Positions 1 through 64,000 of a stretch of DNA of 64,000 nt are shown piece by piece. The notes beneath the pieces are model-generated. The model saw only the letters and a program-made list of their open reading frames with translations. It did not search any database and was not told the DNA's origin. Both the position numbers and the translations under genes were made by a program. How positions within the stretch are numbered: the first letter of the stretch is position 1; every line of letters begins with the position of its first letter. The DNA is from Microbacterium sp. nov. GSS16 (GTDB lineage Bacteria; Actinomycetota; Actinomycetes; Actinomycetales; Microbacteriaceae), in assembly GCF_028198145.1 (NCBI RefSeq), contig NZ_CP116338.1, positions 806,001 to 870,000 of the forward strand, written 5' to 3'.

Positions 1-1973
1 ACGGTCTCGACGAGGATCTGCGTGAGCGCGAGATCGGGGGCGCCGCTGGTCGCGAACAGCACGACCATGCCGAGCCCGGTGACCGAGACGAGCACCACTC
101 CCGTGTATCGCTTGCGGGCGCGCACGGCGATGATGCCGGCGATGGCCATCACCGGGGCGACGACTATCTGCACGGGTGTGTGCCAAGCCGAGAGAGCGAG
201 TCGATCCGGCATCGCGGCGACGAGCGCAGTGGCTTCGGCTGCGAGCAGCACGACGAAGATGGTGCCGACGTACAACGGCAGCGAACCGCGCTGGGTGACG
301 CTGGTGGTCAGCACCGAGAGTCGGTCGACGCCGCGCATGACGAGGTAGTACGCGTCGGCGGCGGTGAAGCGCAGCAGGCGGGGCCGGCGATCCCAGCGGG
401 TGCGGATGCTGAGCACGAAGAGTCCGATGCCCACGACGATCGCGCCCAGCGACAGCAGCAGGGCGGGCTCGAGCCCATGCCAGAGCGCCAGGTGCCCCGG
501 CTCAGCCGACCCGAGCGTCTTCGCGTAACCCTGCAGGGCGACATCGACGGCCGGAGCTCCGATGCCGGCGGCGAGGCTGATGCCGGCGAGCACGATCGGC
601 GCCGAGAGGAAGCCCACCGGCGGATCGGGCCATGCCGTCTCGGGCATGTGTGCGCCATCGGCATCCCTCTTGCGCCAGAACGCACCCCAGAGGAATCGGC
701 AGCCGTAGGCGGCCGTGAGGATCGCGCCGATCGTCGAGCCGACGAGCGCCACCCATCCCCACACCGAGCCGTGCAGGGCGTCTTCGAGCAGGGCGGTGAG
801 GGTGGACTCCTTGGCGACGTACCCGATCGTCGGCGCGACGCCCATCATCGAGGCCACCGAGATGAATGCGGCGGTCGCCATCACCGGCGCCTGCCGGCCG
901 ACGCCCGACAGCTCGTCGATGTCGCGCGTGGAGAGCTGGCGGTCGATCACACCGACGATGAGGAACAGCGCCGACTTGAACAGCGCGTGCCCGATCACCA
1001 GGGCCAGGCCCGCCAGTGCCGCGGCCGGCGTGCCGTAGCCGACGACGACGGCGAAGAACCCGAGCTGGCTGACGGTGCCGAACGCCAGGATGCGCTTGAG
1101 GTCTGTCTCGCGCAGCGCCTGGATGCCGCCGAGCAGCAGCGTGAACACGCCCAGCGTGATGACGATCGGTCGCCACGGGGCCGCGAGCGCGAAGATCGGC
1201 GCGAACCGCGCGATGAGGTAGATTCCGGCTTTCACCATCGCCGCTGCGTGCAGGTACGCACTGACCGGCGTGGGCGCGGCCATCGCGCCGGGCAGCCAGA
1301 AGTGGAACGGGAACAGCGCCGACTTCGAGATCGCGCCGACGAGCAGCATGACGATCGCCGCATCGACGAGCGGCCCGTCCGGGGCGAGGGCGAGCAGCTC
1401 CCGGATGCTCGCCGTGCCGGCGTCGACGACGAGCAGGATCACGCCGACGAACATCACGAGTCCGCCGAGCGTGGTCACCAGCAGGGCCTGGAGGGCGGCT
1501 CGTCGACTGGCCGCGCGGCGCCGGTAGTGGCCGATGAGCAGGTACGACAGGATGCTCGTGAGCTCCCAGAACATCACGAGCATGACCAGATCATCGGTGA
1601 GGACCAGCCCGTACATGGCGCCCGCGAAGCCGAGCAGGACGCCGGCGAACTGGCCGACCTCGCGCCCCTCGTCGTGGAAGTACCAGCGGCAGTACAGCAG
1701 CACCAGCGCGCCCACCCCCGTGACGATGAGCGTGAGCACCCAGCCGAGCACGTCCATGTGCATCGAGAGGTTCAGCCCGAGCCGCGGTATCCATCGGTAG
1801 AGCTCGAACGGGGCGTCCCGGCCGTCAAGCACGTGCGGTGTCTGCACGAGAGCGTGCGCGAAGGCCGCTGCGGGGATGAGCGCCCCGAGCACGAACGCCT
1901 GTGCTCCCAGCCAGCGCACCAGGACGGGGAGTATGACGGACCCGGCCAGGAACACGGCGAGGAGCAACAGCAT
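1..1973 (-). CDS. mrpA: Na+/H+ antiporter subunit A (MrpA/MnhA), N-terminal part
   Basis: Open frame on the minus strand that runs off the left edge, about 657 codons seen. It starts at an ATG preceded by GAGG eight bases upstream. The product begins with hydrophobic residues (MLLLLAVFLAGSVILP) and has many membrane segments. It carries the proton-pumping core of the NuoL/MrpA family: a VMFWELTSILSYLLIG stretch, KSALFPFHFWLPGAM, and AAAMVKAGIYLIAR with its key lysine. MrpA is the large subunit of the Mrp multisubunit cation/proton antiporter in the plasma membrane, working in Na+ and pH homeostasis. The remaining mrp subunits would be expected just left of the window. NuoL is the alternative, but the extended C-terminal membrane region and the isolated, divergent position favour MrpA. 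Confidence 0.85.
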   Translation of the reverse strand, partial: MLLLLAVFLAGSVILPVLVRWLGAQAFVLGALIPAAAFAHALVQTPHVLDGRDAPFELYRWIPRLGLNLSMHMDVLGWVLTLIVTGVGALVLLYCRWYFHDEGREVGQFAGVLLGFAGAMYGLVLTDDLVMLVMFWELTSILSYLLIGHYRRRAASRRAALQALLVTTLGGLVMFVGVILLVVDAGTASIRELLALAPDGPLVDAAIVMLLVGAISKSALFPFHFWLPGAMAAPTPVSAYLHAAAMVKAGIYLIARFAPIFALAAPWRPIVITLGVFTLLLGGIQALRETDLKRILAFGTVSQLGFFAVVVGYGTPAAALAGLALVIGHALFKSALFLIVGVIDRQLSTRDIDELSGVGRQAPVMATAAFISVASMMGVAPTIGYVAKESTLTALLEDALHGSVWGWVALVGSTIGAILTAAYGCRFLWGAFWRKRDADGAHMPETAWPDPPVGFLSAPIVLAGISLAAGIGAPAVDVALQGYAKTLGSAEPGHLALWHGLEPALLLSLGAIVVGIGLFVLSIRTRWDRRPRLLRFTAADAYYLVMRGVDRLSVLTTSVTQRGSLPLYVGTIFVVLLAAEATALVAAMPDRLALSAWHTPVQIVVAPVMAIAGIIAVRARKRYTGVVLVSVTGLGMVVLFATSGAPDLALTQILVET

Positions 1974-2028
1974 AAGCGGCTCCTCAAGCTCGTCGTGGCC
2001 TTCCGGCACAGGCGGGCGATGTTCCTCT

Positions 2029-2034
2029 ATTCTA
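2029..2034 (-). promoter_or_regulatory. -10 element of mrpA
   Basis: TAGAAT on the minus strand. It would start transcription about 49 bases before the mrpA ATG, leaving room for the GAGG ribosome site. No clear -35 element is seen. Confidence 0.45.
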
Positions 2035-2068
2035 CGGGGCCTCTCGCGCCACGCGGCGCCGCGGATCG

Positions 2069-2074
2069 TAATCT
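2069..2074 (+). promoter_or_regulatory. -10 element of the aldo/keto reductase, leaderless
   Basis: TAATCT six bases before the ATG, so the transcript would begin at or next to the start codon. No Shine-Dalgarno sequence is present. Confidence 0.5.
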
Positions 2075-2080
2075 GAGCAC

Positions 2081-2896
2081 ATGAGCGTCAGCTTTCCGAA
2101 CGGCCCCGCAGTGCCCGAGATCGGCATCGGAACCTGGTTCCTGGGCGATGATCCTGCCCGTCGGGACGACGAGATCGCTGCGATCCGGGCCGGCCTCGAC
2201 GCCGGAGCGACGGTGGTCGACACCGCCGAGATGTACGGCGACGGTCGCTCGGAGGAACTCGTCGGCGAGGCCATCCGCGGGCGCAGAGACGATGTGTTCC
2301 TCGTCAGCAAGGTGCTGCCGCACAACGCGTCGAAGAGCGGTGTGCGCCGTGCGGTGCACAGCAGCCTGCGCAGGCTCGGCACCGACCGGCTCGACCTGTA
2401 CCTGCTGCACTGGCGCGGGCCGATTCCCTTCGAGGAGACGGTGGCCGTCTTCCAAGCGCTCCGTGACGCCGGCGACATCGGCGCGTGGGGAGTGAGCAAC
2501 CTCGATCCGGATGACATGGCCGAGCTGCCGGCCGGCTGCGCGACCGATCAGGTGCTCTACAACCCGATCCGCCGCGGACCAGAGGTCGACCTGTTCCCGC
2601 TGCTCCGAGCGCAGAGCATGCCGATGATGGCGTACTCGCCACTCGAGCAGGCCCGGCTTCTCGAAGACCCGCGCCTCGCCGGTCTCGCATCCGACGTCGG
2701 CCTCACCCCCGCGCAGCTCGTGCTCGCCTGGGTGGTGCGCGACGGCGACGTGGTTGCGATTCCCAAGGCGGCCTCCGTGGCACACGCCCGGCAGAACGCC
2801 GCCGTGCTCGGCACCTCGCTGCCCGACGACGTGGTCGCCGAGATCGACCGCCTCTTCCCTGCGCCCCGACAGCCCGTGCCCCTCGAGATGCTCTGA
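2081..2896 (+). CDS. Aldo/keto reductase
   Basis: 271-residue single-domain NADPH-dependent oxidoreductase with a (beta/alpha)8 fold. The catalytic tetrad is complete: Asp47 and Tyr52 in DTAEMYGDG, Lys77 in LVSKVLP and His110 in LLHW. The C-terminal half keeps the cofactor-binding pattern (GVSN, AYSPL, AIPKA). Members reduce aldehydes and ketones; the substrate cannot be read from sequence. It is divergent from mrpA and convergent with the LacI gene, so it is probably monocistronic. The ATG is supported by the leaderless -10 element. Confidence 0.88.
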   Translation: MSVSFPNGPAVPEIGIGTWFLGDDPARRDDEIAAIRAGLDAGATVVDTAEMYGDGRSEELVGEAIRGRRDDVFLVSKVLPHNASKSGVRRAVHSSLRRLGTDRLDLYLLHWRGPIPFEETVAVFQALRDAGDIGAWGVSNLDPDDMAELPAGCATDQVLYNPIRRGPEVDLFPLLRAQSMPMMAYSPLEQARLLEDPRLAGLASDVGLTPAQLVLAWVVRDGDVVAIPKAASVAHARQNAAVLGTSLPDDVVAEIDRLFPAPRQPVPLEML

Positions 2897-2928
2897 GGGC
2901 GCGTCGTCGAACGCCCGGCGCGCTCGCC

Positions 2929-4002
2929 TCAGACCGCAGGCGGCCCGGCCGTCTCCCCGGGGCGGAACTCGCACGCGAAGTGCACCGAATCCCCGCCCTC
3001 GCCGTCCAGCATCCGGGCCACCTGCTCTCCCGCGGCACGCCCCTTCTCGAGCGCGGGCTGCGCCATCGTCGTCAGCTCGAGTGAGCCGATCCCGTCGGCG
3101 GCGATGCCGTCGAAGCCGACGACGGTGAGGTCGTCCGGAACATGCAAGCCGAGCTCCTCGGCGGCGCGGATGGCACCGACGGCGAGCAGATCGCTCTGCG
3201 CGATGATCGCCGTCGGCCGATCGTGGCGCAGTTCTCCGTCGTCGGTGGCGAGCAGCATGCGGGCGACGAGGTGGCCCTCGTCGACCAGACTGCCTGCCGC
3301 TGTGATGGCGACCGCCTCGGGGAAAGCCTCGCGGAACCCCGCCAGCCGGTCGAGTGTGACCGAGACGGTGGCCGCCGCCTCGCGCTCGGGGGTCAGCACA
3401 GCGCGCTCACGCGCCGAGTCGAGCGGCAGCGTGATCGTCGCCGCGCGTCTATGCCCCAGCTGGAATACGTGCCGGGCGATCGTGGCGCTCGCCTCACGGT
3501 TGTCGAGGGTGACCTGCGGCACGTCGATTCCCGCGTCGCCCTCGATCACGACGACGGGCAATCCGCGCCGCCGCACGACCTCGAGCACCTCCCGCGCCCG
3601 CGCCGAGCATCCGATCAGCACGACGGCGTCGACGGGAGCCTCGGTGATGGCCGGCGGCTCGTCTTCTCGGGGGTCGTCGCGCAGCAGCAGGATGCCCGTG
3701 CTGATCGACGCCAGCGCGTCGGTGAGCCCGTCCATCATCACGGTGGTGACGGGATCGAGGAAGGCGTGGCGCAGCTCCCCCGCAAGCACCACACCGACGA
3801 TGCCGCTGCGACCGGTGCGCAGCGAGGCCGCGCGGGGATCGGGTCCGGTGTACCCGAGAGCCGTGGCCGCCGAGAGCACCTTCTCGCGGGTGGCGGCGGC
3901 GACGTTCACCTTGCCGCTGAACACCACCGACGCCGTCGAGGTCGACACTCCCGCCTCGCGGGCGACGTCGGCGATGGTCGCGCGTCGCGTGCCGGTGCTC
4001 AT
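2929..4002 (-). CDS. LacI-family transcriptional regulator
   Basis: 357 residues from the ATG chosen here; a GTG nine codons upstream is possible but has no promoter logic. The N terminus is a LacI helix-turn-helix with hinge helix (TIADVAREAGVSTSTASVVF, then GYTGPDPRAASLRTG). The rest is a periplasmic-binding-protein-like effector domain ending in VVGFDGIAADG and LTTMAQP. It most likely represses the divergent MFS permease through the perfect palindrome between the two genes and responds to the permease substrate, probably a sugar. TATCCT lies six bases before the ATG, indicating a leaderless message. Confidence 0.88.
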   Translation of the reverse strand: MSTGTRRATIADVAREAGVSTSTASVVFSGKVNVAAATREKVLSAATALGYTGPDPRAASLRTGRSGIVGVVLAGELRHAFLDPVTTVMMDGLTDALASISTGILLLRDDPREDEPPAITEAPVDAVVLIGCSARAREVLEVVRRRGLPVVVIEGDAGIDVPQVTLDNREASATIARHVFQLGHRRAATITLPLDSARERAVLTPEREAAATVSVTLDRLAGFREAFPEAVAITAAGSLVDEGHLVARMLLATDDGELRHDRPTAIIAQSDLLAVGAIRAAEELGLHVPDDLTVVGFDGIAADGIGSLELTTMAQPALEKGRAAGEQVARMLDGEGGDSVHFACEFRPGETAGPPAV

Positions 4003-4008
4003 CCTCCG

Positions 4009-4014
4009 AGGATA
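4009..4014 (-). promoter_or_regulatory. -10 element of the LacI gene, leaderless
   Basis: TATCCT on the minus strand, six bases before the ATG at 4002. It is the reason for preferring this start. Confidence 0.45.
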
Positions 4015-4042
4015 TCTCGCAGTCCCCACCCGGGGTCCTCGG

Positions 4043-4062
4043 GTATCGAATCGATTCGATAC
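4043..4062. promoter_or_regulatory. LacI-type operator, perfect 20-bp palindrome
   Basis: GTATCGAATCGATTCGATAC reads the same on both strands and has the central CG typical of LacI-family operators. It lies between a LacI gene and its divergent permease and overlaps the permease -10 element by three bases, so binding would block permease transcription. It is about 29 bases upstream of the regulator's own -10, so autoregulation is also possible. Confidence 0.75.
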
Positions 4063-4065
4063 GAT
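4060..4065 (+). promoter_or_regulatory. -10 element of the MFS permease, leaderless
   Basis: TACGAT, six bases before the ATG at 4072, overlapping the right end of the operator palindrome. Confidence 0.5.
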
Positions 4066-4071
4066 GGGCGG

Positions 4072-5295
4072 ATGGACACCGCCCTCACCCGCTCGCAGTT
4101 CGTCCGCTGGCGCGTAGCGATCTTCGCGATCTTCCTCGCCAGCGGTCTATCGATCGCGACCTGGGCATCACGCGTGCCGAGCATCGCGGCCGCGCTGCAG
4201 ATCGATAAGGCCCAGATCGGCCTTCTGCTGCTGGGCATGGGCATCGCATCCATCATCGGCATCTCGACCGGGCCGGTCCTGATGGCCCGCACCGGCGCCC
4301 GACTGGGGATGCTGATCGGCATGGTCATGTTCGGCTCGGGCGTCATCCTCATCGGCGTCGGGACGGACCTGCTCGGGTCGGTGCCCGTCGTGATCGCCGG
4401 ACTGGTCCTGTTCGGATTCGGCAACGGCTCCGTGGACGTGATGATGAACGTCGAGGCCACCGCCATCGAGCAGCAGATGGGCAGGACGATCCTGCCGGTG
4501 TTCCACGCCTTCTTCAGCTTCGGCACGGTCATCGGCGCCGGGGCGGGCGCGGGAGCGGCGCTGCTGTCGATGAACGTCGCCGCCCACGCCGGCATCATCG
4601 GCACGGTCATCCTGGTCGCCGCCGTCGCCTGCTTCTTCCAGGTGCCCGTCCGCGAAGCCGCCCTCGACCCCGCCCCCGACGAGAAACCCTCGATGGGTCA
4701 GCGTCTGCACACCGCGCTCGAAGCCTGGCGCGAGCCGCGCACCTACGCGCTCGGCATCGTCATGCTGGGCATGTCGTTCGCCGAGGGTGGCGCCAACGAC
4801 TGGATCGCCCTCGGCGTGGTCGAGGGCCACGACCAGGAGGTCGGCATGGGCGCGCTCGGCCTCACCGTGTTCTCGGTGGGCATGACCGTCGTCCGCCTCT
4901 TCGGCGGGCCGCTGGTCGATCGATTCGGTCGCGTGGCCGTGCTGCGCGTGCTCGCCGCCACCGCGGCATCCGGCATCCTGCTCTTCATCCTCGCTCCGAG
5001 CCTGCCCCTCGTGCTGCTGGGAGCCGCGCTGTGGGGAATCGGCGCTTCGCTGGGATTCCCGCTCGGCATGTCGGCCGCGGCCGATGACCCCGCGAAGGCT
5101 GCGGCTCGCGTCAGCGCCGCGGCCACGATCGGCTACGTCGCGTTCCTCGGCGGACCCCCCGTGCTCGGCCTGATCAGCGAGCACATCGGGCTGCTGAACA
5201 CGCTGTTCATCCTCGTGGCGCTGGTGGTCATGTCGGGGCTCTTCTCGTCGGCCGCCAAGCCGCTGCACGCCGGCGAGCCCGCCCTGACGAAGTAG
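4072..5295 (+). CDS. MFS transporter
   Basis: 407-residue integral membrane protein with about twelve hydrophobic segments, starting MDTALTRSQF. Conserved glycine-rich helix motifs are visible (GLLLLGMGIASIIG, GFGNGSVDVMMN, LFGGPLVDRFGR). The overall form resembles the fucose-permease/YbjJ-like branch of the major facilitator superfamily. Control by the adjacent LacI protein suggests a sugar or sugar-derived substrate; this is inference. The TAG stop codon doubles as the first three bases of the nucS -10 element. The open frame extends far upstream but that part is antisense to the regulator and not coding. Confidence 0.85.
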   Translation: MDTALTRSQFVRWRVAIFAIFLASGLSIATWASRVPSIAAALQIDKAQIGLLLLGMGIASIIGISTGPVLMARTGARLGMLIGMVMFGSGVILIGVGTDLLGSVPVVIAGLVLFGFGNGSVDVMMNVEATAIEQQMGRTILPVFHAFFSFGTVIGAGAGAGAALLSMNVAAHAGIIGTVILVAAVACFFQVPVREAALDPAPDEKPSMGQRLHTALEAWREPRTYALGIVMLGMSFAEGGANDWIALGVVEGHDQEVGMGALGLTVFSVGMTVVRLFGGPLVDRFGRVAVLRVLAATAASGILLFILAPSLPLVLLGAALWGIGASLGFPLGMSAAADDPAKAAARVSAAATIGYVAFLGGPPVLGLISEHIGLLNTLFILVALVVMSGLFSSAAKPLHAGEPALTK

Positions 5296-5298
5296 GCT
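5293..5298 (+). promoter_or_regulatory. -10 element of nucS, overlapping the upstream stop codon
   Basis: TAGGCT whose TAG is the stop codon of the MFS gene. It lies six bases before the GTG start of nucS, which fits a leaderless transcript. Confidence 0.45.
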
Positions 5299-5304
5299 CT
5301 TCGG

Positions 5305-6000
5305 GTGCGTCTCGTCATCGCCCGCTGCTCGGTCGACTACACCGGTCGGCTCAACGCCCATCTGCCCCTCGCCACCCGCCTCCTGGTGCACAAGGGCGAC
5401 GGCAGCCTGCTCGTGCACTCCGACGGCGGCAGCTACAAGCCGCTGAACTGGATGAGCCCGCCGTGCTCGCTCTCGCCCGAGATCCCCGGTGAGGAGGAGG
5501 CCAGTGCCGGCGTCATCGAGGTGTGGCGCGTCACGCACCGCAAGACCGGAGACGCGCTGCGTGTGCAGATCTACGAGATCATCCACGACTCGCAGCACGA
5601 TCTCGGCATCGACCCCGGCCTGCAGAAGGACGGCGTCGAGGCAGACCTGCAGCGGCTGCTGGCCGAGCAGGTCGACCTCATCAGCGAGGGCGCGACGCTG
5701 GTGCGCCGCGAGTACCCGACGGCGATCGGTCCTGTCGACCTGATGGTGCGGGATGCCCGGGGCGCCGCCATCGCGGTCGAGGTCAAGCGTCGAGGAGACA
5801 TCGACGGGGTCGAGCAGCTCACCCGCTACCTCGAGCTGCTCGGGCGTGATCCGCACCTCGCGCCCGTCACCGGAGTATTCGCCGCCCAGGAGATCAAGCC
5901 GCAGGCACGGGTGCTCGCCGAAGACCGCGGCATCCGCTGCGTCGTGCTCGACTACGAGGGCATGAAGGGCATCGAGTCAGGCATCCCCCGCCTGTTCTGA
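5305..6000 (+). CDS. nucS: Endonuclease NucS (mismatch-specific)
   Basis: 231 residues with a GTG start, the usual length. NucS is the actinobacterial and archaeal nuclease that cuts both strands at mismatched bases and replaces MutS/MutL repair in these bacteria; it works with the beta clamp. The N-terminal DNA-binding domain begins [16 protein letters not shown]. The RecB-like catalytic domain has the metal ligands Asp145 (GPVDLMV), Glu159 and Lys161 (AVEVKRRG), followed by the QLTRYLELL helix. No MutS gene is in the window, which fits. Confidence 0.93.
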
Positions 6001-6051
6001 GGGCCGGCGCCGATCAGCCGGATGCCGTCTCCCGGCCCTCGCCGCCGCCCA

Positions 6052-6057
6052 TAGGCT
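6052..6057 (+). promoter_or_regulatory. -10 element of the HAD hydrolase gene, leaderless
   Basis: TAGGCT, six bases before the ATG at 6064. Confidence 0.45.
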
Positions 6058-6063
6058 GGACGC

Positions 6064-6732
6064 ATGCCCGCTTCGTCATACACCTGCATCCTCTGGGATG
6101 TCGACGGCACCATCGCCGACGCGTCCGCCGGCATCCTTCCGCGTCTGCGGCAGGTGTTCGCCTCGTACGGTCTGGCCGAGCCGGATGCCGATGCGCTGTC
6201 GCTGTGGATAGGGCCGCCGATGCTCGAATCGTTCCAGCTGCGCGCCGGCATGGACGCCGTGCAGGCCGAAGAGGCTGTGCAGAGATACCGTGCCCTGGCG
6301 GCAGCCGACGGCTATGCCGCGTCGGTCGACCTCTACCCCGGCGTCGCCGACGTGCTGCGCGCGGTGCATCAGGCGGGCATCCCGCAGGCGACCGCGAGCA
6401 CCAAGCCCGAGAATCAGGTGCGGGCCATCCTCGACCACTACGAGCTGACGCCGCTCTTCACCGCGGTCTCCGGCGCCAGGGTCGGAAGCATCGGCAACCA
6501 CGACGGCAAGTCCTTCGTCGTCGGCCAGGCGCTCGACCGCCTTCGCGCGGCGGGTGCCGACGTGTCACGCCCTGTGCTGATCGGAGACCGCCACCACGAT
6601 GTCGACGGGGGCGCGGAGCACGGCATCCCCGTCATCTTCTCCGAGTGGGGCTTCGGGCATCCGGATGAGGCGGTCGGCGCGAAGGCGCGGGTCGCCGGTG
6701 CCGACGAGCTGCACGCCCTGCTGCTCGGCTGA
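6064..6732 (+). CDS. HAD-superfamily hydrolase, phosphoglycolate phosphatase-like
   Basis: 222 residues. Motif I is WDVDGTIAD with nucleophile Asp12 and acid/base Asp14. Motif II is in the TASTKPE stretch, the conserved lysine is in NHDGKSFVV, and motif IV is IGDRHHDVDGG. A helical cap lies between motifs I and II as in the Gph/PGP subfamily (HAD-IA). It probably removes phosphate from a small metabolite such as 2-phosphoglycolate; the substrate is not certain. It converges on the cold-shock gene. Confidence 0.85.
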   Translation: MPASSYTCILWDVDGTIADASAGILPRLRQVFASYGLAEPDADALSLWIGPPMLESFQLRAGMDAVQAEEAVQRYRALAAADGYAASVDLYPGVADVLRAVHQAGIPQATASTKPENQVRAILDHYELTPLFTAVSGARVGSIGNHDGKSFVVGQALDRLRAAGADVSRPVLIGDRHHDVDGGAEHGIPVIFSEWGFGHPDEAVGAKARVAGADELHALLLG

Positions 6733-6755
6733 CCGGCCGGCTGTCCGTTACATCC

Positions 6756-6824
6756 CGGGGGCCGACACTCCAGATGTCGGACGTTATCGCGGGATCGGGC
6801 CGGCATCTGGCGTGTCGGCCCCCG
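6756..6824. repeat. 69-bp near-perfect inverted repeat between convergent genes
   Basis: Two 25-base arms (6756-6780 and 6800-6824) match with two mismatches and are separated by 19 bases. The outer arm starts CGGGGGCCGACAC. It lies just after the HAD stop codon. It may act as a terminator or be a REP-like palindromic element; there is no T-run. Confidence 0.7.
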
Positions 6825-6847
6825 AACCGCAACCCCCGCAGACGCAG

Positions 6848-6879
6848 AACTCCCCGGCGCCGATCGGCACCGGGGAGTT
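6848..6879 (-). terminator. Rho-independent-type hairpin downstream of the cold-shock gene
   Basis: Arms of 14 bases (AACTCCCCGG... and its complement) with one mismatch and a four-base loop GATC, 11 bases after the stop on the minus strand. It lacks a strong T tail, as is common in high-GC actinobacteria. Confidence 0.6.
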
Positions 6880-6890
6880 CGAAACCCGCC

Positions 6891-7097
6891 TCAGAGAGGG
6901 CGGATGTTCTCGGCCTGAAGGCCCTTGGGGCCCTGTGCCACATCGAACTCGACGCGCTGATTCTCGTCGAGCGAGCGGTAGCCGTTGGACTGGATCGCGG
7001 AGTAGTGCGCGAACACGTCGGCGCCTCCGTCATCGGGGGAGATGAAGCCGAAGCCCTTCTCCGAGTTGAACCACTTGACCGTGCCCTGGGTGCTCAT
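6891..7097 (-). CDS. Cold-shock protein, CspA family
   Basis: 68-residue single cold-shock domain that binds single-stranded RNA and DNA and acts as an RNA chaperone. RNP1 is KGFGFISP and RNP2 is DVFAHYSAI; the start is [15 protein letters not shown]. It has its own promoter about 55-80 bases upstream and a hairpin terminator, so it is a single-gene unit with a 5' leader of about 47 bases. Confidence 0.95.
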
Positions 7098-7150
7098 TTA
7101 CTGCCGTTCTGCTGATTGCCATGTCGACGCAGGATGCTCCGACTGCGCTA

Positions 7151-7178
7151 ACGCTATCCCAGCGGACCCTTCCGTCAA
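7151..7178 (-). promoter_or_regulatory. Promoter of the cold-shock gene
   Basis: TTGACG (7178-7173), 16-base spacer, TAGCGT (7156-7151) on the minus strand, a good match to a housekeeping sigma-70-type promoter. Confidence 0.6.
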
Positions 7179-7304
7179 CAGGCCGAAGCAGAAGGTGACA
7201 CAAATGTTGCATGAAACGTGTGCGGCCCCCACCGCGGGGGGAGCGGTGAGGGCCTGAGACGACCGGAGGGTGCGTCAGAGTTCAGCATACATGGTCCGCG
7301 AGAA

Positions 7305-7330
7305 ATTTGTCCCCCAAATGGGGGACAAAT
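7305..7330. promoter_or_regulatory. Perfect 26-bp inverted repeat, candidate operator
   Basis: Arms ATTTGTCCCCCA and TGGGGGACAAAT with AA between them. It is AT-flanked and unlike its GC-rich surroundings, inside the gene-free stretch between the cold-shock and CsbD genes. It could be an operator or an RNA hairpin. I do not recognise the motif. Confidence 0.6.
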
Positions 7331-7525
7331 CGAGGAATAAGTGTCATGATGAGAGCGGCCCCCTCGCCTCAGCTTCTGGGGAGATGCAGGCAAAGGGACC
7401 GAGGTATGCGGTGATCGTCGGAAACTGGGGAGTAGCCGTCACCGAAGGGGACTCGGGGAACAAGCGATCAGATCCCACCGCATGCACCTTCAGGATACGA
7501 CCTGGGGGACCGAATGGGGATTGCA

Positions 7526-7575
7526 GGCTCGGAGAGGAAACGTCAGCACAGCGAGGCTGACGACCTCTCCGAGCC
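7526..7575. ncRNA. Strong two-part hairpin in a gene-free stretch, possible structured RNA
   Basis: The outer arms GGCTCGGAGAGG and CCTCTCCGAGCC match perfectly, and nested inside are CGTCAGC and GCTGACG. The 7179-7729 stretch has no convincing coding frame on either strand. The hairpin may end a small RNA that begins after the palindrome at 7305, or be a terminator. The strand is unknown and there is no T-run. Confidence 0.35.
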
Positions 7576-7729
7576 GCTTCATGTCCAAGCAACGCCGTCG
7601 GATGACCTCGCCTGGTAACGCGAGCCGCCGCGGCTGTCAATCCCTTGGCTCGATCCCGCATCCGGATGACACGCTGACATCTCCACGTCAGACCGGGCGG
7701 TGATCCCGCCCCGAACGGAGGGAGACACC

Positions 7730-7903
7730 ATGGGAGCCATGGACGACGCCAAGCACAACACCGAGAAGCTCGTGGGCAAGGCCAAGGAGGGCATCGGCGA
7801 TGCCACCGACAACGAGCGCCTTCAGGCCGAGGGCAAGACCGACCAGGTCAAGGCCGACGCCAAGAAGATCGGCGACGACGTCAAGGATGCGTTCGACAAG
7901 TAG
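7730..7903 (+). CDS. CsbD-family stress-response protein
   Basis: 57 residues, small and highly charged. CsbD-family proteins were first described as general-stress proteins in Bacillus; the molecular role is unknown. The pattern is clear: DDAKHNTEKLVGKAKEGIGDATDNERLQAEGKTDQ. The ATG is preceded by GGAGGGAG at good spacing; an ATG three codons later is less well placed. Confidence 0.85.
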   Translation: MGAMDDAKHNTEKLVGKAKEGIGDATDNERLQAEGKTDQVKADAKKIGDDVKDAFDK

Positions 7904-7989
7904 TCTTCGCCGCCGTTGCGCCGAACGACGCGCCGTCGACCCCCGGGTCGGCGGCGCTCGTCGTATCACCGGAAGACGAGGAGGAGCCG

Positions 7990-9048
7990 ATGGATGCCGC
8001 ACGTTTCGGCGTCGAAGAGGAATTCCTGCTGCTCGACGAGTCGGCGCTCGTCCCCCTGTCGGGCAGCGGCATCGTCGAGCGGGTGAAGGGGCCGGCACCG
8101 GGCGGGGGCACCATCACCTCCGAATACCTCACGTGCCAGTTCGAGTGCGCCACCGATCCGGTGCGCACACGGGAGGAGGCCGGGTCGCAGCTCGCCGACA
8201 TGCGACGGATGCTCGCCGAGCTGGCACCCGAACATGCGCTGGTCGCCGCCACCGGCGCTCCGCTCGCGCAGTGGAACGCGCCGCTGATCTCGGCATCGAA
8301 GCACTACGACGACGTGTCGACGCTGCTGGGTCAGCTCACCAGGCAGCATGCCGTGAACGGCCTGCACGTGCACGTCGAAGTGCTCGGCGATGAAGAGCGG
8401 GTGCGCGCCCTGCGTCGTGTGCGCGCCTGGCTCCCGGTGCTGCTCGCGCTCAGTGCCAACTCGCCGTTCACGTACGGAGTGGCGTCCGGGCTGGCGAGCT
8501 GGCGCAGCGTTCTCATCCGGCGCCTGCCGGTGTCATGGGCACCACCTGCCTTCCACGACGCCGACGAGTACCACCGCACGGTCGATCGGATGGTCGCGGT
8601 CGGGTTGCTCCCCTCGCGCGGATCGACGTCGTGGGCCGTACGTCTGTCGGAGCGGTTCGACACGGTCGAGGCCAGGGTCGCCGACGCTCAGCTGCGCGTC
8701 GACGATGCGCTGCTGCAGGCGTCGCTGACCCGCGCGATCGCCGTGGCCGACGACCTGCCGGATGTTGCGCCACCGGCCGCTGAGCTGGATGCGGCACTGT
8801 GGCTGGCCGCGCGCCACGGAATGGATGCCAGGCTGTTCACGCCCGAGGGCGAGATCGAAGACGCGTGGACCGCGACCCGGCGGATGCTCGACGCCATTCG
8901 CCCTGCACTCGCCGCCATCGGCGACGAGGCCTTCGTCGACGACCAACTGGGCCGCCTGCGCGCGGAGGGGACCGGATCGCAGCGGCAGCTTCGCGCCTAT
9001 CGGACGGGTGGCGTGCAGGCACTGGCGGAACTGTACCGCCGGTGGTGA
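7990..9048 (+). CDS. Carboxylate-amine ligase, GCS2/YbdK family
   Basis: 352 residues of the glutamate-cysteine ligase type 2 family. The N-terminal GVEEEFLLLD motif holds glutamates that bind metal-ATP. HVHVEVLGDEERV and LPVLLALSANSPF are also typical. These enzymes join glutamate to an amine (cysteine in glutathione or mycothiol-like routes); YbdK members have weak activity and an uncertain substrate. A GAGGAG ribosome site precedes the ATG. Confidence 0.85.
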   Translation: MDAARFGVEEEFLLLDESALVPLSGSGIVERVKGPAPGGGTITSEYLTCQFECATDPVRTREEAGSQLADMRRMLAELAPEHALVAATGAPLAQWNAPLISASKHYDDVSTLLGQLTRQHAVNGLHVHVEVLGDEERVRALRRVRAWLPVLLALSANSPFTYGVASGLASWRSVLIRRLPVSWAPPAFHDADEYHRTVDRMVAVGLLPSRGSTSWAVRLSERFDTVEARVADAQLRVDDALLQASLTRAIAVADDLPDVAPPAAELDAALWLAARHGMDARLFTPEGEIEDAWTATRRMLDAIRPALAAIGDEAFVDDQLGRLRAEGTGSQRQLRAYRTGGVQALAELYRRW

Positions 9049-9124
9049 GCGGCGACACCGGCGGCGAGCAGCAGACGGCATCAGCCGCGGACTCGAATCG
9101 TCACGCCTCGATGCGTCGGCGGTT

Positions 9125-9130
9125 TATCAT
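9125..9130 (+). promoter_or_regulatory. -10 element of the first DUF7882 gene
   Basis: TATCAT, five bases before the ATG at 9136, giving a leaderless or nearly leaderless message. Confidence 0.4.
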
Positions 9131-9135
9131 CCAGT

Positions 9136-9456
9136 ATGGGAAGACTGAAGTACGACAGCACCGAGCCGCCGATCGCCATCGACGACGAGACGCTCGTGCA
9201 TCTGAAGATCGTCATCGGCACCAAGCTGCGCCGCAACGAGAGCTTCCTGCTGACCTGGCTGCGCGGTGACGAGGCGCAGGACGCCCGGACCACCATCTGG
9301 GTGCATCCGGCCATTCCGCTGCAGTTCGGCTTCGACGCCGCCGTCCTCCCGCCGGTCGCGCCAGAGCGGATCACCACCATCATGACGTCGCTGAACGCCT
9401 CCGGCGAACTCGTGCTCGACGAGTATCTCTCGACCAGCTCATCCGATCGGGCGTGA
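9136..9456 (+). CDS. DUF7882-family protein, copy 1
   Basis: 106 residues, soluble, no signal peptide. The function is unknown; the family is, to my knowledge, largely restricted to Microbacteriaceae and relatives. Shared features with the second copy at 23945-24256 are an acidic DDETLVHLK start, the block KLRRNESFLLTW, WVHPAIPLQFGFD and a variable acidic C terminus. It stands alone before a bidirectional terminator. The DUF name is from memory of annotation style; the paralogy is seen directly. Confidence 0.75.
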   Translation: MGRLKYDSTEPPIAIDDETLVHLKIVIGTKLRRNESFLLTWLRGDEAQDARTTIWVHPAIPLQFGFDAAVLPPVAPERITTIMTSLNASGELVLDEYLSTSSSDRA

Positions 9457-9481
9457 AGTCTTTCTCATCCGCTGCGGACGG

Positions 9482-9522
9482 ATACGGCGAAGGCCCCGGA
9501 TGACCCGGGGCCTTCGCCGTAT
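9482..9522. terminator. Bidirectional terminator between DUF7882 and tRNA-Leu
   Basis: Perfect 18-bp stem (ATACGGCGAAGGCCCCGG and its complement) with a five-base loop, between two convergent genes. Confidence 0.85.
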
Positions 9523-9528
9523 TTCTGG

Positions 9529-9615
9529 TGGTGCGCGAGGGGGGACTTGAACCCCCACGCCCTTGCGAGCACTGGCACCTGAAGCCAGCGCGTCTACCTA
9601 TTCCGCCACTCGCGC
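9529..9615 (-). tRNA. tRNA-Leu (CAG)
   Basis: 87 bases including an encoded CCA. The acceptor stem is GCGCGAG/CTCGCGC, the anticodon loop is TTCAGGT with anticodon CAG, there is a long class II variable arm, and the T loop is GTTCAAGTC. It reads Leu codon CUG, the main Leu codon at this GC. Confidence 0.95.
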
Positions 9616-9716
9616 ATCGTCTCGTTCCGAAGAACTCAACCTCGAAAGGCTATCACGATGACGGGTGTGCTTCGAACCGGCACTACCCGGAGAGGCGGTT
9701 ATCCAGCCCGCCTGAC

Positions 9717-9722
9717 TACGAT
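9717..9722 (+). promoter_or_regulatory. Probable -10 element of the fhaA-pknB cluster
   Basis: TACGAT about 33 bases before the fhaA GTG. No convincing -35 is visible. Confidence 0.35.
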
Positions 9723-9754
9723 GGCCCTACCGGTCGGCATGCCAGAGGAACCTC

Positions 9755-10477
9755 GTGGGATTACTTGACAGCTTTGAGAAGGGTCTGGAACGCGCTGTGA
9801 ACAGCGCGTTCGCCAAGACCTTCCGCAGCGGCATCCAGCCCGTCGAGATCGCCTCGGCGCTGCGGCGCGAGGCGGACACGAACGCGGCTGTGGTCAGCCG
9901 CGACCGCATCATCACGCCCAGCGACTACCTCGTGCGGCTCAGCCCCGACGACCACCAGCGCATGCGCGGGCTCGGCCGCGCGCTGCACGAAGAGCTCTTC
10001 GCGCTGATGACGAAGCACGCGAAGACGCAGGGGTACAGCTTCGCCGGCCCGCTGCACATCTCGATGGAGGCCGACGAGAGCGTCGCCACGGGCATCGTGC
10101 GGGTGAACTCCTCGTCTGTCGAGAGCACGGTCGAGTGGCAGGGCGTCGTCGAGATCGACGGCCGCCGGCATCCGCTCACCAACGCCCGCACGGTGATCGG
10201 CCGTGGCGGCGATGCCGACATCACCATCTCGGATGCCGGGTCCAGTCGCCGGCACGCCGAGATCCTCTGGGACGGCGAGCGCGGGATGCTGCGCGACCTG
10301 GGCTCGACGAACGGCACCAAGGTCGACGGGCAGAAGATCCGCGAGACCGCGCTCACGCCCGGCACGTCGTTCACGATCGGCCGCACGGAGCTGACCTTCC
10401 AGGTCGTGCCGGTCAGCCCTTCGACAGGCTCAGGGACCCACCCAGGCTCAGGGACGCAGAGGGGAACATCTCGATGA
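9755..10477 (+). CDS. fhaA: FhaA: DUF3662 and FHA domain protein
   Basis: 240 residues, GTG start. Residues 1-115 form the DUF3662 domain; residues about 140-217 form a forkhead-associated domain with IGRGGDADI, SRRHAEI and GSTNG, the loops that bind phosphothreonine. In mycobacteria FhaA is a PknB substrate that binds MurJ and the cell-wall machinery. It is first in the fhaA-fhaB-pstP-rodA-pbpA-pknA-pknB run and overlaps fhaB by four bases. Its last 20 residues (SPSTGSGTHPGSGT...) are encoded by a dispersed repeat and are low complexity. Confidence 0.92.
   Translation: MGLLDSFEKGLERAVNSAFAKTFRSGIQPVEIASALRREADTNAAVVSRDRIITPSDYLVRLSPDDHQRMRGLGRALHEELFALMTKHAKTQGYSFAGPLHISMEADESVATGIVRVNSSSVESTVEWQGVVEIDGRRHPLTNARTVIGRGGDADITISDAGSSRRHAEILWDGERGMLRDLGSTNGTKVDGQKIRETALTPGTSFTIGRTELTFQVVPVSPSTGSGTHPGSGTQRGTSR
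10414..10459 (+). repeat. Dispersed repeat (CGACAGGCTCAGGGACC family), in-frame in fhaA
   Basis: One full copy plus a partial second copy (CCAGGCTCAGGGACGCAG) at the 3' end of fhaA. Related copies lie in pknB (17158-17180) and dciA (36948-36969). Confidence 0.65.
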
Positions 10478-10965
10478 GCGAACTCGTGCTCCTGCTGCTG
10501 CGCATCGGCTTCCTGGTGCTGCTGTGGTTCTTCGTGTTCGGCGTCGTCTACTCGCTGCGCGCAGACCTGTTCGGCGTCCGGGTGCGCAAGATGCCCGCGG
10601 GTGAGGCGGCCGCCCTTCCCGCCCCCTCCCCCGCCCCCAAGCCGGTGAAGGAGCCCTCGAACGGGCGCGTGCCGACCCACCTGATCATCACGTCGGGCCC
10701 GAAAACCGGACTCGAGGTGCCGCTGGGCTCGGCGGATTCGCTGTCGATCGGCCGCTCCAGTGAGTCGGGCCTGGTGATCCGCGACGACTACACCTCGAGC
10801 CACCACGCGCGGCTGTCGAGGCGCGGCGACATCTGGACGATCCAGGATCTCGACTCCACCAACGGCACCTACCTCGACGGGCGACGCCTCGGCGACAAGC
10901 CCCTGCAGGTGTCGATCGGCACACCCATCAAGGTGGGCGCCACGACCTTCGAGCTGCGATCGTAA
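10474..10965 (+). CDS. fhaB: FhaB (FipA): membrane-anchored FHA domain protein
   Basis: 163 residues. A single membrane segment (about residues 4-28) is followed by a proline-rich linker and an FHA domain (about 68-161) with SIGRSSESGL, SSHHARL and DSTNGTYLDG. The mycobacterial homologue FipA binds phosphorylated FtsZ and FtsQ at the septum and is controlled by the kinases downstream. The start ATG overlaps the fhaA stop (ATGA). Confidence 0.92.
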   Translation: MSELVLLLLRIGFLVLLWFFVFGVVYSLRADLFGVRVRKMPAGEAAALPAPSPAPKPVKEPSNGRVPTHLIITSGPKTGLEVPLGSADSLSIGRSSESGLVIRDDYTSSHHARLSRRGDIWTIQDLDSTNGTYLDGRRLGDKPLQVSIGTPIKVGATTFELRS

Positions 10966-10979
10966 GGCCCCGCACCGAG

Positions 10980-12272
10980 ATGGTCTTCGAGGGCTCCAGC
11001 GCAGCGATCTCCCACACCGGGAAGGTCCGCTCCAACAACCAGGACTCCGGATACTCCGGCGCCAACCTGTTCGTCGTCGCGGACGGCATGGGCGGCCACG
11101 CCGGCGGAGACGTCGCCTCGACGCTGGCCATCGCGCGCATGGAGCCGCTCGACCACGCCTACGCCAGCACCGACGACGCGCAGGCCGAGCTGCAGGCGGC
11201 CGCCACCACCGCGGCCGCCGACCTCGTGCAGGCCTCGAAGGAGCGACCGGAGCTCGCCGGCCTCGGCACCACGCTGTGCGCGGTCGTGATGGTCGACGAC
11301 CATGCGGTCATCGGGCACATCGGCGACTCGCGCATCTATCTGTACCGTGACGACGCCCTCACACAGATCACCACCGACCACACCTTCGTGCAGCGTCTGG
11401 TCGACTCGGGCCGCATCACGGTCGAAGAGGCCCGCTACCACCCGCGCCGCTCGGTGCTCATGCGCGTGCTCAGCGACATGGACATCGCCCCCGACCTCGA
11501 CATGTTCGTCATGCCGACCAGGCCCGGCGACCGCTGGCTGCTGTGCTCCGACGGGCTGTCCGGCGTCGTCGACGACGAGCACATCACGAAGGCGATGCGA
11601 CTCGGCCTCGCCCCGGGGCGCACGGCCGACAACCTGCTCAAGCAGGCACTCGACGGCGGCGCTCCCGACAATGTCACGATCGTTCTCGTCGACGTGGGCG
11701 GTGCGCATCCGCTCTCGTCGGGCACCCCGACCATCGTCGGCGCCGCGTCGAACCCGTCCGAGCTGCCGGTGCCGGCACCGCGGCCCTCGCTCACCGGCTG
11801 GCTGCACCCTGTGCTGCAGGCCGCGAACGAGCCCAGCCACTTCGAGCCCGACTCCGATGACTTCTTCGAGGAGATCATCGAGGAGGATCGGCGTCGTGCG
11901 CGCCGGCGCCGCTTGGCGTGGCTGTTCGCGCTGTTCCTCGCCGTTCTCGCCCTCGTCGGCGCCGGATTCCTCGCCTACAACTGGACGCAGACGCGGTACT
12001 TCGTCGGAGCCGACGACGACAGCGTCGTCATCTACCGCGGCGTGCAGCAGAGCATCGGTCCGTTCTCGCTGTCGACAGAGGTGAAGGACACGGGCATCCT
12101 GCTCGCCGACCTGCAGTCGTACCAGCGCTCGTCGGTCGAGCGGACCATCAATGCCCGCTCGCTCGCCGACGCCGAGGCGATCACCGATCGCCTCGCGAAG
12201 ATGGTGCTGCCCGCTGAGCCGCCGCAGCCCTCGCCCACCCCCACCCCGACCACGGAGGTGCCGACGCCATGA
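10980..12272 (+). CDS. pstP: PP2C-family Ser/Thr phosphatase PstP
   Basis: 430 residues. The cytosolic catalytic domain (about 1-240) has the PP2C metal-binding motifs VRSNNQD, VADGMGGHAGGD, HIGDSR, CSDGLSG and APDNVT. One membrane helix at about 313-333 precedes an extracytoplasmic tail ending in Pro/Thr repeats. It removes phosphate from proteins phosphorylated by PknA and PknB, including FHA proteins. It overlaps rodA by four bases (ATGA), so the two are translationally coupled. Confidence 0.95.
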   Translation: MVFEGSSAAISHTGKVRSNNQDSGYSGANLFVVADGMGGHAGGDVASTLAIARMEPLDHAYASTDDAQAELQAAATTAAADLVQASKERPELAGLGTTLCAVVMVDDHAVIGHIGDSRIYLYRDDALTQITTDHTFVQRLVDSGRITVEEARYHPRRSVLMRVLSDMDIAPDLDMFVMPTRPGDRWLLCSDGLSGVVDDEHITKAMRLGLAPGRTADNLLKQALDGGAPDNVTIVLVDVGGAHPLSSGTPTIVGAASNPSELPVPAPRPSLTGWLHPVLQAANEPSHFEPDSDDFFEEIIEEDRRRARRRRLAWLFALFLAVLALVGAGFLAYNWTQTRYFVGADDDSVVIYRGVQQSIGPFSLSTEVKDTGILLADLQSYQRSSVERTINARSLADAEAITDRLAKMVLPAEPPQPSPTPTPTTEVPTP

Positions 12273-13651
12273 CCGCCGTCTCGGCCGACACCAGCGTGCT
12301 GAAGGCCCTCAAGAAGATCCGGATGCCGCAGAAGCAGCGCAACCGGGAGTTCTGGCTGCTGTTGTTCGCGGTGCTCATCTCGGGCGCATCGCTGACCCTC
12401 GTGCAGCTCGGGGCCCTCGGCACGATCGATCCGATGATCCTCGCGATCGGCGGGGGGCTCGCCGTGCTCGTGTTCGCGCTGCACGTGGTGCTGCGCGTGG
12501 TGGCATCCGACGCCGACCCGTTCGTCCTGCCCATCGCGACGGTGCTCTCCGGACTGGGCATCGCGATGATCTATCGCATCGACATCGCCAAGAAGTACAC
12601 CGGCTGGGAGATGTTCTCGACCAAGCAGCTCGCCTGGACGGCGATCTCGCTGGCCGGCGCTATCGCGATCGTCATCGCCCTGCGCAATTACCGTGTGCTC
12701 TACCGGTTCACCTACATCTCCGGCCTCGCCGGGATCGTGCTGCTGATCCTGCCCTTCATCCCCGGCCTGCGCGCCCGCGGCGTGAACGCCGACGTATGGG
12801 TGTCGATCGGCGGCATCTTCTCGTTCCAGCCCGGCGAGCTGGCGAAGATCTGCCTGGCGATCTTCTTCGCCGGGTACCTCGTCCGCACCCGCGAGAGCCT
12901 CAGCTCGGTGGGCAAGCGGGCCCTGGGCATCACCTGGCCGCGCATGCGCGAGCTCGGTCCGGTGCTCGTCGTGTGGCTGCTCTCGCTGCTGATCATCGTC
13001 ACGCAGCGCGACCTCGGCACCGGAGTGCTCATCTTCGGCATGTTCATCGCCATGCTCTACGTCGCGACGGGCAAGACCAGCTGGGTGCTCATCGGACTGG
13101 CGGGCGTCGGAGTCGGCGTGTTCCTCGCGACCCGCGTGCTCTCGTATGTGCAGGGCCGGTTCAGGAACTGGCTCGACGCGTTCAACCCCGATGTGATCTC
13201 TCAAGACGGCGGCAGCTTCCAGCTCGTCGAGGGCATCTTCGGCCTCGCCCACGGCGGCCTGATCGGCACCGGATGGGGTCAGGGACGCCCGCAGATCACG
13301 CCGCTGGCGCACAGCGACTACATCATCCCCAGCCTCGGTGAAGAGCTCGGCATCGTCGGGCTGTTCGCGATCCTCTGCCTGTACATGGTGTTCGTCAGCC
13401 GGGGTCTGCGCATCGGGATGGCAGGGCAGGACGACTTCGGCAAGCTGCTCGCCGCCGGCCTGTCGTTCACGATCGCACTGCAGGTGTTCATCATGGTCGG
13501 CGGCGTCACCCGCGTGATCCCGCTGACCGGTCTGACCACCCCGTTCCTGGCCGCCGGCGGATCGTCGCTGGTGGCCAACTGGCTCATCGTCGCCCTGCTG
13601 CTGCGCATCAGCGACGCCGTGCGCCGCCAGCCCAGGGTGGTGATCGGCTGA
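12269..13651 (+). CDS. rodA: RodA/FtsW/SpoVE-family peptidoglycan glycosyltransferase
   Basis: 460-residue SEDS protein with about ten membrane helices. Conserved family patches are QPGELAKI, ITQRDLGTGVLIF, GTGWGQGRPQ and HSDYIIPSLGEELG with the key carboxylates, and PLTGLTTPFLAAGGSS. It polymerises lipid II together with the class B PBP encoded next door. The stop and the pbpA start overlap by one base (TGATG). Confidence 0.95.
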   Translation: MTAVSADTSVLKALKKIRMPQKQRNREFWLLLFAVLISGASLTLVQLGALGTIDPMILAIGGGLAVLVFALHVVLRVVASDADPFVLPIATVLSGLGIAMIYRIDIAKKYTGWEMFSTKQLAWTAISLAGAIAIVIALRNYRVLYRFTYISGLAGIVLLILPFIPGLRARGVNADVWVSIGGIFSFQPGELAKICLAIFFAGYLVRTRESLSSVGKRALGITWPRMRELGPVLVVWLLSLLIIVTQRDLGTGVLIFGMFIAMLYVATGKTSWVLIGLAGVGVGVFLATRVLSYVQGRFRNWLDAFNPDVISQDGGSFQLVEGIFGLAHGGLIGTGWGQGRPQITPLAHSDYIIPSLGEELGIVGLFAILCLYMVFVSRGLRIGMAGQDDFGKLLAAGLSFTIALQVFIMVGGVTRVIPLTGLTTPFLAAGGSSLVANWLIVALLLRISDAVRRQPRVVIG

Positions 13652-15105
13652 TGACCAGAGAATTGAGACGTCTGAGCTTCGTGATCCTCGCGATGTTCCT
13701 GTCGCTGTTCGCCGCGACGAGCTGGATCCAGGTGGTCGACGCCGACCGCCTGGCGCAGAATCCCGCGAACACGCGCACGCGACTGGACAGCTACCAGATC
13801 CAGCGCGGATCGATCATCGTCGACGGCACCGCCATCGCCACCTCGGTGGCGGCCGACGACCGCTACCAGTACCAGCGGGTGTACAGCGATCCGGCACTGT
13901 GGGCGCCGATCACCGGCTACTACAACCCCGTGCTCGACTCGCGGACGGGCATCGAGCGCGCCCTCAACTCCGACCTGTCGGGAACCGGTTCCAACGCGTT
14001 CTTCGGCGAGATCGAGCGCATCCTCTCCGGCCAGCCGCAGCAGGGTCTCAGCGTCGAGCTGACCATGGACCCGCGTGCGCAGAAGGCGGCGTACGACGCG
14101 ATGCAGGGCCTGCAAGGCGCCGTCGTGGCCATCGAGCCGGCGACCGGCCGCGTGCTCGCGATGGTCTCGACCCCCGGGTTCGACACGAACGCCCTCGCCG
14201 CGCACGACCCGGATGCCGTGGAGGCCGAGTACGACCGCCTGGCGGCCGATCCCAGCAAGCCGCTGTACAACCGCGCCATCGGCGGCAACCTGAACCCGCC
14301 CGGCTCCACGTTCAAGGTCGTCGTGGCGGCCGCGGCCCTGGCATCCGGTGAGTGGACCCTCGACTCGACCTTCCCCAATCCCGCCCGCTACACGCTGCCC
14401 GGCACCACCACCACCGTCTCGAACGCCTGGGGCGGCGCCTGCGGCGACGGCGAGACCACCACCCTGGCGCAGGCGCTGAAGCTCAGCTGCAACATCCCGA
14501 TGGCCGAGCTCGCCGTCGAGCTCGGCGACAAGCGCATCCGCGAGATGGCCGAGAAGTTCGGTTTCAACACCGACCTCGAGATCCCGCTGGCCGTCACGCC
14601 GTCGAGCTATCCGTCGGGGCTCAGCGACGACGCGACCGGCCTCACCGGCTTCGGTCAGGGCAAGGTCACCGCGACTCCGCTGACGATCGCGATGGTCGCC
14701 GCCGGAGTGGCCAATGACGGCACGGTGATGAAGCCGCGGATGGTGGATGCCGTGATCGGCGACGACTTCGCCGTGCACAGGCAGTTCGACGATGAGGCGT
14801 TCGCGCAGGCTCTCGACCCCGAGACGGCCGACGCGCTGACCGCGGTGCTGGTCGAGGGCGTCGAGTCGGGCGCCGCGACGGGTGCAAGAATAGACGGCGT
14901 CGATGTCGCCGGGAAGACGGGCACGGCGGAGAACGGCGGCAAGCCGTACACGCTGTGGTTCACAGGATTCGCGCCTGCGGAGGATCCGCAGGTCGCGGTG
15001 GCAGTCGTCGTCGAAGACGGCGGTGGAAGAGGCACATCGGGCAGCGGCAACGCGATCGCCGCTCCGATTGCCAAGAAGGTCATAGAGGCGGTGCTGGGCA
15101 GATGA
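13651..15105 (+). CDS. pbpA: Penicillin-binding protein PbpA (class B transpeptidase)
   Basis: 484 residues. An N-terminal membrane anchor ([17 protein letters not shown]) is followed by a dimerisation domain and a transpeptidase domain with active Ser219 and Lys222 (STFK), Ser279-Cys-Asn281 (SCN) and Lys422-Thr-Gly (KTG). It cross-links peptidoglycan as partner of the SEDS protein RodA. Size and neighbourhood match mycobacterial PbpA. It overlaps pknA by four bases. Confidence 0.95.
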
Positions 15106-16880
15106 GGCCGACGCAGGGTGTGTCGTTCGGAGGACGCTACGAGCTGTTGTCGCGGATTGCGATCGGCGGCATGGGCGAGGTGTGGGAGGCGACCGATCAC
15201 GTGATCGGTCGCACCGTCGCCATCAAGATCCTCAAGGACGAGTACATGGGCGATCCGGGCTTCCTCGAGCGCTTCCGCGCCGAAGCCCGTCACGCCGCTC
15301 TCGTCAACCACGAGGGCATCGCCAGCGTGTTCGACTATGGCGAGGAGAACGGCTCGGCCTTCCTCGTCATGGAGCTCGTGCCCGGCGAGGCGCTGTCGAC
15401 CATCCTCGAGCGCGACGGTGCGCTGAGTGCCGACAAGACCCTCGACATCGTGGCGCAGACGGCCTCGGCGCTGCAGGCGGCGCACGCGGCCGGTCTCGTG
15501 CACCGCGACATCAAGCCCGGCAACCTGCTGATCACTCCCGACGGGCGGGTGAAGATCACCGACTTCGGCATCGCGCGCATCGCCGACCAGGTGCCGCTGA
15601 CCGCGACCGGTCAGGTGATGGGCACCGTGCAGTACCTGTCTCCCGAGCAGGCCTCGGGGCACGCGGCGTCGCCCGCGACCGACGTGTACTCGCTCGGCAT
15701 CGTCGCGTACGAGTGCCTTGCGGGCAAGCGGCCGTTCACCGGCGAGTCGCAGGTGGCCATCGCCATGGCGCAGATCAACGAGCAGCCGCCGCCGCTGCCC
15801 GACTCGGTGCCGGTGCCCGTGCGCAACCTCGTGATGGCGATGATCGCCAAGAAGCCGGCCGACCGCCCGTCGTCGGCGGCGACCGTTTCGCGCGCAGCGC
15901 AGGCGCTGCGTCGCGGCGACCTGAACTCGGCGGCGATCGCCGTGCCTGCCATCGCCGGAGCCGGTGTGGCGGATGCCGACGACGCCACGCGCATCCTGAC
16001 CGGGATGGGCGGCGAGGAGGCCACGCGCATCCTGCCGACCACCGCGCAGCTGCCCTCCGGTGCCGCCGTCGCCTCGACGACGACCACCGAGCCGGAGGAG
16101 CAGAAGAAGCGCAAGCGCAGCCCGTGGACGTGGCCGCTGATCGCCCTGATCGCGCTGCTCGTGCTCGTGCTCGGCGGCACGCTGATCGCCATGCTGAGCA
16201 ATGAGGACGAGGCTCAACCCGCTTCGTCGTCGTCTGCGCCCGCCAAGCCGAAGCCCAAACCGAGTTCGGCCACTCCGAGCGCACCCGAGAAGGCTCTCGT
16301 CAATGTCGGCGACCTCGCTCTCGTCGACCGCCCCTGCGACGAGGCGAAGCAGGTGCTGGTCGACGCCGGCCTGCAGGGCGAGTGCGTCGCGGGCAACACC
16401 GCCGCCCCCTCCCCCGACCGCGAGGGCTGGGTGCAGAGCGTCAGCGAGTCGGGCAACGTCGAAGAGGGCACTCTGATCACCCTCACGACGTACAAGGCCG
16501 CGGTGAGCATCCCGGCCCCGTCGTCTGCGCCGAGCCTCAGCGGCACGCCCACCACTGGCGCGACGGTCACGCTGAACTGGACGAACTTCGAGTGCCCGTC
16601 CGGTGTGCCGGCGCTGTCGGCGTACGAGGTCAAGCTCACCAACGCGACCTTCGACGACGGCAACGCGGATCGTACGTTCGCTCGTGGGCAGCTCAGCGCC
16701 CCCATCACGATCACGGGCACCCCGGGCGCGACGGTGACGGCCAGCTACGTGGCTTACTGCGGAAACGACATGCCCTCCCCGCGCTCCCCGCAGATGGAGA
16801 AGCAGATCCAGGCGGCCGCAACGCCGACCCCGCCCGCCGGCGAGGGTGGCGACGCCGAGGGCTCAGCTCCCACGCAGTAA
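15102..16880 (+). CDS. pknA: Ser/Thr protein kinase PknA
   Basis: 592 residues. The kinase domain (about 10-270) is complete: glycine loop [37 protein letters not shown] juxtamembrane linker leads to one membrane helix (about 341-366). The outer part has a PASTA-like segment ([18 protein letters not shown]) and a beta-sandwich resembling fibronectin type III (about 470-570) with several cysteines, then an acidic tail. Many PknA proteins lack such an outer domain. It probably controls growth and division proteins encoded nearby. Confidence 0.92.
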
Positions 16881-16919
16881 TCTGGGGAGATCGTCGGAGA
16901 GGTCTGAGGGGAGTCGTCT

Positions 16920-18653
16920 GTGTCGCCAGAGCCGCGCATCATCGCCGGTCGCTACCGTGTCGATGAGGTCATCGGGCAAGGCGGCATGGCCAGCGTGCAC
17001 CGCGGCTATGACCTGACCCTGGGTCGAGAGGTCGCCATCAAGATCCTCGACCCCGAACTGGCGCGCGACACCGCGTTCCGCACCCGCTTCCGTCTCGAGG
17101 CCCAGGCCGCGTCGCGCATGTCGCACCCCTCGATCGTGCGCGTGTACGACGCCGGCGACCCCTCGACAGGCTCAGGGACCGCCTCGAGCGGCTCGGATGC
17201 GCAGAAGTCCGGTGAGCAGAGCGAGCCGTACATCGTCATGGAGCTCGTGCGGGGCACCCTGCTGAAGGACATCATCGCGAAGGGCCCGCTCCCCGTCGCC
17301 GACGCGATCCGCTACGAGGACGGCATCCTCGAGGCGCTCGAGTACTCGCACCGCGCGGGCGTCGTGCACCGCGACATCAAGCCCGGCAACGTGATGATCA
17401 CCGACAAGGGCACCGTGAAGGTGATGGACTTCGGCATCGCCCGCGCCGTGTCGGACTCGTCGTCGACCGTGGCTGAGACGACGCAGATCCTCGGCACCGC
17501 CGCATACTTCTCCCCCGAGCAGGCGAAAGGCGAGGCGGTCGACGCGCGCACCGACCTCTACTCGGCCGGAGTCGTGCTGTACGAGATGCTCACGGGTCGT
17601 CAGCCGTTCCGCGGCGACTCCCCCGTGGCCGTCGCGTACCAGCACGTCAGCGAGACACCGCTGCCGCCGACCGAGGTCGACGAGCAGCTGCCCCGGTCGA
17701 TGGATGCCATCGTGCTGCGGGCCCTCGCGAAAGACCCGTATCAGCGGTTCCCCGACGCGGGATCGTTCCGGCTGGCTCTCAAGGCCGTCTCCGACGGCCA
17801 CGCGCCGACCAAGCGCGACATCGGCGCGCTCACCAGCGAGCTCTACGGGCCCAACCCGCGGCAGGCGCAGGAGACCGCACGCTCACTGCGCCAGCTGAGC
17901 ACCGACACCACGATGACCCGCACCCAGTCCGGCCCGCCGGTCGCGTGGATCTGGGCCGGGGTCGCGCTGCTCGCCGTGCTGCTCATCTCAGTGCTGATCT
18001 GGGTGGTCACCCTCGCCATGCAGCCGAACGACGTGCCGACGACATCGGTGACCGTGCCGAACCTCGTCAATCTCACGGCCGACGAAGCCGAGGAGGCCCT
18101 GCAGGAGCGAGGGCTGATCCCCGACATGCGCGAGGAGTCGAGCATCGACTTCGACGAGGGCCGCGTCATCCGCTCGGCGCCCACCACGGGCGCGAAGCTG
18201 ACAGCGGGCACCTCGGTGATCGTGTATGTCTCGAGGGGCATCGACACGGTCGAGATGCCCATCGTCGAGGGCCTATCGCAGGATGCCGCGAAGCAGGTGC
18301 TCGAGGAGGCCCGGCTCGAACTCGGCACGGTGCGGCCGCAGAACGATAAGGACGCTCAGGCCGGAACAGTGCTCAGCGCCAGCGAAGAGGCCGGAGCTCA
18401 GGTCGCCCCGGGCACGGTCGTCGATCTGGTCATCGCCAACGGCCAGGTCACCCTTGAGGACATGACCGGCTTCTCGATGGAAGCCGCGAAGGGTCAGCTC
18501 GAGAAGCTGGGCCTTGAGGCCGAGCCGGTCGAGCTCGGTCCGTGCGCCGACGGACAGACGCCGAACGTCGTCGCCTCGATGTCGAAGGCGCCGGGCGAAG
18601 TGCCGATCCACTCCACGGTCGAGCTGCGCTACTGCGTGCCGCCGGCCGGCTGA
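16920..18653 (+). CDS. pknB: Ser/Thr protein kinase PknB with three PASTA domains
   Basis: 577 residues, GTG start after GAGGGGAG. Kinase motifs are [31 protein letters not shown] and SPEQ. The membrane helix is about 340-366, followed by three PASTA repeats (about 378-447, 448-515, 516-577) that sense muropeptides or lipid II outside the cell. Odd: between VYDAGD and EPYIVMEL is a roughly 20-residue insert (PSTGSGTASSGSDAQKSGEQ) whose first part is encoded by the dispersed CGACAGGCTCAGGGACC repeat. The 3' end overlaps the convergent amidotransferase gene by 25 bases. Confidence 0.95.
   Translation: MSPEPRIIAGRYRVDEVIGQGGMASVHRGYDLTLGREVAIKILDPELARDTAFRTRFRLEAQAASRMSHPSIVRVYDAGDPSTGSGTASSGSDAQKSGEQSEPYIVMELVRGTLLKDIIAKGPLPVADAIRYEDGILEALEYSHRAGVVHRDIKPGNVMITDKGTVKVMDFGIARAVSDSSSTVAETTQILGTAAYFSPEQAKGEAVDARTDLYSAGVVLYEMLTGRQPFRGDSPVAVAYQHVSETPLPPTEVDEQLPRSMDAIVLRALAKDPYQRFPDAGSFRLALKAVSDGHAPTKRDIGALTSELYGPNPRQAQETARSLRQLSTDTTMTRTQSGPPVAWIWAGVALLAVLLISVLIWVVTLAMQPNDVPTTSVTVPNLVNLTADEAEEALQERGLIPDMREESSIDFDEGRVIRSAPTTGAKLTAGTSVIVYVSRGIDTVEMPIVEGLSQDAAKQVLEEARLELGTVRPQNDKDAQAGTVLSASEEAGAQVAPGTVVDLVIANGQVTLEDMTGFSMEAAKGQLEKLGLEAEPVELGPCADGQTPNVVASMSKAPGEVPIHSTVELRYCVPPAG
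17158..17180 (+). repeat. Dispersed repeat copy inside the PknB kinase domain
   Basis: CTCGACAGGCTCAGGGACC read in frame as STGSGT. It lies at the start of a low-complexity insert in the N-lobe of the kinase. Confidence 0.65.
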
Positions 18654-19276
18654 CGCTGGCTCGCGCTCGACGGCACAGACGAGAGCCAGTTGCCGAGCAG
18701 GCGGTGCCCGTGATCGGTCAGCACGCTCTCGGGGTGGAACTGCACCCCGAGAATCGGCAGCGTCTCGTGCTCGACCGCCATGATCGTGCCGTGCTCGGCG
18801 CGAGCGGTGACGCGCAGCATCGGCGGCAGAGTCGCATCATCGAGGGCGAGCGAGTGATAGCGTCCCGCCGCGAACGGCGAGGGGATGCCGTCGAACAGGG
18901 CTGATCCGTCGTGGCTCACCTGCGAGACCATGCCGTGCATCAGCTCAGGGGCGGCTCCCACCGCGCCGCCGAAGGCCTCGCCGATCGCCTGATGACCGAG
19001 GCAGACACCGAGCAGCGGCATCCCCGTCTCGGCCGCGAGATGCACGACGGCGATCGACGCGCCCGCATCGGCCGGTGCGCCCGGCCCGGGAGAGATCATC
19101 ACCGCGTCGTGAGCGCGAAGGCGCTCCCGCCAATGGCGGATCACCTCGGCATCCGGAACTGCGCCTGCGGCATCCGCCTCCACCATCACCACCTCTGCAC
19201 CCAGCTCACAGAGGTAGCCGATGAGGGTGTGCACGAAGCTGTCGTGGTTGTCGACCACGAGCACCCTCGGTGTCAC
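18629..19276 (-). CDS. pabA: Glutamine amidotransferase, anthranilate/aminodeoxychorismate synthase component II
   Basis: 215 residues from a GTG. Class I glutamine amidotransferase with nucleophile Cys92 (GVCLGHQAIGE), the oxyanion strand ISPGPGAP, and the His-Glu pair in GVQFHPESV. It provides ammonia from glutamine for chorismate amination. In mycobacteria the gene at this place is annotated trpG or pabA; which pathway it serves cannot be told here. It shares GTGA with the small upstream membrane-protein gene. Confidence 0.88.
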   Translation of the reverse strand: MTPRVLVVDNHDSFVHTLIGYLCELGAEVVMVEADAAGAVPDAEVIRHWRERLRAHDAVMISPGPGAPADAGASIAVVHLAAETGMPLLGVCLGHQAIGEAFGGAVGAAPELMHGMVSQVSHDGSALFDGIPSPFAAGRYHSLALDDATLPPMLRVTARAEHGTIMAVEHETLPILGVQFHPESVLTDHGHRLLGNWLSSVPSSASQRQPAGGTQ

Positions 19277-19428
19277 TGCAGGTCCACCTCGCCGGGGGTG
19301 ATCAGCGGGCTGATCCAGGGGAACACGTGGAAGAACAGCGCGTAGAGCACGGCCGCAACCAGCAGGAGGACGATGAGCAGGCGCATCCACCACGGACCGG
19401 GCAGGAGGCGCCAAAGGGCTGCGTACAT
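19273..19428 (-). CDS. Small single-span membrane protein between sortase and amidotransferase
   Basis: 51 residues: MYAALWRLLPGPWW, then a hydrophobic helix of about 20 residues (residues 17-37), then FHVFPWISPLITPGEVDLQ. It is translationally coupled on both sides: its start overlaps the sortase stop (TGATG) and its stop overlaps the amidotransferase start (GTGA). Codon use is like its neighbours. I believe similar tiny proteins occur at this place in related genomes, but the function is unknown. It may assist the sortase in the membrane; this is inference from position. Confidence 0.75.
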   Translation of the reverse strand: MYAALWRLLPGPWWMRLLIVLLLVAAVLYALFFHVFPWISPLITPGEVDLQ

Positions 19429-20231
19429 CAGCGGACTCCTTCGGCAGACGGACTGGCTTCCTCGACGGATGCGAGCGACGCGGGCGGTCCCTCAGCGCGC
19501 GGCTGGAAGCTCTCGAACACGCCGTACGCCACGATGCGCTCCGCCAACGAGTACAGCGGCGAGCACGCGGTGAGCGTGATGAACCGATCCGAAGGGGCGA
19601 CCTCCGGCATCTGCGGCACGTCGAGCAGCACGTCCCCCGCGGACGGCTTCACATACTGCAGGTTGCGGAACCGGTACGTGTACCAGCCGCCTTGCGTCTC
19701 GACGACGATCGCGTCGTCGAGCCGCAGCTTGTCGATGCGGTTGAACGGCTTGCCCCAGGTCGTGCGGTGACCGGCGAGAGAGAAGTTGCCGACCTCTCCT
19801 GGCATCTTCGACTGCTCGTAGAGGCCGATGCCGATCCGGTCGAGCGTCCGCTCGCGCGACGTGCCGCCGGCGATGTGCACGTTGTAGTCGTCGCCGAAGC
19901 GCGGGATGCGCATGTTCGCGAACACCTCCGCATCCGCCGGGTGCGCCAGCACGGGCGGCTCGTATACCGTCTCGTCGCCCTGCTGCACGACCGGTGGCGG
20001 TTCGGGAGGCGGGACCCGCGCCCACTGCTCGGAGAGCTCGGCGCCCTTCGCGTTGTTCTCGGCGCCGATGATCAGATCGCCGATCCACATCTGCCACGAC
20101 ACGAACAGCAGCACCAGCACGCCCGCGGTGAGCAGCAGCTCGCCGAGCACACTGGCGAAAGTCGCGCGGGAGCGACGACGGGCCGGTTTCGAGCGTCGCG
20201 ACGGAGCCTGAGACGTCGCGAACGCATGCAT
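19428..20231 (-). CDS. Class E sortase
   Basis: 267 residues. The N terminus is basic (SRRSKPARRRSR) followed by one membrane helix (SVLGELLLTAGVLVLLFVSW). The sortase domain has catalytic His in LAGHRTTWG, Cys in TLTACSPL and Arg in LAERIV. Class E sortases of high-GC actinobacteria attach LAXTG-type proteins to peptidoglycan. The ATG is chosen because TAGACT lies seven bases upstream. Confidence 0.9.
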   Translation of the reverse strand: MHAFATSQAPSRRSKPARRRSRATFASVLGELLLTAGVLVLLFVSWQMWIGDLIIGAENNAKGAELSEQWARVPPPEPPPVVQQGDETVYEPPVLAHPADAEVFANMRIPRFGDDYNVHIAGGTSRERTLDRIGIGLYEQSKMPGEVGNFSLAGHRTTWGKPFNRIDKLRLDDAIVVETQGGWYTYRFRNLQYVKPSAGDVLLDVPQMPEVAPSDRFITLTACSPLYSLAERIVAYGVFESFQPRAEGPPASLASVEEASPSAEGVR

Positions 20232-20238
20232 AGGGGGA

Positions 20239-20244
20239 AGTCTA
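20239..20244 (-). promoter_or_regulatory. -10 element of the sortase operon, leaderless
   Basis: TAGACT on the minus strand, seven bases before the sortase ATG. It is ten bases away from the opposing crgA -10, so the two promoters are almost back to back. Confidence 0.5.
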
Positions 20245-20254
20245 TTCGCCCGGC

Positions 20255-20260
20255 TAGAAT
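20255..20260 (+). promoter_or_regulatory. -10 element of crgA, leaderless
   Basis: TAGAAT, seven bases before the crgA ATG. Confidence 0.55.
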
Positions 20261-20267
20261 GATGCGC

Positions 20268-20507
20268 ATGGCACGTGACCGCAATCCTGAAGAACCCGCC
20301 GTCGAGCGTCCCGAGGGCGATGCCGCCCCGAACGCCGTGTGGTTCAAGCCCGTCATGGTCGGCTTCATGCTGCTCGGCCTGGCGTGGATCCTCGTCTACT
20401 ACATCTCCGGCTCGCGCTTCCCCATCCCCGGTCTCGACTCGTGGAATCTCGGGATCGGCCTGGGGATCGCCCTCATCGGTTTCCTGATGACGACGCGCTG
20501 GCGCTGA
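20268..20507 (+). CDS. crgA: Cell division protein CrgA
   Basis: 79 residues, a soluble charged N terminus and two membrane helices (KPVMVGFMLLGLAWILVYYIS and LGIGLGIALIGFLMTTRW). CrgA is an actinobacterial divisome protein that binds FtsZ, FtsI and FtsQ and affects septum placement. The position next to the pknB cluster matches mycobacteria and Streptomyces. A longer open frame upstream is antisense to the sortase and not used. Confidence 0.93.
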   Translation: MARDRNPEEPAVERPEGDAAPNAVWFKPVMVGFMLLGLAWILVYYISGSRFPIPGLDSWNLGIGLGIALIGFLMTTRWR

Positions 20508-20542
20508 CACTCCAGCCGGCGCGGGCCGACGAGCCCGTACTC

Positions 20543-20574
20543 GACGCCTCCTCACCCTGTGGTGAGGGGGCGTC
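20543..20574 (+). terminator. Terminator after crgA
   Basis: Arms GACGCCTCCTCACC and GGTGAGGGGGCGTC pair over 14 positions with one G-T wobble and a CTGT loop, followed by TCGCTTT. Confidence 0.75.
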
Positions 20575-20589
20575 TCGCTTTCCCCAGGT

Positions 20590-20664
20590 GGTTGTTAACA
20601 ACCTCCTCCACCTGTGAATAACACCGGTGTAATTCTCCCCAGGTGTGGACAGTCCTGTGGATAA
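20590..20664. other. DnaA-box-like cluster with a 14-bp palindrome
   Basis: The palindrome GGTTGTTAACAACC (20590-20603) is followed by TGTGAATAA (20613-20621, one change from a DnaA box) and a perfect box TGTGGATAA (20656-20664). It lies in the crgA-rhomboid convergent gap, 19 kb from oriC. The rest of the gap to 20746 shows nothing else. Confidence 0.5.
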
Positions 20665-20746
20665 CCACGGGGGATACTGTGCAGAGCGGTGTGGAGAGCC
20701 TGTGCAGAGGATGTGCAGAACCGCGCTCCCCGCCTCTCGGGCGGCG

Positions 20747-21628
20747 TCAGAACAGGTTGCGCAGCACGACCGGAGTCACCAGGAAGGCGACGGCCAGAAG
20801 CGCGATCGTGAGCACCACGAGCAGCAGGATCTGGACGAGACGCTGCGAGTGACGGCGGGTGCGGGCGAAGATCAGGCCGACCAGAGCGCCGACCGCCGCT
20901 CCCCCGATGTGCGCCTGCCAGGCGATGTTCAGCGTCTGGATGAAGCCGATCGCCAGGTTGATGGCGAGGATCACGAGGATGCCGCGGATATTGGCGCCGA
21001 TGTGGCGGCCTATCACCAGAAGCGCACCCATCAGGGCGAAGATCCCGCCCGAGGCGCCAACGGTGGCGGCGAGCGGATCGAATACGGCCATCGCCACCGA
21101 GCCGCCGAGGCCGCCGATGAGATACAGGGCGACGAATCTCCACCGTCCGAGCAGCGGCTCGAGACTGCGACCGATCATCCACAGCGCGAGCATGTTCAGC
21201 AGGAAGTGCGTGATGCCCGAGTGCACGAGCATCGTCGTCAGCAGCCGCCAGGGCTGGAACGAGAAGTCGCCGCCGAACATGTCGGGGAACAGGTAGGGCG
21301 CGGCGAAGAGCAGGGTCCGGTCGATGATCGGGCCGAGCAGCAGCTGCAGCACCCCGACGACCGCGGTCACGCCGATGATCGCGTACGTCGCGATCGGCTT
21401 CGAGGAGTCGACGCCGGAGCGCCAGGCCCGGTGGGCGCGGCGCTGTGCGGGCGTCTGCGCCTTGCGGTCGGCCTTCATGCACTCCGGGCAGATGACGCCG
21501 ACGGGCGCCTGGGTCTGGCAGTCGGCGCAGATGGTGCGCGTGCAACGCTGGCAGAGCACGAAGCTCTGCCGATCCGGATGCCGGTAGCAGAAGTTCTCGC
21601 GGTTGCGCGTGAAATCAGGAGAGGTCAT
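20747..21628 (-). CDS. Rhomboid-family intramembrane serine protease
   Basis: 293 residues. An N-terminal zinc-binding region (CYRHPDR, CQRCTRTICADC, CPEC) precedes six or seven membrane helices. Active-site residues are Ser193 (GASGG) and His240 (AHIGG), with the helix-2 HFLLNMLALW motif giving His141 and Asn145. It cuts membrane proteins within the bilayer; the substrate is unknown. It is in the same direction as, and just downstream of, the cyclophilin gene, a common actinobacterial pair. Confidence 0.92.
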   Translation of the reverse strand: MTSPDFTRNRENFCYRHPDRQSFVLCQRCTRTICADCQTQAPVGVICPECMKADRKAQTPAQRRAHRAWRSGVDSSKPIATYAIIGVTAVVGVLQLLLGPIIDRTLLFAAPYLFPDMFGGDFSFQPWRLLTTMLVHSGITHFLLNMLALWMIGRSLEPLLGRWRFVALYLIGGLGGSVAMAVFDPLAATVGASGGIFALMGALLVIGRHIGANIRGILVILAINLAIGFIQTLNIAWQAHIGGAAVGALVGLIFARTRRHSQRLVQILLLVVLTIALLAVAFLVTPVVLRNLF

Positions 21629-21653
21629 CCGGATCGGCTCGAGCGGTCGTGTC

Positions 21654-22211
21654 TCAGTTGGCGACGATGTCGACCGAGTGCAGCACGACGTCCTCGACGG
21701 GACGGTCCTGCGCGCCGGTGCGCACCTTGGCGATCTCATCGACGACGGCCTTGGAGGCGTCGTCGGCGACGACGCCGAAGATCGTGTGCTTGCCCTGCAG
21801 CCACGGGGTCGGGTCGGTCGTGATGAAGAACTGCGAGCCGTTGGTGCCCTCGGCCTGGCCCGTGATGGCGTTGCGGCGCAGACCGGCGTTCGCCATGGCG
21901 AGCACGTACGGGTCGTTGAAGTTCAGCTCGGGGTGGATCTCGTCGTTGAAGTTGTAGCCCGGACCGCCGATGCCCTGACCGAGCGGGTCGCCGCCCTGGA
22001 TCATGAAGTTGGGGATGATGCGGTGGAAGATGACGTCCTTGTACAGCGGGCCCTCGCCCGGCTTGCCGGTGGCGGGGTGCGTCCACGCCTTCGAGCCGTC
22101 GGCGAGGCCGACGAAGTTGGCGACCGTGTTCGGAGCGTGGTCGCCGAACAGGTTGATGACGATGTCACCGTGGTTGGTGTGCAGGGTTGCGACGTGAGAT
22201 GCGTGAGGCAT
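21654..22211 (-). CDS. Peptidyl-prolyl cis-trans isomerase, cyclophilin type
   Basis: 185 residues, cytoplasmic cyclophilin. Conserved active-site segments are FHRIIPNFMIQGGDP with catalytic Arg, GTNGSQFFIT and LQGKHTIFGVV. It speeds proline isomerisation during folding. GACAAT lies six bases before the ATG, suggesting another leaderless message. Confidence 0.95.
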   Translation of the reverse strand: MPHASHVATLHTNHGDIVINLFGDHAPNTVANFVGLADGSKAWTHPATGKPGEGPLYKDVIFHRIIPNFMIQGGDPLGQGIGGPGYNFNDEIHPELNFNDPYVLAMANAGLRRNAITGQAEGTNGSQFFITTDPTPWLQGKHTIFGVVADDASKAVVDEIAKVRTGAQDRPVEDVVLHSVDIVAN

Positions 22212-22217
22212 GGCTCC

Positions 22218-22223
22218 ATTGTC
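22218..22223 (-). promoter_or_regulatory. Possible -10 element of the cyclophilin gene
   Basis: GACAAT on the minus strand, six bases from the ATG. It is a weaker match to TANNNT than the other leaderless promoters. Confidence 0.3.
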
Positions 22224-22355
22224 GCAGAGCCCTCCTGTGCGGGCGCGGCGTATTGTCTCGTTTCCGCGCGCCGACCGCCAGACTCTGCTCCAATTCAGTG
22301 TGTTGTGGTTGGATGATCAGCGGAACGGACATCGACCGACCGACGGGAGAGCAAC

Positions 22356-22853
22356 GTGAATCTCAGCCGCAAGCGCAAGAAGGAACTGCGTCGACTTCAG
22401 CAGGACGCCGGACGACTCTGGGAGTCGCAGCAGGTTCTCGTCGGGCACGCTGCCGACGTCGCCCGTGAGGCCGGACGCCAGCTGGGCAACTTCAACCGCG
22501 AACAGGTCTTGCCCTCTGTGCACGACTCGTACGAGCGCCACCTCGCCCCCGCCGTCGACCGCGGCGTGAAGTTCGGCAAGCACGTCGTCGACCATCGGGT
22601 CGTTCCGGTCGTGGGCGGCGTCGTCGGCACCGCCCTCTCGGCGTGGGATGTCGCGAACAAGAAGCGCGCCGACCTCGGCTGGGGCCCCCGCCACGTCGCT
22701 CCGCAGAAGAAGAGCATGGGCTTCGGCTCGGTCGTCGCGATCGTGCTCGGCGTCGCCGCGGCGGTCGGCGTCGTCGCCGCCGCGTGGCAGGCGCTGCGCG
22801 CAGACGACGAGCTGTGGGTCGCCGACGACCCGCTGTCTCCGCCCAACGCGTGA
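22356..22853 (+). CDS. Conserved hypothetical protein with a C-terminal membrane helix
   Basis: 165 residues, GTG start after GAGAGC. The N-terminal two thirds are basic and predicted helical (LSRKRKKELRRLQQDAGRLW). A single hydrophobic helix (SVVAIVLGVAAAVGVVAAAW) is followed by an acidic tail, DDELWVADDPLSPP. No catalytic motif was recognised. The same composition is seen in actinobacterial proteins of unknown function. The downstream YbaK-type gene overlaps by four bases (GTGA), so the two are co-translated. Confidence 0.7.
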   Translation: MNLSRKRKKELRRLQQDAGRLWESQQVLVGHAADVAREAGRQLGNFNREQVLPSVHDSYERHLAPAVDRGVKFGKHVVDHRVVPVVGGVVGTALSAWDVANKKRADLGWGPRHVAPQKKSMGFGSVVAIVLGVAAAVGVVAAAWQALRADDELWVADDPLSPPNA

Positions 22854-23365
22854 TCCACGCCGACCCGCATGAGCGGGTGCGTGCTGCTGCGGCCGCTCGA
22901 GGACTCGACATCGAGATCCGAGAGCGGCCGCAGGCGCGCAGTCTGCGCGACGCAGCCGCGCTTCTCGGGCTGCAGCCGTCCGACATCGTGAAGACCCTCG
23001 TCGTGAAGACCTCCGCGACCGGCTCAGCGACGCGCCCTCAATACCTCTTCGCCCTGGTTCCCGGTGGGCGTTCCATCTCGTGGCCGAAGCTGCGTGCCGT
23101 CGTCGGCGTGAACAGGCTGCGCCTCCCCGAGCCCGAGCTCGCGCTGGAGGCGACAGGCTTCGAACGAGGCACGATCGTGCCGATCGGCAGCACCACCGAC
23201 TGGCCCGTGTACGCCGACGAGACCATCGTCGGACGCCGCATCGCGATGGGCGCGGGTGCACACGGTTACAGCCTCTTCACCGAGGCCGACGACCTGATCC
23301 GCGCCTACGGCGCGACGGTCGCCGACATCTCCCAGCCCGAGCCGCCTGGCGACAGCCCCCGCTGA
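22850..23365 (+). CDS. YbaK/EbsC-type aminoacyl-tRNA deacylase
   Basis: 171 residues from a GTG overlapping the upstream stop. The YbaK/ProRS editing-domain pattern is visible: IVKTLVVKT with the key lysine, YLFALVPGGRSISWPKL, and GTIVPIGSTTDWPVYADE. Such proteins hydrolyse wrongly charged tRNAs such as Cys-tRNA-Pro. It converges on the NUDIX gene. Confidence 0.85.
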   Translation: MIHADPHERVRAAAAARGLDIEIRERPQARSLRDAAALLGLQPSDIVKTLVVKTSATGSATRPQYLFALVPGGRSISWPKLRAVVGVNRLRLPEPELALEATGFERGTIVPIGSTTDWPVYADETIVGRRIAMGAGAHGYSLFTEADDLIRAYGATVADISQPEPPGDSPR

Positions 23366-23366
23366 C

Positions 23367-23465
23367 TCAGGCGGCGCCGTCGATCACGGTGTCGAGCACG
23401 CCCGCAGCGACCGCGGCCGTCTCCCGCCGCAGTCGCCGCCATGCCGTTTCGATCTGCGAGCAGTG
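23367..23465 (-). other. Possible in-frame extension or gene remnant after the NUDIX stop
   Basis: On the minus strand, the frame of the NUDIX gene continues after its TGA for 32 coding-like codons (including AWRRLRRETAAVAAGV) to a second TGA. Third positions are mostly G or C as in real genes here. It may be the eroded end of another gene or of a longer NUDIX protein. Confidence 0.3.
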
Positions 23466-23909
23466 TCAGCCGGCCTGCGCCGGCAGCAGGGCCGCCATTC
23501 GCAGACCGATGTCGACGAGCTTCACCCGCTGCAGCGCGGTGACCTCGTCGAGCGTGAACCAGCCCGCCATGTCGGTCGAGCCGTTCTTCTCGAACCGCAG
23601 TGCGCCGCCCGTGACCTCAGCGCGGTAGACGATCCGCAGGGTGTGCAGGGGCACCTTGTTCTCGTCGCGGCGCACGCGACGAGAAGCCGGGATCACCCGG
23701 GAGTGGATGCCCAGCAGCGCCGTCGTCTCGATGCGGAATCCCGTCTCCTCACGCAGCTCCCGCCGCACGGCGAGCTCGGGATCCTCGCCCTCTTCGAGTC
23801 CGCCGCCGGGGAGCGTCCACGCCACGCGTCGGCCCTCGACCCATCGGGCCAGCAGCACGCGGCCGCCGTCGTCGGTGACGATCCCGTAGGCGGCGACGCG
23901 CAGGTCCAT
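23466..23909 (-). CDS. NUDIX hydrolase
   Basis: 147 residues. The NUDIX box is complete (GGGLEEGEDPELAVRRELRE followed by ETGF), so it should cleave a nucleoside diphosphate linked to another group; the substrate is not deducible. The ATG is supported by TACTGT six bases upstream. A longer frame upstream runs antisense to nothing but lacks coding character. Confidence 0.85.
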   Translation of the reverse strand: MDLRVAAYGIVTDDGGRVLLARWVEGRRVAWTLPGGGLEEGEDPELAVRRELREETGFRIETTALLGIHSRVIPASRRVRRDENKVPLHTLRIVYRAEVTGGALRFEKNGSTDMAGWFTLDEVTALQRVKLVDIGLRMAALLPAQAG

Positions 23910-23915
23910 GCACTC

Positions 23916-23921
23916 ACAGTA
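23916..23921 (-). promoter_or_regulatory. -10 element of the NUDIX gene, leaderless
   Basis: TACTGT on the minus strand, six bases before the ATG. Confidence 0.45.
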
Positions 23922-23944
23922 GTCGCGGTGCCGCCGGCTGCGGG

Positions 23945-24256
23945 TCAGGCTGTCTCGACCGGCTCGATGTGCTCTTCGGTGAGCAGGATGCCACCGCTGG
24001 TGTTCGCGGAGTTCGACAGCTCGCTGAGCCACTGATGGCTCAGATCCGGGGCGACGGGCTCGTCGAAGCTGAAGCGCAGGGGGATGGACGGGTGCAGCCA
24101 TAGCGTCGATCGTCCCGAGCCGTCCGGATGGCGCCATGACAGCGTGAAGCTCTCGTTGCGACGCAGCTTGAGGGCGATCACGACCTTGAGGTGCGCGAGC
24201 GTGCGATCGTCGACCTCGATCGGATCGGGTGAATTGCCGTAGTAGATGAATCCCAT
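23945..24256 (-). CDS. DUF7882-family protein, copy 2
   Basis: 103 residues. It aligns along its whole length with the copy at 9136-9456: VDDRTLAHLKVVIALKLRRN, ESFTLSW, LWLHPSIPLRFSFDEPV. The function is unknown; no signal peptide or membrane segment. It is monocistronic, upstream of the NUDIX gene on the same strand with a 35-base gap that holds the NUDIX -10. Confidence 0.75.
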   Translation of the reverse strand: MGFIYYGNSPDPIEVDDRTLAHLKVVIALKLRRNESFTLSWRHPDGSGRSTLWLHPSIPLRFSFDEPVAPDLSHQWLSELSNSANTSGGILLTEEHIEPVETA

Positions 24257-24356
24257 TGGTGCTCACCGTACGAGGAACGCCCGACCGCTGCATCCGCATG
24301 CGTCACCGAGCGACGCCGAACGCACGTGCTGTTCGTTCTCTGACCGCTCGGGCCGG

Positions 24357-25295
24357 TCAATGACCCTGCAGGGTGTCCTTCGCGGACCGACCGTACGTCT
24401 GCCGATACAGGGAGTTGAAACGTGAGCTGTTCGCGAATCCCCATCGTCGTGCGATCCGCGTCACCGACTCGTCGGCGCCGCCGTCACGCAGATCGCGGTG
24501 TGCGCCGTCGAGGCGAACCCGGCGCAGGTACTCGGTCGGAGTGGTGTCGATGCCGCGCCGGAACGCGTACTGCAGCCCGCGCGTCGAGATGTGCACCGCC
24601 GCGGCGACGTCGTCGACGGTGATGGGCAGGTGGGCGTGTTCGTCGATGTACGTGAGCGCTCGACGCACGGTCGCGGCGCTGTGGCCGCCGCCGTCGCGAG
24701 CGATCGCCGACGAGAAGGTCGAGGGGAAGCAGCTGAGGATGCTCGTCAGGGCGTGACGGATGAGGCCGGCCTCGATCAGCTCGTCTTCCGCGCCGTCCAG
24801 CGCCATCGCCGAGGTCAGCAGGTAGTCGAAGGCGCGAACCCATTGACGCGCCGCGAGGTCCGAACAGGGGTGCACCGAGGTCACGCGCAGCGACAGCAGC
24901 TCGTCGCCGGTGACACGGCGCGCCAGTTCCTGCGCGCCCACGCGGTCGAGGATGAGCGCTGAGACCTCGGCCGTGCCGTTCCACTCCGCCTCGACCTGGG
25001 CGCTGTCGGTGGCCCAGGGCATCCCCGGCTCTATGATCGACCGGCGCGTGCGCACCTCGCTGTCGGCGGCGACGAGTCGGCTCGCGAACAGCTGATCCTC
25101 GGGCTGCACCCGGGAGTGCACCTCGGCGGTGAGCGAGTACCGCACGATCGCGACGTCGCGGAGTGTCGCCGATCGCCAACGGAATGCGAAGTTCTCGGGG
25201 TCGATGCGCAGCAGCGACGCCGACGGAACGAACGTCTTCCAGATCTCCTCGACGTCATCGACGTCGTCGGAATCCATCCGCAGGATCTCCGCCAC
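24357..25295 (-). CDS. AraC-family transcriptional regulator
   Basis: 312 residues from a GTG that has GGGAGG just upstream; GTG at 25313 and ATG at 25277 are alternatives. The N-terminal 200 residues are a sensor region of the type found with AraC/XylS proteins that bind aromatic or small ligands. The C-terminal domain (last 100 residues) has two helix-turn-helices (ITVDDVAAAVHISTRGLQYAF and ESVTRIARRWGFANSSRFNS). The target is unknown. Confidence 0.82.
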   Translation of the reverse strand: MAEILRMDSDDVDDVEEIWKTFVPSASLLRIDPENFAFRWRSATLRDVAIVRYSLTAEVHSRVQPEDQLFASRLVAADSEVRTRRSIIEPGMPWATDSAQVEAEWNGTAEVSALILDRVGAQELARRVTGDELLSLRVTSVHPCSDLAARQWVRAFDYLLTSAMALDGAEDELIEAGLIRHALTSILSCFPSTFSSAIARDGGGHSAATVRRALTYIDEHAHLPITVDDVAAAVHISTRGLQYAFRRGIDTTPTEYLRRVRLDGAHRDLRDGGADESVTRIARRWGFANSSRFNSLYRQTYGRSAKDTLQGH

Positions 25296-25341
25296 GAAAC
25301 CTCCCGTCCCCACCCTCGGAGTCGTGCTCCGCGCACCCTTC

Positions 25342-25347
25342 AGAATA
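25342..25347 (-). promoter_or_regulatory. -10 element of the AraC-family gene
   Basis: TATTCT on the minus strand, which would give a leader of about 40 bases containing the GGGAGG ribosome site. Confidence 0.4.
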
Positions 25348-25399
25348 ATCGGGGATGCCCGTCTGCGCCCGGAACGACGGCCTCGGCGCGCGCGTGGCG

Positions 25400-26530
25400 T
25401 CAGTCGCGCACAGCGAGAAGCGCTCTCTCGAGCCGCGCCACCGCGGCATCCACGTCGTCGAGTTTGTCGAGGCCGAACAGTCCCACCCGGAACGACGAGA
25501 AGCCCTCCGGCTCGTCGCAGTGCAGGGGCACGCCGGCGGCGACCTGCACGCCGTGCTGCCGGAACGCCGCGCCGGTTCGCAGCTCGGGATCAGCGGTGTG
25601 CACGACCACCACGGTCGGCGAGGCGAAGTCCGGTGCCGCGACCGACGGCAGCCCGTGCTCGGACAGAAGCGCGCGCACGCGGGCGCCGAGCTCGATCTGG
25701 GCATCGCGCAGCGCGTCGAAGCCGCGCTCGCGCGTCTCGATCATCTGCCGCAGGTTTCGCGCGATCGTGTCGGTGGGCATGGTCGAGTGGTACCCGGCCG
25801 AACCGTCCCGGTAGGCGTCTGAGATGCTGAGCCAGCGGCCCAGATCGAGAGCGAAGCTCGTCGCCGTCCCGGATGCCACCGCCCGGCGTCCCTCGCCGCT
25901 GAGCATCACGTAGCCCACCCCCGGCGACCCGCTCCAGCCCTTCTGCGGCGCGGAGAGCAGCACATCGACCCCGAGATCGCGCATGTCGACCCACATCGCA
26001 CCGGAGGCGATGCAGTCGAGCACGAGCACGCCGCCGACCTCGTGCACGGCGTCGGCGAGCGCGCGGACGTAGTCGTCGGTCAGGATGATGCCCGCCGCCG
26101 TCTCGACGTGCGGCGCGAAGACGACCTCGGGGCGCTTCGCCCGGATGGCCGCGACCACCTCGTCGATCGGTGCAGGGCTCCATGCCGCCCGCACGTCGTC
26201 GCCGTCTGACCGGGCGAGGCAGACGGTGATGTCGGATGCCACGCCGCCCATCTCGAGGATCTGCGACCAGCGGTACGAGAACAGCCCGTTGCGCACGATG
26301 AGGGCGCGCCTGTTCGTCGCGAGGTGGCGGGCGACGGACTCCATCGCGAAGCTGCCCCCGCCGTTGACGAGCGCGGCGCTGTCGGCGTTGTACGCCTCGC
26401 AGAGGATGTCGATGGTCTGCTGCATGATGCCGACGAACCTCTGCGACATGTGGTTCAGCGACCGGTCGGTGAACACCACCGAGTACTCGAGCAGTCCGTC
26501 AGGGTCGATGTCAGCGTGCGGCAGCGTCAT
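25400..26530 (-). CDS. Class V aminotransferase, alanine-glyoxylate aminotransferase-like
   Basis: 376 residues, fold type I PLP enzyme. The Schiff-base lysine is Lys197 in LLSAPQKGWSGSPG, and the PLP-binding Asp is in LVLDCIAS. VNGGGSFAMESVARHL matches the cofactor-phosphate region. Relatives are serine-pyruvate, alanine-glyoxylate and 2-aminoethylphosphonate-type transaminases; the amino donor is not clear. It stands upstream of the AraC gene on the same strand. Confidence 0.82.
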   Translation of the reverse strand: MTLPHADIDPDGLLEYSVVFTDRSLNHMSQRFVGIMQQTIDILCEAYNADSAALVNGGGSFAMESVARHLATNRRALIVRNGLFSYRWSQILEMGGVASDITVCLARSDGDDVRAAWSPAPIDEVVAAIRAKRPEVVFAPHVETAAGIILTDDYVRALADAVHEVGGVLVLDCIASGAMWVDMRDLGVDVLLSAPQKGWSGSPGVGYVMLSGEGRRAVASGTATSFALDLGRWLSISDAYRDGSAGYHSTMPTDTIARNLRQMIETRERGFDALRDAQIELGARVRALLSEHGLPSVAAPDFASPTVVVVHTADPELRTGAAFRQHGVQVAAGVPLHCDEPEGFSSFRVGLFGLDKLDDVDAAVARLERALLAVRD

Positions 26531-26586
26531 GCGTCCACCCTGCCACTGTCGCGTGTGGAGGAAACAGGGCTTTCCGTGAAGCGGAA

Positions 26587-26613
26587 GAAAGCCCCGGCGA
26601 TGCCGGGGCTTTC
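26587..26613. terminator. Terminator after tRNA-Ala
   Basis: Perfect 12-bp stem GAAAGCCCCGGC/GCCGGGGCTTTC with loop GAT. On the minus strand it is followed by TTCC. Confidence 0.8.
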
Positions 26614-26620
26614 GATCTTG

Positions 26621-26693
26621 TGGAGCCTAGGAGATTCGAACTCCTGACATCTTGCTTGCAAAGCAAGCGCTCTACCAACTGAGCTAAGGCCCC
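26621..26693 (-). tRNA. tRNA-Ala (TGC)
   Basis: 73 bases without encoded CCA. Starts GGGGCCTTAGCTCAGTTGGT, with anticodon loop TTTGCAA (anticodon TGC) and T arm AGGAGTTCGAATCTCCT. Confidence 0.95.
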
Positions 26694-26845
26694 CCACGGT
26701 GCGAGCACCGCGGTCAATGATACATGCCGCCGGGTTCGAGACCGCAATCGCGGCCGGCGGCCAGGGCATCCGCGCGTGTCGGGGGACTGCCGGCACCGAG
26801 GTCAAGTCCCTGTCGGTGAGCGTGCGTCGGGCGGATGCTGGCGAC

Positions 26846-27325
26846 ATGGATCCGGAGATGACGGCCGACGGTCACCACATCATCGTCGACGGACGGCGGT
26901 GGCGGGCGACCGACCCGTCGATCCCCGACTCGTTCCGGCAGGAGCTGGTCGACGAGCTCATGTCGGCGCGACGCGCCGTGAAGGCGGGGGAGAGCGACGC
27001 CCGACGCCGGGTGAACGATGCGAAGACCGCCCTCGGCGAGAGGGGAGCGCCCTGGTGGGACGATCGTTCCGGCGCTGACTTCGACGAGCGCATCGCCGCG
27101 GCCGTAAGGGCCCTTGTGCGCAAGCGCCACTCGTCGTCGATCTGCCCGAGTGATGTCGCGCGCACGGTCGGCGCGCAGTCGTGGCGGTCGATCATGGACG
27201 ACGTGCGGCGCGTCACCGCTCAGCTGGCGGACGAGCGGCAGGTGATCGTGACGCAGAAAGGCGAGCCGGTGCAGATCGGCGATGCCCGCGGACCGGTGCG
27301 CATCGTGCGCGGCCCCGAGCTGTGA
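26846..27325 (+). CDS. DUF3253-domain protein
   Basis: 159 residues from the ATG chosen; the start is uncertain because no clear ribosome site or -10 is seen. The first 60 residues contain HHIIVDGRRWRATDPSIP and a charged helix. The C-terminal part (VRALVRKRHSSSICPSDVAR to GPVRIVRGPEL) matches the DUF3253 winged-helix-like domain. The role is unknown. It ends before a bidirectional terminator shared with tRNA-Ile. Confidence 0.7.
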   Translation: MDPEMTADGHHIIVDGRRWRATDPSIPDSFRQELVDELMSARRAVKAGESDARRRVNDAKTALGERGAPWWDDRSGADFDERIAAAVRALVRKRHSSSICPSDVARTVGAQSWRSIMDDVRRVTAQLADERQVIVTQKGEPVQIGDARGPVRIVRGPEL

Positions 27326-27348
27326 GAACGAGGCCCATAGCCTGAGAA

Positions 27349-27382
27349 CGAAGAAGGCCCCGCCGGAGCGGGGCCTTCTTCG
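27349..27382. terminator. Bidirectional terminator between DUF3253 gene and tRNA-Ile
   Basis: Perfect 15-bp stem CGAAGAAGGCCCCGC and complement, with loop CGGA. Confidence 0.85.
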
Positions 27383-27392
27383 TCGTCTTGAG

Positions 27393-27466
27393 TGGGGCTA
27401 CCAGGACTTGAACCTGGGACCTCTTCATTATCAGTGAAGCGCTCTAACCGCCTGAGCTATAGCCCC
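27393..27466 (-). tRNA. tRNA-Ile (GAT)
   Basis: 74 bases without encoded CCA. Starts GGGGCTATAGCTCAGGCGGT, with anticodon loop CTGATAA (anticodon GAT) and T arm CCAGGTTCAAGTCCTGG. Confidence 0.95.
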
Positions 27467-27547
27467 GTCAACCTCCAAGACTTTACCGGATATTCCTGCG
27501 CAAAAGCGAATCGAGCCCGGCCTGCGCGCAGGCCGGGCGTTTCGGAT

Positions 27548-28351
27548 TCACTCCCCGCTGCCGCCCGGGCGCAGAGTGGCGGATCCGGCGGAGACATTCC
27601 CCGTGATCCGATGCCTGCTGTCACTGCTCTGATCAAGACTGCTATCGAGGGATCCGGCGCTCACCTCGCGGCGCAGGTCGTACTCCTGGTCGGGCAGAGT
27701 GAGGTCGAGAGCTCCGGCCGAGACCGTGAAGTCGACGCTGTCGGGCACGCTCGTGAGCGTCGAGACCACGCGACCGGCGCTGATCCGGTACTGCGCCTGC
27801 TCGACTCCACGCAGCTCGACATCGGCGCGGCCGGCGTTCAGCTCGATGTCGAGCGCGCGAGCATCCCCGGCCAGCGCGAGCGAACCGGCGTTCACATCGA
27901 CTCCCAGATCGGCGAATTCGCCGGTGACGTCGAGTCTGCCGGCCTGCAGGGTGAGCTCGGCATCCACTCCCTCCAGAGCGAGCGGCAGCACGAGGGTCGC
28001 CCGCTCGTCGCCTCGCAGCCAGTTCGGACTCCACCAGTCGAACCCGCGATCGGGGCCGCGGACTTCCAGCCGGCCGGCATCCGCACGCAGCGTCCACCCT
28101 CCGGTCGACGCGCCTTCGACCCGCAGCTCGGCGTCGTCGACATCGTCGAACAGGATCCGCATGTTCGCTCCGCCCACTTCGACGTCGATCGAGCTCACGC
28201 CACCGACATCCGTCGTGAGCTGCCCCGACTGCGGACCGATCTGCTGCAGCCCGGTGACGGCGGCGGATGCCGCGGAGCCGAGCATCACGGCTCCGCCGAA
28301 GGCGGCGACCACCACCGTGATCGCGCCGATGCTCTTCTTCGTGCCGCTCAT
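27548..28351 (-). CDS. DUF4097-type beta-helical protein with N-terminal membrane anchor
   Basis: 267 residues. A hydrophobic N terminus (SIGAITVVVAAFGGAVMLGSAASAA) acts as signal or anchor, followed by a repetitive beta-rich region in which segments such as LTLQAGRLDVTGE, VNAGSLALAGDA and LNAGRADVELRG recur about every 20 residues. This is the pattern of DUF4097/DUF2154 adhesin-like domains, often encoded beside two-component systems. Its start overlaps the stop of the response-regulator gene (ATGA), so it is third in that operon and may be a sensor accessory or an effector. Confidence 0.75.
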   Translation of the reverse strand: MSGTKKSIGAITVVVAAFGGAVMLGSAASAAVTGLQQIGPQSGQLTTDVGGVSSIDVEVGGANMRILFDDVDDAELRVEGASTGGWTLRADAGRLEVRGPDRGFDWWSPNWLRGDERATLVLPLALEGVDAELTLQAGRLDVTGEFADLGVDVNAGSLALAGDARALDIELNAGRADVELRGVEQAQYRISAGRVVSTLTSVPDSVDFTVSAGALDLTLPDQEYDLRREVSAGSLDSSLDQSSDSRHRITGNVSAGSATLRPGGSGE

Positions 28352-29049
28352 CGCAGCCCTCCCTGGTCGTTGCGGCCGGCGTCCGCCGAACCGTGGTTCT
28401 CGATGTGAGCAAGTGCGGCCAGCACCCGCCGGTTTCCGTCTTCGGGCTCAAGACCGAGCTTCTGGAAGATCGCGGTGATGTGCTTCTCGACGCTCGCCTC
28501 GCTGAGGAACAGCATCCCGGCGATGGCGCTGTTCGATCTGCCCTCTGCGATCAGAGCGAGCACCGTGCGCTCGCGTTCGGTCAGTCGCAGCATCCGCTCG
28601 TCGCGGTTGCGGCGGGTGAGCAGCTGCGCGACCACCTCGGGGTCGAGCACCGTGCCGCCGGCCGCGATCCGCGCGACCGACTCGACGAACTCGGCCACAT
28701 CGGCCACCCGGTCCTTGAGCAGGTAGCCGAGGGCCCCGCCCTGCGTCTGGCCCGTCTGCGCGGCGATGAGGTCGCTGGCGTAGCGCTCCTCGACGTACTG
28801 CGAGAGCACCAGGATGGGAAGCGACGGCCGCGCCGCTCGGATGGCGAGAGCCGCGCGGATGCCCTCATCGGTGAATGTGGGCGGCAGCCGCACGTCGAGA
28901 ATGGCCAGGTCAGGGGCGGAGGCCGTGACGGCGTCCATCAGGCCGGTCGTGTCGGGCAGCGCCGCGACGACCTCGTGACCGGCGTCTTCGAGCAGGCGGA
29001 CGAGGCCTTCGCGCAGCAGAACGGAGTCCTCGCAGATCAGGATGCGCAT
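28348..29049 (-). CDS. NarL/FixJ (LuxR-type) response regulator
   Basis: 233 residues. The receiver domain has acidic pocket CED, phospho-acceptor Asp52 (LAILDVRLP) and LLKDRV lysine. A LuxR-type helix-turn-helix is at about residues 165-225 (LTERERTVLALIAEGRSNSA). It is the partner of the histidine kinase whose gene overlaps it by 13 bases. The ATG chosen gives the standard MRILICEDSVLLREG start. Confidence 0.92.
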   Translation of the reverse strand: MRILICEDSVLLREGLVRLLEDAGHEVVAALPDTTGLMDAVTASAPDLAILDVRLPPTFTDEGIRAALAIRAARPSLPILVLSQYVEERYASDLIAAQTGQTQGGALGYLLKDRVADVAEFVESVARIAAGGTVLDPEVVAQLLTRRNRDERMLRLTERERTVLALIAEGRSNSAIAGMLFLSEASVEKHITAIFQKLGLEPEDGNRRVLAALAHIENHGSADAGRNDQGGLR

Positions 29050-30374
29050 GGCACGCTCACCTCCAGGCTGGTCGGGCCGCCCACAGGGCTGTCGAGGCGG
29101 AAGGTGCCTCCGGCGGCGAGCACGCGGTTCGTGATGCCGTCGAGGCCGCCGCCGGGCTGCACCTGAGCACCGCCCATCCCGTTGTCTTCGACGCGCGCCC
29201 ACAGGCCTCCGTCGCGGCTGCGCACGACGACGCGGCATTCGCTGGCTCTGGAGTGCTTGGCGGCATTGGTCAGCGATTCGGCGATCGCGAAGTAGACGGC
29301 GGCCTCGGCATCGCGGCACGAGGCGCCGGCGCCGGTCGCCGAAGGATCGATGCGCACATCGAGCTGCACCGGGATGTGCGAGCGCCCGGCCAGCGCCGAG
29401 AGGGCGGCGTCGAGACCGCGATCGTCGAGCACGGAGGTGTGGATGCCGCGGGCGAGCTGCCTGAGCTCGGTGATGGCCGCCTTCGTGGAGGTGTGCGCCT
29501 CGTCGATCAGCGACTTCGCGGTCGCCGGGTCGGCGTCGATCTTCTGCTTCGCAAGTCCCAGGGTCATGCCCACCGACACGAGTCGGGGCTGCACGCCGTC
29601 GTGCAGGTCTCGCTCGATGCGGGTGCGCTCGAGTTCGGCCGCGCGCACCGCACCGGCGCGCTGCGCACTGCTCGTGCGCACCTGGGCCGTGAGCTCGGCC
29701 TCGCGGCTGGGGATCACGAGTGCGCGGCTCAGCACGCGGTGCAGCAGGGCGACGCCGATCATGCCGGCGAGACCGGCGATGAGCCCGACGATGCCGACCA
29801 CCGGCGCCCACTCGACGGCGAGGTAGCTGCCGAAGGGGCCTTCCACGCTGCCCTCGGACGACAGGGGGGCGAACGCGAAGAACACCGACCAGATCATGCC
29901 CCAGAACAGTCGCAGCACGATCGTGCCGAGGATGCAGGCCAGCACGAAGTTGAGCATCGTGCGCCACATGCGCCCATCGACCGACTGCCGTGCGAGGTTG
30001 CGCAGCCACCCGCCGAAGCCGGGCTTCGTGCGCTCCCGCCAGCGCAGGTCGGCGACGTCGACGCCGTAGAGGCCCGCCACGCGACGCACCTCGAACCACG
30101 AGACGCCGTAGATCGCGTAGACCACGCCGACCAGGAACAGCAGGCCGATGCCGAAGACGAAGAGCAGCGCCAGACCGACGCCAAGCACGGCGCTGAGCGC
30201 CGCCAGTGCTGCCGAGCCGACGGCGCCGAGAGCGGCCAGCTCGAGGATGGTGAGGACGATGCGCAGCGGCGGGCGGGGGACATCCGCGCTCGGACGATAC
30301 GCCGCGCGCGCCGGCGGCGGCGGCGGCGCGGCCTCAGGGCTGGGCGGTGCCGGGGGAGTCGGATTCGTGGTCAT
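29037..30374 (-). CDS. Sensor histidine kinase, NarL-partner (HisKA_3) type
   Basis: 445 residues. The N terminus is proline-rich, with two close membrane helices at 38-93 and two more at about 140-165 and 190-212. The dimerisation/phosphoacceptor motif is ERDLHDGVQPRL with His258; the ATPase part has AESLTNAAKHS and VEDNGMGG. The stimulus is probably envelope stress, from the membrane topology and the DUF4097 partner; this is inference. First gene of its three-gene operon. Confidence 0.9.
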   Translation of the reverse strand: MTTNPTPPAPPSPEAAPPPPPARAAYRPSADVPRPPLRIVLTILELAALGAVGSAALAALSAVLGVGLALLFVFGIGLLFLVGVVYAIYGVSWFEVRRVAGLYGVDVADLRWRERTKPGFGGWLRNLARQSVDGRMWRTMLNFVLACILGTIVLRLFWGMIWSVFFAFAPLSSEGSVEGPFGSYLAVEWAPVVGIVGLIAGLAGMIGVALLHRVLSRALVIPSREAELTAQVRTSSAQRAGAVRAAELERTRIERDLHDGVQPRLVSVGMTLGLAKQKIDADPATAKSLIDEAHTSTKAAITELRQLARGIHTSVLDDRGLDAALSALAGRSHIPVQLDVRIDPSATGAGASCRDAEAAVYFAIAESLTNAAKHSRASECRVVVRSRDGGLWARVEDNGMGGAQVQPGGGLDGITNRVLAAGGTFRLDSPVGGPTSLEVSVPCAS

Positions 30375-30380
30375 GACTCA

Positions 30381-30386
30381 AAGCTA
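30381..30386 (-). promoter_or_regulatory. -10 element of the two-component operon, leaderless
   Basis: TAGCTT on the minus strand, six bases before the kinase ATG. Confidence 0.45.
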
Positions 30387-30481
30387 CGGTTCCGCGAAGC
30401 GTCCCGACATGGAGGCAACCAGACATCCACGTTCGGGTTTTCCCTACCCGCCGTGCGGCTCAGGCGTGGTTCACTGGCAGC

Positions 30482-31204
30482 ATGAGCGCACCTAACGCGA
30501 TACACGACGCAGAACCACACTCGGGCGGCACGGGCCAGCGACTGAACTGGCTGCGCGCCGGCGTTCTGGGCGCCAACGACGGGATCGTGTCCGTGGCCTC
30601 TCTCGTCGTCGGCGTCGCCGGTGCCACCACCGACAACGCCGCTCTGCTGGTCGCGGGTCTGGCGGGGCTGGTGGGTGGTGCGATCTCGATGGCGCTGGGG
30701 GAGTACGTGTCGGTGAGCAGTCAGCGCGACACCGAGCGCGCGCTGATCGAGAAGGAGAGCGAAGAGCTGCGCACCATGCCGGAGCAGGAGCTGGCGGAGC
30801 TGGCCGAGCTCTACCGACAGCGCGGGCTCAGCGAGCAGACCGCTCGGCAGGTGGCGATCGAGCTCACCGAGCACGACGCGCTCTCGGCTCACCTCGAAGT
30901 CGAGCTCGGCATAGACCAGCACGACCTGGTGAACCCGTGGCACGCGGCGATCTCCTCGGCGATCTCGTTCACGATCGGGGCGCTGCTGCCGCTTCTGGCG
31001 ATCCTGCTGCCGCCATCGGACTGGCGCGTGCCGGTCACGTTCGCCGCCGTGCTTCTCGCCCTGGCCGCGACGGGTGTGATCTCGGCCCGGGTGGGCGGTG
31101 CCTCGGCGATGCGGGCATCCGTGAGACTCCTGGTCGGCGGGGCCATCGCCCTGCTGGTCACCTGGCTGATCGGCACCCTGCTCGGCACCACGGGGGTGGT
31201 GTGA
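30482..31204 (+). CDS. VIT1/CCC1-family iron/manganese transporter
   Basis: 240 residues, five membrane helices in the VIT1/CCC1 arrangement. Helix 1 carries LGANDGIVSVASLVVGVAG and helix 2 GGAISMALGEYVSVSSQRD, followed by the cytosolic metal-binding helices rich in Glu (RALIEKESEELRTMPEQELA). It exports Fe2+/Mn2+ from the cytoplasm. It is divergent from the two-component operon. Confidence 0.9.
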   Translation: MSAPNAIHDAEPHSGGTGQRLNWLRAGVLGANDGIVSVASLVVGVAGATTDNAALLVAGLAGLVGGAISMALGEYVSVSSQRDTERALIEKESEELRTMPEQELAELAELYRQRGLSEQTARQVAIELTEHDALSAHLEVELGIDQHDLVNPWHAAISSAISFTIGALLPLLAILLPPSDWRVPVTFAAVLLALAATGVISARVGGASAMRASVRLLVGGAIALLVTWLIGTLLGTTGVV

Positions 31205-31220
31205 GCGCTCGAGACATGGG

Positions 31221-31253
31221 AAGACCCCCGGCCACGACGTGGCCGGGGGTCTT
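31221..31253. terminator. Bidirectional terminator between VIT gene and DUF3566 gene
   Basis: Perfect 15-bp stem AAGACCCCCGGCCAC and complement with loop GAC. Confidence 0.85.
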
Positions 31254-31265
31254 CTCGCAGAAAGA

Positions 31266-31670
31266 CTAGTTCGACATGAACCCGACGAGCAGACCGCCGG
31301 TCACCTTCACCGCCAGGTTGTAGATACCGGCGATGACCGCGCCGAGCACCGTGAACACGATCAGATTCAGGATCGAGACGACCGCGCCGAAGGCCATGAT
31401 CTGAGGGAGCCCGATGAGGCTCGACAGATCGATGGCTCCGTCGGTGAGCGTGTCGAGGATCTTGCCGACCTGCGCGATGACGTTCGTCGCCTGCAGCACG
31501 AGGTACACCAGGAAGAACGAGACCATGGTCACGATCGCCAACGCCACCGCTCCGAGGAACGACAGCTTCACGGCCGACCAGAAGTCGACGTAGACCAGAC
31601 GCAGGCGCACCTGCTTGCCCCCGGTCTTGCGCGTGGACTTCTTCGCCAGCTTGTCAGCGACTGTACTCAT
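31266..31670 (-). CDS. DUF3566 membrane protein next to gyrA
   Basis: 134 residues. A basic N terminus (KLAKKSTRKTGGKQVRLRL) is followed by two long hydrophobic helices (SFLGAVALAIVTMVSFFLVYLVL and IMAFGAVVSILNLIVFTVLGAVI). It lies 20 bases after gyrA on the same strand, its usual position in actinobacteria. The function is not known. Confidence 0.9.
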   Translation of the reverse strand: MSTVADKLAKKSTRKTGGKQVRLRLVYVDFWSAVKLSFLGAVALAIVTMVSFFLVYLVLQATNVIAQVGKILDTLTDGAIDLSSLIGLPQIMAFGAVVSILNLIVFTVLGAVIAGIYNLAVKVTGGLLVGFMSN

Positions 31671-31690
31671 CTATCGGTGCTCTCTTCGGA

Positions 31691-34249
<2,559 letters not shown>

Positions 34250-34266
34250 GTGTGTTCTTTCGATAC

Positions 34267-34300
34267 CGGTCGTTGAGCGAGCGCAGCGAGACGAGTCGCG
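34267..34300 (+). repeat. Dispersed repeat copy (CGGTCGTTGAGCGAGCG family) between gyrB and gyrA
   Basis: CGGTCGTTGAGCGAGCGCAG followed by CGAGACGAGTCGCG. Same family as copies at 44549-44732, 46871-47620 (inverted) and 51641-51678. Confidence 0.65.
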
Positions 34301-34303
34301 CTA

Positions 34304-36958
<2,655 letters not shown>

Positions 36959-36975
<17 letters not shown>

Positions 36976-38140
36976 CGGCATCCTCCCTCTCGTCGGTGAT
37001 GGTGCCGGCGCTGATCCGCACGACGTGACGGTGCAGCGGCTCGGGGATGTCGGCCTCGACCGCGGCCGTGACGATCACCTGCTCGTATCCGGCGGTCAGC
37101 GCCGCCAGCCGCTGCCGGCGGTCGGCATCGAGCTCGGCGAAGACGTCGTCGAGGATCAGCACGGGGTCGCCGGCCGGTGATTCGGTGCGCAGCAGCTCGG
37201 CGGATGCCAGTCGCAGCGCCAGAGCGACCGACCACGATTCACCGTGGGAGGCATAGCCTTTCACGGGAAGGTCGCGCACGCGCAGGATCAGATCGTCGCG
37301 GTGCGGACCGACGAGAGTCAGGCCGCGCTCGATCTCCCTGACCCGCTTGGCCTGCAGTGCCGCACGGAACTGGTCGGCGATCTCCCCGCGCGGATCGGCG
37401 TCGGCGTCGCGCTCGTCGTCGGTCTCGTCCTCCGGATCGGCACCACGCACCGACAGCGCCCAGTCGAGCTGCGGGCGATGGTCAGCACCGGCGATCGCCG
37501 CGTAGGCATCCGTCACCGGACCCTGCAGGTCGGCGGCGAGACGCAGCCTGGCGTGGATGATCTCCGACCCGAGTGCGATGAGCTTGTCGTCCCACACGTC
37601 GAGGGTCGACAGCCCCTCACCGCGCACGCCTCGCGCCCGCGCCGACTTCAACAGCGCGGTGCGCTGGCGCAGCACACGCTCGTAGTCGGCGATCACGCCG
37701 GCCATTCGGGGGGTGCGCTGAATCAGCATCTGATCAGCGAATCTTCTGCGCGCTGATGGGTCGCCGCGCACGATCTGCAGATCTTCCGGCGCGAACAGCA
37801 CCACGTGCGCGTAGCGCGGCAGCTCGTTGGTCTTCGACGGGGAGCCGTTGATCCGCGCCTTGTTCGACCCCTGCCGATTGAGCTGCACCTCCACGAGCAC
37901 CTTGCGCTCACCGTGCGCGAGACGCGCCCGGATGACGGCGAAGTCCTTCGTGTCCTTCACCATGGGCGCATCGGATGACACGCGGTGCGAGCCGAGCGTG
38001 GCGAGGAAGACGATCGCCTCGGCGAGATTGGTCTTGCCCTGCCCGTTGCTGCCGACCAGCACGTTCGGGCCGCGGTGCAGGGCCAGGTCGGCGGTCGCGT
38101 AATTGCGGAAATCGACCAGGTTCAGGTGCTCCACAATCAC
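36959..38140 (-). CDS. recF: DNA replication and repair protein RecF
   Basis: 393 residues, GTG start. ABC-type ATPase of the SMC/RecF family: Walker A GSNGQGKTNLAEA, signature and Walker B LILDDVFAELD. It acts in gap repair and RecA loading. A charged insert (DPEDETDDERDADADPRG) lies before the signature region. Usual place after dnaN. Confidence 0.97.
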
Positions 38141-38184
38141 CGCTACAGCCTACCTTCGGGCCCCGACATCGGCCCTGCAGAACC

Positions 38185-39327
38185 TCAGCGCAGCAGGAGG
38201 TTCGGCTGCAGCAGGTACTTGAACGAATCGAGGCCGGCCTGGTCGACCGAGGTCTGGCTGGTGATGAGCACCGGGCTGAGCTTGTTCGCGTTGTCGCTCG
38301 ACGTGAACGTGACGCGGGTGAACTCGCTGCGAACCGCACCGAGAGCTTCGAGCAGATACTGCGGGTTGAGACCGAGGGTCACCTCGTCGCCGCCGTTGAG
38401 GTGCGCGTCGACCGACTCGGATGCCCGTGCCTGCTCGCTGCCCGAGGCATCCATCGTCACCCCGTCGGCGCCGAAGGTGAATCGCAGCGGCGCGGAGCGG
38501 TCGAGCACCAGCGCGACGCGACGGACGGCCTCGATGAGCTCTGCCGTGTTGACGACCGCGTAGTGGTCGGTCTGCTCGGGGAAGAGCCGGCGCACAGGCG
38601 GGAAATTGCCCTTGATCAGGAGAGATGTGACCGTCTTATTGCCGGCGGTGAAGGCGATGATCTCGCGATCCCCTGCACCCGAGAAGGCGACCTCGATCGT
38701 GCCGGCGTGAGCGAACGTCTTGCCGACCTCGGTCAGGGTGCGCGCAGGCACCAGCGCGGACTGCTCGGCGACCTCGCCGTCCCACGGCACGTCGCGCAGC
38801 GACACGCGATAGCGGTCGGTGGCGACCAGGCTGAGGTTGTGATCCGCGACCTCGAGCTGCACACCAGTGAGCACAGGGGTGACGTCGTCGCGGGAAGCGG
38901 CGAACGCGACCTGTGCGATCGCGGTCGCGAAATCCTCGGCGGGAACGACGCCGGTCGCCCCGGTGACCTCGGGGATCGAGGGATATTCCTCGACCGGCAT
39001 GGCGGCGAGGGTGAATCGGGCCGACCCGCACGTCACCGCGACGCCGCCGTCGTCCTCGACGGCGATCTCGATGGGCGCGTTGGGCAGGCGGCTCGCGATG
39101 TCGGAGAGCAGACGTCCGTGCACGAGGATCGTGCCGGGATCGTCGACCGTCGCCTCGATGGTCGTGCGTGCGGACGCTTCGTAGTCGAAGGCCGAGAGGG
39201 TCAGTCCCTCACCGGATGCCTCGATGAGCACACCCGCGAGGATGGGCTGCGGATTGCGCTGCGGGAGCAGCTTGACGACGAAGGACACAGCCTCGCTGAA
39301 CACATCGCGGTTGACCTGGAACCTCAC
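38185..39327 (-). CDS. dnaN: DNA polymerase III beta sliding clamp
   Basis: 380 residues, GTG start. Three clamp domains; typical patches are NPQPILAGVLIEA, HGRLLSDIASRLP, TDRYRVSLRDV and the C-terminal LITSQTS. The ring holds polymerase and also NucS on DNA. It is transcribed from its own promoter in the dnaA-dnaN gap. Confidence 0.97.
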   Translation of the reverse strand: MRFQVNRDVFSEAVSFVVKLLPQRNPQPILAGVLIEASGEGLTLSAFDYEASARTTIEATVDDPGTILVHGRLLSDIASRLPNAPIEIAVEDDGGVAVTCGSARFTLAAMPVEEYPSIPEVTGATGVVPAEDFATAIAQVAFAASRDDVTPVLTGVQLEVADHNLSLVATDRYRVSLRDVPWDGEVAEQSALVPARTLTEVGKTFAHAGTIEVAFSGAGDREIIAFTAGNKTVTSLLIKGNFPPVRRLFPEQTDHYAVVNTAELIEAVRRVALVLDRSAPLRFTFGADGVTMDASGSEQARASESVDAHLNGGDEVTLGLNPQYLLEALGAVRSEFTRVTFTSSDNANKLSPVLITSQTSVDQAGLDSFKYLLQPNLLLR

Positions 39328-39744
39328 GGGCGCTCCCTCGTTGCCTCGGCTCGCTGCAGCGGGCGCACTGCAGGCGATCCCATGCTAGCCGCAGGTGACG
39401 AGCCGTCCACCACCGGGAAGCCGTCGACGAGGGCGGTTCGTCCACATCCGTCTGGTCATCGGATGAGCCCTGTCCTGATGGATTTCTCTTAACGGTGTTA
39501 ACAACTGTGGATTCTGTGGATAACTCGGTGGATATCAGCGGAGAGTAGGAAACTACAGACGTGTCACATGTGGAATCCCTGAGGAATCCGCGGGATGCGA
39601 GGGTGTGGGGGTCTCGAGCGCGGGCGCCGCTTATCCACAGGCAGGTGGTGTCGCGGGCATCCGGAGGCTATTGTTTCCACAACTTATCCACAGGGCCTGC
39701 GGACAACCGTCGGGAATTCGCGTGGGATCAGGCGTGTCGTCCGG
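39328..39744. other. oriC: oriC: dnaA-dnaN intergenic region with DnaA boxes
   Basis: Perfect DnaA boxes are TTATCCACA at 39631-39639 and 39684-39692 (plus strand) and TGTGGATAA at 39515-39523 (minus). Near matches are TGTGGATTC at about 39506 and TTTCCACAA at about 39675. The relatively AT-rich stretch 39484-39540, with TTAACGGTGTTAAC, is a candidate unwinding element. Position between dnaA and dnaN is the standard actinobacterial origin. Confidence 0.85.
39382..39409 (-). promoter_or_regulatory. Probable dnaN promoter
   Basis: TGGACG (39409-39404), 16-base spacer, TAGCAT (39387-39382) on the minus strand, about 55 bases upstream of the dnaN start. Confidence 0.45.
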
Positions 39745-41139
39745 TCAGCGGCGGCTGATCTGAGTGGTGATCTCGGTGACCTGGTTGTAGAGGGATCGAC
39801 GCTGCTTCATGAGCTCGCTGATCTTCTTGCAGGCGTACATCACGGTGGTGTGATCGCGGTTGCCGAAGAGCTGGCCGATCTTCGGCAGCGACAGGCTCGT
39901 GCGCTCACGGCACAGGTACATCGCGATCTGACGCGCGGTCGCGATCTGCTGCGACCGGCTCGATCCGTACAGGTCGTCGACCGTGAGCTTGAAGTAGGCC
40001 GCCGTCGCCGTGATGATGTCGGTCGGCGAGATGATGTTGTCTTCGGTGGTGTCGACGATGTCGCGCAGAACCGTCTGGGCCAGCGAGATGTCGAGCATCG
40101 AGCGGTTCAGGCTGGCGAACGCCGACACGCGGATGAGAGCGCCCTCGAGCTCGCGGATGTTCGAGGACACGACGGTCGCGATGTATTCGAGCACCTCGTC
40201 GGGGATGTGCAGCGACTCGCTCTGCGCCTTCTTCCGCAGGATCGCGATGCGGGTCTCCAGGTCGGGCGCCTGCACGTCGGTGATGAGGCCCCACTCGAAC
40301 CGGCTGCGCATGCGATCCTCGAAACCGGTGAGCAGCTTGGGAGCCACGTCACTGGTGATCACGACCTGCTTGTTGTGATCGTGCAACTGGTTGAAGGTGT
40401 GGAAGAACGCCTCCTGCGTCTCGGCGCGACCCTGCAGGAATTGGATGTCGTCGATCAGCAGGATGTCGACCTCGCGGTAGCGGCTCTGGAACGCGGCACC
40501 GCGGTTGTTGGCGATCGAGTTGATGAAGTCGTTCGTGAACTCCTCGCTCGAGACGTACCGCACCTTCACTCCTGCGTACAGCGACTGCGCGTAGTCGCCG
40601 ATCGCGTGCAGCAGGTGCGTCTTGCCGAGACCGGAGTCGCCGTAGATGAACAGCGGGTTGTAGGCCTTCGCCGGCGCCTCGGCGACGGCGACGGCCGCTG
40701 CATGAGCGAACCGGTTGGACTGGCCGATGACGAAGTTGTCGAAGGTGTACTTGGGGTTCAGACGCGACTCGTGGCGGACGGGAGCGGGCTGCTGCTCCAT
40801 GGGGGACTCGACGCGGGCCGGCTCGGCGAGCGGGAAATCGGAGACGGCGATCGGGGCGGTGGGCTGATCCACGAGTTCGTGATTCACGACGGTGCGGTAC
40901 GAGGCGACCTCGTCGCCGATCGCGGAGAGCGCCTCCATCATGGGCACGCGCAGCCGCTTGTTGATCTGCGCCGCCGTGAGGTCGTTCGGGACGTCCAGGT
41001 ACAGCACTCCGCCCATCACGCCGGCCGGCACGACCAGGCTCAGAAAGCCGTGCAGCTGAGGACTGACGCGATCATCTTCGGCGAGTCGTTCGAGCAGGGT
41101 CGACCAGATGGGCACATCGGGATGGGCGGCAGAGGTCAT
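39745..41139 (-). CDS. dnaA: Chromosomal replication initiator DnaA
   Basis: 464 residues. N-terminal DnaB-interaction domain, a shortish linker (residues 85-125), AAA+ domain with Walker A GDSGLGKTHLL and Walker B LLIDDIQF, and C-terminal DNA-binding domain with the signature GNRDHTTVMYA. It binds the DnaA boxes on both sides of its gene and opens oriC. Confidence 0.98.
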   Translation of the reverse strand: MTSAAHPDVPIWSTLLERLAEDDRVSPQLHGFLSLVVPAGVMGGVLYLDVPNDLTAAQINKRLRVPMMEALSAIGDEVASYRTVVNHELVDQPTAPIAVSDFPLAEPARVESPMEQQPAPVRHESRLNPKYTFDNFVIGQSNRFAHAAAVAVAEAPAKAYNPLFIYGDSGLGKTHLLHAIGDYAQSLYAGVKVRYVSSEEFTNDFINSIANNRGAAFQSRYREVDILLIDDIQFLQGRAETQEAFFHTFNQLHDHNKQVVITSDVAPKLLTGFEDRMRSRFEWGLITDVQAPDLETRIAILRKKAQSESLHIPDEVLEYIATVVSSNIRELEGALIRVSAFASLNRSMLDISLAQTVLRDIVDTTEDNIISPTDIITATAAYFKLTVDDLYGSSRSQQIATARQIAMYLCRERTSLSLPKIGQLFGNRDHTTVMYACKKISELMKQRRSLYNQVTEITTQISRR

Positions 41140-41210
41140 GGTGCTCCGGGCGAAGTTGTGGAAAACGCGCCGTGAAGCGTGATCTTCCCCTGTGGATAAC
41201 GTCGGATGCC

Positions 41211-41239
41211 ACGGTAGTCACCGGTCCGGTTAACAGCAA
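41211..41239 (-). promoter_or_regulatory. dnaA promoter
   Basis: TTGCTG (41239-41234), 17-base spacer, TACCGT (41216-41211) on the minus strand. The DnaA box at 41191-41199 would lie just downstream of the start point, suiting autorepression. Confidence 0.55.
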
Positions 41240-41406
41240 GCCGCCCCTGGAAACACGCGGGTGTGTCGTGTGTGACCGAGATCTTCACAGTTGTGGATAA
41301 TGGGTGTGCGCAACTCGACAGCCGCGGCGTGGTGATCCGGTGGATTCGACCGCGGCATCCGGGCGCGGATTTGCCCTGCGTCGCGGCAGGTCGTACCCTT
41401 AATCGG

Positions 41407-41434
41407 TTGACTTATGCCATTCAGGCAGTACCCC
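41407..41434 (+). promoter_or_regulatory. Probable rpmH promoter
   Basis: TTGACT at 41407-41412 is a good -35; the -10 region at 41429-41434 (TACCCC) is weak. Confidence 0.35.
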
Positions 41435-41482
41435 CCGTCTCCGGTTGATTAGACCCGGTGACACCATTCCCGGAGTGATTCC

Positions 41483-41620
41483 ATGAGCAAGCGCACTTTC
41501 CAGCCCAACAACCGTCGTCGCGCCAAGAAGCACGGCTTCCGCGCCCGTATGCGCACCCGCGCCGGCCGCGCCATCCTGTCGGCTCGCCGCGCGAAGGGCC
41601 GCACCGAGCTCTCGGCCTGA
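41483..41620 (+). CDS. rpmH: 50S ribosomal protein L34
   Basis: 45 residues: [20 protein letters not shown], then [23 protein letters not shown]. The small, very basic protein of the large ribosomal subunit, in its universal place upstream of rnpA. Confidence 0.98.
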
Positions 41621-41627
41621 CAGCCCA

Positions 41628-41978
41628 GTGCTCGCCCGGTCGAATCGCCTGACCCGTGGCCTCGACTACCGACAGGTGGTCCGCCGGGGAACGCGATGCG
41701 GCGGCCCGCGCCTGATCACCTCCGTGCTCCATGGCGCGGAAGACCGGGCTCCCCGATTCGGGTTCATCATCAGCAAGCAGGTAGGAACCGCAGTGGTTCG
41801 TAACACCGTTCGCCGACGCCTCAAGGCCGTGTGCGCGGAGTTCATCGACATGGTTCCTGAGGGCACGGATGTCGTCATCCGTGCCCTTCCTGCATCAGCC
41901 GAGGCCGACTTCTCGTCTCTGCGCACCGATGTCGAGCGCTGTCTGCGTCGCGTGCTCGTCGGATCGGCGCGCGCATGA
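41628..41978 (+). CDS. rnpA: Ribonuclease P protein component
   Basis: 116 residues, GTG start seven bases after rpmH. RnpA helps RNase P RNA mature tRNA 5' ends. The conserved RNR-type motif is NTVRRRLKAVCAE, with FGFIISKQVGTAV upstream. It overlaps yidD by four bases (ATGA). Confidence 0.96.
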   Translation: MLARSNRLTRGLDYRQVVRRGTRCGGPRLITSVLHGAEDRAPRFGFIISKQVGTAVVRNTVRRRLKAVCAEFIDMVPEGTDVVIRALPASAEADFSSLRTDVERCLRRVLVGSARA

Positions 41979-42325
41979 GCGCGCTGCCCTCCTACTCCTT
42001 CGGAACGGCGCGGTTTCGAGCATCCGATCTGCTGCGCGGCATCCTGCTCGTGCCGCGCAACGTCGTTCTCTCGATACTCGCCCTCTACCGCGCGGTGATC
42101 TCCCCGCTCTATGGGGACGTGTGCAGGTTTTACCCGTCCTGTTCCGCGTACGCTGTAGGAGCGGTTCAGCAGAACGGCGCCGTCTGGGGAGCAGTGCTCT
42201 CCGCCTGGCGCATCCTGCGATGCAATCCGTGGAGCAAGGGCGGCGTCGATGACGTCAAGCCCCACGCTCATTTCCGATACGACCTGACCCCGCGGGGGTT
42301 CGTCGTACCTGCTCGAAAGGACTGA
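41975..42325 (+). CDS. yidD: Membrane protein insertion efficiency factor YidD
   Basis: 116 residues. The YidD pattern is clear: YRAVISPLYGDVCRFYPSCS and ILRCNPWSKGGVDDV, with an amphipathic N-terminal helix. It helps YidC insert proteins. An N-terminal extension of about 20 residues precedes the core. Confidence 0.95.
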   Translation: MSALPSYSFGTARFRASDLLRGILLVPRNVVLSILALYRAVISPLYGDVCRFYPSCSAYAVGAVQQNGAVWGAVLSAWRILRCNPWSKGGVDDVKPHAHFRYDLTPRGFVVPARKD

Positions 42326-42328
42326 ACA

Positions 42329-43336
42329 GTGGACCTCCTGGGAACCATCCTGTGGCCGCTGAAGTGGGCTGTTGAGCTCATTCTCGTCGCCTGGCACTGG
42401 CTGTTCACGACGATCGGCATGGCGCCGGCCGATGGCCTGACCTGGGTGCTGTCGATCGTCGGTCTGGTGATCGTGGTGCGCGCGGCAGTGTTCCCGCTGT
42501 TCGTGAAGCAGATCAAGAGCCAGCGGAAGATGATGGAAATCGCTCCTGAGCTGCGAAAAGTTCAGGAGAAGTACCGCGGCAAGAAGGACCAGCTGTCTCG
42601 CGAGGCCATGAGCCGCGAGACGATGGCGCTGTACAAGAAGCACGGCACGACGCCGATGTCGAGCTGTCTGCCTCTGCTCGTGCAGATGCCCATCTTCTTC
42701 GCCTTGTTCAGCGTGCTGAACGATGTGACCAAGCACCACAACGACGGCATCGGCGGCGTGGGTCTGCTGAACGCCCGGCTCACCGAGCAGTTCTACGACG
42801 CGAAGGTGTTCGGGACCGTGTCTCTGCACGAGACCCTCGGTGAAGCATGGAGCGCCGGCAACACCCCGGCCATCGTGCTGCTCGCGATCCTCGTCGCGCT
42901 GATGATCGGCTCGCAGTTCTACACGCAGTTGCAGATCATCTCGAAGAACCTGTCGCCCGAGGCCAAGACCGGCCAGGCGTACCAGATGCAGAAGATCATG
43001 CTCTACGTGCTGCCGCTGGGCTTCATCTTCTCGGGAGTCTTCTTCCCCCTCGGTGTCGTCATGTACTGGTTCGTGTCGAACCTGTGGACCATGGCGCAGC
43101 AGTTCCTCGTCATCCGCGAGATGCCGACGCCTGGATCCGAGGCGGCCAAGGCCCGGGAGGAGCGCCTGGCTCGCAAGGGCAAGGCGGTCAACGCGCAGGG
43201 AAAGGTCGTACCGATGTCGGTGTTCGAGGCCGAGCAGCAGCGCAAGCTCGAGGAGATCGAGAAGGCCAAGGCCGAGGCTCCTAAGCGCGAGCAGCCGATG
43301 AGCAAGAAGCGCGCCAAGAAGAAGGGCTCGAACTGA
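42329..43336 (+). CDS. yidC: Membrane protein insertase YidC
   Basis: 335 residues, GTG start with AAAGGA upstream. The YidC/Oxa1 core has five membrane helices; the conserved arginine of the hydrophilic groove is in VIVVRAAVFPLF and the coiled cytosolic loop is KSQRKMMEIAPELRKVQEKY. The C terminus is long and basic (MSKKRAKKKGSN), which helps ribosome contact. Stop and jag start overlap by one base. Confidence 0.96.
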   Translation: MDLLGTILWPLKWAVELILVAWHWLFTTIGMAPADGLTWVLSIVGLVIVVRAAVFPLFVKQIKSQRKMMEIAPELRKVQEKYRGKKDQLSREAMSRETMALYKKHGTTPMSSCLPLLVQMPIFFALFSVLNDVTKHHNDGIGGVGLLNARLTEQFYDAKVFGTVSLHETLGEAWSAGNTPAIVLLAILVALMIGSQFYTQLQIISKNLSPEAKTGQAYQMQKIMLYVLPLGFIFSGVFFPLGVVMYWFVSNLWTMAQQFLVIREMPTPGSEAAKAREERLARKGKAVNAQGKVVPMSVFEAEQQRKLEEIEKAKAEAPKREQPMSKKRAKKKGSN

Positions 43337-43824
43337 TGACCACCGAAGACGTGAAGACCGCTCCCTCTGTCGAGGAGCTGGAGCACGAGGGCGACGTCGC
43401 GGCCGACTTCATCGAGGAACTGCTCGACATCGCCGACATCGACGGCGACCTGAACCTGGATGTCCGTCAGGGCCGTGCGTACGTCTCGGTCGAGGCAGAG
43501 GGTGACGGACTGTCGCTGCTGTCGGCGCCCGACACGGTGCAGGCTCTGCAGGAGCTGACCCGCCTGGCCGTGCAGAGCCGCACCGGGAGCTTCTCGCGGC
43601 TGATCCTCGACATCGGAGGATCGCGTGACACGCGTCGACGTCAGCTGGAACAGCTGGTGGATGCCGCGGTCGCCAAGCTCGACGCAGGAGCAACTCAGGC
43701 ATCTCTGCCCTCGATGTCGAGTTATGAGCGCAAGCTCGTGCACGACATCGTGTCGGAGCGAGGCCTCACGTCGGAGTCGTACGGAGACGGTGCCGACCGT
43801 CACACGGTGATCTCGCGCGGCTGA
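43336..43824 (+). CDS. jag: Jag/KhpB-type RNA-binding protein (KH and R3H domains)
   Basis: 162 residues. The first 20 residues are acidic, followed by a Jag-type KH domain (DLNLDVRQGRAYVSVEAEG) and a C-terminal R3H domain (MSSYERKLVHDIVSERGLTS). It probably binds RNA and links to cell elongation, as KhpB does. It sits in the usual rnpA-yidC-jag-rsmG order. Confidence 0.9.
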   Translation: MTTEDVKTAPSVEELEHEGDVAADFIEELLDIADIDGDLNLDVRQGRAYVSVEAEGDGLSLLSAPDTVQALQELTRLAVQSRTGSFSRLILDIGGSRDTRRRQLEQLVDAAVAKLDAGATQASLPSMSSYERKLVHDIVSERGLTSESYGDGADRHTVISRG

Positions 43825-43891
43825 CGTATCTGCGCTGACGCATCTGTGCGCTTCGATCACGGCGAATTCAACGTCGTCACCCCCTCTTCTC

Positions 43892-43897
43892 TAGGAT
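43892..43897 (+). promoter_or_regulatory. -10 element of rsmG, leaderless
   Basis: TAGGAT, seven bases before the ATG at 43905, so rsmG may be transcribed separately from jag. Confidence 0.45.
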
Positions 43898-43904
43898 TTA
43901 CCTC

Positions 43905-44531
43905 ATGACCAGCCCTTTGGTTGAGACTGAACCCGCGGCGGCCGTGGATATCTTCGGTGATCGCATTGAGTTGGCCCGATCGTTCACGAAAGCGCTGGTT
44001 GCCGAGGGCGAGCTTCGCGGGCTGATCGGGCCGCTCGAATTGCCTCGGATCTGGACACGACACATCCTGAACTCCGCCATCGCGGCACCTCTGTTCTCAG
44101 GGTCGGTCGCGGACGTCGGGTCCGGCGCGGGGCTCCCCGGTCTCGTTCTCGCTATCAGCCGGCCGGATGTGCAGTGGACCCTGATCGAACCGATGGACCG
44201 GCGGGTCACCTGGCTGAACGAGCAGGTCGAGGCCCTGGGTCTCGACAACGTGACGGTCATGCGGGCTCGGGCGGAGGACGTGGGTCTCGAATTCGACGTC
44301 GTCACCGCGCGCGCCGTCAGCGCCATGCGCACACTGGTGCCGATCACGGCTCCCCTCGTCAGGGACGGCGGCGAGCTGATCCTGCTCAAGGGTCACAACG
44401 TGCCGGCGGAGATCGAGTCGGCGCAGAAGGTGCTGAGGAAGCACAAGGTGACGGACGTGTCGGTCGAGGTGCTGGGGGAGGGCGTACTGTCTGAGCCCAC
44501 TCGAGTCGTCCGAGCCCGCGTCCGCGCCTGA
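43905..44531 (+). CDS. rsmG: 16S rRNA (guanine527-N7)-methyltransferase RsmG
   Basis: 208 residues. S-adenosylmethionine-binding motif VADVGSGAGLPGLVLAI, followed by LIEPMDRRVTWLNEQV and the catalytic-region VTARAVSAM. It methylates G527 of 16S rRNA; loss gives low-level streptomycin resistance. In most actinobacteria parA follows directly, but here 3.1 kb of mostly non-coding DNA intervene. Confidence 0.95.
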   Translation: MTSPLVETEPAAAVDIFGDRIELARSFTKALVAEGELRGLIGPLELPRIWTRHILNSAIAAPLFSGSVADVGSGAGLPGLVLAISRPDVQWTLIEPMDRRVTWLNEQVEALGLDNVTVMRARAEDVGLEFDVVTARAVSAMRTLVPITAPLVRDGGELILLKGHNVPAEIESAQKVLRKHKVTDVSVEVLGEGVLSEPTRVVRARVRA

Positions 44532-44548
44532 CGCGGCGTCCCGCTCCC

Positions 44549-44732
44549 CGGTCGTCGAGCGAGCGAAGCGAGTCGGAACGCGCGCGTCCCGCTCGGTCGA
44601 AGGCGTCTTTACCGTTTCGATGATGGTCCGCTTCCCGGTCGTTGAGCGAGCGAAGTGAGTCGAAACGCGCCCGTGATCTCGTGCATGTATTCTCCTTCCC
44701 TGTCGTCGAGGGAGACCAGCGAGTCGAAACGC
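44549..44732 (+). repeat. Three copies of the CGGTCGTTGAGCGAGCG repeat after rsmG
   Basis: Copies at 44549-44581, 44636-44668 and 44699-44732, each ending in GAGTCGAAACGC or close. They are the reverse complement of the cluster at 46871-47620. Confidence 0.7.
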
Positions 44733-44790
44733 CTGATGCCTGTTGACGATGTCCTCCTGCTGATTCGCCGTACCCGGAGACCGCCGACGA

Positions 44791-44806
44791 CGTTTCACGT
44801 GAAACG
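44791..44806. promoter_or_regulatory. parS site 1
   Basis: CGTTTCACGTGAAACG, the 14-bp parS core inside a perfect 16-bp palindrome. Binding site for ParB. Confidence 0.9.
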
Positions 44807-44918
44807 CTGCACCCCGTGGAGCACAAGGCCCCGGTTACGCAGAGCACGCATCCGCAGCCCCGCACTGACCGGCCCCCTAACCCAACGCCTGGTGTCGCGG
44901 TTCCCGACGCAACATGAG

Positions 44919-44934
44919 CGTTTCACGTGAAACG
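44919..44934. promoter_or_regulatory. parS site 2
   Basis: CGTTTCACGTGAAACG. Shares the flank CTGCAC with site 1, pointing to a local duplication. Confidence 0.9.
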
Positions 44935-45526
44935 CTGCACGGGAGACGCCGGTGAGCAGCAGAGATCCACCTGCGTGCTCTGCGGTTCAGTCAGCAGCGC
45001 GTCGACGAGACTCGGAGAACCATGCCTAGAACCCGGGCCCGGCGATCAATCCGACTTTGTTTGACGATGCGGCGCGGCAGACAAGAGAGTGATGTGTGAC
45101 TGAGTGTGCGCCACGCATTCTGCAGCGAACAATCTGTCACCGGACCACGCAGAAGTGCCGCTCCATCTGAGTGAACCCATCGCAGGCGGCCCCCACGTTC
45201 GCGGCGGAGGTCTAGCCGCCGTGCACCGCCTGAGCTGTGAGAGGGGTGTTGAGTGCTGGCCGAGGTCGCTCGCAGTGGATGCGACAACCGACGGTGCTTC
45301 TGCTGAATGATGTGCAGGTGCGGGCGTTGGAACCTATAGGTGTTCTCTCGAGATGTCGCTTACGCGGGTTGGACGCATGGGCATGCGATCGGTGCGCCTG
45401 CCCATCTGGCCGGCCCGCCGCCCTCGCGAGGTAAAGAGTTCCTGCACAGGTCCGCCCGGATGCAACTTCTCCACTAGCGCGGTTCAGCGCTCAACCACCA
45501 ACGGCAGGGATCCGAAAAGTTCCTGG

Positions 45527-45889
45527 ATGCATGGGTATATCCTGCGGTGTGCTGATGGAACGTTCTACGCGGGGAGCGCCAAGTATCTGGATGACCGCGT
45601 TGCGGCTCATCAACAAGGTCTGGGGAGCGCCTATACGACGAGCCGCCGGCCGGTGGAGTTGATCTGGTGGCTTGAGCTCGATTGTATCGACGAGGCCTTC
45701 GCTTTGGAGAAGCAGATCCAAGGATTGAGTCATGTCAGGCGCCTAGCCTTCGTGGAAGGTGGCTTCGATGCCATCAAGGGTGGACTGCTCGAGAGCGAGC
45801 CCTGCGAAAGAAGGTGTCAAGCCAGGATGACCGTTTCACGTGAAACATGTGGCGATCGCGGGCATGTGGAGGAGGTTGCCTCCACGTGA
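45527..45889 (+). CDS. GIY-YIG nuclease-superfamily protein
   Basis: 120 residues from the ATG in MHGYILRCADGTFYAGS; the frame upstream does not look coding. The fold-defining motifs are GYIL and YAGS, then YLDDRVAAHQQGLGSAYTT with the catalytic-type Arg and His, and EAFALEKQIQGLSHVRRLAF with the Glu; this is the UPF0213/YhbQ branch. Such proteins are predicted endonucleases with unknown target. It is the only gene between rsmG and parA, has less GC-rich codons than its neighbours, and its last 20 codons run through parS site 3. Confidence 0.75.
   Translation: MHGYILRCADGTFYAGSAKYLDDRVAAHQQGLGSAYTTSRRPVELIWWLELDCIDEAFALEKQIQGLSHVRRLAFVEGGFDAIKGGLLESEPCERRCQARMTVSRETCGDRGHVEEVAST
45832..45847. 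promoter_or_regulatory. parS site 3, inside the GIY-YIG 3' end
   Basis: CGTTTCACGTGAAACA, read by the gene as VSRET. Confidence 0.88.
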
Positions 45890-46008
45890 TTGAGACCTCA
45901 GCGGGGCGCTCGCGGGATCGATCGAAGCAAGACGGTCGAATCAGGCTTGTCGTTGCGCTGCTTTGTGGCTGAATGTTGCTGCGGATGAGCATGACAGCCG
46001 CGCGCACA

Positions 46009-46024
46009 TGTTTCACGTGGAACG
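46009..46024. promoter_or_regulatory. parS site 4, one mismatch in the core
   Basis: TGTTTCACGTGGAACG; the right half has G for A, so binding may be weaker. Confidence 0.65.
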
Positions 46025-46275
46025 GGAAGCGGACGTCACGCCGGAGACCAGGAGCGCTCGGCGGGCACCTAGCGCATCATTTCGAGGCGCCCTGAACGAC
46101 GAGCTGATTTATGCCCAGCGCGGTGGTCTGTCCGTGAGCGGTGGGGCGCGAAGCGTCCCGCGAGGGTGATTTGGGGTGCCGCGAACCGACGACAACTGAG
46201 TACGTCGGGTGTCGCAACGCGGTCGCGCGTGTAAACGCTACCTTGCGGCAAGCGGGAGGGTACCGGCGGCAGCAG

Positions 46276-46291
46276 TGTTTCACGTGAAACG
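46276..46291. promoter_or_regulatory. parS site 5
   Basis: TGTTTCACGTGAAACG, perfect core. Confidence 0.9.
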
Positions 46292-46725
46292 GTGACCGAC
46301 GAGCGTGCGCACCGATGCCGACGGCGTTTGTGTGCCCCGCGACCCTCGGTGCCCTTCTCATTCAGCGACCGGCTTTGAGTGTCGCAGCGGGGGACCGGTC
46401 GAGTAGGACGTCGCGCGCGAGACGGTCGTGCGCGCGTCGGGCGGCGCAGAGTCGCAACGCAGCCATTGCGGGACCTCGCCTCTGTGAGGCGAGTAGGAAG
46501 GCGGCGCCCATCCGGCACCCGCTGGGGTGCGGCTCAGCCCGCAGTGTCGAGCCTGTCGGGAGCTTCTCGCAGTGGTCATGAGTGGATTCCGGTTGTGTCC
46601 AGGTGCAACGGTGTGCCCAAAGGGATCTAGGGTCAGGATCGGCTGTCTCTGCATCTGCTGACCCCGTCGAGCCAGTGCTCGTGCAACGCCCGACGATCGC
46701 ACGCTCGCGGGAAAGTAGCGAAGCG

Positions 46726-46741
46726 CGTTTCACGTGAAACG
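46726..46741. promoter_or_regulatory. parS site 6
   Basis: CGTTTCACGTGAAACG, perfect core and palindrome. Confidence 0.9.
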
Positions 46742-47051
46742 GCAGTGAGCAGTGGCCGAAGCTTTCCCGGGCGGCCGCTACGGCGAGCACGTCTAGTATC
46801 CGCTCAACGACCGGTGGGTGGTGCTGCGTCCGTGAAGCTGCCTGGTCAGGGCGATCGAGAGCCGCGGGGGAATCTCGCGTCGTCGCTGCCCTCCTCGCTC
46901 AGTGACCCGGCTGTGGGTCGTCCACCGCGGACATCGTGCTTAGTGGTTGCGCATCTCGCTCTCATTGACCGCGGAGGAGCCTTCTTTGGTGCAGCTCGCA
47001 TTTCGTCTCGTCGCTGCGCTCCTCCCTCAATGGCCAGAGGGGCTGGTTGCA

Positions 47052-47067
47052 TGTTTCACGTGAAACG
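47052..47067. promoter_or_regulatory. parS site 7
   Basis: TGTTTCACGTGAAACG, perfect core, between repeat units. Confidence 0.9.
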
Positions 47068-47463
47068 TGCGTTCTGGTTCGTGACTGAGCTCCTCGGTCG
47101 GCAACTGGGAGATGTTCCTGCATCCGTCAAGCTGGCTAGCCAGGCGGCGGATCGCTGCGGACCATTTCGTCTGGTCGCTGCGCTCTTCGCTCAATGACCG
47201 CGTCGGGGCGTCGGGGGTTGCGGAACTTGTTCGCCGCTTCGCTCTGCGATCAGTGACCTGCGGGGCGTCGTGGATCGGACCATTTCGTCTCATCGCTGCG
47301 CTCCTCGCCCAATGACCGGACCGTGGGTTGTCGACCGGGTACATCGTGCCGCGCGGCTGTGCGTTTCGCTCTCATTGACTCGCGAGGAATGCGCTGGAGT
47401 AGCGAGCATTCGACTCGTCGCTGCGCTCCTCGCTCAATGACCGAGCGGGGGAGTGGGACGGCA

Positions 47464-47479
47464 TGTTTCACGTGAAACA
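47464..47479. promoter_or_regulatory. parS site 8
   Basis: TGTTTCACGTGAAACA, the exact 16-bp consensus. Confidence 0.93.
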
Positions 47480-47659
47480 AGCATTTCGACTCGTCGCTGC
47501 GCTCCTCGCTCAATGACCGAGTTTGGGGCGTCGTGGGTGGGACATCTCGTCTCGACCCTTCGTTCTTCGCTCAATGACCGTGGCATTTCATCCCCTCGTT
47601 GCGCTCCCTGGTTTATGACCCGGGGGTGGCACGGACGGGGGAGTGGTGGAGGGATCACG

Positions 47660-47665
47660 TAGAGT
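47660..47665 (+). promoter_or_regulatory. Possible -10 element of parAB
   Basis: TAGAGT, giving a leader of about 18 bases with AAGGAG before the parA ATG. Confidence 0.4.
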
Positions 47666-47689
47666 GGATGGCGGTCCCGAAAGGAGTCG

Positions 47690-48622
47690 ATGTTTCACGT
47701 GAAACCATCCGACAATGCATCGCCGAACCAGGATTTCGGGATGGATACCCCGCTCGCTCGGGAACTGGCCGACCTATCCTCACGACGCAAGGCGCTCAAG
47801 ACCGTCGAGGTCCGATTCACCGGAGATACGCGCGTCTTCACGGTGTCGAATCAGAAGGGTGGGGTTGGCAAGACCACGACCGCCGTCAATTTGGCATCCG
47901 CTCTTGCTGATCTAGGTGCCAAGGTGCTCGTGATCGACCTCGACCCGCAAGGAAACGCCTCGACGGCGCTCGGCGTGACGCATTCCGCTGACACGAAGAG
48001 CATCTACGACGTGCTGATCAACGACCTCCCGTTCGGAGAGATCGTGCAGGACAGCCCGGAATCCGAGAACCTGCGCTGCGCGCCCAGCACGATTCACCTT
48101 GCCGGCGCCGAGATCGAACTCGTGTCGCAGGTCGCGCGAGAATTCCGGCTGCGCCGTGCGCTCGAGGAGTATCTGCGCGACAACCCGGTCGACTTCGTCA
48201 TCATCGACTGCCCGCCATCCCTCGGCCTGCTCACCATCAACGCGTTCACCGCGGCATCCGAGGTGCTCATCCCCATCCAGTGCGAGTATTACGCGCTCGA
48301 AGGCCTGAGTCAGTTGCTCGGCAGCATCCAGATGATCCAGAAACACCTCAACCCCGAGCTTCACCTGTCGACCATCCTGCTCACGATGTACGACGCGCGC
48401 ACGCGCCTCGCCCAGCAAGTGGCCGACGAGGTGCGAACCCACTTCCCGCAGCAGGTGCTCAAGGCCGTGATCCCGCGCTCGGTGCGGGTATCCGAGGCCC
48501 CCAGCTTCGGACAGACCGTCATTTCGTACGACGGCACGTCGGCGGGGGCGGTCGCCTACCGGGAAGCAGCAGTCGAGATCGCGCAGCGCAAGGAATCCGC
48601 CGCGCAGAACAAGGGAGCATGA
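47690..48622 (+). CDS. parA: Chromosome-partitioning ATPase ParA (Soj)
   Basis: 310 residues from the ATG with AAAGGAG six bases upstream; a second ATG at 47741 lacks this. Deviant Walker A KGGVGKTTTAVNLA, Walker A' VLVIDLDPQGNAST and Walker B FVIIDCPPSLG. It forms ATP-dependent dimers on the nucleoid that move ParB-parS complexes. The first codons (MFHVKP) are a parS site, so ParB binding could cover the translation start region of the DNA and repress the promoter. Confidence 0.96.
   Translation: MFHVKPSDNASPNQDFGMDTPLARELADLSSRRKALKTVEVRFTGDTRVFTVSNQKGGVGKTTTAVNLASALADLGAKVLVIDLDPQGNASTALGVTHSADTKSIYDVLINDLPFGEIVQDSPESENLRCAPSTIHLAGAEIELVSQVAREFRLRRALEEYLRDNPVDFVIIDCPPSLGLLTINAFTAASEVLIPIQCEYYALEGLSQLLGSIQMIQKHLNPELHLSTILLTMYDARTRLAQQVADEVRTHFPQQVLKAVIPRSVRVSEAPSFGQTVISYDGTSAGAVAYREAAVEIAQRKESAAQNKGA
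47691..47706. promoter_or_regulatory. parS site 9, overlapping the parA start codon
   Basis: TGTTTCACGTGAAACC, beginning at the second base of the parA ATG and covering codons 1-6. Confidence 0.9.
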
Positions 48623-49605
48623 TGGCCAAGCGCACTGGACTCGGTCGGGGAATCGGCGCACTCATTCCGACGACGGATCAGGCTGAGCGCCCGGTCGACG
48701 TCTTCTTCCCGGGCGCGGCGAAGGTGAAGACGGATGCCACACCCCCGCAGCCTGAGGAACTCACGCCCACCCCCGATGAGGCGGAGCTCTCGCAGGTGCC
48801 CGGGGTGCGTCTGATTCAGGTCGACCCGAACCGCATCGTCCCTAATCCCCGTCAGCCGCGCACGCATTTCGACGAGGACCACCTCGCTGAGCTCGTGCAC
48901 AGCGTGAAGGAGTTCGGCGTCCTGCAGCCGGTGATCGTCCGGCAGAACTCCGATGGCGAGTACGAGCTGATCATGGGCGAGCGTCGTACCCGCGCCGCTC
49001 GCGAGGCCGGCCTCGCCACGATTCCCGCGATTCTGCGCGAGACGGCAGACGAGGACCTGCTGCGCGACGCGCTTCTTGAGAATCTGCACCGCTCCCAGCT
49101 GAACCCCCTCGAGGAGGCCTCCGCCTACCAGCAGCTGCTGGAAGACTTCGGCATCACGCAGGAAGAGCTCGCTGCCCGCATCGGTCGCTCGCGACCGCAG
49201 ATCAGCAACACCATCCGACTTCTGCGTCTGCCGGTCCCGGTGCAGCAGCGCGTCGCTGCCGGAGTGCTTTCGGCCGGCCATGCGCGTGCAATTCTGTCGG
49301 TCGAGACGCCGGAGCAGATGCAGCGCCTCGCTGACAAGGTCGTGAATGAAGACCTCTCCGTCCGAGCCACCGAGGCCGCGGCCAAGTCCATGCCCACCGC
49401 GGCCGGCTCGTCGACAAAGCCCACTGCCGGCGCGCGCCGCGCCTACCTCGACGAGGTCTCCCACAAGCTCGGTGATCGCCTCAACACTCGGGTCAAGATC
49501 GACCTCGGCGCACGAAAAGGCCAGCTCAAGATCGAATTCGCGTCGATCCAGGACCTCAACCGCATTCTCGCCGAGATCGGTGAAGAGGAGTTCGGATCGC
49601 GCTGA
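48622..49605 (+). CDS. parB: Chromosome-partitioning protein ParB (Spo0J)
   Basis: 327 residues from the second of two adjacent ATGs (GGGAG five bases away); the first at 48619 overlaps the parA stop as well. N-terminal ParA-stimulating stretch KRTGLGRGIGALIP, the CTP-binding ParB/Srx domain (PNPRQPRTHFDEDHLAEL, GERRTRAAREAGL), the helix-turn-helix ITQEELAARIGRSRPQISNT and a C-terminal dimerisation domain. It binds the parS sites listed here and spreads as a clamp. Its last codons are the first unit of a tandem repeat. Confidence 0.97.
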   Translation: MAKRTGLGRGIGALIPTTDQAERPVDVFFPGAAKVKTDATPPQPEELTPTPDEAELSQVPGVRLIQVDPNRIVPNPRQPRTHFDEDHLAELVHSVKEFGVLQPVIVRQNSDGEYELIMGERRTRAAREAGLATIPAILRETADEDLLRDALLENLHRSQLNPLEEASAYQQLLEDFGITQEELAARIGRSRPQISNTIRLLRLPVPVQQRVAAGVLSAGHARAILSVETPEQMQRLADKVVNEDLSVRATEAAAKSMPTAAGSSTKPTAGARRAYLDEVSHKLGDRLNTRVKIDLGARKGQLKIEFASIQDLNRILAEIGEEEFGSR

Positions 49606-49689
49606 TCCGAGAAGATCGCGCTGATCCGAGAAGATCGCGCTGATCCGAGAAGATCGCGCTGATCCGAGAAGATCGCGCTGATCCGAGAC
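49595..49689 (+). repeat. Five-copy 19-bp tandem repeat fused to the parB stop
   Basis: Unit GATCGCGCTGATCCGAGAA, five head-to-tail copies (the last with one changed base). Copy 1 contains the final parB codons and the stop. Each unit holds the inverted pair GATC...GATC. Confidence 0.95.
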
Positions 49690-49700
49690 AGTCAGCACGA

Positions 49701-49740
49701 CAGCAGATGAGCACCGGGTCCTCCCGGTGCTCATCTGCTG
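49701..49740 (+). terminator. Terminator of parAB
   Basis: Perfect 18-bp stem CAGCAGATGAGCACCGGG and complement, with loop TCCT. The region from here to 49858 shows nothing else. Confidence 0.85.
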
Positions 49741-49858
49741 CTTCGGCGCAGCGCTCCGGCGGATGAAGTCCGCCGCACCAGCCAACCAGACCCACCTCGC
49801 ACCCCTACCTGTTTCTCCGCCCGTGCGCACGCCCCTTTCTGACCGCACTGCGCACGGA

Positions 49859-49864
49859 TAGCAT
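49859..49864 (+). promoter_or_regulatory. Possible -10 element of the sugar porter gene
   Basis: TAGCAT, giving a short leader that contains the AGAGGAGGGG ribosome site. Confidence 0.4.
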
Positions 49865-49891
49865 CCGGAGCACCGGAAGAGGAGGGGCATC

Positions 49892-51340
49892 ATGACACAC
49901 GCAGCAGGCACAGGCCCGGCGAAAGGCATACGCGGACGCGTCATCGGGGTGAGCATCGCCGCGGCACTGGGAGGATTCCTCTTCGGCTTCGACACCGCGG
50001 TGATCAACGGAGCGGTCGACGCACTGGCGGGCGCATTCGATCTCGGCGTCGGGCTCAAGGGCTTCGCGGTGTCGTCGGCGCTCATCGGCTGCGCCGTCGG
50101 TGCGTGGTTCGCCGGCCCCCTGGCGAACCGGTTCGGACGCATTCCCACCATGATCGTCGCGGCCGTGCTCTTCCTCGTCTCGGCAGTCGGCTCGGGGCTC
50201 GCCTTCGGGGTGATCGACCTGATCATCTGGCGTGTCGTCGGCGGTCTCGGTGTCGGTGCGGCCTCGGTGATCGCCCCGGCTTACATCGCCGAGGTGTCAC
50301 CCGCACACGTCAGAGGGCGCCTCGGTTCACTGCAGCAGCTCGCCATCGTGACAGGAATCTTCGTCGCCCTGCTCTCGGATGCCCTGCTGGCGAACGTCGC
50401 GGGCGGCGCGGCGGAGCCGCTGTGGGGTCTGGATGCCTGGCGCTGGATGTTCATCGCCGAGGCGATCCCCGCGGTGGTCTACGGCATCATGGCGATGCGC
50501 CTGCCCGAGTCGCCACGGTACCTCGTGGCGCGCGGCGATGTCGACAAGGCGGCTGAGGTGCTGACCCTGGTCACCGGCACCATCGACGTGAAGACGAAGA
50601 TCACCGAGATCACGGGCACGATCAACACCGAGCGCACCGAGTCGCTCAGCGACCTGCGCGGCCACCGCTTCGGGCTCAAGCCGATCGTCTGGGTCGGGAT
50701 CCTGCTGAGCATCTTCCAGCAGTTCGTCGGCATCAACGTGATCTTCTACTATTCGACGACCCTGTGGCGTTCGGTCGGATTCGACGAATCGGATGCCCTG
50801 ACGATCACCGTCATCACCTCGGTGACGAACATCGTCGTGACGATTATCGCGATCCTGCTGGTCGACCGCGTCGGGCGGCGCCTGATGCTCATGGTCGGAT
50901 CGATCGGCATGACGGCTACGCTGGGACTGATGGCGGTCGCCTTCTCGTTCGGCACGCTGGATGCCGAGGGCGCGGTCACCCTGCCCGACCCGTGGTCGAC
51001 CATCGCCCTGATCAGCGCCAACGCGTTCGTGGTCTTCTTCGGCGCGACCTGGGGGCCCCTGGTGTGGGTGCTGCTGGGGGAGATGTTCCCCAACTCGATC
51101 CGGGCCGGCGCTCTCGCGGTGGCCGCCGCGGCACAGTGGGCGGCCAACTTCTTCATCTCCACGACCTTCCCTGCGTTCGCCGAGATCGGTCTCACCTTCG
51201 CCTACGGCTTCTACGCGTTCTTCGCCCTGCTGTCGTTCTTCTTCGTGTACTTCAAGGTCGCCGAGACGAAGGGCAAGGAGCTCGAATCGATGACGGAGGA
51301 TGTGAAGATCGAGCGCCGTGCACGGGCTCCGCGCTCGTAG
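49892..51340 (+). CDS. Sugar porter family MFS transporter
   Basis: 482 residues, twelve membrane helices. Sugar-porter signatures are GGFLFGFDTAVINGA, RLPESPRYLVARG (PESPR) and VDRVGRR, plus QQFVGINVIFYYS in helix 7, which contacts sugars. It is probably a proton-coupled monosaccharide or inositol importer. A strong ribosome site precedes the ATG. With the next gene it is inserted between parB and trxA, which are usually closer. Confidence 0.93.
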   Translation: MTHAAGTGPAKGIRGRVIGVSIAAALGGFLFGFDTAVINGAVDALAGAFDLGVGLKGFAVSSALIGCAVGAWFAGPLANRFGRIPTMIVAAVLFLVSAVGSGLAFGVIDLIIWRVVGGLGVGAASVIAPAYIAEVSPAHVRGRLGSLQQLAIVTGIFVALLSDALLANVAGGAAEPLWGLDAWRWMFIAEAIPAVVYGIMAMRLPESPRYLVARGDVDKAAEVLTLVTGTIDVKTKITEITGTINTERTESLSDLRGHRFGLKPIVWVGILLSIFQQFVGINVIFYYSTTLWRSVGFDESDALTITVITSVTNIVVTIIAILLVDRVGRRLMLMVGSIGMTATLGLMAVAFSFGTLDAEGAVTLPDPWSTIALISANAFVVFFGATWGPLVWVLLGEMFPNSIRAGALAVAAAAQWAANFFISTTFPAFAEIGLTFAYGFYAFFALLSFFFVYFKVAETKGKELESMTEDVKIERRARAPRS

Positions 51341-51343
51341 AAT
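51338..51343 (+). promoter_or_regulatory. -10 element overlapping the sugar porter stop codon
   Basis: TAGAAT, in which TAG is the stop of the transporter; six bases before the GTG of the next gene. Confidence 0.4.
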
Positions 51344-51349
51344 TGTCTG

Positions 51350-51640
51350 GTGATCCCCTCGTTCCCGCGCCGCGCCAGCCTCGAAGTGCTGCGTGCGGAG
51401 GCGGGCGACGAGCGCTCGGTGCTCGTGCACGAGCGTCTGCGCAGCGGAGAGGACCCCTGGGACTTCATGTCGGAGCTGCCGTCGGTCGACGAGCTCGTGG
51501 TGCTGCTGCTGCGCACCGACGTGTACGAAGACAGGGGCGGCAACCCGCGCGACCCGCGCTGGAACGACTCGGTGCTGCGCAGCATCGCGCACGAGTACCC
51601 CGAGCTCAGCACCACGGTCTGGCGGATGCTCGCGGCGTAG
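51350..51640 (+). CDS. Conserved hypothetical protein
   Basis: 96 residues, GTG start, acidic, no signal or membrane segment. Notable stretches are PRRASLEVLRAEAGDERSVL, ELPSVDELVVLLLRTDVYED and a C-terminal LSTTVWRMLAA. No family was recognised. The coding character (third-position GC) is strong, and the leaderless -10 and terminator frame it as its own unit. Confidence 0.65.
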   Translation: MIPSFPRRASLEVLRAEAGDERSVLVHERLRSGEDPWDFMSELPSVDELVVLLLRTDVYEDRGGNPRDPRWNDSVLRSIAHEYPELSTTVWRMLAA

Positions 51641-51678
51641 CGACTCGTTTCGACGCGCTTCGCCTGCTCGACGACCGG
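51641..51678 (-). repeat. Dispersed repeat copy (CGGTCGTTGAGCGAGCG family)
   Basis: On the minus strand CCGGTCGTCGAGCAGGCGAA, then GCGCGTCGAAACGAGTCG. It lies after the hypothetical gene, before the trxA terminator. Confidence 0.6.
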
Positions 51679-51690
51679 GGAGATGCAGAA

Positions 51691-51721
51691 GAGCCCGCCA
51701 CCGCGATGGGGTGACGGGCTC
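51691..51721 (-). terminator. Terminator of trxA
   Basis: Arms GAGCCCGTCACC and GGTGGCGGGCTC on the minus strand pair with one mismatch and are followed by TTCTGC. Confidence 0.7.
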
Positions 51722-51735
51722 AGGCCTCGGCGGGC

Positions 51736-52059
51736 TCAGCCGATGAACGGGGCGAGGTCCTGCTCGAGGGCGAACTTCGGCTTGGCGCCGATGATGGTCG
51801 TCTTGACCTCTCCGCCCTGGAACACCTTCATCGCCGGGATCGAGGTGATCTGGTACTTCATGGCCAGATCGGGATTCTCGTCGACGTTGAGCTTGAGGAT
51901 CGTGATCTTGTCGGGGTTCTCGGCCTGGATCTCGTCGAGCACGGGCGCGACCATGCGGCACGGTCCGCACCACGCGGCCCAGAAGTCGACCAGCACGGGT
52001 CCTTCGGCCTGCAGGACATCCTGCTCCCAGGTGGCCTGCGTGGTTGCCTTGGCAGTCAT
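51736..52059 (-). CDS. trxA: Thioredoxin
   Basis: 107 residues. The redox motif WCGPC has Cys31 and Cys34; the cis-proline is in TSIPAMKVF. It reduces protein disulfides in the cytosol and is itself reduced by the TrxB encoded just upstream. It has its own sigma-R-type promoter as well as possible read-through from trxB. Confidence 0.97.
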   Translation of the reverse strand: MTAKATTQATWEQDVLQAEGPVLVDFWAAWCGPCRMVAPVLDEIQAENPDKITILKLNVDENPDLAMKYQITSIPAMKVFQGGEVKTTIIGAKPKFALEQDLAPFIG

Positions 52060-52091
52060 ACGAATACTCCTTGTTCGGTGTCACCCGTACC

Positions 52092-52118
52092 AACGTCGAG
52101 TGAGCGGAAAGTGTTCCC
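52092..52118 (-). promoter_or_regulatory. Sigma-R/SigH-type promoter of trxA
   Basis: GGGAAC (52118-52113), exactly 18 bases, GTT (52094-52092) on the minus strand, matching the GGGAAY-N18-GTT consensus of disulfide-stress sigma factors of Streptomyces (sigma-R) and mycobacteria (SigH). Confidence 0.75.
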
Positions 52119-52124
52119 GGTGTC

Positions 52125-53099
52125 TCAGCCGACGATGATCTCGGCGGCCAGCGCCGCCGGCTCTTCGACCGACGCGTCTTCGAGGTCGGCGATGAAGTGC
52201 TCGGCATCGAGCGCCGCGACGACGCCTGATCCAGCTGCGGTGGCGGCCTGACGGTACGTCGGGTCGATCACGTCGCCGGCGGCGAACACACCGGGAACCG
52301 AGGTGCGCGACGAGCGCCCGTCGACCCAGATCGTGCCGGCGTCGGTGAGCTGCAGCTTGTCGTGCACCAGGTGGGTGCGCGGGTCGTTGCCGATCGCCAC
52401 GAACACGCCGTCGACGGCGAGCTCGCGGGTCGAGTCGTCGACGGTCGAGCGCAGACGCACGCCGCTGACCGAGTCGCCGCCGAGGATCTCGTCGACCGTG
52501 CTGTTCCAGACGAACTCGATCTTCTCGTTGGCGAACGCCCGCTCCTGCATGATCTTCGACGCCCGCAGGGTGTCCTTGCGGTGGATGACGTACACCTTCG
52601 ACGCGAAGCGGGTGAGGAAGGTCGCCTCTTCCATGGCCGAGTCGCCACCGCCGACGACCGCGATCTCCTTCTCGCGGAAGAAGAAGCCGTCGCACGTCGC
52701 GCACCACGAGACGCCGTAGCCCGACAGACGCTCTTCGCCCTCGACCCCGAGCTTGCGGTAGGCCGAGCCGGTCGCGTAGATGATCGTCGACGCCTCGTGC
52801 ACCGCACCGCTGCCCAGGATGACCTTTTTGACCGGTCCGTTGAGCTGAAGCTCGGTGACGTCGTCGTACAGCACCTCGGTGCCGAACTTCTCGGCCTGCG
52901 CCTGCAGCTTCGCCATCAGATCGGGGCCCTGGATGCCCTCGGGGAAGCCGGGGAAGTTCTCGACGTCGGTCGTGTTCATCAGCTCGCCGCCGACCTCGAC
53001 GGTGCTGGCGACCAGCAGCGGCTTGAGGTTGGCGCGCGCCGCATAGATCGCGGCCGTGAATCCGGCCGGGCCGGAGCCGATGATGATGACCTGACGCAT
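52125..53099 (-). CDS. trxB: Thioredoxin-disulfide reductase
   Basis: 324 residues. FAD-binding IGSGPAGFTAAIYAA, redox pair Cys133 and Cys136 (SWCATCDGFFF), NADPH-binding GGGDSAMEEA and the second FAD motif VFAAGDVID. It passes electrons from NADPH to thioredoxin. An AGGAGAG site precedes the ATG, and the leader of about 52 bases starts at a sigma-R-type promoter. Confidence 0.97.
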   Translation of the reverse strand: MRQVIIIGSGPAGFTAAIYAARANLKPLLVASTVEVGGELMNTTDVENFPGFPEGIQGPDLMAKLQAQAEKFGTEVLYDDVTELQLNGPVKKVILGSGAVHEASTIIYATGSAYRKLGVEGEERLSGYGVSWCATCDGFFFREKEIAVVGGGDSAMEEATFLTRFASKVYVIHRKDTLRASKIMQERAFANEKIEFVWNSTVDEILGGDSVSGVRLRSTVDDSTRELAVDGVFVAIGNDPRTHLVHDKLQLTDAGTIWVDGRSSRTSVPGVFAAGDVIDPTYRQAATAAGSGVVAALDAEHFIADLEDASVEEPAALAAEIIVG

Positions 53100-53158
53100 G
53101 TGCTCTCCTAAGGCTGCGGGTGACCGGCGGGCGCGGGATGATCCGCGTCGTCTGCTTC

Positions 53159-53185
53159 AACCCATGGTAACCGCGCCGCATTCCC
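53159..53185 (-). promoter_or_regulatory. Sigma-R/SigH-type promoter of trxB
   Basis: GGGAAT (53185-53180), exactly 18 bases, GTT (53161-53159) on the minus strand, a perfect match to GGGAAY-N18-GTT. Confidence 0.8.
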
Positions 53186-53253
53186 CCGCGCCGGGAGAGC
53201 CGCTTCGCGGAAGACGCGTCCGGATGTCAGGCGCGGGGCGTGCTCGATGAGGC

Positions 53254-54873
53254 TCAGCGCTTGGGCAGGAAGCGGGTGACCAGTCCACGGGCTGCGCTGG
53301 TCTCGGGCGCACGCAGCACGAGCAGCGCGAGCGCATAGACGACGACGGCGACGAGGCCGATGACGCCCGTGCCGACCGCGCCGAGCAGCTTGTCGATGAA
53401 GGTCGATCCGGTCTGCCCGACCGTCCATCCCCGATCGGCGCCGAGCAGCAGGTACGTTCCCCATCCGGCCAGGCCCGCCGGCACGGCGGCGACGACGAAG
53501 CGGCCGATGGAGAGAAGCGTCTGCGGCAGCTGGAGCCCGCCCAGCCTGCGGCGCAGGATGAGCACGGCGATCACCGTCTGCACGAGACCGGCGATCGACT
53601 GCCCGAGCGCCACGGCGGCGGCGAGCTGACTGAGCGGGGCGACCGCGGCGGCGAAATACGAGAAGCCGATGATCAGCCCGACCTGCACGAGTGTGAACAC
53701 GAACGGTGTGCGGGTGTCGCCGAACGCGTAGAACGCTCGCTGCACGATGAACAGCACCGACAGGGGCAGCAGGCCGACGAGATAGCAGACCAGCACCGGG
53801 GCCGCGGCGACGGCATCCGCAGGGCTCTGGGTGAAGATGCGCGTGGCCGGCACCGCTGCGACGGCGAGGGCGATGCCCGAGCCGACGATGAACAGCGACA
53901 CGACCCGGATGCAGCGGGCGACGTCGGCGCGCACCTCGTCGCGACGGTTCTCGTGCGCATGCTCGGCGATCTGCGTGAAGTACGGGGTGCCGATCGAGAT
54001 CGCGAAGATCGAGTACGGCAGCATGAACACCAGCCAGGCGGCCTGCATCATGAACACCGAGGGGTAATCGCCCGATGAGTCGGTCACCACGCGCGTCTGG
54101 ATGAGCCCGGCGATCTGGCCGGCGATCACCATGAGGAAGGTCCAGCCGGCGAGCGTGCCGATCTGGCCGAGGCCGACGCCCTTCCACCGGAAGTCGGGGC
54201 GCAGGCTCAACCCGGTGCGCCGCCAGGCGAAGAGCAGCATGAGGGCCTGCACGACGATGCCGAGTGTGGCCGTACCGCCGAGCACGGCGATCATGGTCGG
54301 ATCCCAGACGTCTACCCGGCTCTGATCCCCGTCGAACAGGGCGATGAAGACGAGGAACCCCGCGATGGAGATGATGTTGTTCGCCACGGGGGTCCACGTG
54401 TACGGACCGAAGACGCGCTTGGCGTTGAGCGTCTCGCCGATGAGCGCGTACAGGCCGTAGAAGAAGATCTGCGGCAGGCACCAGTACGCGAACGCGGTGC
54501 CGAGAGCCAGCTGCTCGGGGGTGAAGTTCGGTCCGTACAGCGCGATGAGCCAGGGGGCGGCCAGCATGGCCAGCGCGGTCGCGCCGAGGAAGACCACGGT
54601 GCCCAGCGTGAACAGCTTCGAGATGTACGCGCCGCCGCCGTCGGCGTGACTGGCCGACTTCACGATCTGCGGGATGATCACTGCCGTGAGGATGCCCGTC
54701 TGGATGATCGTGAAGACGTTGTTGGGCAGCTGGTTCGCGACGCCGAAGGCGTCACCGGCCTGTCCGATCGTGCCGATGGCTGCGACCAGCACGATCGTGC
54801 GGATGAGACCGGTGATGCGCGAGATGAGCGTCCCCGCCCCGAGGATGGCGCTGGCGCGGCCGAGACTTGTCAC
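53254..54873 (-). CDS. murJ: Lipid II flippase MurJ (MviN family)
   Basis: 539 residues, fourteen hydrophobic helices. The N terminus LGRASAILGAGTLISRITGLIRTI and the GVANQLPNNVFTII stretch are MurJ hallmarks. It moves lipid II across the membrane for cell-wall synthesis. It lacks the long C-terminal pseudokinase/Ig extension of mycobacterial MurJ, as usual in this family. It overlaps the DUF6049 gene by four bases. Confidence 0.92.
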   Translation of the reverse strand: MTSLGRASAILGAGTLISRITGLIRTIVLVAAIGTIGQAGDAFGVANQLPNNVFTIIQTGILTAVIIPQIVKSASHADGGGAYISKLFTLGTVVFLGATALAMLAAPWLIALYGPNFTPEQLALGTAFAYWCLPQIFFYGLYALIGETLNAKRVFGPYTWTPVANNIISIAGFLVFIALFDGDQSRVDVWDPTMIAVLGGTATLGIVVQALMLLFAWRRTGLSLRPDFRWKGVGLGQIGTLAGWTFLMVIAGQIAGLIQTRVVTDSSGDYPSVFMMQAAWLVFMLPYSIFAISIGTPYFTQIAEHAHENRRDEVRADVARCIRVVSLFIVGSGIALAVAAVPATRIFTQSPADAVAAAPVLVCYLVGLLPLSVLFIVQRAFYAFGDTRTPFVFTLVQVGLIIGFSYFAAAVAPLSQLAAAVALGQSIAGLVQTVIAVLILRRRLGGLQLPQTLLSIGRFVVAAVPAGLAGWGTYLLLGADRGWTVGQTGSTFIDKLLGAVGTGVIGLVAVVVYALALLVLRAPETSAARGLVTRFLPKR

Positions 54874-56987
54874 TGCTCTCCTTCTGCAGACCCGTTCGTG
54901 CCCTGAGCCTGGTGCAGGGCATCCGCTCTGCGTCGACGCACCATCCGCACGCTGCCGACGATCAGCAGCACGACGATCACCGCTCCGAGGATTCCGAGGC
55001 CGATGCCCTCCCAGTCGGCCCGCAGGGTGACATCGGCGACCTCGGGCTGCCCGATGGGCACGCCCGTGGGGCTCTCGAGCCGGAAGCGCACGTCGACCTG
55101 ACCGCTCGCGACGCGGGCCTCGATCGGGACGTCCACTCGGGTCGAGCTCGAGGCGAGGGCGGTCACCTCGGTCGCGGGCTGGATGTCGAGACGGTTGTCA
55201 GACGGCGTGCTGTACAGGGTGACGGTGACCGGCCAGGGCAGGTCGTTGCGCACCCACACCGGAAGCGGTGCGGCCGAGGTGAACAGCTGTACGGGCTTGG
55301 GCTTGACCACATTCACCGAACTGAGAGTGGTGGTGGCACGCTCGGCATGTTCGGCGACACGCTCGGTGAACACGTCATCGTCCAGGCCGACTCCGATCAC
55401 GCGCAGCATGCGGATGCGATCCGGGACGAGCAGCACGGCCGGCTCCTCGAGGATCGTCGCGAAAGCGGTGAGCCGGTCGGCCGCGGCGAGCATGCTGTTC
55501 AGCTCGCCGACGCGCGCACCGGCAGTGGTCGTCTCGGCGAGTGAGACGGATGCCGGTTCTGCGGCGCGCAGCGTGCTGAGGCTCGCGCCCGGATCGGCGA
55601 AGGCCAGCAGGGCCGCTCGCAGCGCGTCGGGGGAGCGGGTCTCGGATCGCTCCAGCGCGACCGCCGTGAGCGGGCTGCGCTGTTCGGCGAAGAAGAGCTG
55701 CCCGGCGACTGCGGCCATCCCGGCGTCTGCGGCTGCGGCATCAGCGCGCTCCACCGCCGCAGAAAGGCGCGCCGAGGCTGCGGCGTCGGTGATGAGCAGG
55801 TCGTGCGCGTCGACCCTGCTGTGCACGGCCGCGCCCTCCTGCACAGAGGTGGAGGGCAGGATCGTCGTGGTCTTGTCACCGAGGTATGCGCCGAAGGCCG
55901 CGAGATCCTGCTCGGTCACCGACGGGCGGGGCCAGAGGATGCTGCCCTGCGCGCCCCGCACGGCCGTCAGCTCGCTGCTCTCGGGCAGCTCAGGTTCGGC
56001 GGTGGGAAGGGGAGTCGGTGTGGGCTCCGAGGTCGGCTCGAGCTTCGGGTCCACGGCGGGGAAGTCGGCAGGGTCGAGCAGCGGGGTCAGATCAGGCGTA
56101 CCGAGCAGTTCGGAACGCCCGCTCTGCGCCTGCACCGTGGCATCCGCGTCGCCGAACTGCAGCGTGAACATGTCATTAGGCAGTGCCTCGAACCGCTCCA
56201 GCCATCGTGTGGCGCCGGCGGGCGCGCGATCGCCGAGCACACGGATCGACGCGGGGATCGCGGGGTCGATCGCCAGGATCGCTCCGGTGCCGGAGACGGC
56301 ATCGATCAGCTCGGCGAGGTCGCCCCCGTCGGAGGTGAGGGCGGTGAGCTCGTCAGCGGTGAGCAGGGCGCCGTTCTCGGGCGTCGCCGTGACCGGAACG
56401 ATCACAGCCGTGCGCGCGTCGGTCGGGGCGGGAACGACCAGCACCGACGCTGCCGTGATGCTCAACGGCACGGTCTTGCCGTCGGCATCGGTCGTGGTCG
56501 CCCCGGTGAGACGGGCCTTGAGCGGATAGACGCCGGGTGCCAGCTCGCCGAGCGCAGCGGGCTCGACGCTCAGTTCGATCGTCTCGTCGGACCCGTCGCC
56601 GACGGCTGGAGAGCTCTCGGCGGCCACGGTGCGGAAGGCGCCGCCTGCGGTGTCGTCATCAAGCCAGGCGTCGAGTGCGGTGCCGTCGGCGAGGGGTGTG
56701 GTGTTCAGCTCGACGCTGACGCTGCCGGAGGTGATGGTGCCGTCGGTGGGATTCTCGATCGTGACGCTGCTCAGCAGCGGCGCGCCGGGCGTGACCTCGC
56801 CGGCATCGCCGGCCGAGAGGAACATCTCGACGACCGCGTCGGTCTGCTGCTCGGCATCCGCATCATCGGCGGCCGTCGCCGGAGCGATGCCGAGACCGAG
56901 AGAGCCGACGACGAGCGCCGCGGCGAGGCGGCCCAGCAGCCGACGCGCGCGCGGACGTCGGCCTTCGCGATGCAGTGTCGAGATCAT
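54870..56987 (-). CDS. DUF6049 secreted/membrane protein, MurJ partner
   Basis: 705 residues. A signal peptide (RLLGRLAAALVVGSLGLGIAPATA) leads to a large extracytoplasmic part of beta-sandwich and Rossmann-like segments, with a Pro/Thr/Glu-rich linker near 325-345, a final beta domain, then one membrane helix (GLGILGAVIVVLLIVGSVRMV) and a short basic tail. DUF6049 genes lie next to murJ across actinobacteria; the exact role is unknown, presumably in lipid II export or wall assembly. Confidence 0.85.
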   Translation of the reverse strand: MISTLHREGRRPRARRLLGRLAAALVVGSLGLGIAPATAADDADAEQQTDAVVEMFLSAGDAGEVTPGAPLLSSVTIENPTDGTITSGSVSVELNTTPLADGTALDAWLDDDTAGGAFRTVAAESSPAVGDGSDETIELSVEPAALGELAPGVYPLKARLTGATTTDADGKTVPLSITAASVLVVPAPTDARTAVIVPVTATPENGALLTADELTALTSDGGDLAELIDAVSGTGAILAIDPAIPASIRVLGDRAPAGATRWLERFEALPNDMFTLQFGDADATVQAQSGRSELLGTPDLTPLLDPADFPAVDPKLEPTSEPTPTPLPTAEPELPESSELTAVRGAQGSILWPRPSVTEQDLAAFGAYLGDKTTTILPSTSVQEGAAVHSRVDAHDLLITDAAASARLSAAVERADAAAADAGMAAVAGQLFFAEQRSPLTAVALERSETRSPDALRAALLAFADPGASLSTLRAAEPASVSLAETTTAGARVGELNSMLAAADRLTAFATILEEPAVLLVPDRIRMLRVIGVGLDDDVFTERVAEHAERATTTLSSVNVVKPKPVQLFTSAAPLPVWVRNDLPWPVTVTLYSTPSDNRLDIQPATEVTALASSSTRVDVPIEARVASGQVDVRFRLESPTGVPIGQPEVADVTLRADWEGIGLGILGAVIVVLLIVGSVRMVRRRRADALHQAQGTNGSAEGEQ

Positions 56988-57027
56988 GAGTGCGGGTCGT
57001 CGGATGCCAGCACCGACGACGCCCCCG

Positions 57028-57033
57028 ATTCTA
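57028..57033 (-). promoter_or_regulatory. -10 element of the DUF6049-murJ operon
   Basis: TAGAAT on the minus strand, about 40 bases before the DUF6049 ATG. Confidence 0.45.
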
Positions 57034-57065
57034 GGGCGCAGAGCGCGGTGAACCCTGAAGGCGCG

Positions 57066-57071
57066 TAGAGT
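57066..57071 (+). promoter_or_regulatory. -10 element of the methyltransferase gene, leaderless
   Basis: TAGAGT, seven bases before the GTG at 57079. The more upstream GTG at 57070 overlaps this element and is disfavoured. Confidence 0.5.
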
Positions 57072-57078
57072 GACCGCC

Positions 57079-58587
57079 GTGCCAGATCGCGCTCAGCCTC
57101 GCCCGGACGCCCCTCTGACGCGGGCGCTCGCCGCCGATCTCGACTCCGCCGACTTCCGCTCCGACCCGCTGCGGTCGCTGTGGGGCGAGGAGGCCGACGA
57201 CGCGCTGGGGCGCGGGCTGCGCGAGCCGATCCTGCGGGCCCTGCACGGGCGTGACGACGTGCTCTCGACGCTCGGCCGGCTGTGGGTGCTCGGGATGGCG
57301 CAGCCGCAGGCCGCCGTCGAGCGGGCGCTGCCGGGAGTCGGCGTCGTCGGAGTCGTCGCCCTGGGCCTCGCGCGCCTGCAGGGCGAGAGCGTGCATCCGC
57401 AGGCGCTGATCCGCCCGCAGTCCTTCGTGGATGCCGACGGTGTCGGGGAATGGTGGATCGCCAGCGACCTCGACGAGATCGCGCTCGGCACGGCGCTGCC
57501 CCCCGATCATGTGCTCGGCGTCGGCGGTGCATCTCGCACGCTGGCCGAGCTGGTCATCCCGGTGCCGGTGCACCGGGCACTCGACCTCGGCACCGGATGC
57601 GGCATCCAGGCGCTGCTCGTGTCACGGCATGCCGGCGCGGTCGTGGCGACCGACATCTCGACACGCGCGCTCGCCTATGCCGAGCTGAATGCGCAGCTGA
57701 ACGGCGTGCACAACATCGAGTTCCGACTCGGCAGTCTCTTCGAACCCGTCGCGGGGGAGACGTTCGATCTGATCGTGTCGAATCCGCCGTTCGTGATCAC
57801 GCCGCGCGCCACGGGCGTGCCCGAGTACGAGTACCGCGACGGCGGCCTTGTGGGCGACGCGCTCGTCGAGGACTTCCTGCGCGGCGCCCCCGCGCATCTC
57901 GCTCCCGGCGGCATCGCTCAGTTGCTCGGCAACTGGGAGTCGCGCGCCGGAGTCCGCGGGCTCGATCGCGTTCGCTCGTGGGTGAACGCCGATCTGGATG
58001 CCTGGGTGATCCAGCGCGAAGAGCTCACGCCGCTCGGATACGCGGAACTCTGGATCCGCGACGGAGGCACGCTGCCGCGGGACGCCCAGTTCACCCGTCT
58101 GCTCACCGCGTGGCTCGACGATTTCGCCCAGCGCGGGGTGACGGCGGTCGGCTTCGGGTACATCCTGCTGCGCCGATCCGCCTCGGGCGCCGGGGTGCTG
58201 CGTCGCTTCGAGACCGTCTCGCAGCCGGTGTCGAACCTCGGTCGCGCCCTCGGGGCGGGTCTCGCCGCACACGACGCGCTGGCTGATGGCATCCCGGATC
58301 GCCTCGTCGTCGCGCCCGACGTCACCGAGGCGCGGCACCACATGCCCGGGGAGGACGACCCGAGCGTCATCGAACTGCGCCAGGGCGGCGGGTTCGGGCG
58401 CACGATCGGCGTCGACAGTGCGCTCGCGGGGTTCGTCGGCGCGTGCGACGGCGAGCTGACCGTCGCTCAGATCGTGGGCGCGCTCGCCGACCTGTTCGAC
58501 GTGCCGCTCGCCGACCTGTGGGCCGATATCGAACCGCGCATCCGTCGTCTGGTGCTCGACGGGCTGCTGCTGCCGGCTGCGGAATAG
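57079..58587 (+). CDS. Class I SAM-dependent methyltransferase, PrmC/HemK-like
   Basis: 502 residues. The N-terminal third (DUF7059-like helical region) is followed by the methyltransferase core: LDLGTGCGIQALLVSRHA (motif I), VVATDISTRAL, and the catalytic DLIVSNPPFVI. NPPF marks enzymes that methylate an amide or amino nitrogen, as in release-factor or ribosomal-protein or rRNA methylation. A C-terminal winged region (last 90 residues) is extra. The true target is unknown. Confidence 0.85.
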   Translation: MPDRAQPRPDAPLTRALAADLDSADFRSDPLRSLWGEEADDALGRGLREPILRALHGRDDVLSTLGRLWVLGMAQPQAAVERALPGVGVVGVVALGLARLQGESVHPQALIRPQSFVDADGVGEWWIASDLDEIALGTALPPDHVLGVGGASRTLAELVIPVPVHRALDLGTGCGIQALLVSRHAGAVVATDISTRALAYAELNAQLNGVHNIEFRLGSLFEPVAGETFDLIVSNPPFVITPRATGVPEYEYRDGGLVGDALVEDFLRGAPAHLAPGGIAQLLGNWESRAGVRGLDRVRSWVNADLDAWVIQREELTPLGYAELWIRDGGTLPRDAQFTRLLTAWLDDFAQRGVTAVGFGYILLRRSASGAGVLRRFETVSQPVSNLGRALGAGLAAHDALADGIPDRLVVAPDVTEARHHMPGEDDPSVIELRQGGGFGRTIGVDSALAGFVGACDGELTVAQIVGALADLFDVPLADLWADIEPRIRRLVLDGLLLPAAE

Positions 58588-58616
58588 CCGTCGACTTTTA
58601 TGCGTTTGCATACGAC

Positions 58617-59675
58617 ATGAAGGCATTCGGCTTCCTCTCCTTCGGGCACTACGCAGACGTGCCCGGATCCCTCACCCGCACCGCGGGCGACATGCTGCGC
58701 CAGACCATCGAGATCGCGGAAGGCGCCGACGAGATCGGTGTCAACGGCGCGTACGTGCGCGTGCACCACTGGGCGCGCCAGGCCGCATCGCCCATGCCGC
58801 TGCTGTCGGCCATGGCCGCCCGGACGAAGCGCATCGAGGTGGGCACGGGCGTGATCGACATGCGCTATGAGAACCCGTTCCAGTTCGCCGAGGAGGCGGC
58901 TGCGCTCGACCTCATCGCCGACGGTCGCATCGCACTCGGAGTGAGCCGCGGGTCACCCGAGACGGCGCTGCGCGGCTACGAGACCTTCGGCTTCCATGAT
59001 GAGGAGGACACCGAGCGCGGCAGCGTGATGGCACGCGAGAAGTTCGACCTCTTCCTCCGCGCGATCGACGGGGAGCGCGTCGCTCCCGGTGATCCGCGCA
59101 TGGTCGGGGAGGGTCACTACCTGGCCATCGAGCCGCAGTCGCCCACCCTGCGCGACCACATCTGGTGGGGTGCCGGCTCGCGGGCGACGGCCGAGACGAC
59201 CGGGCGCATGGGCTTGAACATGATGAGCTCGACCCTGCTCACCGAGGCGACCGGTCAGCCGTTCCATGAGCTGCAGCGCGAGCAGATCGATCTCTTCCGC
59301 ACCGCGTACCGGGAAGCGGGTCATACCGGCGCACCCCGGGTGTCGGTGAGCCGCAGCGTGTTCCCGCTGGTCAGCGACCGTGACCGGGCGTACTTCGGCC
59401 TGCGCTCGCGCGAGAACAGCGACCAGGTCGGCATCATCGACGGGTATCGCTCGACGTTCGGCAAGACGTACGCTGCCGAACCCGACGAGCTGATCGAGCA
59501 GCTGAAGGCCGACGAGGCCGTGATGGCGGCCGACACCCTCATGCTGACGATCCCGAACCAGCTCGGCCCCGAGTACAACCTGCACGTGCTGCAGGCTTTC
59601 GCCGAGCACGTCGCCCCGGCGCTGGGCTGGAAGCCAAACACAGAGGGCCCGGTGCAGGGCGACCCCATCGCCTGA
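58617..59675 (+). CDS. LLM-class flavin-dependent oxidoreductase
   Basis: 352 residues, a TIM-barrel luciferase-like monooxygenase using FMN or F420. Family features are AMAARTKRIEVGTGVIDMRY, PFQFAEEAAALDLIADGRI with LGVSRGSPE, and IWWGAGSRATAE. The ATG is preceded by an unusually AT-rich stretch (TTTTATGCGTTTGCATACGAC) that probably includes the promoter. Substrate unknown. Confidence 0.85.
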   Translation: MKAFGFLSFGHYADVPGSLTRTAGDMLRQTIEIAEGADEIGVNGAYVRVHHWARQAASPMPLLSAMAARTKRIEVGTGVIDMRYENPFQFAEEAAALDLIADGRIALGVSRGSPETALRGYETFGFHDEEDTERGSVMAREKFDLFLRAIDGERVAPGDPRMVGEGHYLAIEPQSPTLRDHIWWGAGSRATAETTGRMGLNMMSSTLLTEATGQPFHELQREQIDLFRTAYREAGHTGAPRVSVSRSVFPLVSDRDRAYFGLRSRENSDQVGIIDGYRSTFGKTYAAEPDELIEQLKADEAVMAADTLMLTIPNQLGPEYNLHVLQAFAEHVAPALGWKPNTEGPVQGDPIA

Positions 59676-59691
59676 CCGGAGCGGTCACGAA

Positions 59692-59713
59692 GTTCACCGA
59701 GGGTTCACGAAAC
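59692..59713 (+). promoter_or_regulatory. PHO-box-like direct repeat
   Basis: Two 11-base units, GTTCACCGAGG and GTTCACGAAAC. The actinobacterial PhoP site of Streptomyces is built of 11-base direct repeats starting GTTCACC. It is 101 bases upstream of a secreted phosphoesterase gene. Confidence 0.6.
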
Positions 59714-59813
59714 GGTCGAAGACGGGCGCGTTCGGACACCTGGGCGTCATGTGGGGTGACTACGAAGAGAAGCGGCACTCGCCGTTCCCCCTTCGTGAAG
59801 AGGTTCCCCTTCC

Positions 59814-62800
59814 ATGCCCAATCCCTCACTTCGCCGTTCCGGAGCCGGAGCGCTCGCCGCGGTGATCGTAGCCACAGCGCTGGTGTCTGGCGGTGTACCG
59901 CAGGTCGCCTCGGCCGCCGATGTCGACGACTCGACCTCGACGATCCCGTCGACGCCTGCTCAGAGCACCTCCTCGCCTTCGCCGACGCCCGACGTCCCGC
60001 AGCAGACTCCTGAGCCCGAAGATCCTCCCACGCCGGAGGACACGACCAGGCCAGCTCCGGATGCCACGGCTTCGGCTTCCCCGGAACCGGTCCCCACCGA
60101 TCCCACCCCGGCCGACACCGCCCCCGCAGACCGCGTTCCGAGCCCTGATGACGCGGCGTCCGAGGCATCCGATCTCACTCCCATCACCGGCGAGAGCGGA
60201 AACGCCGCCGAGCACTGGCCGCTGGCGATCACCGAGATCAACGGCGACAACGCCGGAGCCGACACGTACGAGTTCGTCGAGGTCACGAACACCACCGCCG
60301 AGCCGATCGATCTCACTGCCGACGGCCTGCAGATCCGCTATCACACCAGCCAGTGGAACACCGGCACCGTGCAGCCGCTCATCCACCTCGACGGAGAAGG
60401 CGACAGTCCCGCCGTCATCCCCGCCGGCGGCACCGCCGTGCTCTGGATGAACTACGCCGACGGTGATGCCCGCCGCAGCCTCACGAAAGAGCAGTTCCGC
60501 GCCTTCTACGGCGTGCCCGAGACGGTTCAGGTGCTGCGCTTCGGTCCGCAGGGCGGGTTCGCGAACAGCGGTTCGCGCGGCTTCAGCCTCACGGATGCCG
60601 AGGGTGCGACCCTCGCACGAGCCTGGGTGCCGTCGGACGACGGCGTCGGCTCGACGCCGTGGAACGCTCAGTTCGCCGTGCCGAATCAGATCGGATCGGC
60701 CGACGCCCGCCTGCTCGGCTTCGACCCGACCGGAGCGACCGCCGCACCCACGCCTGGCACGATCACGGTCGAGCAGGTGACCAGCGAGCTGATCCCGGCA
60801 CCCAAGCCGACCGACCCCGACGCCAAGGGTCCCATCCTGCAGATCACCGAGGTTGCCCCCGACACGGCGAACGTCGCGGGCTCCGACGCCTTCGAGTTCA
60901 TCGAGGTGTACAACGCCTCGGACGCGCCGGTCGGCTTCGGTGACTACGCGCTGCACTACCTCACGACCGACAACGCCCTCAGCGGCCCGACGACGAATGC
61001 GTCGACACTGTGGCCCGCGGGCCCGGGAGAGCCGGCCATCGAGCCGGGCGAGACGCTCGTGCTGTGGATCCAGAACCCGGCCGTGCTGCGCGCGGGATAC
61101 ACGGTCGCCGACTTCAACGCCGCCTTCGGCACCGAGCTCGTGCTCGGCGAGAGCATCCTCACCATCGCGTCGGGCGGCATGGCCAACGGCGGCTCGCGCG
61201 GCCTGCAGCTGATGACGAAGAGCGGTCACGACATCTCGCGCGCCTACTACTTCGACGACGGCCAGACGACCGCATCCACGGCGATCCAGTACGGCTGGAA
61301 CCCTGCTGATGCCAGCGGCGCACTGTGGGTGCCCGCCGACCCCGCCGGCACCAGCCAGAGCATGCTCGGTCTCGCGACCCCGACCCCGGGGGCCGTCAGC
61401 GCGGACCAGGTGGCCGACGCCTACGTGCCGCACCCGGAGGGGGGCACCGCTCCGAAGATCGTCGACCTGACGGGCGGCTCCGAGCTGCCGCAGGGTGACG
61501 ATGTGGCGCTCGGGTTCGACGTCACCGACGACGTGCTCGTGCGCCGCGTCACCCTGACGCTGACCGACGACCTGGGCGCGACGGAGACGCGCGAGCTCGC
61601 GTTCACCTCTGCCGGGCGATACGAGTACAGCATCCCCTCGGTCGACGTCTTCGGCAAACGCTGGCTGGAGTACTCGGTCACGGCAGGCGACGGCCTCCAG
61701 ACCACCACCCTCGGACCGGTGCGCCTCACTCTCGACAGCAGTCCAGACGACCCGGTACGGCTGAACGTCGCCGACGGCCAGTTCGTCGGCGGGCAGACGC
61801 CGCTCGTCGCGACGACCGACGGCGACCCGGCATCCCTCTCTCTGTCTGTCGACGGTGAGCCGGTGGGCGAGACCATCGCTTCTCTCGAGCGTGCGCCCCG
61901 TTTCGCCATCGAGGCGACCAGCACCGACGCGTTCTTCCGCAACGGGCTGAAGCTCGGCGACACGGTGCTGACAGTGTTCGACGAGGGCTATTACGACCGC
62001 GTCGTCACGGTCGACGCAGAGGTCCCCGTTCAGGAGGTCGTCCGCGGCGAACAGCTGACGCTCGGGGTCTACGCCGGGACGAAGGCGTGGCCGCAGCCCG
62101 ATCCGAACGAGAACAACGACGATTTCACGGCGATGAACCCGCGCCTCGTTCTGCCCGATGGGCGGGTGCTGCGCCCGACCTCCTGCTCCGGTGCCGGAGA
62201 GGGCAAAGAGCCCACCGCACGCAGCTGTCCCACGACCTCGACCGAGCGGATCAATTTCAGCGACGCTGATCTGGTGTACTTCCTCGCGACGTTCACCATC
62301 CCCGACGATGCGTTCGACTCGGTGTCGACGCTGTGGGACACGACTGCCGTAGCCGACGGCCCGCACGTTGTCACCGCATCCGAGCACGCTGGGACGACTC
62401 GCGCCGGGGCTGCGGACGCACTCACGGCCACCCGCACGGTGGTCGTCGACAACACTGCTCCCCGGATCGACAGCACGCTCACCGATGGCCGGCAGTACCG
62501 CGGCGAGTTCACCATCGACGCGACGGTCACTGACGCCGGCTCCGGCTTCGAATCGGTCACGGCCACCCTCGACGAGAAGGAGATCGCGCTTCCGCTGACG
62601 ACGTCATCGCTGACGCTGTCGCCCGGTGACCACACTCTGGTCGTCACTGCGAAGGACGCCGTCGGCAACGTCTCGACGAGCACGATCGCGTTCTCGACGG
62701 CCGACGAGAAGCCGCGCACACAGCTGATCAGCCCCGATGACGGCGCCGAGCTGACCGGCGACCGGGTCGACCTGGTCGCTCGACCCGGTTCGCAGATCGA

Positions 62801-64000
62801 CGATCGTCTCGAACTGTGCTTCGCGGAGGGGTACTCGTACACCTCGCTCGATGCCGAGGTGCAGGTCGCCGCCGGAACCACGTCGAGCTCCCGCACGACC
62901 GACCGCGGCGATGCGAAGCCGCTCAGCGAGGACGAGCTGGCACGCATCGCGCGACTGGACGGAATCGAGGTCGCCGCGACCTCCGACACGGCCATGCCGT
63001 ACCAGCTGTTCACCGTGCAGGTTCCGGCACGCGTCGGCACCGGCGCGCAGATGCGCGTCGGCTGGGAGGGGTCTGCCAACGCGGATGCCAAGGTGCTGCT
63101 GTACGTGCAGAAGACGAACGGCTCGTGGGAGGAGGTCGATCGCCACGTCACCACAGGAGGCGGGCCCACCAGCTTCGCGCTCGAGGCCGAGGTGCCCGTC
63201 GACGGGCACGCGAAGCGAGGGGAGCTGACCGTGCTCGTGCAGCACTCCGAAGGTTGGGCCGGGGCCGACTCGAGTTCGCGCGACTCGCAGGTCACACCGT
63301 TCAACGCCGGCGCCACACCTCGTGACCAGTACGACTTCACGCTCGGCTGGTTGTCGGACACGCAGTACTACAACCGAAACGAGGGAGCCCTCGCCGGTGC
63401 CGGCGGATCGGACGTCTGGTATCAGCACCAGGTGAAGATGAACGACTTCCTGGTGGCGCAGCGCGATGCGCTGAACCTGCAGTACGTGACGCACACCGGC
63501 GACATCGTCGACAACTACGACCAGCCGCACCAGTGGAAGAACGCAGACGCGGCGTACCGCAAGCTGGATGATGCGGGAATCCCGTACGGCGTGCTCGCGG
63601 GCAACCACGACGTCGGGCACTGGGACGGCGACTACACCGCGTACAGCGCCAGCTTCGGCGAGGCGCGCTTCGCCGAGAATCCCTGGTACGGCGGGTCGTA
63701 CAAGGACAACCGCGGTCACTACGACCTGGTGACCGCTGGCGGGATCGACATGCTCATGATGTACATGGGCTGGCCGGACCCCAACGACGAGGCGTCAAAT
63801 TCCGAGGACATCGCGTGGATGAACTCGGTGATCCGGCAGTACCCCGAGCGCAAGGTCATGATCAACCTGCACGAGTACATGCTCACCACCGGCGGGCTCG
63901 GGCCGTTCCCACAGCGGATCTACGACGAGGTCGTGGCGCCGAACGCGAACGTGATCTCTGTGGGTTCCGGCCACTACCACGACGCCTACACGCGCCTGGA
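59814..64000 (+). CDS. Large secreted protein with lamin-tail domains and a metallophosphoesterase domain, 3' end missing
   Basis: At least 1395 residues, cut by the right edge. Signal peptide LRRSGAGALAAVIVATALVSG to about residue 34, then a Pro/Thr/Ser-rich linker to 130. Two lamin-tail domains start near 139 (LAITEINGDNAGADTYEFVE) and 342 (LQITEVAPD...FEFIEVYN), then beta-sandwich domains of the Ig or bacterial type. The calcineurin-like phosphoesterase domain begins near 1175: LSDTQYY, THTGDIVDN, LAGNHDVGH, INLHEYM and GSGHYHD supply the metal ligands. It probably cleaves extracellular phosphomonoesters or diesters; substrate unknown. A PHO-box-like repeat upstream suggests induction by phosphate limitation. 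Confidence 0.88.
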   Translation, partial: MPNPSLRRSGAGALAAVIVATALVSGGVPQVASAADVDDSTSTIPSTPAQSTSSPSPTPDVPQQTPEPEDPPTPEDTTRPAPDATASASPEPVPTDPTPADTAPADRVPSPDDAASEASDLTPITGESGNAAEHWPLAITEINGDNAGADTYEFVEVTNTTAEPIDLTADGLQIRYHTSQWNTGTVQPLIHLDGEGDSPAVIPAGGTAVLWMNYADGDARRSLTKEQFRAFYGVPETVQVLRFGPQGGFANSGSRGFSLTDAEGATLARAWVPSDDGVGSTPWNAQFAVPNQIGSADARLLGFDPTGATAAPTPGTITVEQVTSELIPAPKPTDPDAKGPILQITEVAPDTANVAGSDAFEFIEVYNASDAPVGFGDYALHYLTTDNALSGPTTNASTLWPAGPGEPAIEPGETLVLWIQNPAVLRAGYTVADFNAAFGTELVLGESILTIASGGMANGGSRGLQLMTKSGHDISRAYYFDDGQTTASTAIQYGWNPADASGALWVPADPAGTSQSMLGLATPTPGAVSADQVADAYVPHPEGGTAPKIVDLTGGSELPQGDDVALGFDVTDDVLVRRVTLTLTDDLGATETRELAFTSAGRYEYSIPSVDVFGKRWLEYSVTAGDGLQTTTLGPVRLTLDSSPDDPVRLNVADGQFVGGQTPLVATTDGDPASLSLSVDGEPVGETIASLERAPRFAIEATSTDAFFRNGLKLGDTVLTVFDEGYYDRVVTVDAEVPVQEVVRGEQLTLGVYAGTKAWPQPDPNENNDDFTAMNPRLVLPDGRVLRPTSCSGAGEGKEPTARSCPTTSTERINFSDADLVYFLATFTIPDDAFDSVSTLWDTTAVADGPHVVTASEHAGTTRAGAADALTATRTVVVDNTAPRIDSTLTDGRQYRGEFTIDATVTDAGSGFESVTATLDEKEIALPLTTSSLTLSPGDHTLVVTAKDAVGNVSTSTIAFSTADEKPRTQLISPDDGAELTGDRVDLVARPGSQIDDRLELCFAEGYSYTSLDAEVQVAAGTTSSSRTTDRGDAKPLSEDELARIARLDGIEVAATSDTAMPYQLFTVQVPARVGTGAQMRVGWEGSANADAKVLLYVQKTNGSWEEVDRHVTTGGGPTSFALEAEVPVDGHAKRGELTVLVQHSEGWAGADSSSRDSQVTPFNAGATPRDQYDFTLGWLSDTQYYNRNEGALAGAGGSDVWYQHQVKMNDFLVAQRDALNLQYVTHTGDIVDNYDQPHQWKNADAAYRKLDDAGIPYGVLAGNHDVGHWDGDYTAYSASFGEARFAENPWYGGSYKDNRGHYDLVTAGGIDMLMMYMGWPDPNDEASNSEDIAWMNSVIRQYPERKVMINLHEYMLTTGGLGPFPQRIYDEVVAPNANVISVGSGHYHDAYTRL

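Follow-up and report, generated by a model that had tools for sequence, protein, structure and literature searches.

The window, by which we mean the whole analysed stretch of 64,000 nucleotides from Microbacterium sp. nov. GSS16, contains an interval bordered on the left by rsmG (gidB; 43905..44531, forward strand, PF02527) and on the right by parA (47690..48622, forward strand, PF13614). parA is directly followed by parB (48622..49605, forward strand), for the product of which the family search returned an N-terminal, an HTH and a dimerisation domain (ParB_N, HTH_ParB and ParB_C). The protein also carries the sequence GERRTRA, which we take to fit the CTP-binding motif GxxRxxA. The origin region is marked by dnaA (39745..41139, reverse strand), named by its sequence and the gene order. 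Exact matches to what we assume to be the DnaA-box motif flank this gene on both sides (two and three), and oriC probably lies near dnaA, either on the rnpA side or on the dnaN side. Because of the boxes on both sides, the distance of the interval from the origin spans about 3-8 kb; the sequence-only reading had placed it 5-8 kb away, of which the closeness to the origin stands and the figure varies with the side of dnaA that is chosen.

Nine parS sites lie between positions 44791 and 47706, at all starts given by the sequence-only reading, compared to a chance expectation of 0.00 in 100 shuffles. The exact 14-bp core GTTTCACGTGAAAC is present in eight of them, namely parS 1 (44791..44806), parS 2 (44919..44934), parS 3 (45832..45847, within the 3' end of an open reading frame for a GIY-YIG nuclease), parS 5 (46276..46291), parS 6 (46726..46741), parS 7 (47052..47067), parS 8 (47464..47479) and parS 9 (47691..47706, within the opening codons of parA, ATG TTT CAC GTG AAA), whereas parS 4 (46009..46024) has one change, GTTTCACGTGGAAC, as that reading had also noted. 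The longer palindrome TGTTTCACGTGAAACA is matched in full only by parS 8, and its nine matches in the window with at most two mismatches in 16 positions (0.00 expected) form the sole cluster in the genome. The reading had suggested a search of the full genome with one mismatch allowed: on the single contig of 2,906,279 bp, sites with 0-1 mismatch were confined to the same nine, all in the block, and two extra matches with two mismatches were both more than 1 Mb away from it. The sites are spaced by 128, 913, 177, 267, 450, 326, 412 and 227 bp. These spacings share no 10.5 bp helical phase as judged by eye, and strict even spacing was weakly supported, with 7 of 47 genomes being more even than random at p<0.05.

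The description of the block as gene-poor holds in that genes are sparse between rsmG and parA, but the block does contain the GIY-YIG frame and its last site lies inside parA. The leader of parA with the ribosome-binding site (47653..47689, forward strand) is conserved in the 62 sequences of the Microbacterium group that were aligned, and a comparison of 12-mers likewise showed shared ones there. Sigma-70-type promoters were not found in 44.3-47.8 kb, and no RNA families reached the gathering score in 36-52 kb of the window. Two terminator-like matches in 44.3-47.8 kb, both overlapping a parS, equal the number in shuffles.

The GIY-YIG frame (45527..45889, forward strand; PF01541, E 1e-11) encodes a single-domain nuclease of 120 amino acids, with an uncertain start codon as the frame is open from 45353; a search of NCBIfam with it gave no match. 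Homologues of it are present in the same interval at 9 of 80 loci. Two types of repeats also occur between rsmG and parA. Three REP-like copies of the GGTCGTTGAGCGAGCGAAGCGAGTCGAAACG type follow rsmG (44541..44738, forward strand), accounting for 2 of the 6 genome-wide matches with up to three mismatches, and a 28-bp repeat, exemplified by TCGTCGCTGCGCTCCTCGCTCAATGACC, has ten copies (at least 66% identity) at 46343..47579 on the forward strand. Since 6 of the 8 genome-wide matches to the 24-bp core of the latter (up to three mismatches) are in the block, a high density of REPs throughout the genome is unlikely to be the cause of the 28-bp repeat. In other species, a REP-like motif does occur genome-wide, with 160 matches in one genome (G375) and 69 in another (G371). 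Repeats flank the GIY-YIG gene at 27 of 29 loci situated elsewhere than in the block, compared to 1 of 56 shifted controls; among copies inside parS blocks, 4 of 7 pass the flanking-repeat criterion, and the copy in the window (L184, score 11.5) is not one of them.

parS 7 and parS 8 each belong to one copy of a tandem duplication with an offset of about 410 bp, in which the left copy (46872..47093) is identical to the right copy (47282..47506) at 165 of 220 aligned bases. With the parS sites masked, the pair scored 89.5, compared to a mean of 14.0 in 500 shuffles (sd 2.4, maximum 24). The window thus holds one duplicated pair of 75% identity and no array of the head-to-tail kind that a satellite-like centromere would have. 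parS sites inside tandem units were detected in 11 of 73 intervals, for example in 88-bp units with 100% match (L078) and 226-bp units with 92% match (L006). Most sites are without a proven duplication origin, because, of the 45 genomes that have three or more spacers, 27 lack any two that are alike at z>7, and only one of the 15 spacer pairs of the window shows such likeness.

In order to compare the interval between genomes, 73 sequences were used, in which it ranges from 89 to 4,464 bp and contains 1 to 11 exact parS. The number of exact sites rises with the length (Spearman 0.83), and phylogenetic contrasts gave a weaker relation than the raw correlation (r 0.55, 119 contrasts; midpoint-rooted tree of 120 of the 144 sequences); by itself, this correlation is no proof of a mechanism, because sites have more room in a long interval. 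Some intervals align well between close relatives. Among the 47 intervals of at least 1 kb, 32 are covered to less than 25% by the interval of any other species and 15 reach 25%; the remaining 26 of the 73 are shorter than 1 kb, and the best coverage stays below 25% in 36 of all 73. A long interval is not unique to Microbacterium, as 11 other members of the family have one of 1-3.3 kb (L152-L155, L159 and L161-L166). As judged from the compared sequences, rsmG and parA are fixed genes at the borders of a block which changes in length and content between species, and this rapid turnover around retained parS resembles that of a satellite-like, tandemly duplicating centromere. A literature search yielded no paper on parS turnover in Microbacterium among the matches listed (titles, from a library with few subscription papers).

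The sequence-only reading had regarded the packing of the sites as unusual, which the relatives do not support. Of 16 Microbacterium genomes chosen by hand, 14 have all their parS with 0-1 mismatch in one locus (the genome count equalling the locus count), and the median number of exact sites is 6 in 366 genomes of the genus, compared to 8 in the genome of the window. Within the family and the order, there are also taxa with scattered parS (G385, G468 and G691). The accompanying statement that most bacteria spread parS widely is at odds with the available parts of PMC8357415 and PMC5815017, the former restricting scattering of the Bacillus subtilis style to few lineages. B. subtilis has a similar number of sites (eight) and its SMC loading depends on ParB, but the sites are spread over about 0.75 Mb and not in a single block as in Microbacterium; for this species, the available text of PMC8357415 proposes that clustering of strong sites avoids collisions of SMC. 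The five strongest parS of Caulobacter crescentus are within 5 kb and, as in the Microbacterium block, compact and near the origin, yet they lie within essential or costly genes (available parts of PMC5815017), whereas the Microbacterium sites are mostly in a long, non-coding interval of variable length. Corynebacterium glutamicum, an actinobacterium with ParABS, likewise has about ten clustered parS near oriC, where SMC is loaded; according to the parts of PMC7083940 at hand, ParB is recruited to the ten sites, which extend over 35 kb at 73 kb from oriC, and one site is enough for cells to grow much like the wild type. In Microbacterium, by contrast, nine sites occupy 2.9 kb adjoining parA, at a distance of 3-8 kb from the dnaA region.

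We consider it likely that the block is the only centromere of the chromosome, consisting of nine predicted ParB-loading sites in 2.9 kb beside parAB, and that it grows partly by duplication of parS units, with decaying spacers and with parS cores kept by selection. ParB-CTP clamps would load at every parS and then slide across the mostly non-coding spacers. With a single loading place, ParA would pull on one point and SMC would start from one point, and collisions of SMC should be limited because all loaders sit in one place. The sequence-only reading had gone further and suggested a single dense, kinetochore-like complex of ParB, which is a putative structure. The variation in length and content suggests that growth would occur in part by tandem duplication of units carrying parS, after which the spacers would decay and selection would retain the cores. 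On this view, the number of sites would follow from the length of the interval plus a mild benefit of redundancy and not from a finely tuned design.

Neutral drift alone could produce a similar picture if REP-like repeats and a GIY-YIG element simply accumulated in the interval, the extra parS being passengers of duplications and one or two sites, at the start of parA and of rsmG, being sufficient. REP-like repeats and GIY-YIG frames do co-occur in the interval, both in the window and in 9 of 80 loci, some relatives have only 2-3 parS, and the single sufficient site of C. glutamicum (PMC7083940, as far as available) fits as well. However, exact 14-bp palindromes persist in intervals whose spacers no longer align, and the median of the genus stands at six exact sites. 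In addition, GTTTCACGTGGAAC is the commonest one-mismatch variant among the compared loci, with 57 of 84 sites, which are non-independent rows; neutral passengers should decay everywhere, whereas this distribution is far from random, a pattern to be expected if a site can bear certain changes only. We regard drift alone as unlikely. Somewhat more credit, albeit still tentative, goes to selection on dose, in which more parS would provide more ParB loading or SMC flux, e.g. for fast growth, and the length of the interval would follow. The covariation of length and number agrees with it, as does the B. subtilis proposal on collisions (PMC8357415, in its available part), but the number differs among close relatives, with 8, 3 and 2 exact sites within the interval of L006, L008 and L010, respectively (9, 6 and 6 in the whole locus).

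A role of the sites mainly in regulating transcription of parAB, instead of as a centromere, appears very improbable to us. Of 74 sequences of the Microbacterium group, 63 do have a parS with 0-1 mismatch where parA starts, next to the conserved leader, but an operator needs no sites 3 kb upstream, 19 of the 74 sequences have sites beyond parB as well, and the genome is devoid of other parS with 0-1 mismatch. More speculative, and in our view decidedly doubtful, is the idea that the Microbacterium centromere hosts a REP-like family with a small GIY-YIG nuclease, which would match RAYT in role without being homologous to it, and that the repeats of this family seed the tandem duplications multiplying parS, a growth resembling that of satellite-rich, transposon-fed eukaryotic centromeres. 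Short extragenic palindromes beside a small nuclease-type gene would be common to it and to the REP/RAYT elements (available parts of PMC2817692 and PMC3733652), but RAYTs are tyrosine transposases, whereas the Microbacterium gene encodes a GIY-YIG nuclease of putative mobility. A term search of the available text of PMC3733652 for GIY, Actinobacteria, Microbacterium, Clavibacter, Leifsonia and Micrococc gave no hit, and no paper on GIY-YIG genes flanked by REPs was among the matches listed (titles, from a library with few subscription papers).

For the centromere reading that we prefer, the lability of the interval is, on the present comparison, more interesting than its packing, which is normal among relatives. 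The rsmG-parA interval in Microbacterium represents a natural allele series at one fixed address, whose members measure about 0.1 to 4.5 kb and carry between 1 and 11 exact parS, and in which duplications are caught at several ages. With such a series, the effects of the copy number and spacing of parS on segregation, on the size of ParB clusters and on SMC loading could be tested with the locus left in place. The expansion of centromere-like regions is called an interesting question in the available part of the C. crescentus paper (PMC5815017), and the lability of this interval may serve as a natural experiment on the expansion of a bacterial centromere.

A pattern search of the 64-kb window, for which shuffled sequences lead one to expect no hits, recovered all nine parS sites claimed by the sequence-only reading (starting at 44791, 44919, 45832, 46009, 46276, 46726, 47052, 47464 and 47691), and the 14-bp core was, as had also been noted, exact in eight of them and altered by a single change at 46009. 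In the whole genome (2,906,279 bp, one contig), the same nine were the only sites with zero or one mismatch, so the many more parS elsewhere that would have spoken against the reading were not found; two matches with two mismatches lie elsewhere. The block is flanked by rsmG (43905-44531) and parA (47690-48622), the latter followed by parB (48622-49605), all three assigned by Pfam matches, and the closest named match of the ParB protein is that of M. commune (L001; 89%), on which the assignment to Microbacterium partly rests. L001 belongs to G366, whose GIY-YIG hits share their coordinates with those of G030, a member of the same-genus set. Given the position of dnaA (39745-41139, minus strand) and the DnaA-box matches on either side of it, the distance between the block and the likely origin is about 3-8 kb. 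Its single credible gene is a GIY-YIG ORF of 120 aa (45527-45889); no Pfam match at E 0.01 was obtained for three other ORFs scanned in the block (46745-47197, plus strand; 46362-46790 and 44991-45287, minus strand). Judged from its sequence, the block is genuinely a predicted ParABS centromere, complete and compact.

Compactness was common among the relatives, with exceptions nearby, which agrees better with PMC8357415 and PMC5815017 than with the premise that most bacteria scatter their parS widely. Among 366 same-genus genomes, exact parS numbered 0 to 15 (median 6), with at least eight in 98 genomes and none in 11, ten of which are less than 90% complete. In 14 of 16 genomes (15 hand-picked from the named-locus set plus that of the window), the whole-genome count of parS with zero or one mismatch equalled the count at the locus; L065 and L072 each carry one additional parS outside the fetched locus. 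At the same tolerance, at least one parS was found in 116 of 120 genomes of the family: 2-6 in 91, more in 22, one in three and none in four. A ParB match was present and no such parS was found genome-wide in G396 (L150), G477, G407 and G412 (L145), whose centromere motif may differ. The packing in the window is not much out of the ordinary. Two genomes of 1.4-1.5 Mb from family genus g6 (G385 and G468) hold 12 and 9 parS with zero or one mismatch, over 100 kb or several contigs and not in one block. Within the same order, G691 has 27 exact parS across about 430 kb, unlike the compact blocks of its relatives, and two members of another family, f3, have 17 exact parS within about 9 kb (L181, G669) and 12 within about 2 kb (L182, G642) around parAB, ten of the latter being downstream of parB with 45-153 bp between neighbouring sites.

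On the sequences compared, the distinctive feature of the block is its lability at a fixed address. In the 73 sequences that include both borders (the window and 72 of the 80 named loci, the other eight having no RsmG match), the rsmG-parA interval ranged from 89 to 4,464 bp, and the number of exact parS rose with its length (Spearman 0.83). Phylogenetic contrasts on a RsmG+ParA+ParB tree of 120 of the 144 sequences gave r values of 0.55 for exact parS and 0.62 with one mismatch allowed. The median interval was 1,376 bp in the Microbacterium group (n=74, including L037, L064 and L076, filed under other names) and 110 bp in the 59 of 118 other family genomes that were retrieved with full flanks. 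Eleven of these 59 reach 1-3.3 kb, all from the genera nearest in ParB; thus, the expansion predates the genus or happened repeatedly. Coverage by the best other interval fell below 25% for 36 of the 73 intervals; among the 47 that measure at least 1 kb, this was so for 32. Intervals of close groups (L057/L059; L006/L008/L010) were still alignable.

A parS at the parA start is conserved, being present in 63 of the 74 Microbacterium-group sequences, and so is the parA leader; in 62 aligned sequences this site read ATGTTTCACG (58) or GTGTTTCACG (4). A second common parS, at or just upstream of the rsmG start, was found in 56 of the 74. L050 and L065 carry it in exact form and L001 and L007 with one mismatch, whereas the window lacks it. 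We read this as a loss in the window accompanying the gain of the block, a polarity that we infer. Six loci (L063, L065, L067, L070, L072 and L073) have a minimal centromere: a rsmG-parA interval of 108-138 bp with three exact parS at spacings of 26-57 bp, one of them at the rsmG stop codon, and one more parS near the rsmG start. Over the 144 sequences, a single substitution in the half-site (T4>C, which yields GTTCCACGTGAAAC / GTTTCACGTGGAAC), also carried by the single-mismatch site of the window, accounts for 57 of 84 one-mismatch parS, a count inflated by relatedness as the rows are not independent. This argues that the variant is tolerated or functional and that other changes are removed.

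With regard to growth of the block, two copies in the window (46872-47093 and 47282-47506), about 410 bp apart and with one parS each, are identical at 165 of 220 aligned bases, and the duplication score with parS masked was 89.5 compared to 14.0 (sd 2.4) in 500 shuffles. Tandem Repeats Finder detected parS-containing tandem units in 11 of the 73 intervals (L001, L006, L011, L027, L029, L030, L036, L050, L066, L068 and L078), and of the 45 genomes that have three or more spacers, 18 showed similarity between spacers at z>7 and 27 showed none, so duplication is demonstrated for some parS and presumed for the rest. Placement was somewhat more even than random (median p 0.22 in 47 genomes, KS p 1e-7), individually so (p <0.05) in seven.

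GIY-YIG homologues lie inside the interval in nine of the 80 loci, in reverse orientation in L003, and a match exists somewhere in 62 of 149 genus genomes. Loci were retrieved for the 30 best of these matches; 23 of them and six others make up a set of 29 distinct loci that lie outside parS blocks. In 27 of the 29, the left and right 350-bp flanks of the gene share a repeat (score at least 20); when the test position was moved by 850 bp within these loci, 1 of 56 did. A version with 500-bp flanks, in which one place was counted twice (L172, L199), gave scores beyond the 99th percentile for 29 of 30, judged against 357 random controls unmatched for intergenic position. Of the copies inside parS blocks, four of seven pass the flank test, and that of the window fails (score 11.5, L184). 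Most of the repeats inspected belonged to the GTTTCGTCTCGCTTCGCTCGCTCAACGACC type or resembled it (L171, L172, L173, L175, L179, L180); a search for the motif gave none at L176 and a weak one at L178. The GIY-YIG genes of the 29 loci (L171, L173, L176, L178-L180, L191-L213) and that of the window are small and single-domain, and the shared flank repeats were REP-like in most cases inspected. The association of gene and repeat is strong, mobility being putative, and suggests that the small Microbacterium GIY-YIG genes form a nuclease system that is associated with REPs and differs from RAYT.

ParB loads at parS, slides as a ParB-CTP clamp and recruits SMC, and ParA moves ParB. From this established biology, closely spaced loaders in a mostly non-coding block would be predicted to provide a single force point and a single SMC start point. 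The centromere of the window is ordinary in kind, dense and not unique, and is worth noting as one of a series of alleles that changes quickly.
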